Positions 1 to 64,000 of a stretch of 64,000 nt of DNA are shown one piece after another. The stretch's first letter is position 1. Every line of letters begins with the position of its first letter. The notes below the pieces were generated by a model. That model ran no database searches, had not been told where the DNA came from, and saw nothing but the letters and a program-made list of their open reading frames with translations. The position numbers were made by a program, and so were the translations under genes. The DNA is from Siphonodentalium dalli. Taxonomy: Eukaryota > Mollusca > Scaphopoda > Gadilida > Siphonodentaliidae. The stretch covers positions 54,770,025-54,834,024 of the forward strand of contig CP136068.1 of assembly GCA_032622095.1 (NCBI GenBank), in the 5' to 3' direction.

Positions 1-264
1 CACCTTCTTCTTCCATTTCGCCCGTCTTGCGGCGTCCCTTCTTCTCTTAGATGGCGTCTTTCTCTTTGGAGGCCCCTTCTTCAAACCACGGCTCGTTGCG
101 GTGTTCCTGTCCCGGGCAGAAGACCTCTGGATACCAGCATCCTCTGTCCGGAATTCAATGCAGAGAACCAGAAAGCCCCTGTCAGCCTGGAGTGACCAGC
201 TGGCAGTGTCCACAATCTGACTTCTCTGCATAGCAGCTAACACGGCATCGGGGATTAGTTCCAT
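1..264 (-). CDS. Partial gene: basic protein of unknown function, N-terminal 88 residues
   Basis: An open frame runs from an ATG at 264 to the left edge without a stop, so only the N-terminus is present. The first ~45 residues are neutral (start MELIPDAVLAAMQRSQ). From about residue 60 the chain is strongly basic, with KRKTPSKRRRDAARR near the end of the visible part. An in-frame stop lies eleven codons upstream of the ATG, which supports this start. A four-codon upstream ORF in another frame lies just before it. The local sequence is richer in GC than the downstream DNA, as expected for an exon and 5' UTR. The K/R-rich PSKRRRDAARR pattern resembles uncharacterised invertebrate proteins, some linked to mobile elements, but I cannot name the family. 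It could be a host gene or a retroelement protein. Confidence 0.5.
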   Translation of the reverse strand, partial: MELIPDAVLAAMQRSQIVDTASWSLQADRGFLVLCIEFRTEDAGIQRSSARDRNTATSRGLKKGPPKRKTPSKRRRDAARRAKWKKKV

Positions 265-465
265 AATCCGTCCTGAGCCTAATCCAAAACCATCTCACTC
301 GCCGGCGCTAGCACGATGGCGGCTGCTTCCCGAAGGTAACAATCCACACAACTCACTCGTGCTAACGTCTGATGATCGGAACAGCAAGCACACAACAAAG
401 CAAAGTATCGTGCGCTCCGCTCGACGATCACCAGATTTGATGATGGGAGCGACACGATCGGACCA

Positions 466-473
466 AATTTATA
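466..473 (-). promoter_or_regulatory. Possible TATA box of the left-edge gene
   Basis: On the minus strand the sequence reads TATAAATT about 200 bases upstream of the ATG at 264. A start site about 30 bases downstream (near 440) would leave a 5' UTR of about 175 bases of fairly GC-rich DNA. This is position and motif only. Confidence 0.3.
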
Positions 474-479
474 GTTTGA

Positions 480-1225
480 TCATCTGCTAATTGTTTAGGT
501 GATACAACTTAATGGTTACAAAAGGCACTCATGGCAGTGCACTATCAAACAATGGGCCAACAAAATGCATTAAAACAGTAATGAGGATTAACTGTCACCT
601 ATGAATCCTTTGTCTGTCACAGGGCTGAATGGTCGATGGTGGGTATATAGTGGTTCATAGTCAAGTAACAATGGTGGGATTAAAGAAGTCCAGACATTGT
701 ATTTGAAGATATGGACATTATATTGAATGTTAGATGTTAAATAAAACAAAAATATTCATTGTGAGAACAGAAACTTGAAATGAGGATTTATTTTGGCCAA
801 AGAATTTTCGGCCCAGCGGGAACACTGTTATACACAATACTTGTGCGAACATTTAGTAAAATATAATATAGTGGTCAGATGATCGTAGCCCATTTAAATA
901 TAACCATGGATATATGCCAGATATAACCGTACAAAAAAACCTCTGTGCTTTTAACCGTGTATTTATCCATGGTGTGTGTGCTTGTGGTTGGCCATAACCT
1001 GGTGTTATTGTTTTGAAGGGTAATCATCATATTCGACTGGTGTTAGATTGGTAATGGGATTAGCGGTTTCTATGTCTTGTCTTGTCAGATTTTGTTGAAA
1101 CTTTACCTGAAATAGACACACTTTTTATACTAGAATGTACGCAACAGGAGCGCGAGGAAATAGCACATCGACTGGGTTTAAGGGTTTTTGGAGACTGAGC
1201 AGAAAGTCACAAATATCAAGCTTAT
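480..1225. other. Intergenic DNA without recognised feature
   Basis: AT-rich sequence with no exon-like open frame. ATGGATATATG-type words occur near 905 and 975, but no repeat structure could be delimited. Confidence 0.4.
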
Positions 1226-1290
1226 GATTTATGGCTGTTTTGTAGCTGTAATGTAGCTGCATTTTTGCTGTAAGATAACTGTTTTGTGTC
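1226..1290 (+). repeat. Isolated unit of the 72-74 bp satellite
   Basis: One copy of the GCTGTTTTGTAGCTGTAA-type unit that forms the array at 3226-3660, in the same orientation. The TIR element at 1304-3186 lies between this unit and the main array, which suggests it inserted into the satellite. Confidence 0.5.
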
Positions 1291-1303
1291 TGTCTTCAAA
1301 ATG

Positions 1304-3186
1304 TTAGGCCTAAAAAAATAATAGCTGTTTCCACTAACGGGGGTCCCAAAAATGTTGGGTCGGTAGGTAGGTAAACTATCAGATACTTAGTAGCAATTCT
1401 CGAACTGTCTGGAAGTGTCGGCGACCTTCAATCAATTCCGACCCTTTGAAGTTTTCTCTGATCTTCCGACAAAAGCACGTGTGCAGTCACTGTGTATCAA
1501 GTCTGAATGCACACAAGGAAGTGACAACGTAAAAGTGGCATTGTGTGGCAATGGGTGCTTTCGTAACTTAATAGTTAATACTGCACGAAAGCAACATGGA
1601 TTCAAATTGCAATCACACCACGACATACTAAAAACTGTTTTACAGTGGGGTTTATAAAAACTATGTAAGTCAACAAAGTTTGAAGATTGAGATCAGCTGC
1701 ACAATGTCTTCACTCTTCCCGTTCTTCCTCCATGTTGTGATCTAATATGATCAATTCAATTGAGTGACCAAACAGACATCGTAGTTGAAACAACCCAAAA
1801 CCTCTTTAACTTCTTCAATTATCTTCCCTTTTATCAAGGAAATTGAATAGGGATCTCGTCGATTCGTCCTGGGTACGAAACGACTTCGATTCGTCCCAAC
1901 TTAGAAATTTACTTTGATTGATTCGTCCCATATAGGCTACTATGGTTGTTTCGTACCCCGAATAGAATTATACAACCAGCTAATAAATTTAATATAAAAA
2001 ATATAACTTTCCATTGTATTAACATGCTAAAATGTGTTCACTTATGAGTACTGACAGGTTGTTTTCACAACACGAAGACCACGGAGGGTCTCCCGTCTGA
2101 GTAGGCGTCATATTGTTTTTGCAAGTCGACGCTCATGGGTGACCACTGGTCTCATGTGCCGATGACCACTGTTCAGTGATCAAACGTAATGTATTTGTAA
2201 CAATAACAGTTCCGTAATCCGATTGTAGCTAGGCCTACATGCAATCATTATCTCGAGATTGCCTGCACGGTGGGAATTGGGATTCGCGATTTTCTCGAGG
2301 AACGATTTCCGATTACGGCATTCGCCCGCGACGCTACGAAAATATAGCAGAGGTGTTTCGAATGCCCATTGACAGCTAACGTAAACGAAATATCGGGGCC
2401 GATTGTGGTTGGGTGATAATAATTATTAGAGCACAATCCCATTGTTGGAATCGTTCCCTGATTTTTGGTAAAGTACACCAATTCCCAAGGCTGGCGAAGG
2501 AACAGTTCAATGATTATCCCATTGTTAGGCACCCGCAACTCATAACAGACAAATCGCACAGGCGCTTCAAAGCGGGAACAGTCTGTGTTGTTTCGGACAT
2601 ATCTATTCACATTCAGTTAATGTTAATCACGTTTTTGGGCGTGGCTAACAGGCTATTGTGTCCAATCGCGGCCAGCGCACGGCACATTTCCAGTTTATTG
2701 TATTATGTGGGATCAATTGTGCTCCAAGTCGGTCAGAGCACGCGAATTGTTCTTTACCAGAATAAATCTCGTCTCCGACTCGATTGATTCTGGTAAAGAA
2801 CAATTCTTGTGCTCTAACCATGATTACTTATTATAATTGGGCCGTCCGACAATCGGTCAATCTCGTGCATTTTCGTGCAACGAGATCTCACGATCGCCCG
2901 ACCACATGACACCGTCTGTAGACGCAGTATACATCGCGTTTCTGCGGCAAGGTACCCACTCAACGCACCACGTGATATCAATTTAAATTAACTTGGTAGT
3001 TTATATTTTTTGAAAACCCAATAAAATGGGGGCAGTCGGCGACTTTTTCGGTGGGCGGTCGGTCGGGTTAGCAGAAACAGTGTACTTTTTTTTTATTTTT
3101 TTTTAATTTGCAATAAAATGGTCTGTCGGCGACTTTTTTAACGGTCGGTCGGGTTAGTGGAAACACAGGTATTATTTTTTTAGGCC
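1304..3186. mobile_element. TIR-bounded element (~1.9 kb) of unknown superfamily
   Basis: The left end starts AGGCCTAAAAAAATAATA and continues TTTCCACTAAC. The right end carries the reverse complement, ending TATTATTTTTTTAGGCCT, so the inverted repeats are ~36 bp with a few differences. Subterminal GTCGGTCGG words are present at both ends. No convincing transposase frame is visible. The two overlapping open frames around 2250-2790 lie on opposite strands and look fortuitous. No clear target-site duplication was found. Satellite units of one family occur on both sides. Confidence 0.5.
2735..2815. other. Near-perfect 29-bp stem hairpin
   Basis: Arms 2735-2763 and 2787-2815 are reverse complements except for two bases, around a 23-base loop. 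The stem contains GAATTGTTCTTTACCAGAAT. The size resembles a microRNA precursor, but an internal MITE palindrome is equally possible. Confidence 0.45.
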
Positions 3187-3225
3187 TTATGCAAATGAGA
3201 TATAAATCAGCAGGGCGGTTTCATA

Positions 3226-3660
3226 TCTGTATTTAATGAAAATCATGACTGTTTTGTAGCTGTAAAGTAGCTGCTTTATAGCTGTAATCAGGACCGTTTT
3301 ATATATCATATGAATCATGGCTGTTTTGTAGCTGTAAAATAGCTGCTTTATAGCTGTAATCATGACCCTTTGATATAGCATATGAATCATGGCTGCTTTA
3401 TAGCTGTAAAGTAGCTGTTTTATAGCTGCATTAAGGACCCTATGATGTATAGCATATGAATCATAGCTGCTTTGTAGCTGTAATGTATCTGTTTTATAGC
3501 TGCAATAAGGACCCTATGATATATAGATTATGAATCATACGCTGCTTTGTAGCTGAAAAATAGCTGCTTTATAGCTGTAATCAGGACCTAGTATATATAG
3601 CATATTAATCATAGCTGCTTTGTAGCTGTATAAAAGTCACTGTAAAGTAGCTGCAATCCA
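3226..3660 (+). repeat. Tandem array of 72-74 bp units
   Basis: The word AATCAT recurs at 3241, 3313, 3385, 3459, 3533 and 3607 (spacing 72, 72, 74, 74, 74). Each unit contains paired GTAGCTG/ATAGCTG words and ends in AGGACC plus a TATA-rich stretch. About six diverged units are present, with remnants near 4290-4420. Confidence 0.8.
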
Positions 3661-3694
3661 AATCCTTTGATATATATATATATACTAGAAGGTG

Positions 3695-4272
3695 ACCCGA
3701 CTTCGTCCGGGCTTTGACCTTGAATTGACCATTTTGAAGGTCAAGGTCAGGTGTGGTAACGATTTGACCCGTCCAAAACACTGCCCGGACAAAAGTACCC
3801 GTCAAAAGTACCCGTCGAAATCCATCCGGTTTTACCTGATTTTACCTGATTTTACCTCGAATTGATCATTTTGAAGGTCAAGGTCAGGTCGGGGTCACGA
3901 CTCGACCCGTCCAATACACTCATTGGACAAAAGTAACCCTACGTATCAAATTTCGTCGAAATCCCATAAAAATTTGCGATTTGACCTTGAATTGACCCGA
4001 TGTCAAGGTCACGTCGCACGGGCAAATTAATATGCCTATGGCACTGCCCGGCCGAAAATACCCCCACATACCAAGTTTCATCGAAATCCCATGATATTCG
4101 TGCGTTTGACCTTGATATGACCCGATTTCAAGGTCAAGGTCACGTCGCACGGACAAATTAATAGGCCTATGTCACTCCCAGGCCGAAAATACCCCCACAT
4201 ACCAAGTTTCATTGAAATCGGCTTGGCCGTTTTCGAGTCCATTGGAAACAGACAGACACACAGACAGATCTT
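3695..4272 (+). repeat. Dispersed repeat with modules rich in AAGGTCA, ending in a CAGACAGA tract
   Basis: Three modules share a GACCTTGA ... TCAAGGTCA pair, a GTCGCACGG word and a block close to CCCACATACCAAGTTTCAT. The end is a CAGACAGACACACAGACAG tract. The layout (modules, then a simple tract) matches the other module repeats in this window. No protein is encoded. Confidence 0.6.
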
Positions 4273-4429
4273 CCAAAATATATCATAGATAATATGAATA
4301 TGGCTGCTTTATAGCAGTTATCTGAACCCTATGGTGGAATATATAGCAATCATAGGTTTCTGGTTGCATTCCTGAGCTCTGCTCTGTAATGTAATCTGCA
4401 GCCACTTTAAAGCTGTATTCTCTAGACAT

Positions 4430-5370
4430 TGTGAATGCTACGATATGAATGAGAGCTTTTCCACACAACATGTGACATGCATGATTATGGGGCACACATA
4501 ATTTGTGCGACATTGTTTTAATAATTAAAACACATTGGACAATAATTGCTCCAGATGAAGTGCATCACAAACAGGTACTAGCAAAATCAGCATTTTATAG
4601 AAACTATAATTCTTTATTGAAATTATCCATATATTCATGTACCCGTTGGCTTGAATTAACATTATCCGAAGAATTGGTCCCAACGAACACAAATCAATGT
4701 TTCATTTCAGCTATTGAGTTTCTGAATTGAAGTAGTTTCTTGGTAGTAGTCTATGTTAAAAGTTATTGTGGCATCATCCATATTTCTCATATCCAGACAG
4801 CTCATCTTGGTGCCTGCAAATGGAGAGAAGAAAATCAGGAGTAGGTTGAATTTGAGTGAACTGATCAAATTATCCTGCACCATTGTTAAGCTTGATTGAA
4901 GAAGCCTCCATACAAAATCTGAGACAAACTTCCTTTCCTACGCACTTTAAAGAGATCTTTCCCAACAATCCCGTGAAATTCGAACAGCACTTTCTTTCTC
5001 AGGTACTTGACAGGATATCTTTTTAGGTTGTTAATCCTAATCAACAATTCATGCAATTTAGTAAAATAAATGTATCAGAATACATGATTATGTGATTATG
5101 TAATAATGCACCTTAATACCATTATAAACAAGAAAAGAAGATGCATGCATCAGGTCCCCCATGAACTATTTTACAAGATTTAATCACGTATATTTGGAAA
5201 CTATTATAAATTTAATATATATATTTATAACACAATTAGCCCCTAAATTCGGCCTCATGATTTAGCAAGACACACGTTTATTACCGGCACGCGCAGTGAC
5301 GCAAGAGCTTAGAGCAATTATATCATTGGCAACACCTGAACTTTAGTATTATGTTAAAGTCCAGTGCATT
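4430..5370. other. Intergenic AT-rich DNA, nothing recognised
   Basis: No open frame with exon-like features and no repeat structure beyond short AT-rich runs. Confidence 0.4.
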
Positions 5371-5374
5371 TGTG

Positions 5375-6875
5375 GCTTTCCCTCAAACTATTTGCAACTA
5401 AAGTTTCTCAATGGGAATAAGTACATTAGCCAATTAAAAGCAACATGCTAAAAATAAAAAAGAATCAAGAAAGGCGAAATTGATGAATTTGTGAATTTTG
5501 TGAAATAAATTTGTCAAAATTTGGTAAAATACTCAATTTATGATTTTTCAACAATGTTTATAAAAATAATATTTCACAAGGCCTTCCATTTGTGTATCCA
5601 TTTTGTAAAGACAATCTTGAATACAGAACAGAAAACTTTTCCCAGATATGTTCTGTATTTTTTGGGTTATTTGCCTAAACAAATTGGGAGTTTAACTAAT
5701 TTCAGAGCCGTAATTTCTCAAAATTAGCTAAAATCCATTTTTTGTGGTCTTGTATTTTGAAAACTAAAGGAAAATGAAGGGATTTCTTGTTGTTTTGTTA
5801 ATATATTCTTTAGATTATGTACAAACAAAAATCATTTCCTTATGCATCTATGATTGAGAAGACAAAAATAAAAATATATATTCTGCCATGTCTTCCATTA
5901 CATGTACAGACAAATTTGCCTTTGATCGAGAACCGGTGTGATGAAATAGGATATTTGAGGTCATACAACTCAATAAATATAAATCCATATTCCCTTCGTT
6001 TCTCATAACAAGTTAAGTATACATGGTTAAACACACTGTGAAGGAATTTCCAAAAACCATTGTATATAATATCAACTTATGGCCCAATCAATCCTCAGTA
6101 TTAACTTTTTTTTCTAAAAATGCGATTTCGGGCCGCTTTTGTCCATTAAAGGTTTTTGTGTATAAATAGTAAAAGCAATATTCGTTGACCCTAAAACTCT
6201 TAGTGTTGAAATAATAGCTTTACATTGGATATGTCAATGAATGTCACTGGATTTCACTCTGGAAACTGACTCCAAATTTGAATATCGGAAAAATGGGGTA
6301 GGGGAAACCATATTGACAAAATCTCAGAAAACATGGATCTTATTACATAAAACATTACTAAAAAAATTCTTTCATAAAGAGTTTACTGCTTCTTGATCTG
6401 ATGTTCATATTCAGAGCTACAATCCTTTTTTTGTACAATCTAGTTAGGAAATTAATACAACAGCAAGATATCCTTTTTAAAAAATACTGGACCATAAAAT
6501 ATGGATTTGAACTAATTCTTAGAAATTGAGTCTCCGCAATTAGACCATGGCAAACTCCCAATTTTGGAGGCACATAACTCGAAAAATACTCAACGTATTG
6601 GAAAATGTTTGCTGCTCTGTAATCAGAATTTTGTACTCTACAAAATGAATATACAAATGGAAGGACTTGTTAAATCGAGTTTTTTTTTATAAGCATCATT
6701 GAAAAGGCATAAATTGAGTATTTTACCAAATTTTGGCAAATTTATTTCAAAATATTTCGCCTTTCTTGATCCATTTTTATTTTTAGAATGTTGTTTATAA
6801 TGGGTTAATAGACTTATTCCTGCTAAGAAACATTGTGTTGCAATTAGTTTGAGGTTTGGCACTTTTTTCTCATAA
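5375..6875. repeat. Large imperfect inverted repeat (~500 bp arms)
   Basis: The left arm (about 5375-5870) and the reverse complement of the right arm (about 6355-6875) align over almost their full length. Shared blocks include GATCAAGAAAGGCGAAAT-like, CAAAATTTGGTAAAATACTC and CCTTCCATTTGT words. A ~480 bp spacer separates the arms. This is either a foldback element or two repeat copies in opposite orientation. The short open frames here occur in both arms and are not preserved as protein. Confidence 0.65.
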
Positions 6876-6989
6876 CAATTAAAACTTACTGCGTATGTTA
6901 TTAACCCGAGGAGAGGGGTGATAATGAAACATGTCGGTATGGTCCAAGGGGCATGCAGTAAAGAGACCAGCCATGAGAACATACATACG

Positions 6990-7545
6990 AACTGTTCAAA
7001 TAGACCCAATTACAGTGTCCCATGCAATATAAGTACCCGGGCCACACCAACCAAATCTGACAGGTCCATGCATGTGACCTGCCTTGGAACATACACATGA
7101 CTTTATAAATGTGTCACATGCAATATAAGTACGTACACCCAACCCCATGTCGCCACGTCCCTACATGTGACCAGTTTGAGAGCATGTGCATGTAATTTTA
7201 AAATAGACCGACACTGTCCCAACTAATATGAGTATGCGTGCACCTCAACCCTCTGTCGCCGCATCCCTGCATGTTATCAGTCTTGATAATGTACACATGA
7301 AATGTCCATATAGACCGATATTGTGTCATGCAATATGTACGTTAATCCAAAACCCTCGGTCGCCGCGTCCCTACATGTGATAAGTCTTGAGAACATGCGC
7401 ATATAGTGTTCACCGCATTCCTTATATACATGTAACCAGTCGTGAAAACATGCACGTTATGTGTTCAAACAGTCACGACAGTGTCCCCGTGTATTATAAG
7501 CATGTACACCCAACCTCCTATATCGTCATACCCCTACAAAGTGTA
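6990..7545 (+). repeat. Degenerate tandem array, ~96-107 bp units
   Basis: Four to five units share CATGCAATATAAGTAC, a (C/A)CCCAACCC...GTCGCC block, a C(A/G)TCCCT(A/G)CATGT(G/T)A block and a TTGAGAACATG(C/T)(A/G)CAT block. Starts fall near 7021, 7117, 7220 and 7327, with a last, more diverged unit near 7490. Confidence 0.6.
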
Positions 7546-7885
7546 CATTAAAATTAACTTGCGCACAAGGAATGGCGTGCATGGGTTTCATGAGACACAA
7601 GCACTATGTTGCATGGCCACTAAAATCATCATAATTAGACGCCACATGGGTGGTTCGGGTTGTTCGCTTCATTGGCGGTGAACATATAATCGGCGATGAT
7701 GACATATCGAGGGTTAATTGCCAGGATATGTTGGGCAATATTCCTTATTACTTCGCGACTCTATAGTCGAAACTGCTAAGTAATTTACGAAAAACAAATA
7801 GGTGGGTGAATTTGCCTGGCGTTAAGACTACTAAATGTTAGGATTTTGTAATTTTCACGTTCAGGTCTAATCAAATTCTTATACT

Positions 7886-7901
7886 GGGGGGGGGGGGGGG
7901 G
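7886..7901 (+). repeat. Poly-G tract (16 G)
   Basis: Uninterrupted run of 16 G followed by AGGGG. Confidence 0.9.
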
Positions 7902-7954
7902 AGGGGTTGCAAATTGAATTACTCAAATGTGTGAGTTTGGTGTAGTTCATGGGG

Positions 7955-8030
7955 TGGGTACAGATGGAAATTCTAAGGTGGAGACCCCCACCCCCCCCCA
8001 ACAAAAACCTTCTAGCCATGTCCCTATGGT
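7955..8030 (+). repeat. Dispersed repeat fragment, copy 1
   Basis: The block AAATTCTAAGGTGGA, then a C-rich run, then CATGTC, recurs at 40108-40170. A looser relative follows the poly-G run at 20180. Confidence 0.5.
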
Positions 8031-8149
8031 GACAAATATCCAATGCAGACTCGACTATAGGGGTGCCCCTCACGACTATCCGAGAATCACTGCACAGGTG
8101 GCAACTATGGACCATACTTTAAATGAAAACGCTCCCGTGGTGATCACAA

Positions 8150-8620
8150 GGTAACGTACGTCATGCAGCCAAGTAAGGTGATAATTGTGTTGTAGAAATG
8201 ATATGGATGACCGATGGTCAAAAACACAACATCAAAATACACAGGATAAGGCTTATCGATCCAAACTGTGGAGTGCGTTTTCCTTGTGTATTTCTCGCAT
8301 ATACCCATGGTTATATGTGAACAGGCTACGAGCATCTGACCGTTGGTGTGTTAAATTTCAAGTATGAATGAAGACTTCTTGAGCTGGAACTATGACGATT
8401 ACACCATTTGAACTATCAGCTCATGCAGATAACTTGACTGCAAAAATTGAGAAGGTATGCAATGAAAATATCCCCAATAAGATAGTACTGATCTGGAAAG
8501 GTATTCCTCAATGCAGCGTGTGAAAACTGATGAAACAAAATCGATTACATAAAGATAGCTAAAAATGCAAAATACCCCACAAACTTTCGATCTAAACGGA
8601 ATGAAACTACGTCAGAACAA
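8150..8620. other. Intergenic DNA, nothing recognised
   Basis: No exon-like frame and no repeat detected by eye. Confidence 0.35.
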
Positions 8621-8623
8621 GAG

Positions 8624-9486
8624 CTACGCTGGGCGTGCAAAATACGCCCCCTCTGGGGAAAATTGACAGACTGAACCCAAATTCGAACTTGAGCTGTCTT
8701 TTCTCCTAATAAACCCACATACCAAATTTGATTGAAATCGGTTCACTCTAACTAAAGTTATCATCCGGAATTACGTCAAATAAGGGGCATAACTCCGGTG
8801 AAAATTGGCGGACGGAACCCAAATTCGAACTTGAGCCGTCTTTTCTCCTAATAAACCCACATACCAAATTTGATTGAAATCGGTTCACTCTAACTAAAGT
8901 TATCATCCGGACAACAAATTTCAGGGATTTTCTAAGTCAAATTACGTCAAAAAAGGGGCCATAACTCTTGCAAAAATTATCGGATTAAAACGAAATTCTT
9001 ACTTGAGCTGTATTTCGATATATGTAATCCGATATATGCGTATAAACATTTCAAAATCGAGTTATCATCCGGAAACCAAAAAACATAAGAAAAACTGAAT
9101 TTTCTGAGTCGAAAAAGGGGCATAACTCTGCCAAAAATGGTCGGACAGAACCCAAGTTCGAACTTGACCTGTGGGAGAAAGTAATATACCAAATTTGGAT
9201 TCATTCCGATAAACTATACTAAAGTTATCATCTGGACAACAAATTTCAAGGATTTTCTAAGTCAAAAAACGTCAAATAAGGGGCATAACTCCGGTGAAAA
9301 ATAGCGGGCGGAACCCAAATTCGAACTTGAACTTACTTTTCGGCTAATAAACCCACATACCAAATTTTATTAAATTTGGTTCACTCTAACTAAAGTTATC
9401 ATCCGGAAACCAGGTTAACGGACGGACGGACGGAGGGACAGACCAATACTATAATACGGCCGTTTTTTCAAACGGGCGTATAAAAA
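8624..9486 (+). repeat. Module repeat with CATAACTC blocks, GGAC tract and 3' hairpin
   Basis: Several modules share CATAACTC, then an (A/G)AACCCAA(A/G)TTCGAACTTGA-like block, ATACCAAATTTG and AAAGTTATCATCCGGA. The modules are followed by a GGACGGACGGACGGAGGGAC tract, and the end is a hairpin (TACGGCCGTTTTTTCAAACG, then GGCGTA) running into TAAAAA. The 5' edge has GGGCGT...ACGCCC, also a small hairpin. The plan resembles non-autonomous Helentron-like elements, but I cannot assign it from sequence alone. Confidence 0.65.
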
Positions 9487-9509
9487 GCAAATGTGATTAC
9501 CATACCAAT

Positions 9510-11200
9510 AATTAAAACACTGAATAACCCATCAAATGTCCGGTCCTCATGGTGGAAAACCCTTCACAAAGTAGTATTTGTAACCAGTGTTTGATCAATA
9601 CCCCCCTTGAACATAAACGGCGACTTCGTGATCTTACCAACCGAAAAAGCAAATGGTTTCAATTCCTATTTTTGTAATATTTCCTCAGTTGATGACATTG
9701 GGAAACACCTGCCAGTGTTCAATCCTGATAACTCCATATCCCTATTAAGCAGTATAAATATCACAGTTCCTGATATTTACAAAGCATTAAAAAGTGTCAA
9801 AATATCTAAATCAAGTTGACCCGATGGAATAAGTCCGAGAGTTTAAAAAAATTGTGCCACCTCGCTCTGTGAACCTCTTGCATTCTATCTTAGAATATTT
9901 ACCAAAAAAAAGCTACTACCCACCCCAGTGGAAGCGTTCCCATATTACACCTATCTTCAAGAGTGGAGATCCCAGTCTTATATAAAATTATCGACCAATT
10001 TCCCTTCTGAGCAGTGTCTCAAAGGTCTATGAAACCTGTATTTATAAATATCTATGGTAATTTCTTGACGAGAACAAACTTCTTTCATTTTACCAAGCTG
10101 GTTTCATGTACAATAACTCGACAGTTTTCCAACTCACCGAAATATATGACAATATATGTTGATCACTAGATGACAGAAAAGAAGTCCTGTGTGTACATGT
10201 ATTCTGTGACATAAGTAAAGCATTCGATAAAGTATGGCACTGGGGCCTCTTGAATAAACTGACGAATATTGGTATATGTCGAAACTTGTATAACTTAATG
10301 TATCATGAATGTAGGCAACGAGTTGTCATAGACGGCACACATTCGGGATTACAAGATGTAACAGCCAGCATCCCACAAGGCTCTGTATTAGGCCCTCTTT
10401 TGTTTTTGATTACATGAATATTAATGATATAACTGAAAATATACGGTGTAACATTCGACTGTTTGCTGATGATACTTCTCTATTTCTCACTATCGAAAAC
10501 CCGACTGGCCGCAAAACTAATACATTTTTTGACAACACAGGCTCTTGGGGGGTATTCACATCGGTTCTATAATTGATAAAGCATGGAGCCGAGTAAATTT
10601 AGTACCTCGACAGATACAGGCTGAGCAAGAGTAACGCTTGAAAAAATGCATTGCACATTTATCCGACCAATACTGAATATGCCTCCCCTGTGTGGGATAA
10701 CTACCCTGATGCCCTCGACAGAGATACAGGTTGAGCAGAGTAACGCTTGAAAAAATACATTGCACAGTTATCCGACCAATACTGAATATGCCTCCCCTGA
10801 TTATCTTAGTGATGACATTGAAAAGGTTCAGTATGAAGTGGCCCGAATAGTAACGGGTGCAACCATTAGCACGAGTAATGCTGGTTTTTTGTTTTTAGCA
10901 GAAACTGGTTGGGAACTCCTCCTTGGATCGAAGACAACATCTTTAAAATGATACGCGGAACAGCTCCATCAATTTTTAAGAAATTATTTACGACCAATTC
11001 AGGCAAACAATTCGAGATATAACTTCAGGTTTGAACATATAAGACTACTCCTGAATATTAACTATTGCTATTATATGGATTATTTCTACCAGCTGCAATT
11101 ACTGAATGGAACAAACTGCCGGAAACTATAAAGAGCAGCAGTACACTCAAAAGATTTCAAAAAGAAACTTAACCATGACAAAAGACACCTGCCTATATTT
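9510..11200 (+). pseudogene. LINE reverse transcriptase pseudogene
   Basis: The translation is broken by in-frame stops (for example a TGA near 9818 where the KSSGPDG block is expected) and by frameshifts. Recognisable motifs are CDISKAFDKVWH (about 10206-10240), SIPQGSVLGPLLF (about 10370-10405) and the catalytic FADDTS (about 10461-10478). Before them sit WKRSHITPIFKSGD and NYRPISLLSSVSKVYE. After them come IRPILEYASPVWDNY and ITEWNKLPETIKSS. The aspartates of the active site are preserved in the ruined frame. Confidence 0.85.
10609..10800 (+). repeat. Tandem duplication inside the LINE pseudogene
   Basis: About 84 bp (from CGACAGATACAGG to TATGCCTCCCCTG) occurs at 10609-10691 and again at 10717-10800 with small differences. 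It duplicates the segment coding for the FIRPILEYASP block. The copies are offset by ~108 bp. Confidence 0.75.
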
Positions 11201-11287
11201 ATGATAGTAAATGCCGTATATCTCATATTCTTCACACCAGGTGACCAGACAGATAATCATGTAAAAAAAATAACCCCTTCTGTTTAA

Positions 11288-11761
11288 AGGTACTCAGTCC
11301 GATAAAACTCCTCTCAATTACTATTTCAATGGCTTCGAGGGTCCAAAATATTTGATTCGAGTTGAGGAAGTCACCCATCAAAGCTCAGATTTGTTAGATA
11401 TCGATTTTAGAAATCTATTATTTTTCATTATCGGGAATACTTTCTGGCCCAGAACTCAGTCAAAATTGCGTTATTATTACCACTTGATTTTAGAGTTATC
11501 CATCCTTGTCTGTTTGAATAGATTTTGGTGTACACATCCCGAGCAGATTACGGCAGTTGAAGGCAATTATTAGAACTCATCTCGTGTAAATAACAAATTT
11601 CAAAAATCAATATCTAATAACTCTGAGCTTTGTTTGATGGGTTCCTCGACTCGAATCAAATATTTTTTACCCCCAAAGAAATAGTAATATAGGACCCTCT
11701 GATCGGATTGTTGTTGTTGGAATCTGTTGAGATGGGGACCCTCTGTTCGGATTGAGTACCT
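11288..11761. mobile_element. TTAA-flanked palindromic MITE, family 1 (474 bp)
   Basis: The ends are AGGTACTCAGTCCGA and its near reverse complement TCGGATTGAGTACCT. Exact TTAA duplications flank both sides (11284-11287 and 11762-11765). The inverted repeats extend ~150 bp inward (for example TTTGATTCGAGT and AAGCTCAGA on the left, matched on the right). It carries no coding capacity and sits inside the LINE. TTAA targets are used by the piggyBac and Kolobok superfamilies. Confidence 0.85.
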
Positions 11762-11882
11762 TTAATGTTGGGGGAACTTGAGTCAACATACCACTATCTC
11801 TTTGAATGTACATTTTGATAAGAGCCCAGAAGAGAACTATGACTCCCTACCCAACGGCGACCTATCTGAGAACACTATTGTC

Positions 11883-11903
11883 GGGGGGGGGGGGGGGGGG
11901 GGG
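11883..11903 (+). repeat. Poly-G tract (21 G)
   Basis: Uninterrupted run of 21 G inside the 3' part of the LINE copy. Confidence 0.9.
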
Positions 11904-12742
11904 ATCAAGAGAGCTTAGCCTTTGCGAAAACAAATATTTAATGCTGTACCACTACAGTACAGACGTACATCATGAGAACAATGTTTCCGATGATGCTATC
12001 CCTTGTATGGGTAACTGACTGCTCTGGATTCAGTCTGTTATGAGGCAGCATAATATTCCCCACTATATATGTAGTACTAAATGCCTTCCAATAATGATTT
12101 TGTATATTATTGACTTGTTATTATCCTGAATATATCAAGGTTGCCGCAATATTCACAGTGAACACCTTTGAAATAGGAATTGTCATGTTTCGGGTGAGTG
12201 CTGTTGAATATGTTCTTGTTCTCATAGAAGATATAGAGTCCATGACATATTTTGAATATGAACACTCATTGCTGTCTGTGTTTACTTACTTTTTGACATA
12301 TGTAACCGGTTAACAGTAATTGTGATTGACCACCCTCCCATGGCAGCTGATGATTAATATATATATGAGCATCGGTCATTGAAAACTCCCCGTCACTGTC
12401 ATCCTCTCACAACTTCATCTGTCCCTCTCTCCTCTTTTCTCCTTCCCCCTCTTTCTCCTCTCTGCCTCCTGCCATACCTGACACTATCTTCCTTTTGTCC
12501 ATCCATAATTCAAATTCTGATATCCAATTCTCCAAAAAACATTATTTCCAACCCTTCCCGTCTGAACTAGACCCCTCCCTCACTTATTGGACGGGGCATC
12601 TAGCCAAAGATTTTAAGACTTCATATAAGCCCTCGGGCTTGTTGTCTGATCCTCTTTTCCAAACATTAACACTTCTATTTTGCTTATATGTGTCATCTGT
12701 ATATTATGTTATATGTATGGATTTGGAAATAAAAATATGTTT

Positions 12743-13136
12743 ACACCAAGTATGGTTTTGTGTGTGGTTTACCGAGCCAATGTATGGAGTGGAGCACATG
12801 GTTGAGTTGATCCTCGCCCGTCTGAATAAATTGTACATTATTCCAGTTCGCTTCAACCTGATGTTGACCATCCGGTTGGCTTCTGGAATTATTCCGACTT
12901 GTACTTTTCGTGGAACCTGCGATAGTTTTCCATCTGCATCGGCGAAATTATAGTAACTGAGAATGGTACAATAACCAATAACATTTACTTCAGTGATACA
13001 TGTATTTGAATGTTTTTGAACAAACAATTTCTGACAGAATATTGGGACTGCATTGAACAGTCACAGGATCCCAGTTATCCGATGGATTTCCACCATCAGA
13101 AGGACTTTTCAAGGAGTCAAATGGTGTTGTTAGCAT
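12743..13136. other. Intergenic DNA between LINE and MITE
   Basis: Open frames on both strands overlap here, but none has splice-site or codon features of a gene. Nothing was recognised. Confidence 0.4.
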
Positions 13137-13140
13137 TTAA

Positions 13141-13660
13141 AGATACAGGCGGCGTTGGTGGTGGGTAGGCTGTTAAAATATTCACCTCCGTCAAAAACCG
13201 CCATAAACGGAAGGAATAGTAAGATATAAACAGACTTTGTTCATATGCCAATCAGAAATATGGCATAAACAGTATGTTATTGTCAATTTGTTCCCCTTTG
13301 TTATGTAAACAAAAGCAAAAAACGTTACGTTTCCTGGCTTTTGTTTAGATCCGGATATGGTAAACATTTAAGCGTTTATTTGTTACTGTTTTCCTGATAT
13401 GGAAATAATAAAGAGCGTTTATATCATTTTTGTGTGATTAACCAATAGAATTGTGCTGTGTTATGTAAACAGAAGCACAACTTCTGTAACACGAGCAGTC
13501 TCTTGTTTACATTCACCATCATACGTCTTGACGACAATATACTATTTACGCGCTGATTATGTTTGGCATATGAGCGGAACTGTATATATCTTGGTGTTCC
13601 TTCTGTTGATGGCGATTTGAACAAATATAAATATTTCTGCAACGAACGCCGCCCGTGCCT
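13141..13660. mobile_element. TTAA-flanked palindromic MITE, family 2 (520 bp)
   Basis: The left end is AGATACAGGCGGCGTT and the right end is AACGCCGCCCGTGCCT. TTAA lies on both sides (13137-13140 and 13661-13664). Internal inverted similarity continues: TTCATATGCCAA with a following AGTATGTTATTGTC block on the left is mirrored by GACGACAATATACT and TTGGCATATGAGC on the right. No coding capacity. Confidence 0.85.
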
Positions 13661-13664
13661 TTAA

Positions 13665-14095
13665 TGTTTTAGAGTTAACAAAAACTTTATGGGTTACTGG
13701 ATCTCGGTGAAATTTGGTAGAGATCTTCATCAGAACAAGTTTAAAATAGGGATCTATTGATGTTTTTATCAAATTATAAATCCTAAGATTACCACTGTTT
13801 GTCTTGTTATCTAAATGGGCGTTGGCTGTGAACATGTTGATGCTGCTAGCTGCTTGAAAAATTTTGTATGTTCAACCAATGTTGTTAATAATATAAATAT
13901 ATGATCTTTAATTTTGATATGAGCTGCTGAAGTTTGGGTTTATTTCTCATCTTCATATTAACGTTGTCTGATCAATAAAGTATCATAGGAACCTTGAATA
14001 CATGTACTCCATACAAAGACTCATTTTTAGGGCCAAGTAATGACTTAACAAAGTTATGCATTTATGGGAAGGGCAACAGTTGGAAATAATCAAAA
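13665..14095. other. Intergenic AT-rich DNA
   Basis: A single block resembling the module repeats (GGTGAAATTTGGTAGAGAT near 13710) is visible. Nothing else was recognised. Confidence 0.35.
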
Positions 14096-14102
14096 GAAAT
14101 AA

Positions 14103-14345
14103 ATGAAAGTGTCACTGCTCAATTTGGAGAGAGAGCTCGGATACTGTCATGTGTTAGTCAAAAGAACGATAAGGAATGTGTTAAGTTGAAGTAATACCGG
14201 TTCAACCCAATGAGTCCCATGAAGTTTGGTTAATTGGATGAAGGGATGGCAACAATGTTTGAACGAATATCGTTCTGTAAATTTTCAAAACATTTCTCTA
14301 ACAAATGTTGGCTGTTCCAATGGATTCAAATGTGAGAAATTATTA
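14103..14345 (+). repeat. Decayed pearl-like element fragment
   Basis: It begins AAATGAAAGTGTCA followed by CTCAATTTGGAGA, a diverged copy of the 5' end seen at 23272, 46373 and 53323. It continues with a GTCCCATGAAGTTTGGTTAA-like module remnant. It ends without the conserved 3' hairpin. Confidence 0.5.
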
Positions 14346-14651
14346 ATGCTATAAAATATGAACACGATCCGAAATAAGTATAGTTAAATCGTTGGACTGA
14401 CTACTATTAACTTGGCAACTGGAGTATCGGTCAGAGTTAACATAATATGCCCAATTTTTCAAACAGACTTTATAACAGCCATTGCAGTTAGTAATTATAG
14501 AATAATGTACAAGCAGGCAAGTTATTGAAGATTTATTCTGATCAATAAAATAGATGCACAAATGTTTGTAGATATGTAAACATTAAATAAAATAACAATA
14601 GTTTGAGAGATTGGTGGAACCTCTTACAGGACCATGAGACACTCATATTTT

Positions 14652-15245
14652 ATTTGATAACGAGAGGCCGATCATGATCAACAGATGTTTAACCCATCCT
14701 TCGGCGATAGTAAATTACTATGATCGGAATCATAATTTATAGTTTTGATGTTGATTATAGAGTATACTATTGTAAACAAATGTACATAATTAAACAAATT
14801 ATTAGAATTTATGGGTCAAATAGGGAGACTGGTATAAGAGAATGCACTGGCACAGGATCTGTAATGCTGCACCAGCTCAGGAAGCAACAAACTTAAGTAA
14901 AGTTTGATCAGCATGGCACCGCTGATAATTCTTCATGATTGTAAATGTTCAAAAGCCTTCCTACAGAGCGGAAGTTATAATGGTATTAGTTTTTTCAAAT
15001 TTGTTCGATCTATATTATATTTAATAAAAAAAAAAAATTGTTGGTATTAATTTCATTGTTTTTCGTTTTCGAACTCTATCTTGATCTGTATTTTGGGCTG
15101 AGAAACTCTTATACAAAATTTGGTTCCAATCGATAGAAAATGTTTGAGTTATCGCATTATGTGTAAAGTGTTTACAAACGGACGAATGGTCAAACTGGAC
15201 GTTGACACTATGTGTACCATGCTATGGTAAGGTTACACATGAAAA
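14652..15245 (+). repeat. GGAC-tailed module element, short copy
   Basis: The 5' block (AACGAGAGGCCGATCATGATC ... CGATAGTAAATTA ... AGAGTATACTATTG) matches 25947-26130. The 3' end (GACACTATGTGTACCATG, then CTATGG and GGTTACACAT) matches the hairpin end near 27270-27300. The interior is shortened relative to the long copy. At 14834-14862 lies a solo end of the palindromic MITE found at 41703 (AAGAGAATGCACTGGCACAG). Confidence 0.6.
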
Positions 15246-16885
15246 TGCTGCAATACAAGATATCCACTTTACTCCCCATTGCAAGGTTACATCACATCAG
15301 GATTTTAACACTGTTGGACCTTAAGTATCAATTCTTTAATGAATTTTCCTGCCAATAATGAATTGCAACATCAGTTTAAAATTTCACACTTTTGATACAA
15401 GTTGAGTTTGTTCTAGTAGTTTTAATTTCTACACAGTATTCAGTGTGCAATAATCTGAAGTTCGTTGCTGACTGTCCTGAATAGCTATTAAATACACATA
15501 TACTTGCAATGTGGTCCTCCTCTATATATTTAGGATTTCACAAAATACTTAAATCCACATGACTTTTTGCATAACAAAATTCAATAATCACATCAATATT
15601 TGCAATCTCTATCACCAAGCTATATTTCAATGTTTCACTACCATGCAGCTGACAATCTGATCCTGCTGTAGCATTTGTGTATCAGTTTGGTATAGCTCTG
15701 CTGTTTGCAATTCAAATGATGTAGTTATCCTGAAAGTACTCATTAAATTCAAATGATATGCAATGGAATGGTCTATTCTTCATTTGTATGGGGGGGGGGG
15801 GGGGGGTTAAAATTTTAGCAGCCTGTATTGGAGACTTATCTGGTGCCTGTCCAACTGAACTTGAGATGTATGATGTTCCAAGTAAATCAACATCATTTAA
15901 AAGGAGACTCTGCCAATTATCGATAATATGCAGGAATAAAATATAATTTTTGAGTCTAAGATGTCCTCTGGCTTCAAATTTATTATAAATTTATGGATCC
16001 AGCCAAAAAACAAACTAAGTTTCAAATGTCCATTGTACAAGTAATCAAATTAATGGATGGATAGTGGATTGGACAACGTGTGGCACATATTGTGTAAAAA
16101 TTATGTTACGGGGCATGAAATCAAGCCATTCACTGAATATACAATAAATTTAATGAGTATCGGAGACTATTATGCATATAAAATAACATTAAATAGATAC
16201 ATTTGCTGAAAACTGTACAAAAATATCTCGATGACGAGCGTTCTATTATTGCATTCCAGCTTATCTGCCATCTGTAACATTACTTTGTTATTAGCAGACA
16301 GTCAAATAATGGAAATCTGGTTACCTTGACAACACATAATAATGTCATGGTCGAAAGTGAAAATGAAATAAGCACTGTACAAGTATGCTATATTTTATTG
16401 TACCAGTTAGCCAGAATTGTTGATCATCTCATAGTAAGAGATCAAAATCTGTTCATCTCACATATCAAAATTAGTATTGCACTCTTTTAATTGGAAAAGT
16501 TGATGGAAATGAATTCCATATGACCATGTAACTTGGAAAGAAGCTCCGTTTGTACCAAAAACAATATTATTTATGCTATTATCGGATGCTGGATTTAGTA
16601 ATTCAGTATTCGTTGGTCCCCAAATATTTTGGTCAATTGATACCTGTCTTTATATGGTCTTTGGCACATGATCTTTATTCATTGTATTGTGATTAGTTAT
16701 AATTTATACTGCATGTATATACATGTATCAAATTACGAAATCTGGGTACTTTTATAAATGTTAGTATCTATTTATCGGTATGATTTGTCATTCCTGAATT
16801 ACTCTTGTTCGGTGTTATTGTAGACAGGAATGATCTGACAGTTGGATTGTTGTTAGTTAGCTTTGATCAGGTGACATAGCAAATG
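15246..16885. other. Intergenic AT-rich DNA
   Basis: Apart from the poly-G run at 15790 no repeat or exon-like frame was recognised in this 1.6 kb. Confidence 0.4.
15790..15806 (+). repeat. Poly-G tract (17 G)
   Basis: Uninterrupted run of 17 G. Confidence 0.9.
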
Positions 16886-16989
16886 AATTTTTATTCTATT
16901 CATTAGCAAATTAGCACCTAATGTAATGCATAATATCCATGTAGTAAGTTACCACAGAGTTAGGTACAAAGTGACCAAAATATTTGGGT

Positions 16990-17070
16990 ACCAACGACCA
17001 GGTACCAAACATCAAAGGTACCAAACTACCATGTACCTAACAAGGTACCAAACTACCATGTACCTATCAT
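16990..17070 (+). repeat. Short GGTACCAAACTACC repeats
   Basis: A 27-bp unit holding GGTACCAAACTACCATGTAC occurs twice in direct succession (17017-17069). It is preceded by two or three looser GGTACCAA copies. Confidence 0.75.
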
Positions 17071-17165
17071 CTAGAAGCCTTTTGATTTAAACAGGTCAGA
17101 TTCTGTATGTTAAACAATAGAAAATGATTTGTTTTTTTTATAGTCAAAAAGCCTCTATGATTACA

Positions 17166-17994
17166 TATATTTTAATAGAGGATCTACAAGTCCCGAGTTT
17201 ATAGCGCCGGAATTTACAAAACAAGTCAAGTAAATTAGGTCTGGACGAGTTTTGTAAATTCATCTATAAACTGGGGATGAGTTGTAGATTCTATTTATTA
17301 CATGATCCAAAAACTTGATAAAACATACTTAAATCAACAAATGGGACGTGAAACTAACATTGGCTTCTATGAGGCCTGCGGTCATACAATATTTGTACAT
17401 TATGTGTTGAACGTACCACATAAAGAAATAGTCCCAGATAAATAAAGACTCTTTGACATGTTTAATGGTGTATATTTAATAAAATAACTTTTCAAACTCT
17501 TCATTCATTAGAGTTTGTTGGAAAAATATTGGAAGCCATAGTATTTTGAGATGTAGCATATGGAATGTAAACAGATGACAAACTGGAAGTCAAAGGTCAC
17601 CTGGCACTATTTCCTGTTATAAACGAATGTTTTAAAGCGATGTGAAACACTCTAGTAGGGTGATCAAACAGAAATGGAGACTAATCTTGATCAAAGTAGT
17701 TATTTTAAAAATCATTTCCGTTAGTGTATCGTGTATCGCCGATTGTTGCGTCTCAATTCAAGTGGTAAATATTTATAATTATGCGTAGTTCCGAAGATGA
17801 TATCTATGGAGTGGTATGGTCGATTTCTTTGAGAATATCGGCGATGTTAGTAGAATGTTACATTCCCACAGTTGGCATAGCGCCGGAGTACTAAATTATC
17901 AGTTTCAAGCACCCGGACAAGTCCATAATATGTCTTTAATATCACAATTTATAGAATGGGTTTAAGAATGTAATACGGGTAGGATCATGTAATA
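17166..17994 (+). mobile_element. Dispersed element, copy 1, with terminal hairpin and nested TTAA MITE
   Basis: The left part is a hairpin with ~50 bp arms (CTACAAGTCCCGAGTTTATAG ... ATAAACTGGGG, then ATGAGTTGTAG). The body is bounded by TATTACATGATCC (17296) and GGATCATGTAATA (17982-17994). The same hairpin and body occur in inverted orientation at 51700-52196. This copy is longer because a 300 bp element interrupts it at a TTAA. Confidence 0.75.
17636..17935 (+). mobile_element. TTAA-flanked element, family 3, copy 1 (300 bp)
   Basis: Starts AGCGATGTGAAACACTC and ends CATAATATGTCT. TTAA lies on both sides (17632-17635 and 17936-17939). It is absent from the homologous position in the sister repeat, where a single TTAA remains at 51756-51759. 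A second copy is at 47282-47649 on the other strand. Confidence 0.85.
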
Positions 17995-18009
17995 AAAATA
18001 TATGTTTAT

Positions 18010-18760
18010 TTAACCAAAATGAGTTTTTTTATTGTGCATCTAATGACCTACCAACCCAGATGTTTAGTCATATGGAATTTACTCCATGACATACAACACA
18101 AATTTTGACCCATTTTACACTTTCAAACAGGGGCATGCCCAATATATTCTCATAAATCTCTCATTTAGTCTTGGCACTCTCTGCTAAAATGAAAACAACA
18201 AAATTTCCTTCATAAGACAATGACAATAACAAACATTATAAGCAAAAACAGTGACCAACAAATCACACACTGCTTTGGCACCTTAAGAGTACATTCATAT
18301 TCAAAATAATTTTATGTCACAGTTTTAACAAAAAGTTTAATTATTACAAGATGAGTAGTGAAAATATGTCACAGGTGTTACAGCTGTACCATGGCAAGCA
18401 CACACACTAAAATACCTCTCAACAGCTTTCTTTCTCTAAGCACTTAACACAAAAATGTGACAACAAACAACACTGCAATGTTTCATAGTCTGTGACCATG
18501 GGTGTTGCCTGAACATTCCAAGCAAATATAAAAAGTCTATGAATGTATGTTTGTAGACAATTTGTAGACAAAGTTAGTTATTATAGATAACCACACTTGA
18601 ATATCTTCACATTTCATTAAAAAATTTACCATATAGTGATCGTGTTTTATAACAAACACAAACTCTCTCTCTGATACATTTTCTTATATTACCGTTTTAT
18701 TCTCTCGAGTCATTAACATATATGTTTAAAAAGAAAGGATTAACCTTATTGTAATTGGGT
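18010..18760. other. Intergenic AT-rich DNA
   Basis: No exon-like frame or repeat recognised. Confidence 0.35.
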
Positions 18761-18766
18761 GAACAT

Positions 18767-19190
18767 CACCAACTGGGGAACTTCAATCTGATCCTTTGTC
18801 TCCCATAGTAGTTGAGGCCTAAGCAGAATAAGGTTCTCAAAGGATGAATTTGGTGTGGGATAGCATAATTAAATTCACCCTCTGGGGACCTCATTCTGCA
18901 AATGACAGGCACACTTATTGCAGACTTGAATGGAGCAGGTAGTATTAATGTAATGCAATGTAAAATAGCTGGAGTAATAACATTTTTGTCATCTTCATTC
19001 AGAGTTAACCTGACATCAATGTAAACTTGCCCTCTAAAAATGGGGGTGGGCTTATCTTCAAGGACCATCCAATGATTTTTTTTAGAGCAAAAACAGACTG
19101 GGCTTATCCTCAGGGATGGGCTTACTGCTGGGAGTATACAGTAAGATGACTCAAAGTACTCTTGATTGATCTTGCAAGATTTCCAATGTA
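18767..19190 (-). repeat. Dispersed repeat, copy with hairpin and AAGCCCA blocks
   Basis: 18767-18900 is a copy in opposite orientation of 41196-41340. It shares AATTCACCCTCTG, CCTCATTCT, TTAGGCCTCAACT and TATGGGAGAC words. The rest, read on the minus strand, has TACTGTATACTCCCAGCAGT and AAGCCCATCCCTGAGGATAA, a pattern of DNA-transposon ends. The 148-codon open frame across it is incidental. Confidence 0.6.
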
Positions 19191-19783
19191 TTTGATCACA
19201 AATGCAATACATTCACCCACTAGAATGATTACAAATACAATACAATTCACCCACTAGAATTATTACAAATACAGTACAATTTTTGTAATAATAGAAAATA
19301 AAGAATATGATTTTTACTGAATCCATGCAGGTAATATTGATGTACAGCACAGTAATTAAATGGAATGCCCTATATAAATACTTCGTTATTATTACAATCA
19401 TAGTGATTATAACTCATCATAATCTCAATGAAAACATCGACCACTAATATAAATTATAGAAACTAATAAAAGATTATATTTGTAAAATCAGGTTGCTGCA
19501 ATTTTCGAAATTGCCAAAAATAAATATATAGTATTGAATTTTGGGGTTGTTACATTTGTTACTTGAATTTAATGTACTCAGATAAATTGACTAGATACAC
19601 AATCCGTTCTCGTTGCATGCACATCGAAACTCAAAACATCTTAATAATTATTTATAAATAACTACTTCTGGACAAGGTTATCTGCCCATTCATATTAATA
19701 GGAATGTTATCAAAGTTTAAAACCCACTTGAACATCTCCCTTTTGTCGTCGCTTGAGCATTATCTCGACGTATGTCATTCACC

Positions 19784-19878
19784 AATCTCGCCGAGGTGGT
19801 AATTATTTTGCGAGTCATTATTAGCTCAACTGCGCATTATCTAGATAATGACTGGCAAAATAATGACAACCTCGGAAA
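19784..19878. other. Hairpin with ~35-bp arms
   Basis: The left arm (CCGAGGTGGTAATTATTTTG, then CGAGTCATTAT) and right arm (ATAATGACTGGCAAAATAAT, then GACAACCTCGG) pair with about three mismatches around a short loop. This could be a microRNA-precursor-like fold or a small palindromic MITE. Confidence 0.5.
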
Positions 19879-20179
19879 GAGGACTAAACACCCCTCATGT
19901 GGCCCTGTTAATTTACTACTATGCTGGTGGATCCTGCTGATTTACTATGATGCTCGTAGAACTCTTTAGAAAATGTACTTTTATTTTCACAACCTGTGGC
20001 TAATCTGAACGAATGGAGGAAAAGCCAAATATATACGAATAATATAATGTGAAGAACAATAATGGAATTCAACATGAGTAAATGTGTCTACTCTAAAAAT
20101 ACAATTGAAGTATACAAAAAGGAACATAAAATGAATAGAATAGGAAAAACAGAAAAAAAGAAGAGAGAAACAAGGGGTT

Positions 20180-20198
20180 GGGGGGGGGGGGGGGGGGG
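20180..20198 (+). repeat. Poly-G tract (19 G)
   Basis: Run of 19 G after GGGGTT. The flanking sequence resembles the repeat at 7955. Confidence 0.9.
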
Positions 20199-20750
20199 TG
20201 TGGAGTTAAACCTTCGAAGCTGGACATCACACCTCCAAACCATGTAATCACGTCCCTCTATATGAGAAAATGGGGCCAATTGAAATTCAAGCTGGAATTG
20301 TCTAACAAATAAAGAATAAAAAAGTCCAACAAACAAAATAGATCTCACTTGCATGTCGTGAATCTACAGAGCAGTGACAAACATCAATAACATGGCTCTC
20401 TTAACCGAGTCTCGATTCTGAATAGGGGGAGCCTGATCATAATCATAATGTGACAGACAATATGGTACTTTTTCCTGATTAATATTAATTTGCATTCAGT
20501 CCGTGCTGAACTGCGATGATTCAGATTTTGTTAAGCCATCACACATGCATTGTTGCCAAAAGCTAGCTATCAGATCAGTGTTGTATAGGTCAAACCAATT
20601 GGATAGTAGCCTTCACTGACCGTTCAGCGAAGATGCCCATGTGTAATCAGTCTGAATATCCATCTGCCACTCATTTTATGATGCATGTTTGAACATGTTG
20701 TGAGTTTTCAGTCAAATAATCACATCAGCCAGTGCCTGAGACACATATAT

Positions 20751-20905
20751 AATCACATGGGCCCGCTTTGAGATAATGACATGGGGCTGCTTCGCGGTAA
20801 TCACATGGAGATGCTTCAAGGTAAACACATGGGGCCGTTTCGTGGTAAAGACATGGGGCTGCTTCGCGGTAATGACATGGGGCTGCTTTGCAGTCACATG
20901 CGGCC
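20751..20905 (+). repeat. 24-bp minisatellite, ~6 units
   Basis: The unit AATGACATGGGGCTGCTTCG, then CGGT, recurs every 24 bp from 20751. Because 24 is a multiple of 3, several frames on both strands stay open. These are artefacts. Confidence 0.85.
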
Positions 20906-20959
20906 ACTTCGTGCCTTGGGTGATTATTTGGCCTCATACACTTTCCGAGGTGATTATCC

Positions 20960-21990
20960 TTTACAGAACTGCTCATTCAAATGAATAGGAACAAAACTTT
21001 TGGGATTACCTCTATGGCTATGTGTTTTATGTCACTTTTTAATAATCATGTATCACTTCCAATTCAAGTTAAACGGGACAAACCCTCAACAAAAATAAAT
21101 TATATTTTCAATTTACAGCCATATTTGGAGAAAGAAACATTGTGAATATTTGAATTCAGTAAACTGGCAAAATTTGACTCCATCTTAAAAGTGTCTTGAT
21201 TTTAGCATAAGGAATTGGGCTCAAGTTCATACCCGATGTACAGGAAAATATTCCGACAAATCTTATGATGCACACAGCGTTGGCAAATTGTTCAAGAAAA
21301 TGACAGACGTGCTTTGTCTCATCCATGGAACTGCTAAACAGGTAACATCTAATGGTCTATGAGCTACCGTCACTGTAGACAAATGAAGTGTTTGAGTTTT
21401 CAAAATATGCTGCTATTAAAACTAGTAAAATTCTCAATACTAAAACACGATTTGAAAATTATTCAGGGTTCCAGACACGCAGTTACAAAAGTCATTTCGG
21501 AATTCGGGGAATACTCATAATTGTGCCTATAAAGGCAAGAATTATCTAACTCAAGTAGTTTCCGCACTTGGGGACAGCCTCTAGTGGGCAAAACTCATTT
21601 GTAGTCATAATATAGTTCTCACATTACCTTGAAAAATAAAAATTAATGGATCGACCAAAGCCATGGGACCAATGCCGCCAATGGCGGCTAATCTGCTAGT
21701 CAATCTATAAAAGATGGCAGCTGTCTTCGAAGCAAAGGAAAATTGCCTAATGTATGTCAATAAACTGTTAATTGTTTGGATTTGACAGGTTTGTCATTAT
21801 CAAATATTAATTTATTACAGATAGATTGAATTGTAATATTGCATTTATTCCAATATCTAGCTTATTTGCTGCAATTATTAATCTGAAGCTCTGCGTTATA
21901 ACGCCAAGTATGTCACAGCATGGGCGGCTTAATGCAGAAAATGGATCGTGTCAATGCAACATATGGACCAACGAAACATACTCGTCTGAA
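20960..21990. other. Intergenic DNA 3' of GRAMD1
   Basis: No feature recognised. An ATGCCGCCAATGGCGGC palindromic word occurs near 21672. Confidence 0.35.
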
Positions 21991-21994
21991 CACT

Positions 21995-22410
21995 CCTTAA
22001 GAGCCATAACTGTGCCCACAGCAGGCATACATGGTCAGTTTGGAACTCGATTAACACATTATTGAGCATGTCTCATATACCGAATATCAACAAAATAAGT
22101 TGATATTTGTTCAAGATATCGTGATCAAAATTTACAAAAAATTAACTAATTAAAGGCTGTAACTCTGCTCAAAGTATGGTCCATTTTCAAACTCGATCAA
22201 GACACTGTTGAGCAAGTCTCATATTAACAAATCAGTTGATATTTCTTCCAGTTATTGTGCTGTCGGGATCAAATTTCACAAAAATGAACAAAGGGCTGTA
22301 ACTTGCCCAAAATATGCAGACTGGATGGTTTTCAAATTTGATCAAGCTGAGTAAGTCTCTTAGACCAAATATCAACAAAATCAGTTAATATTTGTTAATT
22401 GCACTGGCAC
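21995..22410 (+). repeat. Three diverged modules with GCTGTAACT blocks
   Basis: GCC(A/-)TAACTGTGCCC (22001), GGCTGTAACTCTGCTCAAAG (22152) and GGCTGTAACTTGCCCAAA (22288) start modules of ~136-151 bp. Each continues with a CAAA(C/T)T(C/T)GATCAAG-like block and ATCA(G)TTGATATTT. It is related in plan to the CATAACTC repeats but lacks the GGAC tail. Confidence 0.5.
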
Positions 22411-22495
22411 CATTCGTAGACAGCTGCCCACCACTTGCTAACCGCTCACCAAACTAGAGGTCATATTTTTGTGTAGAAACAGGATGAATGCATTA

Positions 22496-22501
22496 TTTAT
22501 T
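22496..22501 (-). terminator. Candidate GRAMD1 polyadenylation signal
   Basis: AATAAA on the minus strand, about 350 bases downstream of the stop codon at 22849. It is the first canonical signal I noted below the stop. Confidence 0.35.
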
Positions 22502-22848
22502 ATGAGGTATCTGTGCCAGCCAGAGAGGCATAAGTTTGAATGGTAGGTGTGAGTATAGTTCATAATAGCTAGACTTATATTAGTGAAAAAAATGTATGGA
22601 TCTATAATAAATGCTATCAATTATTGATGTGCATCTGTTTCTTATCTATGATCTATAAAGGTCAAACTAAATACTGAGAGTATGGACATAATGGCTGGAC
22701 TAAATGTTGTTCTCTTAAGTCTATGGAGCTCATGATCCAAAGGCACTGATATCACCATGATTGCAGAGATCCCCATTGGGCAGAGACCTCCATACGATTG
22801 CAGACATCCATACAATTGCTGATTGTCCAACATAAATGTAGACTGTCA

Positions 22849-22914
22849 TCAACTATTTGGTCGCTTTAGTCGGACGTCGATTGTGTCATGGAGCTGCTCC
22901 AATGTAACCTTCAT
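22849..22914 (-). CDS. GRAMD1: GRAMD1 exon K (66 nt): last exon with stop
   Basis: Acceptor TTTCAATTGCAG, phase 0. It encodes MKVTLEQLHDTIDVRLKRPN, Ser, stop TGA at 22849. It lines up with the MK-SL--L---I end of the family. The 3' UTR continues toward ~22480. Confidence 0.9.
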   Translation of the reverse strand: MKVTLEQLHDTIDVRLKRPNS

Positions 22915-25900
22915 CTGCAATTGAAAAAATACATTCTAGCATAAACAATGTCCTTACACAAGCTAAAAGTGACATATTAGTAAGGTCTATATAATGATAT
23001 ACACCATTGAATTGCGGTGCTTACTGCCATAGGAATATCAAAACAAATCTTTTTGAGTTGTAGTGTTGAAACAATTATCCGACTAATCAACATCGACGCA
23101 ATTATTAAATTAGTCGATCCCAAAATCTGCTTGTCGATTAGTTGGGTAAAACCACTACCACTATGCCATCATGACAGCAGTGCTGTTGCACGGCCAAATG
23201 ATCATGGAAAATTTAGCAGTTAATTTAGGAGTTTTATTTGAAAAACAGTGCAATACTAGAACAGTCATGCAATGAAAGTGTCAACGACACTGTAGCTCAA
23301 CTTGGAAATGGGATCATGCCACATATTACAGTCCATAGAGCGATAGGGAACTCGGACAGTTTATATGTTTATGTAACTAGAGGTTACCCAGAAGATGCAT
23401 AAACAGTTTGGGATTAATCGGATGAAAAAGCTTGGCTGTAGGAAGTGCCAAAGGATGCTACCAGAAAGAGTAAAATTGGAGATGGCTCCATCTACAGGTC
23501 ACCCTGAAGATCCATATGAATTTTGGTGATGATTGGATTAGGGAGTTGGCCTCTTGGGTACGCAGAAGGATTTAGTCATACAAAGAGTAAAATCCAAGAT
23601 GTCCGTTCCTGGCCATGTTTTTCAATGAAATACGGAAAAATTGTTGGCCAAAGGATTTAGTCGTGCAAAGCATAAAATACAAGATGGCTGCCGGTGGCCA
23701 TGTTTTTCCATCGAAAATTGTTCAAACTCGATAGATCCCATCTGGAGGTGATCCCGAATATGCCTGTAAATTTTCAAAGCAATTCTCCAATAAATGCGGG
23801 CTGCAGGGCATGACAATGGATTCAGATTTTAAATCCAAAATGGCTGCTAGCGGCCATGATTTTTAACGAATCAGACAAAATTGATGGCTCTCATTTAGAG
23901 GTCAACCCGAAGAAAATATGAAGTTTGGTGATGATCGGATGAGGGGGGTGGCCTGTAGGATATGCCGAACGATTTAGTGATACAAAGAGTAAAATCCAAC
24001 ATGGCCAGTGGCGGCCATATTTTTCAACGAACTACGCAAAACTTTTATCTAGAGGTCACTCCGTAATACTCATTTTACTTATTTTATTGTGCAAAAGATT
24101 CAATGACATTTATACTTTTTCAAGTTTTTAAATTTAAAAACTTTAACTTTCAGTTTTAATACTTTTATCCATGGTTTTGATTAAATGTCTTTTCTAGGAT
24201 GCTGAGTGAAAGTAATTTAGTTTTTTAGCCGGTTAACTGAAAACTATCTTACATAATGTTGACATAACTTTTGCATCAAATGATGTTGTGTATCACTTAC
24301 TTTATCGAGTAGTCTGACGGATGATGATAAGATGTCTTTCCATTGTTCGAGTTCAGCTACATGCTGCTTCTCTTGTTGTTTAATTAAACTGACCCACTCA
24401 GAGTCAGACGAAGGAGCTTCTCTGTAAACAAAACATATTTATAATATTAACGCCACAATTAAAATAATTTATATTTCCCTTGTAATACCCATTATTACAC
24501 TTAGGCCAGATAAATAAAATACTTCGTTTCTCAGGATTGCCGCGTCACCAATAAACGTGCGCTTCAAACATATTTATGACATACCATAAATAAATAAATA
24601 TACAAGTGCACCGCTTGGCGGAGGTAACGCCCCCGACTGTACAATCAGAGAAACTGTCTGGTTAAGCGCTATAAAAATGCCACATGTTGTTCTATATTAG
24701 CTTCAAATTTGGTCTGGTGCCACAAAAATAGAAGGAAAACTGAATTTTCTAAAAAAAAAATGAATTTTTTAAGTCAAAAAAGGGTCATAACTCTCACAAA
24801 AATTATCCGATTGAACCAAAATTTTACCTTGACCTGTATTGCGATATTGGTAATACAAAAAAAAATAAACAATCCAAAATCAAGTTATCAAACCTGAATT
24901 TTCTAAGTCCAAAAAGGGGCGTAACTCTTGAAAAAATGGGCGGACGAAACCACGGCTATGAGGAAATCTTGTCCCCCCGGCTGGTCTATTAGCATACCAA
25001 AGATCAACTGAATTGAATTAGCGAAACCAAAGTTATGAGTTGAAACGTTCGTATGCCACAGAAAACTGAATTTTCTAAGTCCAAAAAGGGGCGTAACTCT
25101 GGAAAAAATGGGCGGACGAAACCACGGCTATGAGGAAATCTTGTCCCCCTGGCTGGTCTATTAGCATACCAAAGATCAACTGAATTGAATTAGCGAAACC
25201 AAAGTTATGAGTTGAAACGTTCGTATGCCACAGAAAACTGAATTTTCTAAGTAAAAAAAGGGGCGTAACTCTGGAAAAAATGGGCAGACGAAACCGCAGT
25301 TATGGGGAAATCTTGTCCCCCCGGCTGGTCTATTAGCATACCAAAGATCAACTGAATTGAGTTAGCGAAACCAAAGTTATGAGTTGAAACGTTCGTACGG
25401 ACGGAGGGCTCCACTATATACCCCCAAATCTCCATCGGAGATCGGGGGCATAATAAGTACTGCCCATCCCCAATTCATTGGATAGAACACTCTACCATGA
25501 AAGCTGTTGGAAGCAAGGTGCAAATTTAGCCAGATAGGCCGGCTATTAGATTCCCAAGAAGGGAGATAATTTGGAGATCTTCTGGTCACTAAAATGTCAA
25601 ATTGGCTGCAATGGCTGGAGATTGAGTCATGATATGTGCAGAATGCAGATTTAACGATAAGGACCCCAATATCGGCCGACAAAAGTAAAACAGTTCGTAG
25701 ACATGGCAAATTACTTCATGTCAAAGGAACCTGATCCTGAAGATGCAGAAAAAGGATGCTTTTAACGTTACAGAATAAACAACATGAGCGATCTCCAATT
25801 CTCTGGACTCATGTTTTGGAAATTTTCGAACTTGGAACTGATGATGACAAGTGTTTGAACTACAACTGATTGCCAAGAGAAACACCTCCAATGTCTTCTC

Positions 25901-28900
25901 TGTATGAAAATAAATTATAATTTGACAAAAGATAATTTTATATTTAAACGAGAGGCCGATCACGATCGGCAGATGTTTAACCCATCCCTTGGCGATAGTA
26001 AATTGTTATAATCAGAATCATAATCTTTTAATGTTGAATTATAGAGTATACTGTTATGATCTAAAGTAGTATATGGCAAATGTACATAATAACCAGTAAT
26101 AACACAAATTATTGGAATGTATGAGTCAATATAGAAGGGTTAAATAACATCTAAACTCTAGAGCCTGTCACCACTATCATAGTGTACGCAGTTCTAATTA
26201 TGTTGTTGCAAATTGCCATGTGAGATGCCAAAATAATATAATTATTTATTTAATGGAAAAGGTTAAAAGACATGGAATGGGTAAAAGGGGTTAAATCACC
26301 TATCTCTGCCCTGTTTGATCCAATGTAGTCCCATCATCCAAGGACTTAGAGAGCTCCATTGGTCTAGTTAAATAAATTCACATTAAGTTGTGGTTAATAA
26401 GATAGCTAAATCAATTTATCCAATAATTCACCAATTTGTGTCTCTTATACAGAGGGAACATATGAGGGCTATAAATAACTCTCAATAAACCATGTCTTTT
26501 TATCTCTCTCACAGAGAAGCTGTGAGGCTGAGGTATTCATTAATTGTAAGTTACTTGGGTTATAATTGGATAATTCTTAGTTGATAAAGGGCCATATCTC
26601 TGGTATAACAAATTGGATCTAACCCATATTCAAACTCGTTCTGTATTTTGAGTTGAGAAACTCATATACCAAATTTGGCTCCTATCAGATGAAAAATGGT
26701 TGCTTTATCGAAGTATGTGTGAACTATATGTCAAAGGACCATAACTCCATTAAAAAACATCCGATCAAACCCATATTCGAACTCAATCAGTCAGTATGTT
26801 GGTCTGAGAACCTCATATACCATATTTGGTTACAATCAGATAAAAAATGTTTGAGTTATGGCAGAATTCATGAATTCTAAGTAAAAAAAAGGGCCATAAC
26901 TCTGTAAAAAAAACTCGGATCAAACCCATATTCGAACTCGGTCTGTATTTTGGGCCGAGAAACTCACATACCAAATTTGGTTCCGATCAGATAAAAAATG
27001 TTTGAGTTATGGCAGAATGCGTGAATTCTAAGTCGAAAAAGTTCCATAACTCTGTAAAAAAAAGTCGGATCAAACCCATATTCGAACTCGATCTGTATTT
27101 TGGGCTGAAAACCCCATATACAAAATTTGGTTTTAATCAGGTAGAAAATGTTTGAGTTATCGCATTACACGTAAAGTGTCTACGGACGGACAGACGGACG
27201 GACAGACGGACGGACAGACGGACGGACGGACAGACGGACGAACGACGAGTGGTCAATCCGGACAACGACACTATGTTTACCATACATGGTATGGGTAAAC
27301 ATAAAAATGCATGTAACTTCTATTCAAGAGAGGTCAAGTGACCAATTTTAAATTGGGATTTCCTTGCAAATATCCTGAGTTATAATAAACAGAAATCAGG
27401 CAGGTGTATCACTGAAAGCAGGTGTATCATTAAACTGTCATCATACATGACATTTAATATGTCAATTTCCCATTTCTCAGGCCAAATTTTTTTTAAAGCG
27501 TGCACATGTGCAAATTTTATTTTTATTTTTTATTTCTAGGAGACATTTCAGCAGCCATAATCGTAGTCCAAGTCTTCTTGTACTAAAACCAGCTAAGATA
27601 TTGGGATGGCGATGCTGGTGTTTAGTCCAAGACCGCCCTATATGCTCGCTTATGACACGGCTTAAGCGTTAGTGACCCGCTCAAATAAAACCACAATTAT
27701 ATGAAATAAAATATCACAATTGCGACAATAAACGGATATTTTCCGCAGAAGACATGCTATTTTATCTGAAACCCACATCAGTTGTGAATTTAAAACGGTA
27801 ATTTAATGCGAAAAGAGACATTTACCTCAATGTTTACAATTTTTTAAAAGTATGCGAACTCGGTTAACCTCGCGAACTGTGTTCGGCATTTTCCGTTGAA
27901 AATATTCCGTAGATTTTGGACAACAACGCAAATTACAAAGAATTCTCCATTGTAATCGTAATTATGTGTGTCAATAAATAAAATAATAAATAGATTAATT
28001 AAACATTGAAGATATAAATGTAATACATTAAATAAATTACGGGGAATTACAACCCTCTCAAAGTTTAAAACAGTGTAAACACAACGAGTATTAGAATAAA
28101 TAATATGGTGCTACATTTCCCACATTTGGTGGACTTCGGCGAAATTAAGATATATACTAAGCGAACAGAGCAATATACTGCTCTTGTTAAGCACACAAAA
28201 AATCAAACAAAATTTGTATAAATTTTTAACCTTAAGTTTGAAAAGTCCCACTAAAACGGAAGAACTATATTTCGAAACTGTGTGATTCAGTTCTCCGATT
28301 ATTTTATCAACACAAAAGTCAAAATGCACATGGATGAAAATCACACGCATGGCAAGTCAGACACAAGAGTTCTAATTTGCTCCAATTTTGACAAGTTGCT
28401 TGCGAAAATTGTCAACAAAACTACCGTTCTGATCCTCCATTATGTCATTAAGTTTTTAGTGCGGGAATTGTTCTGAAAGCACATAGAAAACTGGACTTTC
28501 GGGCGATCGGTTTTCGCCATTTTTGTTCGGAAAACCCGTGCTATATATAGAAACGGAAAGTAGAATTCCCAGAACAAACAGCGGATTATGCCGAACTTAT
28601 TCGGACCACTTCGGCTTTCGGTTAAAACGTAAACAAACAGAGAAACAAATCGATGTTTGTGGCAATCAACCGGAATATTCTATGTGTAATTTAACATTAA
28701 AGTTAGATTATTATACACCATTATGACCATAAGATGTAAGCCTTTCCGATGTATATAGCATCATGTATTGATTTGCTAGGTAAATCGAGTAAAATACACC
28801 ACAAATTCCCGCCACAGATCGTGGGCGTAACTCGTGTGATAGGATTGGTATACAAGCGGGCTTGGACTAAACACCAGCATCGCCATCCCAATATCTTAGC

Positions 28901-31900
28901 TGGTTTTAGTACAAGAAGACTTGGACTACCATAATCGGTACTTTTTAATCAATCTATTAATATTTAGTGAACATTATGTTTTTTGCAGGCCCTTATATCA
29001 TTCACAAGCGGTTTAACTTGTGACATATGCATGTATTTGAGTAGTCAGAGACTAAATGATCTTGCAATCAAGATATACCACTAGAATGAGATGGTTGATG
29101 TGACTCAATAGAATGTGTCAGAGTGTTTCCATGGATCAGATCGTCTTGGACTTTATTAGTTCTTACAGTAATTATAATGCCCTAAATAATCGACTCCTTA
29201 ACCACAGCAGAATGATGGGTAAGATTTCAGGATTTAGTCGGAAATATGGTTTAATAGAGTTGAATAAACTAAATAAATAGCTACTAGTCCACAGCAGCTT
29301 TGGTCCTGCAAGATGAAGTAGGGACATAGTCACATGAGAAAATTTAAATCATATCATGCACATTATGTTGTTATATTGGACTGTTCACTCCCTTTCCCTC
29401 AAATCAGATTAAGTTTTGATACGGTTGTAATAGAATAAAACAAAATTGACTTGAAGAATACAAAAATTAATATAAGGCAAAAAAAAAAAGTTTTGATTCT
29501 CAGACATCGCCGAATCGAAAAAATGACCAGCGATGGACCATTTCATTACGACTTTGGATTTCAAATTTTCACCGTAGTTGTAAACCGGTAACACGAAAAT
29601 AGGAAACTGTGGCACGGAAATTAGTTACGTTTCAAATATAAAATATGAGCTAAATACAATGGTGTATGTGTGGGTATTCAACAAAAGACCACAGGCAATG
29701 ATAACTATCAGGTATATTGTCACCACCGGCTCTCCAAAACCCCAAGTTTATTGGTCAAATGTGTTGAAATATTTCGGTAAAAGGAAGGAAGTTGGATATG
29801 GAATGCCAACCTGACCATTGCGACCTTTGCACAGGAAGTAAGTAACCCTGCAAGAGAGTTTTCTCCCTTGCTACGCTATTGCTATCGGAGGTAAACCAGC
29901 CAGAGCCGAATAAATGATGGTTATTTGAAGTTTTGTTATCTCATTTGATGTTTAATACACAGGGATCACCAATAAATATATATATTAATGATAAACCATC
30001 TATATAAAACACAGTGTATACATGTAGTTTCTATAGTATTGATGGATAGATATATAATATTAAAGATAAATAGATATAGATAGATAGATTTACATATTGA
30101 AATATATTAATTACAGTTGATGGTATATGAATTATCATATCAATATGATATATATATATATATATATACACCAATGTTCTAGGTATTCCCTGTATGATGT
30201 ATGGGTAGTACAATATAATTTGTCATTCTTTATATCAGATTAAATTAGTTTATATCCAAAAACAAAGTTCTCCCTACATTTTATGGACCCTACATTTTAT
30301 GGACCTGAGAATCAAATTATTTTTTTTTCGGTCTAAATTAAATAAAATAAATTTTAAAAACCATGTGTGCGGGTCTGAGACATGGGAAATTAAGTTTGAG
30401 TGGCCTAACTGGTGGTTTGTTCATATAATTTATTATCTGTGGCCATAAATATGTTTTTTACAATTGTTTTCTAGAGTTAAAACATTTCACCTACTTTTGA
30501 AAAATCTGAACAAATTGTAAATCTACAAATAAATCACTGGGATTTAACAATGCCACGCAATATCGTTCGTTGGTGATTTTTGATGTGGTTCGTTCTGATG
30601 CGGCTCTGGTTTGTTCTTGATTTTGTAAGAAGTTTTCCCCAACACTGGCTAAGGTCATAGTTTTTGGGAGATTACAAAGTATTAAGGCATAACAAACCTA
30701 GTTAACAAGAAAAAACTACCCTTGAATGCATAAGATAGTATTAAAATCGCATGTGAAGAAAAGGCGCCCATTCATTGGTGATTTTACTGTTAACATCCTG
30801 TTTGTCGGCAGAGCGGTTTGTTGTGATTATCTACGACATAGCTGTCCACAAGCAACCAAATGAGACCTGTGTGAATGGGGAAAATAGTTTCCAGCGATCA
30901 TGGGACTATACAACAGCGACCTTTACAAAGACCCATTAGGAATAAGCTATATAAAAATCTTATTAGTGTACAGCATCACTGATTAACTAAATAAATACAT
31001 AATAATGTCGGCGATATCCAGCATTACAAACATGTCCTGAACCTTCAATCAGCCCAAATGGAATTTTTTTTTTATTTCCCCACCATTGAGGTTAAAAGTC
31101 CCGGCTGGTATTTCAATCTATCCAACTGACAGGAAATTGGCAAATTAAGAATAGATACGTTTTAACACATGAAGGAGCATACGATTCCCATTCTAGATTG
31201 TCCCGACATCGGGTGATGTCCGGCCATCATTACATCTATTTTGCAAAAGTAGAATACATCACATAGAATATGTCCTCAACCATTTATAAACAGAAAATAA
31301 TATTTTTTTACCCAAAATATGTATCTCCTAATAAGTATCTTGGACACTGAATGAACTAATGGTTATATATTTCTTGCTTGCAAGATCCTAGAAGAATTTT
31401 TTTTAAATTGGTACGAAGTACCTAAAGTACGCGCACGGTCAAACCCGATCAGGTTCAACTTCCATAAACCATGTGACAGTCCTTTCATTATAAAACCAAT
31501 GTCAAGTAAGTCTTCGGTCTTTTAATTTTTCCTTTCTGTGTGTTCGATGCGTTTGACCGAGTGCGTGAGGTGGGAATGTTCATCCCAACTGGGAGGGCCC
31601 TATGAGTTTTAGTTCAAGATACTTATTAGGAGATACATATTTTGGGTAAAAAAATATTATATCTCCGGCAAAGATATCTTGGACACTGAATGAACTAATG
31701 GTTATAATTAGAATTCTTGAATAGGAGGAGGACACGAGGCAGATAATCAGACAAAGCCTATGAAACCCAACTGCTGAAGCGGAATAGATTTGCATCCTGT
31801 AAAGAAAAGTGTTTTTCTTGGTAGACATGTGTAAATATAGACCCTTCTGTACCATACGCAGTTGCTCAGAACTCCAAAAGCAACTGAGCTCCAAAAAGGA

Positions 31901-34900
31901 AAACAGCATGTACCTGTACTTCATGTGCCCTAATGTTCACAGTGTGAAGGTGTCTTGAATAAATATTGGTCATAGGCAAGGGAGATAACTCATTCATGCA
32001 TGGCCCTAATAGGATATAGAAACCACCCCCTCCAATTCCGAGGATGAAGCAGCACCCGTCGGGGTCGATCAGTCAAAGGGGAGGAGCCATAGTATGCCTT
32101 AAGATTCGGAGAGAAACACTGAAGCGATTCTCGCAACAACCCTTGTGAAATGGTTAAATTTTCAGTGCTTGATTCAGCATTTGATGCTCGCAAGATTAAA
32201 TGCATTTAGAGCCCTGCAGAGGGACCTAGGGGAGATAGAAGCCTGTTGGTCACAGAACAATGGGGCACCAGGGACACACCATGAGAACATTTACAGGGAG
32301 TTGTGCATATTGTGACCAGGACACTGGGAATAATGGCCGGTGAAGGAAAAGCATACACACATAGAGGTGTGACCAAGACAGAGTCCACCTCTGGTACAAC
32401 TAGCCAAGTAACTGGAAATTGAATTGTATTGTCAACCCAGGAGATTAATGGATACAGCTAATGGATTTGTCTGAACATTCTGGCTACCTGTGATGTAACT
32501 AACAGCCCTGCAGGTTTTCAAAATTATGTGGAACCTATATTATTTCGTTTGCCTGGTGTGCGCTTAGGTCACCCATACCATGGGTTAACAGAAGTGTTGC
32601 AGAAACTGTTAGAATCATGGCAACTGGAATTATTAACCACATATGGGCATCTGGCAACTCAATTAAATACCGTAATAATTTTGAATGTCTCAAAGCAAGG
32701 TGAGAAGCAGTTATCGCGAGACCACCATAAAACTTTGGTGCGACCTGTTTTTCGTTCGCAGCATTGTCATTTTTAGATAACCTCCAGGCCTCAAATTTGT
32801 AGGCCTGAACTAATGTTAAATTAAATAGTGTGATGGAACACTGCTGGTGTTGCGACACAGCTGTGTAGACTTGGGTCGATGTGCGACTGCGGAGATGTTG
32901 AAGAAAACTCACCACTGTGGTGTCTATTGGATTGTTGGTCCTCTTGGACCGTAGATCTGCAGAACCTGACATGACCCTGATATGACCCTGATATGAGAAG
33001 GTGGAGAATGCTCACCCACAACCCTGAGAATTAGTCAGGATGGCATGATCCGGTGGTTTGGAGATGATACTAGTGGAACTCCTGATCAGAACCCTGGGAC
33101 TGAAGACCATATCTAAACAGAGGAGAGGAGGACTGACCGAAACCTCGGCTGATGGAGAGGGACTGAATCATGCAATCCATGATGTAAAATCTGATGAGAA
33201 TTAGAATCACGAATGTAAGGTCATTCTCGTAAAAGCGGCTCCATCGCTGAATAAATGTGCTATGGTGATCATCACCAAAGAGAACAGATTCGAAGGCCTG
33301 CAATTCTAATACTTGTCTCAACGACTGAAATATGAGTCATGAGCAGTCCCTGATTGTGGCACGGGGGCCAGAGTAATTGGACATGGTGCACAATCAGTCG
33401 GACAGAGGAAACCTCAGAGTCTGAGAAAAGGCTTGTGATCACTGACAACACAGTGAGGCGAGTGTTCTCAGCAATTGACAGAGTTTCCACACCACTGCGG
33501 CCGTGTCGCATCTAAAGATGTGCGATTTCGGGTGGTACACTGTTTAAATCGCATGCCAGGGTCTGATCCCTGAGCAGGGTCAATTGCACACACCACAAGT
33601 CACCACAAGTCATGCAAGTCAGCTTTGTAATACCTGTGAGAAGCACAGGATAGGCTCCTACTATGGCAGTGCCTGTAATGGCTGCAGCTGGTTCATCGGT
33701 AGGCTAGTACAAATAACGGAGGTAATATTGTACAAAAAATCAGTTAAATGATCACGACCTGTCAGCAACAGGTAACAATTGGGTAGCCATGGCGAGAAAA
33801 GGTTCTGAAAACCAGTATGGGCCACAATAGAATGAACCCGGATTGATTGAGCAGCGGTAGCTGTCGCAGAACATCCATTGCTGCTGTTCTCTGCAGAGGC
33901 TGTGGAGGCCGCGACTACAAATAGAGGACGCATGACCACCAACCCGGGTTAATTTGAGGCAGGACTAGCAGTAGCTGCCGCAGAACGTCCATTGCTGCTC
34001 TTCTCTGCGGAGGCTGTGGAGGCCGCGACTACAAATAGAGGAGGCATGACCACCAACCATGACCAATGGAAGCCGTAAAAGACCCGACAAATGGAGGATA
34101 GGTCGGAACCCGTGCGGTGAAATCCCCTGGAATGGAGGCGGTGGCACATTGAACTGCGAAGGCAGCTGGCAATGTGTCGATAGCACCGGGGCTTGCAAGC
34201 TTTACGGACCACTGTCGTTGTGGTAGCTAAGCAAGTAGCCGGCATGTGCAGCGATGGAATGAACCCAGACATGCCAGAGGCAGGACCAGCAGTAGCTGCC
34301 ACTGAACTTCCATCGCTGCCCTTCTCAGTTGAGGCTGTGGAGACCACGACTAAAGGCGAGGATGCATGCCCACCAACCAACTCCAAGCCCTCAGGCTGTA
34401 TGGAGGAAGCAGAAGAAGGTGCCATGTCAGAGGGAAAATAATATTTACGAAGTTTTCAACGTAAAAGAATTTAATCTGTTGTTCAATGTAGAGACAAGCC
34501 TCAGATTGGCTAGTTTATCTGGCATCCGTGAGTAGAAATATGGTACAACATTCTTTCTAATTTGTTTTGATAGGAATTTTCAGTCAAAGTGACCACTCCA
34601 AACTAGAGCATAGTTTATAAGTCAACACCGTATTGCAACCGTTATAGGTGTAAAAATCCCGACGAGAACCTGAAATTCTAAAGAGTGTGAAGCCCAAACA
34701 AGAAAAGGCATCGTTTGAGAATCAAAATACATTATTTTTTCTTGAGTGATTCTCGTAAAAAAAAAAAAATGTTTTATATGTTATTGCACTTATATATCCA
34801 CGGAGCACTGTCATTGTAGAGAGGAATTCTCAAACCCCATAGCAAACAATGACGAGACAGTATTGTAGAATAAAGGATTGTTGATCAAATGTGAAGACGT

Positions 34901-37900
34901 AATTCCGAAAAAGGAAACACGTGTCATTGCATGAAATTAGGAAACATCGCGTTGTCATTAACAATATAGTCAAGATAATGTTCATTAAAATTGAACAGAT
35001 GAAAAGAGCAACTTATCTTGCGAGGTAGAAGAAATTGAAAGACCGTAGACTTACTTGACATTGCTTTAATAACGAAAGGACTGTCACATGGTCTAGCGGA
35101 AGTTGAATCTGATCGGGTTTGACCGTGCACATACTTTAGGTACTTCGTACAGATTTTAAAATAATTCTTTGCCGGAGATATTAATAACACAAAGTGTAGT
35201 TGTAATCGAACGTCTGGCTTACTATATTGTATCGTCATTTAAGTGCTTTGGTCATATCATGATGTTGTCACTTTTTACTGGTGGAGGAAAGCGATTAATT
35301 TCAGTATGTGGATCACTAAAGAGTAAAATCCAAGATGGCTGCCGGTGGCCATGTTTTTTGGCCGAATGACCCCAAAATGACCCCATCTACATTTCATTGT
35401 TAACACCCATGACAAATTTCATGATGATCCGACCAAAGATACGACTTGTAGCCTGTGCCAAAGGATTTAGTCATGCAAAGAGTAAAATCCAAGATGGCTG
35501 CTGGCGGACATGTTATTTGGCCGAACGACCCCAAAATTACTCGTTCCCATCTACATGTCAATATTAACATCCATGACAAATTTCATGATGATCAGACAAA
35601 CAGTACAACCTCTAGCCCGTGCTAATGGATTGAATTTTGAAATCCAAGATGGCCACTGGCGGCAATGTTTTTTTGCCGAATTACCCCAAAATGACTCGTC
35701 CCATCTACATGTCAATGTCAACAGCCGCAACAAATTTCATAAAGATCCGTCCAAAGGTACGACCTGTAGCCCGTGCCAAAGGATTTAGTCATGCAAAGAG
35801 TAAAATCCAAGATGGCTGCCGACGGCCATTTGTTTTGGCCGATTTACCCCAAAATGACTCCTTCCCATCTACTTGTCATTGTTAACATCCATGCAAATTT
35901 CATGATGATCCGACCAAAGGTACGACCTGTAGCCCGTGTAAAATCCAAGATGGATGCTGGCGGCCATGTTTTTTAGCCGAACTACCCCAAATTTACTCGT
36001 TCCCATCTACATGTCAATATTAACAGCCATGATCAGATAAACAGTACGACCTGTAGCCCGTGCTAATGATTTGAATTTCGAAATCCAAGATGGCCATAAA
36101 GATCCGTCCAAAGGTACGACCTGTAGCCCGTGCCAAAGGATTTAGTCATGCAAAGAGTAAAATCCAAGATGGCTGCCGACGGCCATTTGTTTTGGCCGAT
36201 TTACCCCAAAATGACTCCTTCCCATCTACTTGTCATTGTTAACATCCATGCAAATTTCATGATGATCCGACCAAAGGTACGACCTGTAGCCCGTGTAAAA
36301 TCCAAGATGGATGCTGGCGGCCATGTTTTTTAGCCGAACTACCCCAAATTTACTCGTTCCCATCTACATGTCAATATTAACAGCCATGATCAGATAAACA
36401 GTACGACCTGTAGCCCGTGCTAATGATTTGAATTTCGAAATCCAAGATGGCCACTGGCGGCAATGTTTTTCTCTCGAACGACCCCCAAATGACTCGTTCC
36501 CATCTACATGTCAATGTCAACAGCTATACCAAATTTAACTAGAGATGGGCTATTATACAAAATGATATTCGAATGAAGTAGCCATTACCATATATTTGGC
36601 ACTGAAATTATGTCAACAGGTAACCCTAACCCTAAACAGTATGCGGCTTATACGGACCCTGGCTCTTACGGACCCTGGCTCTTACGGACCCTGGCTTTTA
36701 CGGACCACCGGCTGATACGGACCCTGGCTTATACGGACCTCAATTAAAATATGCAATTTTCAAACTTATATTTATGAATTTAATATATAATTATGATTGT
36801 CTTTTTACACATATATCTGTATTAATTGAGAATTTTTTGGTGATTTTCAAACTTATATTTATGAATATAGCTGATTTTTTCAGTGATTTTCAAACTTATA
36901 TTTATGAATTTAATATATAATTATGATTGTCATTTCACACATATATCTGTATTAATTGAGAATTTTTGTGATTTTCAAACTTATATTTATGAATTTAACC
37001 GATTTTTTCGTTTTTTTTTTCAAACTTATATTTATGAATTTAATATATAATTATGATTGTATTTTCACACATATATCTGTATTAATTGAGAATTTCGGTG
37101 ATGTTCTGGCTTGAAAAAGCATTTATTGAATCACGTTAATTAATCTCTTCATCGTTGTATAAACACGGGCGTGTGATCCCTTTATGTCGTTGTATAAACA
37201 GACACGCGGTGATAAATGGTCAGTGAATGGTGATCAGGATGAATCCACTGAATTTGATTTGTTATGAAAACATGTTAGTAAAAACACAACTGGTATATAT
37301 TCAACTGATTTATTTTTGACTGGCATAATTCCACAATGACTGCATTGAATCTGAATGTTCTACTTGAGAGCACAACAGCTACTACTCGTCGATGAGGATA
37401 ACTGCCAGCAAACTACTGAAAGAAGCCGCCAAGCTGTACGCCCCAATTTATATAATGTTCGTCTGATGTAACGTTGTTCCATTTTTGTTATCATCAGATT
37501 TGTTGTTATCTCAGTATGTATGTTGTCAGTATTTTGATTTTATTTAAATAAACATAAAAAATAAAATTGTATATTTTAATTGAGGTCCGTATGAGCCAGG
37601 GTCCGTATAAGCCGAGGGTCCGTATAAGCCAGGGTCCTTATAAGCCAGGGTCCGTATCAGCCGGTGGTCCGTAAAAGCCAGGGTCCGTATGAGCCAGGGT
37701 CCGTAAGAGCCAGGGTCCGTATCAGCCGGCATTCACCCTAAACCCCCTAACTCTAATCCTAAATTTATTGACTGAATAAAAGCTCTGAAAAAAATTATGC
37801 ATGTTGCGAAAAAAATTCTAAGTCGAAAAAGGGGGATAACTCCACCAAAAAATGGCGTACAGACGTCATAAACACAGGTTCCCATGGTACTAAATATCTG

Positions 37901-40900
37901 TGCCAAGTTAAAAAAAAATTGACCCAAAAATATAGGAATAAAAGCTCGGACATAATTATGCATGTTGCAAAAAAAATTATAAGTCGAAAAAGGGGGGATA
38001 ACTCCACCAAAAAAAGTCTGACAGACGTCATAAACGCAGGTGCACAGGTTCCCATGGTGGTTGATGTCTGTGCCAAGTTTCACGGAAAATGATCATAAAA
38101 CGACTGAGAAAAACTCAGGAAAAAATTGTTTCCACGGACGGACAGATGTCCGGACAGAGCGACAGACGGATGGACGGACAACTCGTTGCGGGGGGTATAA
38201 TAATGATCCGACCAAAGATACATCCTATAGCCCGTGCTAAAGGAAATTGTTGACGAATCACACACGCACACATACATGCACACACGCACGACGGATACCA
38301 AGCCATGGCAATAGCTCAAACTTTACAAAGTAAAGTTGAGCTAAAAATTACACACTTTTTTTTTTAGTTTCTGAATATCTGTTATTTCGTCAAGACAATC
38401 ATCCTGTTGTGCCTGTGTTCAGTTCAGTATTAAGGTTTATATAATGTAATGATGGGCTCAATGGCCATATACGATGGACAATTAACTATCTATAGATAGT
38501 AAATTTCGATTCAGCTTCGCCATACCTGAACGGCTGTTAACCAAGTGCATCATTACCAATCACGGTTCTTTTTGCTCTTAAATGAAAGCTGGGATGCACA
38601 ATGTTTTTGTTTGCTTCATTGGTATCCAGGTGCAAATTTTGGATGCCCATAAAATGGATGAATTTCCCCATTAAAAAGTTGATATACCCAACAGCCCAGA
38701 ATTGGCGTACCACGGGAGCAGACCTCATGCTAACAGTGAATGTTTCAATAAACTGAACAACGTCAATGAATAGTTGAAATGCAATCTGTTTATCATTGAT
38801 TACACATGCGAACTCTCTTTCAAATGCCGAATGATGTCTTTGCCAACAAACCGAACACATCATTTTTCAGCGGCAAATGACTGAAGCATACAGGCTAACG
38901 AACCGGAACATCATGATACCCACACATCTTAGCCCAAAGCTCGCATTTCATGCAGCACTAAATTGGAATATTGCGCTTGATATACAGGTTACAACACTGC
39001 AGAAAATGGAACAAATTTCAAACACAGATAATTGTCCTTATTATCGATAAATCAACATTCATAGAGACTTTTGTACTTTTCTGAACCAAAATTTTATGAT
39101 GCACATGGCATAAATAATGCTGTCACTGAAATATTTGGATAACCTTCACCGAGTTCTCAAATGATGGTATAAATATTGTTCGAATAAAACAAGTTGTTTG
39201 TATACCCTCACCACTTTTCGACCATGTTTTCTTGGAAAACCACATCAAACATCACCAATGAACGATATTGTGTGGAATCATTGAACCCCAGTGAATAAGT
39301 CAAACATGCCAACAAAGCATCAAATATATGTAATAAAAAGTACAATATAGATTGTTTCAATATTATGTCAGTGACACCCAGAACCACTGGCACTTGCCAA
39401 TTTAGTTTTGGACATATGCATGAAAATCCACATTCAATATTCACTTGACACCCTCCTTAAAAGTTAAATAGGTCAGGGAATACAAGAAGAGGTTTCTAAA
39501 TCTGAATTGAGGACTAAAACCTTGATAAATTGAGGTTCCGACAGGCAATAGAACCAGATACTATGACTCCCAAATATACAAACCTAAATAAATATATGAT
39601 ATATAAATACCTGCCTCCTCACAAATTTTTTTTTTTTTTAAATAAGAAAAAATCCCTGAGAAACAAACTATTAATTTTATATGGCTTAAGGTACACAGAT
39701 ACTATTTAACATTTAAATGTTCATATATATAGTAAGATACACTCACGTGTGCCAATATTGATGTCCGTTGAATGAATTTCAGCCTCAACAACTAATCTAA
39801 TATAACATCCACTTCTCTATAACCCATGCCAGGAGGGGCCACATATTTTAACAGTTGGAAATCTCATGCTTGGCACAACAATAGTTGAAAATTTCAGACT
39901 AAAATTAGGTTAAAAATTTTCTGATAGTTTGATTTTGCAACTAGTATTTAGTGTTGTTTGGATATCTTATTAACTTTGCTCAATATTTTAGACTGAAACA
40001 ACCATTAATTGGAAAATTTAAACCTTAGGTGGTGTCAGGTTGTAAATTTCCGACAGTTGGATAGCCATATGTGCCAAATGGAAAATTCCAACCAAAGTTC
40101 AAGAGAGGGGGCAGCTGAAAATTCTAAGGTGGATACCCCCCCACTCCAGCGGAGACCCTAAAGTCATGTCGCTGCTTATTTATTAAATGGAAATTTACTT
40201 CTCTCTATATTGAACTACCAGGATGATACCTCTTGAGCATTTTTCAGTATACTGCTTTACATAAGGACTGTTATTCTCACCTGATATATTTGACAGCCGG
40301 ATCACTCTCAGAATACAGCAGATTTGAGTATTTCTCCAATGAATGCAGCTTATAATATAGGATTCCATTAAATAAACACAGCAACAAAACACTAGAAGAG
40401 AAAAAACAGGTGAAGAGTCCACGAGAAATAATTTTTAGTGTATATTCAATAACTTACTAGTAATTAAATTTGTGCAGTACTATTTTTCACTCAGTTTTTA
40501 ATTAGTGCATTTTGAATTCGCGCGAGTTCAAAGCTGACAAACATATTTTCGTGGGAGACTTGTACCTGGAGAAACTATTTTGTCATAAGTTTTACAGAAT
40601 TGCCAGAGAGATTGGTATTACAGAGGTTTTCCAATATTATATTTAAAGTTAATAGTTAATAATATTTTAGACTTGCTGGACTGTAACATCAATGAGATAG
40701 TGCAAGAAATTTCCAATGCTTCTGAAGTTCTTTAATCTCAATGTACTTGTGTATATGTGTCAGGTTGATGCAGCCTCTTATATTCTATCCATATACTGAT
40801 AGTATGCAAAATATGATTAACAAAGCTGGATGCTGATGAGTGAATGAGGTCTTTATTTCATTCATTTTTAGATTTTATAGTGTGTTTATAATGTTTTACC

Positions 40901-43900
40901 TTTTTCATGTTCAAGAAATTTCTTAGTATATCTCATGATCGTTACCAGACAGGTATCTTTTAAAGAAATTAATGTAGTTTGAGTGTGTTTTATTGAAGGC
41001 TAAGACACTGTGGCCATTTGGGCAGGTGTCATCTTGTACTACTCACATAAACAAAACAACAGCTACCATAATTTCTATGTTAGAGCCGAGTCGGGTGTCA
41101 TCTTGTACCATCTTCTGAGGTATGTCTACAAGGTACATGGAATTGTTACTTCATCATATCATCAAGACTGCAAATATGTGTCTGTCGTTAGCAGAATGAG
41201 GGTCCCCAGAGGGTGAATTTAGTGACGCTATCCCACATGGTGGGCTAGGGTCATCAAATTCACCCTCTGAGAACCTCATTCTTCTTAGGCCTCAACTGCT
41301 ATGGGAGACCTAGGTTGAAGTTCTTGATGTTCACCCATTAGTCGCTTCGATTATGCATTGTATCTTCTGAAAATTACAGGATATAGAAACTTCCCAGAAG
41401 GGAAGAAGTAACTAAAAATATGTTAATTTGAGACTATAGACACTTCCCAGAAGATGAGGCTTGCAAATTTTCAGGCTTGCATATCATTAATTGAATTTAA
41501 TTCATCATAATTAATTCAGCATATAATTTGTGAAACAGTCTAGAGGTCACAAAAAACTCCCAAATGAGGACAAAGAACTTCAAAGTGTGAGCTAAACATT
41601 GTTGTAGAACTAAGTACTGAATGAGAATAGTCATACAAAGGATGAATGCTGAAAACATTAAATGTACCTTCTAACCATTTAACCCTTTACCCAACAGAAG
41701 GGCCCTGTGCCAATGCATTCTCTTATATATGCGAGTCGACCATAGGTCGCCTCGCATATATAAGAGAATGCATTGGCTTAACACATTAAAAATTATAAAA
41801 TTGTTAAAGAATGTAAGAAAAAATGGTAATAAGTGTTAAAAAAAGAATTTTTTTAGGCCAATGCATTCTCTTATATATGCGAGGCGACCTATGGTCGACT
41901 CGCATATATAAGAGAATGCATTGGCACAGGGCATAACTGTAACCATCACAATGTGGTCAAGGAGCCGGTTCCAATGATATCCATATTTGTATGGTTCTAT
42001 TGAGACAGACCGAAGATATTTTAGGCTGTTGAAGCTTTATTTGGCCGGTTTTGGCCGGTTTGTTGGGTAAAGGGTTAAGAATCAGAATCAGTTTATTCAA
42101 TAATATATATAAGAACATAACTATAACATTTTAATATAATAATATATATAAGAACATAACTATAACATTTTAATATAATAATATATATAAGAACATAACT
42201 ATAACATTTTAATATAATAATATATATAAGAACATAACTATAACATTTTAATATAATAATATATATAAGAACATAACTATAACATTTTCATTGATAGTAA
42301 AACATGATATATACTATAATTGGGAGGTAGCATTACCATTTGGTCCTGCTTTTCTCATTTAATATTATGACACGTTCATTATACTATATCCGAACACATT
42401 AATCCATACTCATACTGAATTAATTACACATATAGTGACAGAGAATATGCAACAAATGCAACTAATCGACTTGGGATTCTGGAGTTGACTTTTGGTGAAC
42501 AATTCATCGATGTCGACTAATCGACAAATCGTTTCAACTTTCAACACTAGTTCTGTGTGACTACTATATTCTTATTGTGATTTATACGTATTGCTTTTTT
42601 CTGTCACAACCATCTTGTTTATAAATTTTTATTTCCCCCATATTTCTAGTCCATAATTTAGATGGCAATGGATGAGACAATGATAATATTTGTATACGCA
42701 TTGATGGGTAGTTACTTGGTACCAATTGATTCAGCTGTAGGGATGTTTAGCTAATAGCTTCAACTAACAGTCTTAGGTTAGACTATTATCTTAACATCCT
42801 AACAACTAAATTAATATAAATCCATAAAGTTCCCTACACTGCGCATAATCATCAGAAACAATGGCACAAAACCATGATTTCAGATCACATTATAACACTA
42901 CACTCATCAGAAAAATTCACATAAGAGAAATCTAAGGAAAATTATTTGTCATCTCCATAGTTATTGAAAAAAAACAAATAATACACAGAACGAGAATGTG
43001 TTAGTCGGTTTGTTGTAATTGCTAGACATGGCATATTTCATGATAACTATATATATTACTCACGTTTTGTGTCCTGAGGAGTCGAAGGTTTATCGGCTTG
43101 TGGTAGGAGAGTACCATGCTCGCCCACGTTAAGATATTTACTGCGACGTTTACGTAGCTTTTTCTTGGCTTGCTGCTGGCCCGTCTGATCTTTGCTCTCT
43201 GCCTCAGACCGCAGGTGGCTCCCTGGTAAAAGAGAAAGAAAATTGTTAGTTACATACTCCATAAACTGATGCGAATAGATATTTCTTAACTCATATCCTC
43301 TGTCAAACAGTGAAATATTCATGAGGACAATAAAATTGTCAAATATATTATAGCAGGTAGCCATATTCAATATCATTTGTAATTCTGTTATAAAATTGTT
43401 AACCATTTATATACTAAATACTCATTGATGAGTAGTTCCTTAGGAAATATTCAGATAATAACTTCCTCAAAAAGGGTCATAGGTTAACATTTCCGATATG
43501 AGAGAGGAGCGAGGAGAGAGGAGCGAGATGAGATGAGATTACGTTTTAATGGTCATTGAATAACCATAAGAAGTAACAGACAATACAAATAAAATAATGT
43601 AAAAATAAAGTACAAGACACTGTAGGAACTGTTACATCGGAAGTCGTTCTATCGCCGGCATTGTGATGGTTCTTGACTGATTTGTTACGGCTCCTTATGA
43701 TTAAAAATATCTTGAATGTATTATACTTTGCTGAATGAACAGAGGCTGCAGAAGTGGCATTTTGTCGAAACCTGCACTCTAGATCACAATTAACGTGGAT
43801 TTAGCAAGTTAGTGCGTAAATATGAACATGTTATCACTGAAAAATCATGCCACATAAATGCAATTCCTTTGTTTTTTGGTGGCGAATAAACTATGAAACG

Positions 43901-46900
43901 CATTCTGAAGACAAACACTATCAGAACAAAATGTTGAAAGTCCCGAGGTGTATAATATCATAGTAATGCCCGCCAATGGTAATAGAAATCTACCCTCAAA
44001 TTCATATAGTAACAGCAGCCATTGTTGAAAGATCCAGGTGGGACAATGTTCGATGCCAGTACAAGCATATTTCCTCACATGTTTGTCACCCAGACTTGTC
44101 TGCCCCCAACTTTAGTCAAATTTTTCAACAGTTACAAATTTCATACCATACACTAGATTGGTTGGAAATTTCACACCAACAATATGTTGAAATTGTTCTC
44201 TTAGTTTGATTTTACAACAATGACTGAGGAAAGTCCCTGCTTATATACATGCATTGTAATAATAATGTGTTCGTTTCAAATGTAATTGTCCGCCATGCTC
44301 ATTTAAAATAATATTAACAATACTCAATTCCTATCTAATCATAGGGGCCAACTTCTCTCAGGTTGATTTTCGCATCGGGTCATCTTCGTATTGGGTCATC
44401 TTCATATAGGGTTGACTTCACACCGGCCCAGCTTCACTTGTACACTTTTGATCAATGGTCACATGATTTTGTAAAACTTCCACTGGCTGATTGAGTAACT
44501 TTTAAAGGTTTAGTATTAGTACCAGTATTTATATTCCGGAATATCCCCGAGGATGCGCGACTACTCATGCCCAAGACAGTTGCCCCGGGGGTCATCTTGC
44601 ATGCTCGGGGCGACTACTAGTAAGTCAAAGACGGGTGACCAAATAATTTTTTTATTTCACTTCATACCATTTTTATTTTATTTAATATTACAAAGATAAC
44701 CTTTAGTAGTATAAACAATTATTCCCTCTTACAGGCGAGTGGATAAAATTAATTGCGTGATAGGTTGTAGGAGCTCCGTGGTCCAGTGGTTAGCGTGTCG
44801 GACTTGTATTCGCTGTAAACACATCGATATGGGTTCGCAGCGTGTCACCGGTCATCGAGTCTCAACATAGCAGTGGCATGGTCACTTTGAGCGTCGTGCA
44901 ATTGTCGGATTGCTCGCTGTTTCAAAACACGCGCCAAGTTGTGACCCTTGAGCAAGGTCGCTCGTACTGTGTCGGCTTCGCATCACTCATGCGTTAAAAG
45001 AGTACCAGTCAGCTTGTCATACTGATGAGTATCAGAGCATTTTCTGATCAAACTAGAGCAGCGCCTGCAATGGCTGCAGCCGGTTCATTGGTTGGCTTGT
45101 ACAAATGACTGGGGTAATATTGTACCAAGCGTGTTAGAGCAAGTAATTGGTTAATCGCTATATAAAACTGGTCATTATTATTACTATTGTAATCAGGTAT
45201 CTCATAACAGAAATCTGAGTGGGCATGGCTTCACTGTCTAGAGGCTTATAAGTTATAGCAAACCCTGAGTGATTGCCGGTCAGATTGTCGGGAACAGCAG
45301 AACAAGTGCGATAAGAAATAAAAAATTCTGGCACCTAACCTATATAATCAGCATCCAGCAGATGCCCAACATAAACTTCATAAATTGCGTAATAAGAAAA
45401 TTGTATTGGTGTCAAAGAACTTTTATGCATTATTTTTTGCTGATTAAAATACATCTACGAAAATAGATAACATAAAATACAATACAGGTAACTCTATATA
45501 TTCCATCTACGCCCACGCTTTCCGAAGTCCAGCACTATGGAATTTCACTACCGGTATAGTTAACCGGCCATTGACTCATGGCAATGTTGGGTCTGCAACT
45601 CGCGTTATTTTAAAAACTAGCTGGGGACTTTGTGAATTTTGATAGGAGTAACACAGGTCATTGAATAACATAAAACATTCATTGAAATTGATGACAAGTG
45701 GTCCAAATTTAAACTGCATATTTTGTTGTGTTTATATTTGGTTAATTTCACGAAATGGTCAGTTTGAACCACATATCCTGTCAAATATTAGCCACAGTAT
45801 TACCCATATAAAATCGATCAAATGGGGAGAGAACCAACTCGATCAGGAGAGAACTAAAAAATTATCAAAATTTGCAGTTTTCGTCATTGTTATGACTCGC
45901 ACAATGAAATTTTCATTATTATTATGCTCATTGGGGCCACAGATTGTGAGGGGAATGGAAATAATTCATCGAACCATCAGCTAGATGGCTCAAAAATAGC
46001 ATTTTAACTGTCAAAAACTTGCGAAAATGTATAATTTTGATCATAAGGAACCATCATAAATCAGTGAAGAGCCATCACAAACTGGCGATAGAAGGACTTC
46101 CAATGTAACAGTTCCTACACAGTAGTACAAGAGATAGCTTTTAGAAAAATATAAAGCAAGTGTTGGTAAGATTTCCAAACTACACCCCCACTTATTGAGT
46201 GACTATTGTGAGAACAATTCATATAAACACTAACCGAGCATCTGGAAATACTCCTTGAGACCCACATCAGCATTCTTCTCAATTATATCTGAAATAAGAA
46301 ATGGATGATTTCTGAGCCATGATGAGTTGGCTATGGTGTTGGTAATGTAAGTGTTGCTGTTCAGAAATGAAAGTGTCAATGACAATGTAGCTCAACTTGG
46401 GGAGGCGTTAATAAATTTATCCTGAGCAGTCAACAGAATGATAAAGAAGAAGGAAAGTCAAAAAGTTTCAGTAAATGTATTGTAATAATTCAAATGTGAG
46501 ATCAAAGATGGCTCCAAGCGGCCATGTTTTGTTTAACAAATTTCGGAAAAATTGGATAGCTTCCATCTAGAGGTCACCCCAAAGAACCATATGAAGTTTG
46601 GATGAGGGGTGTGGCATGTAGGGTGTGCTAAAGGATTTTAGACATTAAAAGAATAAATTCCAAGATGGCCACTGACGATCATGTTTTTTTTAAAGAATTT
46701 AAAGGAATTAGTCATGCAAAGAGTAAAATCCAAGATGGCCATATTTAAAAAAAAAAATCGGAAAAATTGGACAGCTCTCATCTAGAGGTCACCCCAAAGA
46801 ACCATATTAACAAAATTCTTAAAATATGTAGGCTTCCATCTAGAGGTCACCCAGAAGATGACTTGAGTCATAAACTCATGTTCATTATAATTACCATGTT

Positions 46901-49900
46901 GTTTGCATCATCAATAGAGCACATGAGTGGATTTGACACTAATCCATGGCTCAAATTCATTAATTTGTTGCATATATTCTGTTGAGTATAAAAGGAAATG
47001 TTCCCATAAATGGCCGCATTTAGAGTACAGTACCTGTTTAAAGATTGTAAAGGTGATAGTTTGAGCAAGACAACAGAACTTTTCTTGAAAGGATTGCTTT
47101 GCCTCACCAGTATCATAGCTAACTGAGCAAACCCATTAACACCATAGAATCATAACAGCATAGTTCACTAGAGTTGCTTCTCTTTCATTGAGACCTTTCC
47201 ATTTTTAGATGGAACACTATCTTCTGATCAATTAAGAAATTTATGGATAATACCAGCTCTGATATTCATATGAATACTTAAAGACATATTATGGACTTGT
47301 TCGGGTGCGTGAAACTGATAAGTTAGTATTCAGGCGCTATTCCCACTGGAGGAATTTAGCATTCTACTAATATCACCGAACATCTCAAGAACATCAACCA
47401 TACCACTCCATAGACAACATCGTCTGAACTACACTCAATTATAAATATATTTAATTCTTCGATTCAGGGCACAACTATCGGAGATAAACTAACGAAAATG
47501 ATTTCGCCATCGTCACTGCATCTAATTAATATATAAAGAATGATGGTATGTGTTGTCAATTTGGAAATAACATTTGTAAAAATAACTACATTGAGCAAGA
47601 TTATTCTCCATTTCTATTTGATCAACCAACTGGAGTGTTTCACATCACTTAAAAGTATCATAGTAGCAATGATCATAAAACTGAGATTTTGACCTTCTTT
47701 TTGGCACCTCATTTACTATGGACCAACATGTGCACACCTGATATGTTAACTCACACGATTTTGGGGTGAGACTCACGATTTCATGCAAATCTCACAAATT
47801 GAGCTAGCTCATGGGTAAATACTTGCTGTCTCGTGTCAATGTACACATACGGGAGGTAATGAAACCCAATCCCAGACAAATATGAAGTTAATACTTGCTG
47901 TAACTTGTGTTAATTAGTGAAAAGCAACCTGGTAGTAAGGGCACATGGGCAACCGGTAGATGTCAACAATGCACTGAGTGTAAATTGCAAATATTTGACA
48001 CAAATTAATCCTTTTTAATTGAGTATGGAAAGTATTAATCCTTTTTAATTGAGTATGGAAAGTATTAATCCTTTTTAATTGAGTATGGAAAGTATTATTT
48101 TCTTTTGAAGATCTTTGTTTTAAAGGCCCACTTAATTTTCGAATGACCAGATTACATTATACACAACATATCCCATATTATATACCATTAGAATGACCAG
48201 ATTACATTATACACAACATATCCCATATTATATACCATTAGAATGACCAGATTACATTATACACAACATATCCCATATTATATACCATTAGAATGACCAG
48301 ATTACATTATACACAACATATCCCATATTATATACCATTAGAATGACCAGATTACATTATACACAACATATCCCATATTATATACCATTAGAATGACCAG
48401 ATTACATTATACACAACATATCCCATATTATATACCATTAGAATGACCAGATTACATTATACACAACATATCCCATATTATATACCATTAGAATGACCAG
48501 ATTACATTATACACAACATATCCCATATTATATACCATTAGAATGACCAGATTACATTATACACAACATATCCCATATTATATACCATTAGAATGACCAG
48601 ATTACATTATACACAACATATCCCATATTATATACCATTAGAATGACCAGATTACATTATACACAACATATCCCATATTATATACCATTAGAATGACCAG
48701 ATTACATTATACACAACATATCCCATATTATATACCATTAGAATGACCAGATTACATTATACACAACATATCCCATATTATATACCATTAGAATGACCAG
48801 ATTACATTATACACAACATATCCCATATTATATACCATTAGAATGACCAGATTACATTATACACAACATATCCCATATTATATACCATTAGAATGACCAG
48901 ATTACATTATACACAACATATCCCATATTATATACCATTAGAATGACCAGATTACATTATACACAACATATCCCATATTATATACCATTAGAATGACCAG
49001 ATTACATTATACACAACATATCCCATATTATATACCATTAGAATGACCAGATTACATTATACACAACATATCCCATATTATATACCATTAGAATGACCAG
49101 ATTACATTATACACAACATATCCCATATTATATACCATTAGAATGACCAGATTACATTATACACAACATATCCCATATTATATACCATTAGAATGACCAG
49201 ATTACATTATACACAACATATCCCATATTATATACCATTAGAATGACCAGATTACATTATACACAACATATCCCATATTATATACCATTAGAATGACCAG
49301 ATTACATTATACACAACATATCCCATATTATATACCATTAGAATGACCAGATTACATTATACACAACATATCCCATATTATATACCATTAGAATGACCAG
49401 ATTACATTATACACAACATATCCCATATTATATACCATTAGAATGACCAGATTACATTATACACAACATATCCCATATTATATACCATTAGAATGACCAG
49501 ATTACATTATACACAACATATCCCATATTATATACCATTAGAATGACCAGATTACATTATACACAACATATCCCATATTATATACCATTAGAATGACCAG
49601 ATTACATTATACACAACATATCCCATATTATATACCATTAGAATGACCAGATTACATTATACACAACATATCCCATATTATATACCATTTGGAAGAGGAA
49701 CCAAAAAAATATATATTCCACCAGAACATGGAACAGCTGTGGCCTTGTAGTGTCCACCGAGTGATAGAGATTCTCAGATTCATTCCAAGACTCCCCCCTT
49801 GTCAACCCAGAATGCATCAGAATTCAAACTAAGCGATAGAGTTATTCCCCTTCCATTGAGAATAATAGACTTTATAGAACAGTCCGGATCACAATTAATC

Positions 49901-52900
49901 ACAGAACATACCTCAGTACCTCGACAAAAACAATATTTTCCCAGTTTATTCGACTGGATCAGTTGACAATACAATGTTTTGGAACTTCCTCTATCAAATG
50001 GTATATAATATGGAATATGTTGTATATAATGTGGTCTGGTGGTTCGAAAATTAAGTGGGACTTTAAGTAAAAACATCAAATTAACTACTTTCAATAAACA
50101 TTCAAAGCTCTATTTTTAATAGTAAGCAAGCACGTGCTATTGTTTACAAAATATATCTGCAACTCACAAAAGTAAAAAAGTTGGATTGGGAAACGGAGAC
50201 AGTTACAACCTTACATAAATTTAAAATTTCTTGGATATTTTTAAAGGTTTAAATGTACACATAGTACTGCATGCTCTGCGATGATCGTACCATTTTCAGT
50301 TACAAAATGACCCGGCAGAACAAAGTAAAATGCAGAAGACATAGCTCATCCTAAACTTCGTCGCAAAGTGCAATTCGCCATTTCCAAAAGCACTCAATAT
50401 GATTAGAATATGTGGATATAGTGCAGAATGTACAATGCCATTTTAAAAATGCCTCTTTAGAACAGTTATCAAAATCTCACTATTTTTCCCGGAATCTCAC
50501 AATTTTTTTAGAGGAAATCTTGCAATTTCCGACATTCTGAAGTTGACAAGTCTGGCGCACACTTTCAATCAAATTGGTGACATTTTCCGTGTATTGAACT
50601 TACTTTTAACCAATCCCCATACACTTTTTCTGTATTTGACTTCACTAGTCACCAGCAGTCTGCTTTTGCTTTTATTCACTCGTGTTATACAGAATCTATT
50701 GGTGACAAAGAATGAGTCGGAGTATGGAATGCCACCATTCTGGACCATGTTATCAATGAGGTACTTAAAACCAGGCTTACTCTCTTTGTACCATATCTGT
50801 AAAATAGAATAAAATTCACTCACTCACTCCTAAAAGACTTCTCCAATTCACCACACCCTGGAAAGGTTTATTTTTGATTTGCTGGGATGTTCCAACAATA
50901 CAAATATAACAATATAAGCAGATGACAGGCAAATAAACACAAGATGGATTCCCGCTCATTCGTTTATAGAGCTGTTCGTTGAACTTACCATACTATTTGA
51001 ACATCATGAGAAATGAATGAATAGGACTACCTATTGAGTATTTAGTTGTCAAAGGGTTAAATTAACTAACTTAGACAAGCAGCAGTCTGAATTACCCTGT
51101 CTGTGGTAATGGCTATCTGATCTACGCGATTAACAAATTTACTCAACATTAAACCCAGTTAGTACTGTTAGCTGAGAAAGGCCTATAACTCCAGAAGATC
51201 AAATTTCAACTTGAACTTCTCAGTCAAACTGATGCCTCGACGAACCAATAACATAATAATAAGCATAAAAGCAGATGTCTAAGAATTTTTTTTTAGCCAT
51301 ACAACAAATATTGCATCCAAACATGGAAATATGGCAACATCAAATTTCTTTCAAATAAGTTTCCAAATATGTATAACAAACCTGCTTTTCTGTGGTTGGT
51401 GATGTTTTTGGTCCAAACGATGCTCCCAATGTGAGAGTATAAGAAATGTTCCGTAGTCGATTGCCATTTTCATCCACCTCGTCTGACCATGGAGGCAAAA
51501 CCAGATCTGTGTATTATGATGGAAGTTGAAATTATTTATTGTGTCTTCCTTTATCTTAATCTTATGAACAATGTGAACAATGTGAACAGTATGTCTAGTC
51601 TACACACAATAACTATAATTTAGACCACAACCCAATTTAATCACCGCCCAATATATTCGAACACCGGGAGTGATAGGGAGACAGTCAAGTACATGATTCT
51701 ATTACATGATCCTACCCTTATTCCATTCAATAAACCCATTCTATAAATTGTGATATTAAACGTTCGTTTAATAACAGTAAATAGTGCCAGGTGACCTTTG
51801 ACTTCCGGTTTGTCATCTGTTTACATTCCGCACACTACATCTCAAACTACAATGAATTCCAATATTTCCCAACAAACTATAATGAATGAAGAGCTTGAAA
51901 AGTTATGTCATTAGATATATGCCATTAAATATGCCAAAGGGTCTTTATTTATCTGGGACTATATCTTTACGCGCAAACAATGCATAGTTATGTGAAACGC
52001 CATCGCATGCCTTATTGAAGCTGATGTCCCATTTGTTGATTTAAGTATGTTTTGTCGAGACTATGGATCATGTAATAAATAGAATCCACAACTCATCCCC
52101 AGTTTATAGCGGAATTTACAAAACTCATCCAGTAAATTAGGTCTGAACTCGTTTTGTAAATTCCGCTATTAACTGGGGACTCGTTGTTGATCATCTATAT
52201 ATCACCCCTAACAATATACATTGCTACACATGTTTCACATTTGTATTAATATGTATTGTTCATATGTATATTGTAAATAAAATTATCCTATCAAATCCTT
52301 TGTGACATATCATGCATGATATCTTAGTGATATCACAGCCAAACGGAGCACAAGTTTTACAACTTAACACCACATGACGGTTTGCACGCCAAAATACACC
52401 TAATAATATTCGCTTTTGAATTTGTTACCTGAATTACCATTATGCAAGCACTATGTGTCCCAGAAAGATGCATTGAAGTCATAAAAATACAACTTTGAAC
52501 ATTGAATCAAATATTCCGACATTTGTATTCATTGTTTATTCTTGAATTGGAAATGAGCGACTTCCGGAAATAACATTTTCAATAGAAAAAACATATTCCC
52601 TATTAAAGTACTTCCACACTGAACTACATGGTATTTCCCATTCTATTCACATAAGGGTAGCTCTATGAGACTACCTATTAAATTTTATTATTTGGTTTGA
52701 AATAGCCCAAGTATGCACTCTTAACCCGAAGTTCACGGAAGGGACAGCCGAGAGGGCAATGTAGGCGAAGAAGTCTCCCTATTCTTGCTTCACATTGCCC
52801 TAATTTTGCAGCCGGGTGAAGTTCAAGTCACCCTGAAATTTTCGAAGTTGACAGATGAAAATCGGCAAAATATTCATCCTAAATTACTGCGGACATTTAT

Positions 52901-55900
52901 TGAACCCAGTTATCCATTGACAGGGTCTTATGAATAACCATAATTCTTATTATCATCTGTATTAATCCGATTTGGGAGCATATTCACACCTGAGCATTGA
53001 TTGCAGACAGCTGTGAATACATCGTAAGGTGTTTTCAGTAACTTGTGATTTTGAGATTATCACATTACCATGTGTCAGTTCATCACCCCTTTGTTAAAGT
53101 TTGTAAAGGCCAGAAAAACTTTGAAAACAAACTCATTTGTTTAACATGCTAATATCTGTACCCAGCTTTGGCACTTTTAATGAATGAGAATATTCAAGAT
53201 TTCGTTTCGTTCAGCAATTTTTTTCCTATTCATAAACATTGTTTAATGTTTTTTTTATTTATTCATAAGCGGTTGTGAATTATTATATAAAATGCTACCA
53301 TTCTTGCTACCATTCTCTCACAATGAAAGTGTCAATGACACTGTAGCTCAACTTGGAAAGGGAATAATTTAATGTATTACAGTCAATGGAGCGATTAGGA
53401 ATGCGGAAAGTTGAATGTCTAATACTAGTTTATAGACATGAAGAGAAAAGTAAAATCCAAGATGGCTGCTGGCGCCCATGTTTACGGCCGAATGACCCCA
53501 AAATGAGTCGTACCCATCTACATGTCATCGTTAACATCCATGACAAATTTTATGACGATCAGACTAAAGGTACGACCTGTAGCCCTTGCTAAAGAATTTA
53601 GTCATACAAAGAGTAAAATCCAAGATGGCTGCTGGCGGCCATGTTTTTTGGCCGAATGACCCCAAAATGACTCGTTCCCATCTACATGTCATTATTAACA
53701 TTCATGACAAATTTTATGATGATCAGACTAAAGGTACGACCTGTAGCCCGTGCTAAAGGATTTAGTCATACAAAGAGTAAAATTCAAGGCGGCTGCTGGT
53801 GGCCATGTTTTTTGGCCGATGACCCCAAAATTACTCGTTCCCATCTACATGTCAATATTATCATCCATGACAAATTTCATGATGATCAGACGAACAGTAC
53901 GACCTGTGGCCCATGCTAATGTATTAAATTTTGAAATCCAAATGGCCGCTGGTGGCCATGTTTTTTGTCCGAATAACCCCAAAATGACTCGTTCCCATCT
54001 ACATTCCAATTTCAACAGCCATGACAAATTTTATGATGATCAGACTAAAGGTACGACCTGCAGCCCGTGCTAAAGAATTTAGTCATACAAAGAGTAAAAT
54101 TCAAGATGACTGCTGGCGGCCATGTTTTTTGGCCGAATGACCCCAAAATTACTCGTTCCCATCTACATGTCAATATTATCATCCATGACAAATTTCATGA
54201 TGATCAGACGAACAGTACGACCTGTGGCCCGTGCTAATGGATTAAATTTTGAAATCCAAGATGGTCGCTGCATGGTGGCCAGGTTTTTTGTCCGAATAAC
54301 CCCAAAATGACTCGTTCCCATCTACATTCCAATTTCAACAGCCATGACAAATTTTATGATGATCAGACTAAAGGTACGATTTGTAGCCCGTGCTAAAGGA
54401 TTTAGTCATACAAAGAGCAAAATCCAAGATGGCTGTTGGCGGCCATGTTATTTGGCCGAATGACCCCAAAATAACTCGTTCCCATCTACATGTCATTATT
54501 AACATTCTTGACAAATTTTATGATGATCAGACTAAAAGTAGGACCTGTAACCCGTCCTAAAGGATTTAGTCATACAAAGAGTAAAATCCAAGATGGCTGC
54601 TGGCGATCATGTTTTTTGGCCCGAATGACCCCAAAATTATTCATTTCCATCTACATCTCATTGTTAATATCCATGATAAATTTTATGATGATCAGACTAA
54701 AGGTACGACCTGCAGCCCGTGCTAAAGAATTTAGACATACAAAGAGTAAAATCCAAGATGGCTGCTGGTGGCCATGTTTTTTGGCCGAATGACCCCAAAA
54801 TGACTCGTTCCCATCTACATGTCATTATTAACATTCTTGACAAATTTTATGATGATCAGATTAAAAGTAGAACCTGTAGCCCGTGCTAAAGGATTTAGTC
54901 ATACAAAGAGTAAAATCCAAGATGGCCGCTGGCAGCCATGTTTTTTGGCCGAATGACCCCAAAATTACTCGTTCTCATGTACATGTCAATATTATCATCC
55001 ATGACAAATTTCATGATGATCAGACGAACAGTACGACCTGTGGCCCGTGCTAATGGATTAAATTTTGAAATCCAAGATGGCCACTGGTGGCCATGTTTTT
55101 TTTCCGAATGACCCCAAAATGACTCGTTCCCATCTACATTCCAATTTCAACAGCTATGACAAATTTTATGATGATCAGACTAAAAGTAGGACCTGTAACC
55201 CGTCCTAAAGGATTTAGTCATACAAAGAGTAAAATCCAAGATGGCTGCTGGCGATCATGTTTTTTGGCCCGAATGACCCCAAAATTATTCATTTCCATCT
55301 ATATGTCATTGTTAATATCCATGATAAATTTTATGATGATCAGACTAAAGGTACGACCTGCAGCCCGTGCTAAAGAATTTATGCATACAAAGAGTAAAAT
55401 CCAAGATGGCTGCTGGTGGCCATGTTTTTTGGCCGAATGACCCCAAAATGACTCGATCCCATCTACATGTCATTATTAACATTCTTGACAAATTTCATGA
55501 TGATCAGATTAAAAGTAGAACCTGTAGCCCGTGCTAAAGGATTTAGTCATACAAAGAGTAAAATCCAAGATGGCTGCTGGCAGCCATGTTTTTTGGCCGA
55601 ATGACCCCAAAATTACTCGTTCCCATCTACATGTCAATATTATCATCCATGACAAATTTCATGATGATCAGACGAACAGTACGACCTGTGGCCCGTGCTA
55701 ATGGATTAAATTTTGAAATCCAAGATGGCCACTGGTGGCCATGTTTTTTTTCCGAATGACCCCAAAATGACTCGTTCCCATCTACATTCCAATTTCAACA
55801 GCTATGACAAATTTCATGATGATCAGACTAAAGGTACGATCTGTAGCCCGTGCTAAAGGATTTAGTCATACAAAGAGTAAAATTCAAGGTGGCTGCTGGC

Positions 55901-58900
55901 GGCCATGTTTTTTGGCCGAATGACCCCAAAATGACTCGTTCCCATCTACATGTCATTATTAACATTCTTGACAAATTTTATGATGATCAGACTAAAAGTA
56001 GGACCTGTAGCCCGTGCTAAAGGATTTAGTCATACAAAGAGTAAAATCCAAAATTGGCTGCTGGCGGCCATGTTTTTTGGCCAAATGACCCCAAAATTAC
56101 TCGTTCCCATCTACATGTCATTGTTAATATCCATGACATATTTTATGATGATCAGACTAAAAGTAGGACCTGTAGCCCGTGCCAAAGAATTTAGTCATGC
56201 AAAGAGTAAAATCTAAGATGGCTGCTGGCGATCATGTTTTTTGGCCCGAATGACCCCAAAATTATTCATTTCCATCTATATGTCATTGTTAATATCCATG
56301 ATAAATTTTATGATGATCAGACTAAAGGTACGACCTGCAGCCCGTGCTAAAGGATTTAGTCATACAAAGAGTAAAATTCAAGGTGGCTGCTGGCGGCCAT
56401 GTTTTTTGGCCGAATGACCCCAAAATGACTCGTTCCCATCTACATGTCATTATTAACATTCTTGACAAATTTTATGATGATCAGACTAAAAGTAGGACCT
56501 GTAGCCCGTGCTAAAGGATTTAGTCATACAAAGAGTAAAATCCAAAATTGGCTTCTGGCGGCCATGTTTTTTGGCCAAATGACCCCAAAATTACTCGTTC
56601 CCATCTACATGTCATTGTTAATATCCATGACATATTTTATGATGATCAGACTAAAAGTAGGACCTGTAGCCCGTGCTAAAGGATTTAGTCATACAAAGAG
56701 TAAAATCCAAGATGGCTGCTGGCGGCCATGTTTTTTGGCCGAATGACCCCAAAATTACTCGTTCCCATCTACATGTCAATATTATCATCCATGACAAATT
56801 TCATGATGATCAGACGAACAGTACGTCCTGTGGCCCATGCTAATGGATTATATTTTGAAATCCAAGATGGCCACTGGCGGCCATGTTTTTTGTCCGAATG
56901 ACCCCAAAATGACTCGTTCCCATCTACATTCCAATTTCAACAACCATGACAAATTTCATGATGATCAGACTAAAGGTACGACCTGTAGCCCGTGCTAAAG
57001 GATTTAGTCATACAAAAAGTAAAATCCAAGATGGCTGCTGGTGGCCATGTTTTTTGGCCGAATGACCCCAAAATGACTCGATCCCATCTACATGTCATTA
57101 TTAACATTCTTGACAAATTTCATGATGATCAGATTAAAAGTAGAACCTGTAGCCCGTGCTAAAGGATTTAGTCATACAAAGAGTAAAATCCAAGATGGCT
57201 GCTGGCAGCCATGTTTTTTTTCCGAATGACCCCAAAATGACTCGTTCCCATCTACATTCCAATTTCAACAGCTATGACAAATTTCATGATGATCAGACTA
57301 AAGGTACGATCTGTAGCCCGTGCTAAAGGATTTAGTCATACAAAGAGTAAAATTCAAGGTGGCTGCTGGCGGCCATGTTTTTTGGCCGAATGACCCCAAA
57401 ATGACTCGATCCCATCTACATGTCATTATTAACATTCTTGACAAATTTTATGATGATCAGACTAAAAGTAGGACCTGTAGCCCGTGCTAAAGGATTTAGT
57501 CATACAAAGAGTAAAATCCAAAATTGGCTGCTGGCGGCCATGTTTTTTGGCCAAATGACCCCAAAATTACTCGTTCCCATCTACATGTCATTGTTAATAT
57601 CCATGACATATTTTATGATGATCAGACTAAAAGTAGGACCTGTAGCCCGTGCTAAAGGATTTAGTCATACAAAGAGTAAAATCCAAGATGGCTGCTGGCG
57701 GCCATGTTTTTTGGCCGAATGACCCCAAAATTACTCGTTCCCATCTACATGTCAATATTATCATCCATGACAAATTTCATGATGATCAGACGAACAGTAC
57801 GTCCTGTGGCCCATGCTAATGGATTATATTTTGAAATCCAAGATGGCCACTGGCGGCCATGTTTTTTGTCCGAATGACCCCAAAATGACTCGTTCCCATC
57901 TACATTCCAATTTCAACAACCATGACAAATTTCATGATGATCAGACTAAAGGTACGACCTGTAGCCCGTGCTAAAGGATTTAGTCATACAAAAAGTAAAA
58001 TCCAAAATGGCTGCTGGCGGCCATGTTTTTTTGCCGAATGACCCCAAAATTACTCGTTCCCATCTACATGTCATTGTTAATATCCATGACAAATTTTATA
58101 ATGATCAGACTAAAAGTAGGACCTGTAGCCCGTGCCAAAGAATTTAGTCATGCAAAGAGTAAAATCTAAGATGGCTGTCGGTGGCCATGTTTTTTGGCCG
58201 AATAATCCCAAAATTACTCGTTCCCATCTACATGTCAATATTAACATCCATGACCAATTTCATGATGATCAGAAGAACAGTACGACCTGTAGCCCGTGCT
58301 AATGGATTGAATATTGAAATCCAAAATGGCCACTGGCGGCCATGTTTTTTTCCGGAATGAACTCAACAGCCATGACAAATTTTATAATGATCCGACCAAA
58401 GGTACGACCTGTAGCCTGTGCTAAAGGAAATTGTTGACGCATCACACACGGACACACACACGCACACACAGACGACGGATACCAAGCCATGGCAATAGCC
58501 AGGGTTTCCGCAAGGCCGGCTGCGGGTCCGTCACACGGACCCATTCCCCTCGCAGATGATCTGTTTGATTCATGCATGTACCAAATGTCAGTAGCAATAT
58601 GTCGTAAATTTTTTTTGGCTGCAACGGGAGTTCGGGGGTTGAACAGAATACTGGTGAAAAAGCGGGTCAAATAGGGACATTAGATACAGTGTAATACATG
58701 TCGCGGTAACATCAAAGAATGCCGGACTGTTGAGTACGGATGTTTTTGTGCACGGGATTCCATGGATGAAACTACTCAGACTCGAAGACCCCGTCCTATC
58801 GTACAATTACATAATTGGATCAAAGAACACCCAATTGCTGAGTCGGGATATTTTTATGCACGGGATTTTCGTGGATGAAACTACTCAATGTTGATCATTT

Positions 58901-61900
58901 ATCTTATTGCTGTATTATCATTTGTTTTGAGTTCGATGTCAGTGAAGTTCCTGAAAAAAACATGTGATTCTCTACGTGTGTTGATTATTATGCGTATATT
59001 GCCATGCATACTCAACAAAATCCCAAAGTGATTTATTTCACAATAATACGGAACCTGTCCTGTCTTTATAGTGCGAATTCAATGACAACACCATTCATTT
59101 GAGCCATATTACACGCATGGAGGATAAACACAAACACATACCCCCCCAATATGGAGATAAAGTCAAAGTACAGTCAATAATAGTTTCGTTGTCCCGCCTG
59201 GGTCCCCAAGCACAATCAATGACGCACATGTTCACATTTCCAGCCGAAACTCAATTATATTTTATAAAACGTTGGCTAAAACTCTGTTCTATAGCTGCGG
59301 TCGATCGTCAGTTGTTGGCCTATACAGACTATTGAACAAGCTACGCGTTCCGAGTGAAAGACTTCGCTACCATTCGTATTTCGCCGCTATAAAAATATAC
59401 TCCAGACAAACCCTGCAGTATGACGTCACAGCGCACAAAGAGTTTTACGATTGACAGAATACATGTACATAATCCTGTCAGTTTAATTTCCACGGACGCT
59501 ACTTGAAATTCTAAAAAATAATTTATTCAATTCTCCTTGCGTGGTATTATTGGTCAATGCGTAGATGCTTTTTAGTGTTTATATTCATTATATCTTATTG
59601 TAAGTTATAAATGTGTAAACACTGTAACTCGTAGCTCGTTATTTATAGAGTATTCAATCAGACGACAGTCTTATACGTATGTAATTACATGATTAATTAT
59701 TTGTATACCATCAACAGAATTAATGCACCCACAGAAATGATCGACTTGCATAATATATGTAGCTTTGGATTGCTTTGTGGGACACTCAGGTGCAAGGAAA
59801 TGGCTACTTTTAAGTGTCAAATAACAAAATTTTCCCCCGACAGGACGAACCATGGTCGTCCCGTCGCGTTATGTGTTTCTCCAATACGGACTCATTTATT
59901 TCCCCCTGGCGGAAACCCTGCAATAGGTCAAACTTTACAAAGTAAAGTTGAGCTAATTATGTTTGGACATTATTTATAGTTATTAGAGTGATGATTTGAA
60001 CATAATTATTCCATATTTGAACCATTGTTTCATCATTTTAATGTAGATATTACATATCTCCTATTTTCATTATATAGGCGACTACTCAACTGGTCAATTT
60101 CAATTTTGTAAAGCCCACTTCGCCCTATTGAACACCCACTTCGCCTTATTTTTGTGACAGGCAGAAAGAAGTCACTTCGCACTGAAAATCAGGTCTGGGC
60201 TGGTCCCTGGTTCATGGTGATGTCACTTAAGCCTTAGCCCTGATCATGTGTCATTTTCTCGAACAAGGAGGGGAGGGAAAATAGAACTATTTGAAAGTGA
60301 ACACGTGCTACAGTACAGGACGATTTAAACATGAACCAATGTCCCTTAGAAACCCATTATATCTGAAGCATGTGTTTTTCAAAAGTAACTTTTACCAACA
60401 TTTATAAGGATCAACTGTTTTTATATTAAGTGAAATTCTCCGGTTCCGAGTATTAATATTTTTTATTGATCGATCAATTTATTGAACAGTTGCAAATAAT
60501 AGGCTTCGCAATATGCTAATCATGCCTGTACAAATGCAGACTAAAGAACAAAAATACAATTTTGAGACAATGTTTGGGCTCCATGAGCATGCCTACTTAT
60601 TATGGAGGGATTACGAAAGCAGTTTCCTTGGAAATAAGACTAAAATATAATGTTTAAAGACAATACAACGTTTCCACCATGCCGCAACATAGGCATTAGA
60701 TGGTATGCTATTGGGAAATAAAAATATAACCGACCCGCCCCCACTGAGATTTGAATTGCCCGTGAAACAAAACATTAATTTTGTTTGGCCTTACCATATG
60801 TTTTCCTCCTTGTACATAGTTGTCTCCAGAAAGGGCAGTCAGTGAATAGATACTCAAATATCTTATCGACTGGAATGTTAAACACATCATTCATGTATGT
60901 CTTCTCCATGTGGTCATGTTCTCCGCAGGTTACTTCCACTGAAAATATCGAAGACAGTGTTGTTCTAACTATTAGAGCTATTTCTGGCTTTGACCCAATC
61001 ATGACGGGATATGCGCTGGTGAAGCATTAAAGATCATGTCCAGTGCATTCACTTGTATGTGTGAGTCTCCCATAGGGAACCTCCCATGTATAAGAGAATG
61101 CACTGGCTTACAAGGTCGAGGTAAATATAGTTTGGACAATGTATTCTCTTATATATGCGAGGCTATAGGAGACTCGCATATATAAGAGAATGCATTGGCA
61201 CTGGGTTTTCACAACATTTCAGGTAGCTCCAGTCATTAAACATCTTATAAAAAGAAACATTTATTCATTAAAATTAATGTTATCACCCGAAAACCATAAA
61301 ATTTTCAGTTTTCACGATCAAGGGGAATAACTGGTAAAAATGAAGAGACAGGTCTGAATTTCAAACATGACTTGTATTTTATATCGCCATGCACAAAAGG
61401 TTTTTAATATAGACTGGATTTCAGAACTCAATATATTGTAAAAACAAATGGAAATAAATTACTGTCAGTTCAGATAAAGCAGTGTCCTGCGAATTGGGTA
61501 TTTTGCATCAAATCAAATTTTGTTATCGAATCTGCGTTACGATGTCAATCTCAAAATCTAATCAAATCTTGAATCAAATCAAGTGGTGATTGTTTACCGT
61601 CATTAATTTCGTGTCTGATGATAAAAAACTGCAGTCACTAAATATCTTTTGAGAGTTTCATATATTAATTAGTGTCAATTTTATTTTATTTTGTATGATA
61701 TCATCAACTACAATGGAGAATACGTACAAGAATAAAACATATTTTCTTGCTAGGAACAACAACCCGCATTTTAAATATAGTAGATAAATCAAAGATTCAG
61801 ATTTAAAATAATTAGAACAAAAAGAAATAACATCAAAATGACGCAGATTCGAAAATATCCAAATTAGCAGACAGATTCGGTGTTGACCTCGATTCAGGAG

Positions 61901-62856
61901 ACTGATGTCAACATCATCGAATCTCGAATAATCACAGTTCACAAAGAAAAGGAGTCAATAAACCTCAATAAGTAATCATTTTAATGTTGAGCGATGTTTC
62001 TTGGCATTACTCACTGTCATCATCATCGTCTTCTGTGGTGTCACCATAATCCGTCGGAATATCACTTGGTGTTACCCCTGACGGCAGCATCGGTGAAGCA
62101 TCCTGGTCATATATCTCATCTGTAACCATAGCGTCCGTGTCTATACCGTTACAAGCCTGCTGACTTTCGGAACACTGTATGTCTGATGAATCAGTATGTT
62201 CCTGCATAGAAAACATTTTAAATTGAACAGATTGCCTTGTATAGTCTTGAGTGACTAATAAAGTTAATGCCTCCAAATGAAGCTACATGATCAAACTAAG
62301 TGTGTGAGAACATTAATGTAACTCCATGTAAAACGTTGCTGATACCCTTGATGACTCACACATTAATACCGTGACATTGGTGCTGACAAATTGGCCAGAT
62401 ATATCAAATAGTTCATTTTTAATCGAACTTTTATTTTCCAACTATATGGTCCCTATTGACAAGTCATGACATAAAATATTCACCATCACATCCATTTTTT
62501 GACACACCAGAAGGTTGCCAAATTATGGCCCTTCATTTATGAATGTATTAGCCGGTTTGTCAGGCTAGATTTGCCCCTGAATTACAACAAATTTTATGTG
62601 CAGTTTCTTGCCAAATGGATTGGGGATTTCGCTGTATTTACGAGATGTCATGTTCCCTGAACTATTTTGTTTGTATGATCTAATTAAGAGTCATGACTAA
62701 TGTCACTGTCTAATGATGATGGAGACTAGAGTTATTTACCTTCTTATCTTTCTGCTCATCAGGGTCCCACAGCATTTCGTCATCACTGGATGTCAATCCT
62801 AGCTCATCACCATAGCTATAGTGTACTAACTTCCAAAACTCCTTCTGGTCCATGGG
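22849..62856 (-). CDS. GRAMD1: GRAMD1/Aster sterol-transfer protein, exons 3' of the GRAM domain (11 exons)
   Basis: Aster proteins sit in the ER membrane at contacts with the plasma membrane and move accessible cholesterol to the ER. The GRAM domain senses the plasma membrane and the VASt/ASTER domain carries the sterol. Eleven exons on the minus strand join with matching phases (0,1,1,0,1,1,1,2,2,0) into 451 residues and a stop. Residues 1-102 form the linker (GDELGLTSSDDE, acidic run). Residues 103 to ~273 form the VASt domain (FNIPVDKIFEYLFTDCPFW, VLPPWSDE, YRKSVWGLVK). A basic loop follows at ~294-302. The membrane helix is at ~343-366 and the coiled-coil tail at 391-451. Order and motifs match vertebrate GRAMD1 proteins throughout. 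The GRAM domain and start codon are beyond the right edge. All introns are GT-AG. Confidence 0.95.
23272..24065 (+). repeat. Old pearl-like element in the J-K intron
   Basis: The 5' end AATGAAAGTGTCAACGACAC, then TGTAGCTCAACTTGG, is shared with 46373 and 53323. It is followed by four or five diverged modules with AAATCCAAGATGGC-like and GGCGGCCAT-like words and TAGAGGTCA blocks. It lies antisense inside a GRAMD1 intron and lacks the 3' hairpin. Confidence 0.65.
24301..24421 (-). CDS. GRAMD1: GRAMD1 exon J (121 nt): C-terminal coiled coil
   Basis: Acceptor TTTTGTTTACAG and donor AAA|GTAAGT, phases 2 and 0. It encodes EAPSSDSEWVSLIKQQEKQ, then HVAELEQWKDILSSSVRLLD. The SEW--L---QEK---EL--W---L-SSV-LLD pattern is the conserved C-terminal helix of GRAMD1 proteins. 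A 15.9 kb intron precedes it. Confidence 0.95.
24700..25456 (+). repeat. GGAC-type module element with three 172-bp units and 3' hairpin
   Basis: Three nearly identical 172-bp units (marker GAATTTTCTAAGT at 24896, 25068 and 25240) contain GGGGCGTAACTCT, GGCGGACGAAACC, CTTGTCCCC and AACCAAAGTTATGAG. A short GGACGGAGGG tract follows. The end is a hairpin CCCCCAAATCTCC-ATC-GGAG, then ATCGGGGG, running into CATAATAA. Confidence 0.75.
25950..27305 (+). repeat. GGAC-tailed module element, long copy
   Basis: It begins with the palindrome GCCGATCACGATCGGC. The body has modules with GGGCCATAACTC, TCAAACCCATATTCGAACTC and ACCAAATTTGGTT (from ~26580). A long GGACGGACAGACGGAC tract follows (27182-27245). 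The end is the hairpin GTTTACCATA-CATGGTATGG, then GTAAAC, before ATAAAA. The short copy at 14652-15245 shares both ends. Confidence 0.7.
27564..28928. mobile_element. Mutator-like element with perfect 68-bp TIRs and 9-bp TSD
   Basis: The first 68 bases (TAGTCCAAGTCTTCTTGTAC ... GTGTTTAGTCCAAG) are repeated exactly as reverse complement at the right end. The 9-bp CCATAATCG flanks both sides (27555-27563, 28929-28937). Long TIRs with a 9-bp duplication fit Mutator-like elements; Merlin is an alternative. The 1365 bp contain only short open frames on both strands and no transposase I recognise, so the copy is non-autonomous. The TIR begins and ends with the same TAGTCCAAG word. Confidence 0.8.
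28940..31290. other. Intronic AT-rich DNA with microsatellites
   Basis: It contains a GATA-type stretch (30055-30090), a (TA)n run (30146-30170) and a duplicated CTACATTTTATGGACC (30272-30304). Nothing else was recognised. Confidence 0.45.
31297..31710. repeat. Rearranged segment with direct and inverted copies
   Basis: TATCTTGGACACTGAATGAA and the following CTAATGGTTATA occur at about 31338-31370 and again at 31674-31706. The block CCCAAAATATGTATCTCC (31310) recurs inverted near 31630. Between them lies one arm of the large inverted repeat that pairs with 35030-35175. Confidence 0.6.
31980..33490. other. Enclosed GC-richer DNA, unknown
   Basis: Several open frames of 60-145 codons lie on both strands with no recognised domain. 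None joins into a longer frame, and no reverse transcriptase, integrase or transposase motif was seen. Confidence 0.4.
33500..33760 (+). mobile_element. 5'-truncated SINE copy
   Basis: It shares ATGGCTGCAGC(T/C)GGTTCATC, GTACAAAT and GGTAATATTGTAC with the 3' half of the SINE at 44769-45188. The tRNA-like head is missing. Confidence 0.65.
33850..34390. repeat. Three ~100-bp GC-rich repeats
   Basis: Units at 33850-33946, 33958-34056 and 34283-34381 share GCAGTAGCTG, CATTGCTGC(T/C)(C/G)TTCTC, GAGGCTGTGGAG and ACGACTA. The repeats keep frames open on both strands (158 codons on minus, 82 on plus). I see no recognised domain or splice context. Confidence 0.6.
35310..36535 (+). repeat. Pearl-like module array (7-8 modules)
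   Basis: The modules repeat AAATCCAAGATGG, GGCGGCCATGTTTTTTGGCC, CCCATCTACATGTCA, ATGATCCGACCAAAGGTACG and CCTGTAGCCCGTG. 35740-36094 is repeated exactly at 36097-36451 (offset 357 bp). The 5' end of the element is missing. The matching 3' end lies at 38205-38344 beyond inserted DNA. Confidence 0.85.
36618..37735. mobile_element. Element whose terminal inverted repeats are minisatellites
   Basis: The left arm (36630-36745) has seven ~16-bp units of the type ACGGACCCTGGCTCTT. The right arm (37580-37730) carries the same units as reverse complement (GGTCCGTATAAGCCAGG). Both arms include one variant ACCGGCTGATACGG unit in the same relative place, so the arms are homologous. The interior holds a three-copy 130-bp tandem repeat and unique DNA. 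The flanks have CCCTAACCCTAAAC on the left and CCCTAAACCCCCTAA on the right. Confidence 0.7.
36760..37110 (+). repeat. 130-bp AT-rich tandem repeat, 3 units
   Basis: TTAATATATAATTATGATTG recurs at 36780, 36909 and 37039. Each unit also has CAAACTTATATTTATGAA and ACACATATATCTGTATTAAT. Confidence 0.85.
37790..38205 (+). repeat. Module repeat with GGAC tract
   Basis: Two modules with AAGTCGAAAAAGGGGGATAA, CTCCACCAAAAAA, ACAGACGTCATAAAC and GTTCCCATGGT are followed by a GGACGGACAGATG/GGATGGACGGAC tract and GGGGGGTATAATAAT. Same plan as 24700-25456. Confidence 0.6.
38205..38344 (+). repeat. Conserved 3' end of a pearl-like element
   Basis: AAGGAAATTGTTGACG, a CACACGCACACA tract, GACGGATACCAAGCCATGGC, then the hairpin AGCTCAAACTTTAC-AAA-GTAAAGTTGAGCT ending in CTAA. 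It is identical in layout to 58425-58500 plus 59921-59956, and it is the uninterrupted reference for the hAT insertion there. Confidence 0.8.
38350..40100. other. Intronic DNA, nothing recognised
   Basis: No exon-like frame in GRAMD1 orientation and no repeat beyond a poly-T/poly-A run near 39630. Confidence 0.4.
40108..40170 (+). repeat. Dispersed repeat fragment, copy 2
   Basis: AAATTCTAAGGTGGAtacCCCC, then CATGTCGCTGC; partner of 7955-8030. The preceding 270 bp has several diverged GTTGGAAATTT-type words also seen at 44100-44220. Confidence 0.5.
40281..40391 (-). CDS. GRAMD1: GRAMD1 exon I (111 nt): second half of membrane helix
   Basis: Acceptor TTTTCTCTTCTAG and donor TCAG|GTGAGA, phases 2 and 2. 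It encodes VLLLCLFNGILYYKLHSLEK then a Ser/Tyr-rich lumenal stretch. Asn-Gly after a Leu-rich run followed by YYKL matches the LNMMLFYKL segment of the vertebrate proteins. Confidence 0.92.
41047..41125 (-). CDS. GRAMD1: GRAMD1 exon H (79 nt): first half of membrane helix
   Basis: Acceptor ATGTACCTTGTAG (weak pyrimidine tract) and donor TTTAT|GTGAGT, phases 1 and 2. It encodes HIPQKMVQDDTRLGSNIE then IMVAVVLF. It is needed to bring exon G (phase 1) and exon I (phase 2) into one frame, and its HIP start and hydrophobic end match the family. The acceptor choice is the least certain part of the model. A dispersed repeat begins ~70 bp upstream. Confidence 0.82.
41196..41340 (+). repeat. Dispersed repeat with hairpin, copy next to exon H
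   Basis: AATGAGGGTCCCCAGAGGGT, then GAATTTA, pairs with AAATTCACCCTCTGAGAACC, then TCATT. It is followed by TTAGGCCTCAACTGCTATGG. A copy of 18767-18900 in opposite orientation. It lies in the G-H intron just upstream of the exon H acceptor. Confidence 0.7.
41703..41931. mobile_element. MITE made of two nested palindromes
   Basis: Ends CCCTGTGCC and GGCACAGGG. Each end is itself a 69-bp hairpin (41709-41777 and 41857-41925) with the arm GCCAATGCATTCTCTTATAT, then ATGCGAG, paired almost perfectly. The 79-bp middle is AT-rich with TTAACAC...GTGTTAA. The whole element can form either one long or two short hairpins. Confidence 0.8.
42097..42290 (+). repeat. 39-bp tandem repeat, 5 units
   Basis: AGAACATAACTATAACATTT recurs at 42112, 42151, 42190, 42229 and 42268 with no changes seen until the last unit's end. 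Confidence 0.9.
42300..43060. other. Intronic DNA, nothing recognised
   Basis: G-H intron sequence without recognised repeat. Confidence 0.35.
43064..43222 (-). CDS. GRAMD1: GRAMD1 exon G (159 nt): basic juxtamembrane linker
   Basis: Acceptor TCTCTTTTACCAG and donor AAAC|GTGAGT, phases 1 and 1. It encodes SHLRSEAESKDQTGQQQ, then KKKLRKRRSKY, then a Pro/Thr-rich stretch. The basic cluster between VASt domain and membrane helix is typical of the family. Confidence 0.92.
44769..45188 (+). mobile_element. Full-length tRNA-derived SINE
   Basis: The head GGAGCTCCGTGGTCCAGTGG, then TTAGCG, contains a pol III A box (TGGTCCAGTGG), and GGTTCGCAG 50 bases on is a B box. The body includes GACCCTTGAGCAAGG and ATGGCTGCAGCCGGTTCATT. 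The tail ends AATCGCTATATAAAACTGGT, then ATTATTATTACTATTG. A truncated relative is at 33500-33760. It lies antisense in the F-G intron of GRAMD1. Confidence 0.8.
45190..46230. other. Intronic DNA, nothing recognised
   Basis: F-G intron. A 107-codon open frame on the plus strand (45661-45984) has no recognised features. Confidence 0.35.
46235..46288 (-). CDS. GRAMD1: GRAMD1 exon F (54 nt): end of VASt domain
   Basis: A short exon with acceptor TTCTTATTTCAG and donor CTCG|GTTAGT, phases 1 and 1. It encodes NIIEKNADVGLKEYFQMLG including split codons, matching the IEKN--GLE-YF helix that closes the domain. It is too short to find without the reading frame of its neighbours. Confidence 0.92.
46373..46860 (+). 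repeat. Old pearl-like element in the E-F intron
   Basis: 5' end AAATGAAAGTGTCAATGACA, then ATGTAGCTCAACTTGG. Modules with GATCAAAGATGGCTCC, AGCGGCCATGTTTTG, CATCTAGAGGTCACC and CCAAGATGGCC follow. Diverged and without a 3' hairpin. Confidence 0.6.
47282..47649 (-). mobile_element. TTAA-flanked element, family 3, copy 2
   Basis: Starts AGACATATTATGGACTTG on the plus strand after TTAA (47278-47281) and ends GTTTCACATCACT before TTAA/TAAA. It is the reverse complement of 17636-17935 over most of its length. Shared words include TCTATGGAGTGGTATGGT and TAGTAGAATG. It lies in the E-F intron. Confidence 0.8.
48005..48094 (+). repeat. 30-bp tandem repeat, 3 units
   Basis: TTAATCCTTTTTAATTGAGT, then ATGGAAAGTA, occurs three times without change. 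It lies just left of the TTAA element that carries the 50-bp satellite. Confidence 0.9.
48124..50062. mobile_element. TTAA-flanked inverted-repeat element, family 4, expanded by a satellite
   Basis: The left end AGGCCCACTTAATTTTCGAA and right end TTCGAAAATTAAGTGGGACT form 20-bp TIRs (one mismatch). TTAA is present on both sides (48120-48123, 50063-50066). The inverted similarity continues through the ACCAGA...ACATTATA...ACAACATAT and CCATATTATATACCATT blocks into GAGGAA. The left arm contains 31 copies of a 50-bp segment that the right arm has once. Without the extra copies the element would be ~440 bp. Confidence 0.88.
48141..49690 (+). repeat. 50-bp satellite, 31 copies, apparently identical
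   Basis: The unit starts GAATGACCAGATTACATTAT and ends ATATACCATTA. It recurs every 50 bp from 48141 with no difference visible until the last base of the last unit. It lies in the E-F intron of GRAMD1. Confidence 0.97.
50604..50796 (-). CDS. GRAMD1: GRAMD1 exon E (193 nt): VASt domain core
   Basis: Acceptor TTCTATTTTACAG and donor AAA|GTAAGT (an A left over, phase 1). It encodes IWYKESKPGFKYLIDNMV, GGIPYSDSFFVTNRFCITRV and LLVTSEVKYRKSVWGLVK. The IPY-D-F-....R-.ITRV and YRK--WGLVK motifs are diagnostic of the domain. Confidence 0.96.
51382..51506 (-). CDS. GRAMD1: GRAMD1 exon D (125 nt): VASt domain strands
   Basis: Acceptor TAATACACAG and donor CAG|GTTTGT, phases 1 and 0. It encodes DLVLPPWSDEVDENGNRLR then NISYTLTLGASFGPK and TTEKQ, aligning with the HPW...R-I-YT-TL-...-GPK block of Aster proteins. 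A 9.3 kb intron separates it from exon C. Confidence 0.95.
51700..52196 (-). mobile_element. Dispersed element, copy 2 (empty TTAA site)
   Basis: Inverted copy of 17166-17994 without the nested family-3 element. TIR TATTACATGATCC at 51700-51712 and GGATCATGTAATA at 52065-52077. The hairpin ATCCCCAGTTTATAGCGG ... AACTGGGGACTCGTTG lies to 52196. The single TTAA at 51756-51759 marks the empty site. It lies in the C-D intron. Confidence 0.8.
52200..53320. other. Intronic DNA, nothing recognised
   Basis: C-D intron. A short inverted pair around AGGGCAATGTAGGCG/TTCACATTGCCCT (52755-52805) is the only structure noted. Confidence 0.4.
53450..58430 (+). repeat. Array of ~30 modules, ~162 bp each
   Basis: Each module has AAATCCAAGATGGCTGCTGG, CGGCCATGTTTTTTGGCCGA, ATGACCCCAAAAT(T/G)ACTC, CCCATCTACATGTCA, ATGATGATCAGACTAAA and a CCTGTAGCCCGTGCTAAAGG-like block. 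The spacing of the GTACGACC word is 164, 163 and 154 in the first modules. Many 60-107-codon frames across it are repeat artefacts. Confidence 0.93.
58500..59920. mobile_element. hAT-like non-autonomous transposon (1421 bp)
   Basis: Ends CAGGGTTTCCGC(A)AGG and CCT(G)GCGGAAACCCTG. The flanks CAATAGC(C) and CAATAGGT are the two sides of CAATAGCT, which is uninterrupted at 38310 in a sister element, so the ~8-bp duplication is directly visible. The CAGGG start and 8-bp target fit hAT. The interior has a duplicated TGCACGGGATT...GTGGATGAAACTACTC block (58754-58780, 58858-58888) and no transposase frame. Confidence 0.82.
59960..60790. other. Intronic DNA, nothing recognised
   Basis: C-D intron sequence next to exon C without recognised repeat. 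A CCCACTTCGCCTTATT-type word occurs twice near 60115-60150. Confidence 0.35.
60795..60938 (-). CDS. GRAMD1: GRAMD1 exon C (144 nt): start of VASt/ASTER domain
   Basis: Acceptor GATATTTTCAG and donor ATG|GTAAGG, phases 1 and 1. It encodes EVTCGEHDHMEKTYMNDV then FNIPVDKIFEYLFTDCPFW and RRKTY. The F-I-VDK-FE-LFTD-PF pattern is the first helix region of the sterol-binding VASt domain. Confidence 0.95.
61038..61206. mobile_element. Second copy of the double-palindrome MITE
   Basis: Two hairpins (61038-61107 and 61134-61205) share AATGCATTCTCTTATATATG-type arms with 41703-41931. The left hairpin is more diverged, and the spacer is short. It lies in the B-C intron. Confidence 0.75.
61210..62010. 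other. Intronic DNA, nothing recognised
   Basis: B-C intron. A CATAACTC-like remnant may lie near 61320. Confidence 0.35.
62015..62201 (-). CDS. GRAMD1: GRAMD1 exon B (187 nt): acidic linker
   Basis: Acceptor TTTTCTATGCAG, donor ACA|GTGAGT, starts in phase 0 and ends in phase 1. It encodes a Ser/Asp-rich linker with PSDIPTDYGDTTEDDDDD, matching the conserved DIPTE-type acidic stretch before the VASt domain. Reading through the donor gives Ser-Glu-stop, which could be mistaken for a gene end. Splicing to exon C restores a Met codon and the frame. Confidence 0.93.
62740..62856 (-). CDS. GRAMD1: GRAMD1 exon A (39 codons): post-GRAM linker
   Basis: Acceptor TTTTTATTTTCAG before 62856 and donor AAG|GTAAAT after 62740, phase 0 at both ends. 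It encodes MDQKEFWKLVHYSYGDELG followed by LTSSDDEMLWDPDEQ. The YG-ELGLTS-DDE block is a hallmark of the region just after the GRAM domain in GRAMD1 proteins. A decayed copy of this exon lies at 62880-62938. Confidence 0.93.
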
Positions 62857-62879
62857 CTGAAAATAAAAATATATCATCA

Positions 62880-62938
62880 GACCGAGCTCATTGCCATAGC
62901 TACAGTTCACTAGCTTCCAAAACTTCTTCTAGTCCAAA
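62880..62938 (-). pseudogene. Decayed duplicate of GRAMD1 exon A
   Basis: On the minus strand it reads as a ~59-base copy of the start of exon A, giving KKFWKLVNCSYGNELGL after a stop (TAG where exon A has CAG). It ends where exon A continues with TSSDDE. It lies 24 bases upstream of the real exon, so a tandem partial duplication is the simplest origin. The copy has no acceptor as good as that of exon A and cannot be translated through. Confidence 0.75.
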
Positions 62939-62949
62939 GGCGGACAGAT

Positions 62950-64000
62950 GGTAACACCAAATTATTCATAATTGGTTCGTAAGTATTTGATTTGTGGTTG
63001 AGTTGCAGTTGATCAGATTGTGGTTGATCTGACCCTTTAAGCACAATTTCCATCACATTATCCATGACAGTAACAAGAACTGACATTTTAAGTGCCAGTT
63101 TCCACCAAATTATTCATAAGTGGTTGATTGACGGTAAGAAGATCTGACCTGTTATTCATAAGTGGTTGATTGACGGTAAGAAGATATGACCTGTTATTCA
63201 TAAGTGGTTGATTGACGGTAAGTCTTAAGAAGATCTGACCTGTTATTCATAAGTGGTTGACTGACAGTAACAAGATCTGACATTTTAAGTGCCAGTTTCC
63301 ACCAAATTATTCATAAGAGGTTGACTGACGGTAAGAAGATCTGACCTGTTATTCATAAGTGGTTGATTGATGGTAAGAAGATCTGACCTGTTATTCATAA
63401 GTGGTTGATTGACGTAAGTCTTAAGAAGATCTGACCTGTTATTCATTAGTGGTTGATTGACGGTAAGAAGATCTGACCTGTTATTCATAAGTGGTTGATT
63501 GATGGTAAGATCTGATCTGCTATTCATAAGTGGTTGATTGACGGTAAGTCTTAAGACGATCTGACCTGTTATTCATAAGTGGTTGATTGACGGTAAGTCT
63601 AAGAAGATCTGACCTGTTATTCATAAGTGGTTGATTGACGGTAAGTCTTAAGAGGATCTGACCTGTTATTAATAAGTGGTTCATTGACGGTAAGTCTTAA
63701 GAAGATCTGACCTGTTATTCATAAGTGGTTGATTGACGGTAAGTCTTAAGAAGATCTGACCTGTTATTCATAAGTGTTGATTGATGGTAAGAAGATCTGA
63801 CCTGTTATTCATAAGTGGTTGATTGACGGTAAGAAGATCTGACCTGTTATTCATAAGTGGTTGATTGATGGTAAGAAGATCTGACCAGTTATTCATAAGT
63901 GGTTGATTGACGGTAAGTCTTAAGAAGATCTGACCTGTTATTCATAAGTGGTTGATTGATGGTAAGAAGATCTGACCTGTTATTCATAAGTGGTTGATTG
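62950..64000 (+). repeat. 42-50 bp minisatellite, ~20 units, continues past the window
   Basis: The unit GATCTGACCTGTTATTCATA, then AGTGGTTGATTGACGGTAAG, varies by a TCTTAA insertion giving 48-50 bp. Units start about every 42-49 bp from 63110 to the right edge. A longer block with TTTTAAGTGCCAGTTTCCAC occurs at 63088 and 63282, hinting at an older higher-order unit. It lies in the intron before exon A. Confidence 0.9.

Follow-up and report, generated by a model that had tools for sequence, protein, structure and literature searches.

Three described systems come close to the element analyzed here, and excerpts of the papers reporting them allow the following comparison. Xmix from Xenopus, with its Xstir repeat, resembles it in being a MITE with a TTAA target, an AGG terminus and one segment turned into a tandem repeat (PMC6004289), and the MITE, tandem array and composite structures reported for Xenopus extend the likeness (PMC12628747). 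Xmix (T2-MITE), with the TIR as source, is listed together with Xstir; miDNA4 and Tetris with TIR-220 are listed there too (PMC9659126). In miDNA4, also from Xenopus, a motif is similarly found in a MITE either singly or as an array of variable number, and microhomologies are proposed to change the array length (PMC12628747, PMC9659126). Xmix/Xstir is the work of Hikosaka and Kawahara, and miDNA4 that of Scalvenzi and Pollet (2014); PMC12628747 outlines the models of both groups. Tetris/TIR-220 of Drosophila virilis shares with our element tandem repeats of variable number in the terminal inverted repeats, together with longer satellite-like arrays, and two of its alleles contain three and four repeats (PMC4079207). 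Among the papers listed in literature searches, titles and the starts of abstracts showed none naming the MITE family described below.

Structure of the MITE and its array

The window, i.e., the whole stretch of 64,000 nucleotides that was analyzed (C8:54770025-54834024), belongs to a genome of 2.23 Gb in 9 contigs. It contains a MITE with the following features.

48120..48123, no strand: left target-site duplication TTAA, read in the sequence
48124..50062, forward strand: whole MITE, 1,939 bp (439 bp counted with a single unit), from its inverted arms, TTAA flanks and many dispersed copies
48124..48140, forward strand: outer part of the left terminal inverted repeat, AGGCCCACTTAATTTTC, from the sequence and arm comparison
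48141..49689, forward strand: tandem array of 31 units of 50 bp, the last of 49 bp, junction ACCATT-A-GAATG, from Tandem Repeats Finder and direct count
49690..49993, forward strand: middle of the MITE, including the inner edge of the left arm (49690-49700), from the sequence and arm comparison
49994..50062, reverse strand: right terminal inverted repeat, with the segment present once, from arm comparison
50063..50066, no strand: right target-site duplication TTAA, read in the sequence

Tandem Repeats Finder reported 31.0 copies of period 50 at 48141-49689, with 100% matches and a score of 3098. Direct counting in the assembly revealed 0 differences in the 1,549 bp of the array, since none of the 30 full 50-bp units differs from the others and the 31st matches them over its 49 bp; the next base is T where the junction has A, and single-copy sequence follows. 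The array sits within the left inverted repeat of the TTAA-flanked element. The preliminary description of this DNA had proposed that 31 identical units grew out of one arm of a MITE, the inverted right arm having the segment once. These statements were borne out, because the unit is a segment of the left inverted repeat, TTAA stands on both sides and the two arms (48120-48192 and 49994-50066) are complementary at 89% over 73 nt.

The features expected of a MITE are present: a single-unit form of 439 bp, arms of ~75 bp, TTAA on both sides and many copies. The single-unit form is so short that the element would be devoid of coding sequence. A 61-bp pattern of the single-unit left arm had 335 matches in the genome at ≤3 mismatches, which may include a few edge units of arrays, and 52 single-copy left arms among the matches listed were identical to it. 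A query with the tail of the MITE gave 5,040 rough candidates, and scores were computed for 40 of these. The Kolobok superfamily is recognized, according to an excerpt of PMC6004289, by a TTAA target site and an RR (AG) terminus, and the window element reads TTAA-AGGCCCACTT, its start being TTAA-AGGCCCACTTAATTTTCG. Based on its TTAA target site, AGG ends and inverted repeats of ~75 bp, the element is probably a non-autonomous MITE of the Kolobok type. The TTAA target site, which the window element has, fits the piggyBac superfamily too, and the target site alone thus cannot separate the two. Filing as a T2-MITE was rejected, since the ends are AGGCC and not the AGGRR motif of this group, that of Xmix.

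The right arm had been regarded as the kept single-copy starting state of the left arm, and this view did not hold. Six differences separate the left and right arms inside the window unit, five being the common right-arm state in the family and one being private. Since five of the six are the common state, the right arm does not preserve the state from which the left arm started. The exact unit occurs elsewhere in single-copy left arms, and sequence comparison thus designates these arms, rather than the right arm, as the proper controls for the starting state.

None of the window's only four open reading frames of ≥130 aa had a Pfam match (E 0.001); a gene in the window was accordingly rejected, and nothing was found in support of the host intron in which the array had been placed. 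A perfect 30-bp tandem repeat (48004-48097, 3.1 copies) stops 22 bp short of the element's left TTAA, and another tandem repeat also adjoins the 5' end of the element at L003. Repeats of 39 bp (42099-42288, 4.9 copies) and 357 bp (35738-36453, 2.0 copies) match at 100%, indicating that the window has seen several very recent tandem duplications and that such events are no rarity here. An array of ~164-bp units spans 53449-58308 (29.9 copies, 85% matches), and its consensus is similar to that of the array at 35318-35938.

Array loci in the genome and turnover within loci

The junction TATATACCATT-A-GAATGACCAGATTACA had 784 matches at ≤2 mismatches in the 2.23-Gb genome and the reversed-pattern control had 0, which excludes chance. 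The survey of other copies of the MITE for amplified left arms, proposed in the preliminary description, located at least 20 array loci, window included, and 19 independent insertions as judged by their flanks. Of the 784 junction matches, the 20 located loci, drawn from the matches listed, account for 727: on the forward strand for 680 of 687, on the reverse strand for 47 of 97. The unassigned 57 matches include 50 on the reverse strand, where the array at L003 extends past the sequence read, and this set may lack arrays in which every junction departs from the pattern. Simple arrays comprise 2 units at L008, L009 and L016, 3 at L010, 4 at L001, L006 and L012 (where an insert interrupts the last unit), 6 at L005, 8 at L007 and L014, 23 at L017, 25 at L004, 27 at L011, 30 at L013, 31 in the window and 524 at C9:181.66 Mb. 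Arrays are composite or interrupted at L002, L003, L015 and L020. By eye, the arrays of L003 and L020 contain shorter inner registers in which ACCAG or ATAC forms the join between units, a sign of additional duplications at short words shared by both sides.

The junction base (unit position 50) is A as a rule at all 20 loci, with another base or a gap in single units of L003, L004, L005, L015, L017, L020 and the 524-unit array. A script found TTAA at both ends of 15 of the 20 loci (L010 qualifies only when the element's first A is included). At four loci (L002, L003, L017 and the 524-unit locus), the script did not find the right end of the element, and the left side of L012 has no TTAA. The 110-bp 5' flanks are mutually unlike, except those of L017 and the 524-unit locus (100% over 59 bp); weaker likeness links L002 to L098 (77% over 99 bp) and L012 to the 524-unit locus (21 bp). 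A common junction is present at many TTAA-flanked insertions, and its prevalence at every one of the 20 left-arm array loci that were located within the subfamily contradicts the birth of a satellite at the window locus itself.

In its non-array part, the window copy departs from the family consensus at 17 of 377 positions; in a 54-row alignment, 5 of these changes are private and 12 recur in one or more of the 53 remaining rows. The private rate of 5 in 377 predicts ~20 changes in the 1,549 bp of the array, and 0 were observed. Thus, the window array postdates the insertion of the element, and these values support an amplification that was either recent or strongly homogenized, as had been proposed. 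Perfect identity of the units is real at this locus but not peculiar to it, since all units are also identical at L010, L012, L014 (8 of 8) and L016. The assembler might have created the copy number or the perfect identity, and 30 identical junctions in 1.5 kb are indeed unusual among the loci read. This is nevertheless highly improbable, as other arrays in the assembly keep variation between units, with 10 unit types among 29 at L013 and 31 types among the 523 full units, all of 50 bp, of the 524-unit array. An array of 1.5 kb is short relative to long reads.

Variants are carried by every unit of the locus at eight loci (L005, L006, L010, L011, L012, L014, L016 and L017), which fits homogenization; other variants are absent from the edge units (L004, L011 and L013). 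L017 and the 524-unit locus, in addition to their identical 5' flanks, share 99.1% identity over 635 bp of tail and 3' flank. Since this one duplicated locus has 23 units in one copy and 524 in the other, array length changes in place. Two further pairs, L081/L082 and L083/L085, have similar flanks (88-97%) and unequal array lengths. In the 524-unit array, unit types recur at lags of 150 (0.20) and 148 (0.19), compared to a mean of 0.058, as would fit block duplication.

Preferential transposition of array copies, owing to more transposase-binding sites, was considered and rejected because these copies are not younger than single copies: the median divergence from the consensus is 4.8% for arrays (18 rows) and 4.2% for single copies (36 rows; p 0.25), in a comparison weakened by the choice of single copies with near-perfect left arms. 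No base of the tail separates array from single copies with a frequency difference of >0.3. A segmental duplicate of the window locus was likewise rejected, the best other match being 94-95% among the 40 candidates scored of 5,040, none of which reaches past about base 384 of the 811-base query.

Founding of the arrays

We consider it probable, with moderate confidence, that the MITE carried an old founding duplication and that expansion, contraction and homogenization followed locally. In the left arm of a source element of the subfamily, the subterminal segment GAATG...ACCATT would have been duplicated in tandem, perhaps via the near-direct repeat TTTCGAA/TTTGGAA that brackets it, and the junction would then have settled as the single base A. 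Transposition would have spread copies already bearing arrays, each of which, after insertion, may have expanded, contracted and homogenized separately by unequal exchange or slippage to reach 2 to 524 units. The 31 identical units of the window would be the outcome of a recent round of such local turnover. We infer the single founding event, its microhomology origin and the transport of arrays by transposition.

Common descent of the junction is suggested by the A shared across loci. A serious rival, which we nonetheless regard as unlikely, is that the single-copy arm was duplicated separately at each locus once the element had inserted, always with the same endpoints and the extra A, the arm being a mutational hotspot. 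Such repeated founding is difficult to reconcile with an A at all 20 loci located. Junctions with two other bases or with no base were not found in the 50-bp arm of this subfamily (≤2 mismatches, among the matches listed); matches to such junctions show the sister arm (GAATGCCC type) in 63 of 63 cases in one pattern set and in 95 of 97 in the other, the two remaining matches being one within L020 and one reading GAATCACC. Among the matches listed, single copies have an A beside one edge in the form TTTTAGAATG at two places and ACCATTAGGAAGA at one. At none of the 20 loci does the array begin next to an A: its first edge has C or T throughout (the lead is TTC or TTT at 19 loci and TCTC at L017). 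The last edge, which the parse covers at 16 loci, reads TG in each of them. Given these edges, neither kind of A-edged single copy fits as the template; arms with TTTTAGAATG, including L058 and L059, were rejected as the origin of the A junction because no first edge read has an A.

Other observations favor founding at each locus. Variants occur in every unit, edges included, at the eight loci listed above; duplication in place would likewise put them in the first, the middle and the last units, and their presence there counts against a single founding. The short arrays of L009, L010 and L016 have no unit differences, with tails diverged by 2.4-5.3%. Array copies are also scattered on a tree of the non-array part built from 76 rows (18 array and 58 single; L002, L003 and L067 were left out, as their tails are too short). 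Grouping of the array copies in one clade was rejected (p-AU 0.0007) on this tree, which is star-like and largely devoid of resolution and whose bootstrap had not settled. The array label requires 15 changes, compared to a mean of 16.4 for shuffled labels, 102 of 500 shuffles being as low. With such scatter, a single founding requires either that arrays collapsed to one unit many times over or that the source elements were mixed; collapse erases the junction A, and repeated loss could therefore scatter the label. The variant A21G, present in every unit of L016, is also found in single copies L062 and L063, which do not group with L016 on the tree; its occurrence outside arrays tips the balance slightly towards recurrent founding.

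Homologous segments form arrays with other junctions elsewhere, which also speaks for recurrent founding. Right arms contain arrays of 50-bp units with junction T at L081/L082, and a right-arm-like segment is arrayed at L083/L085. In a related subfamily with a 38-bp segment, units are of 38 bp at L089, L090, L091, L095, L097 and within L098, of 40 bp at L092, L094 and L099 and mixed within L093, and of 37 bp at L096. These arrays stand before the inner edge of the left arm wherever that edge was found; at L090 and L093, the outer left end of the element was looked for and not found. Both arms of L091 are arrayed, the left with 46 units of 38 bp and the right with 3 of 48 bp. A third related arm has 3,449 matches at ≤3 mismatches, with small clusters spaced by 47-48 bp among the matches listed. 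Right-arm arrays and other junctions in related subfamilies indicate that, across the wider family, arrays were founded on more than one occasion. We hold it doubtful, although worth stating, that the subterminal segment is a recurrent amplification hotspot, made tandem with the same endpoints independently in both arms and in at least three subfamilies (units of 50, 37-40 and ~48 bp) by a process tied to the element ends, such as the repair of transposase cuts. If so, the transposon would be a repeated generator of satellites.

The repeat bracketing the segment, TTTCGAA on one side and TTTGGAA on the other, predicts the junction TG, and the 51-bp unit expected from it was not found in the 50-bp subfamily, which weighs against the founding event proposed above. 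Junctions seen in the wider family are AG, A, T and no base, and L093 mixes AG, TG and none. From these sequences, we infer a duplication founded on microhomology, the junction of which would have drifted later.

Of the 46-kb span at C9:7306000-7351999 (L100-L102), 30 kb were read, and a 48-bp satellite with inverted blocks, i.e., with switches of orientation, makes up all but ~150 bp of them. The satellite unit agrees with the right-arm unit in 40 of 49 columns (z 8.9, mononucleotide shuffles), and the part read has no match to the tail of the MITE. Such a related satellite is what one would look for if a pre-existing satellite had been taken into the arm of the MITE, as proposed for miDNA4. 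Capture is very unlikely, since the unit is the inverted-repeat arm itself, single in the 52 exact left arms among the matches listed and in the right arm; being single in so many arms, the segment looks like an original part of the element.

Transposon-to-satellite transition and known systems

Transitions from transposon to satellite are usually inferred from their end points. Here, one genome combines single copies and arrays of 2, 3, 4, 6, 8, 23, 25, 27, 30, 31 and 524 units in recognizable copies of one element, and adds the 23/524-unit duplicated locus and a long satellite of a related unit. The timing of array growth relative to insertion becomes measurable, and slippage, unequal exchange and transposase-linked repair can be compared.

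The element differs in several respects from the three systems, as far as the excerpts of their descriptions go. Xmix and Xstir have another host and, as far as is known, another sequence, with AGGRR rather than AGGCC termini. miDNA4 is of the Tc1/mariner type, whereas a Kolobok type is probable here, and its authors are reported to propose the capture of a pre-existing tandem repeat, whereas the unit is here the inverted-repeat arm. Tetris is a foldback element with ~220-bp units in arrays of up to 66 copies (PMC4079207), in contrast to the 50-bp units, arrays of up to 524 units and attached tail found here. Tetris and the window element have in common array units that are homologous to the terminal inverted repeat and that vary in number between copies of the element. 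The window case works in the same way as Xmix/Xstir, miDNA4 and Tetris, and is a well-preserved example of the known growth of satellites from transposons.
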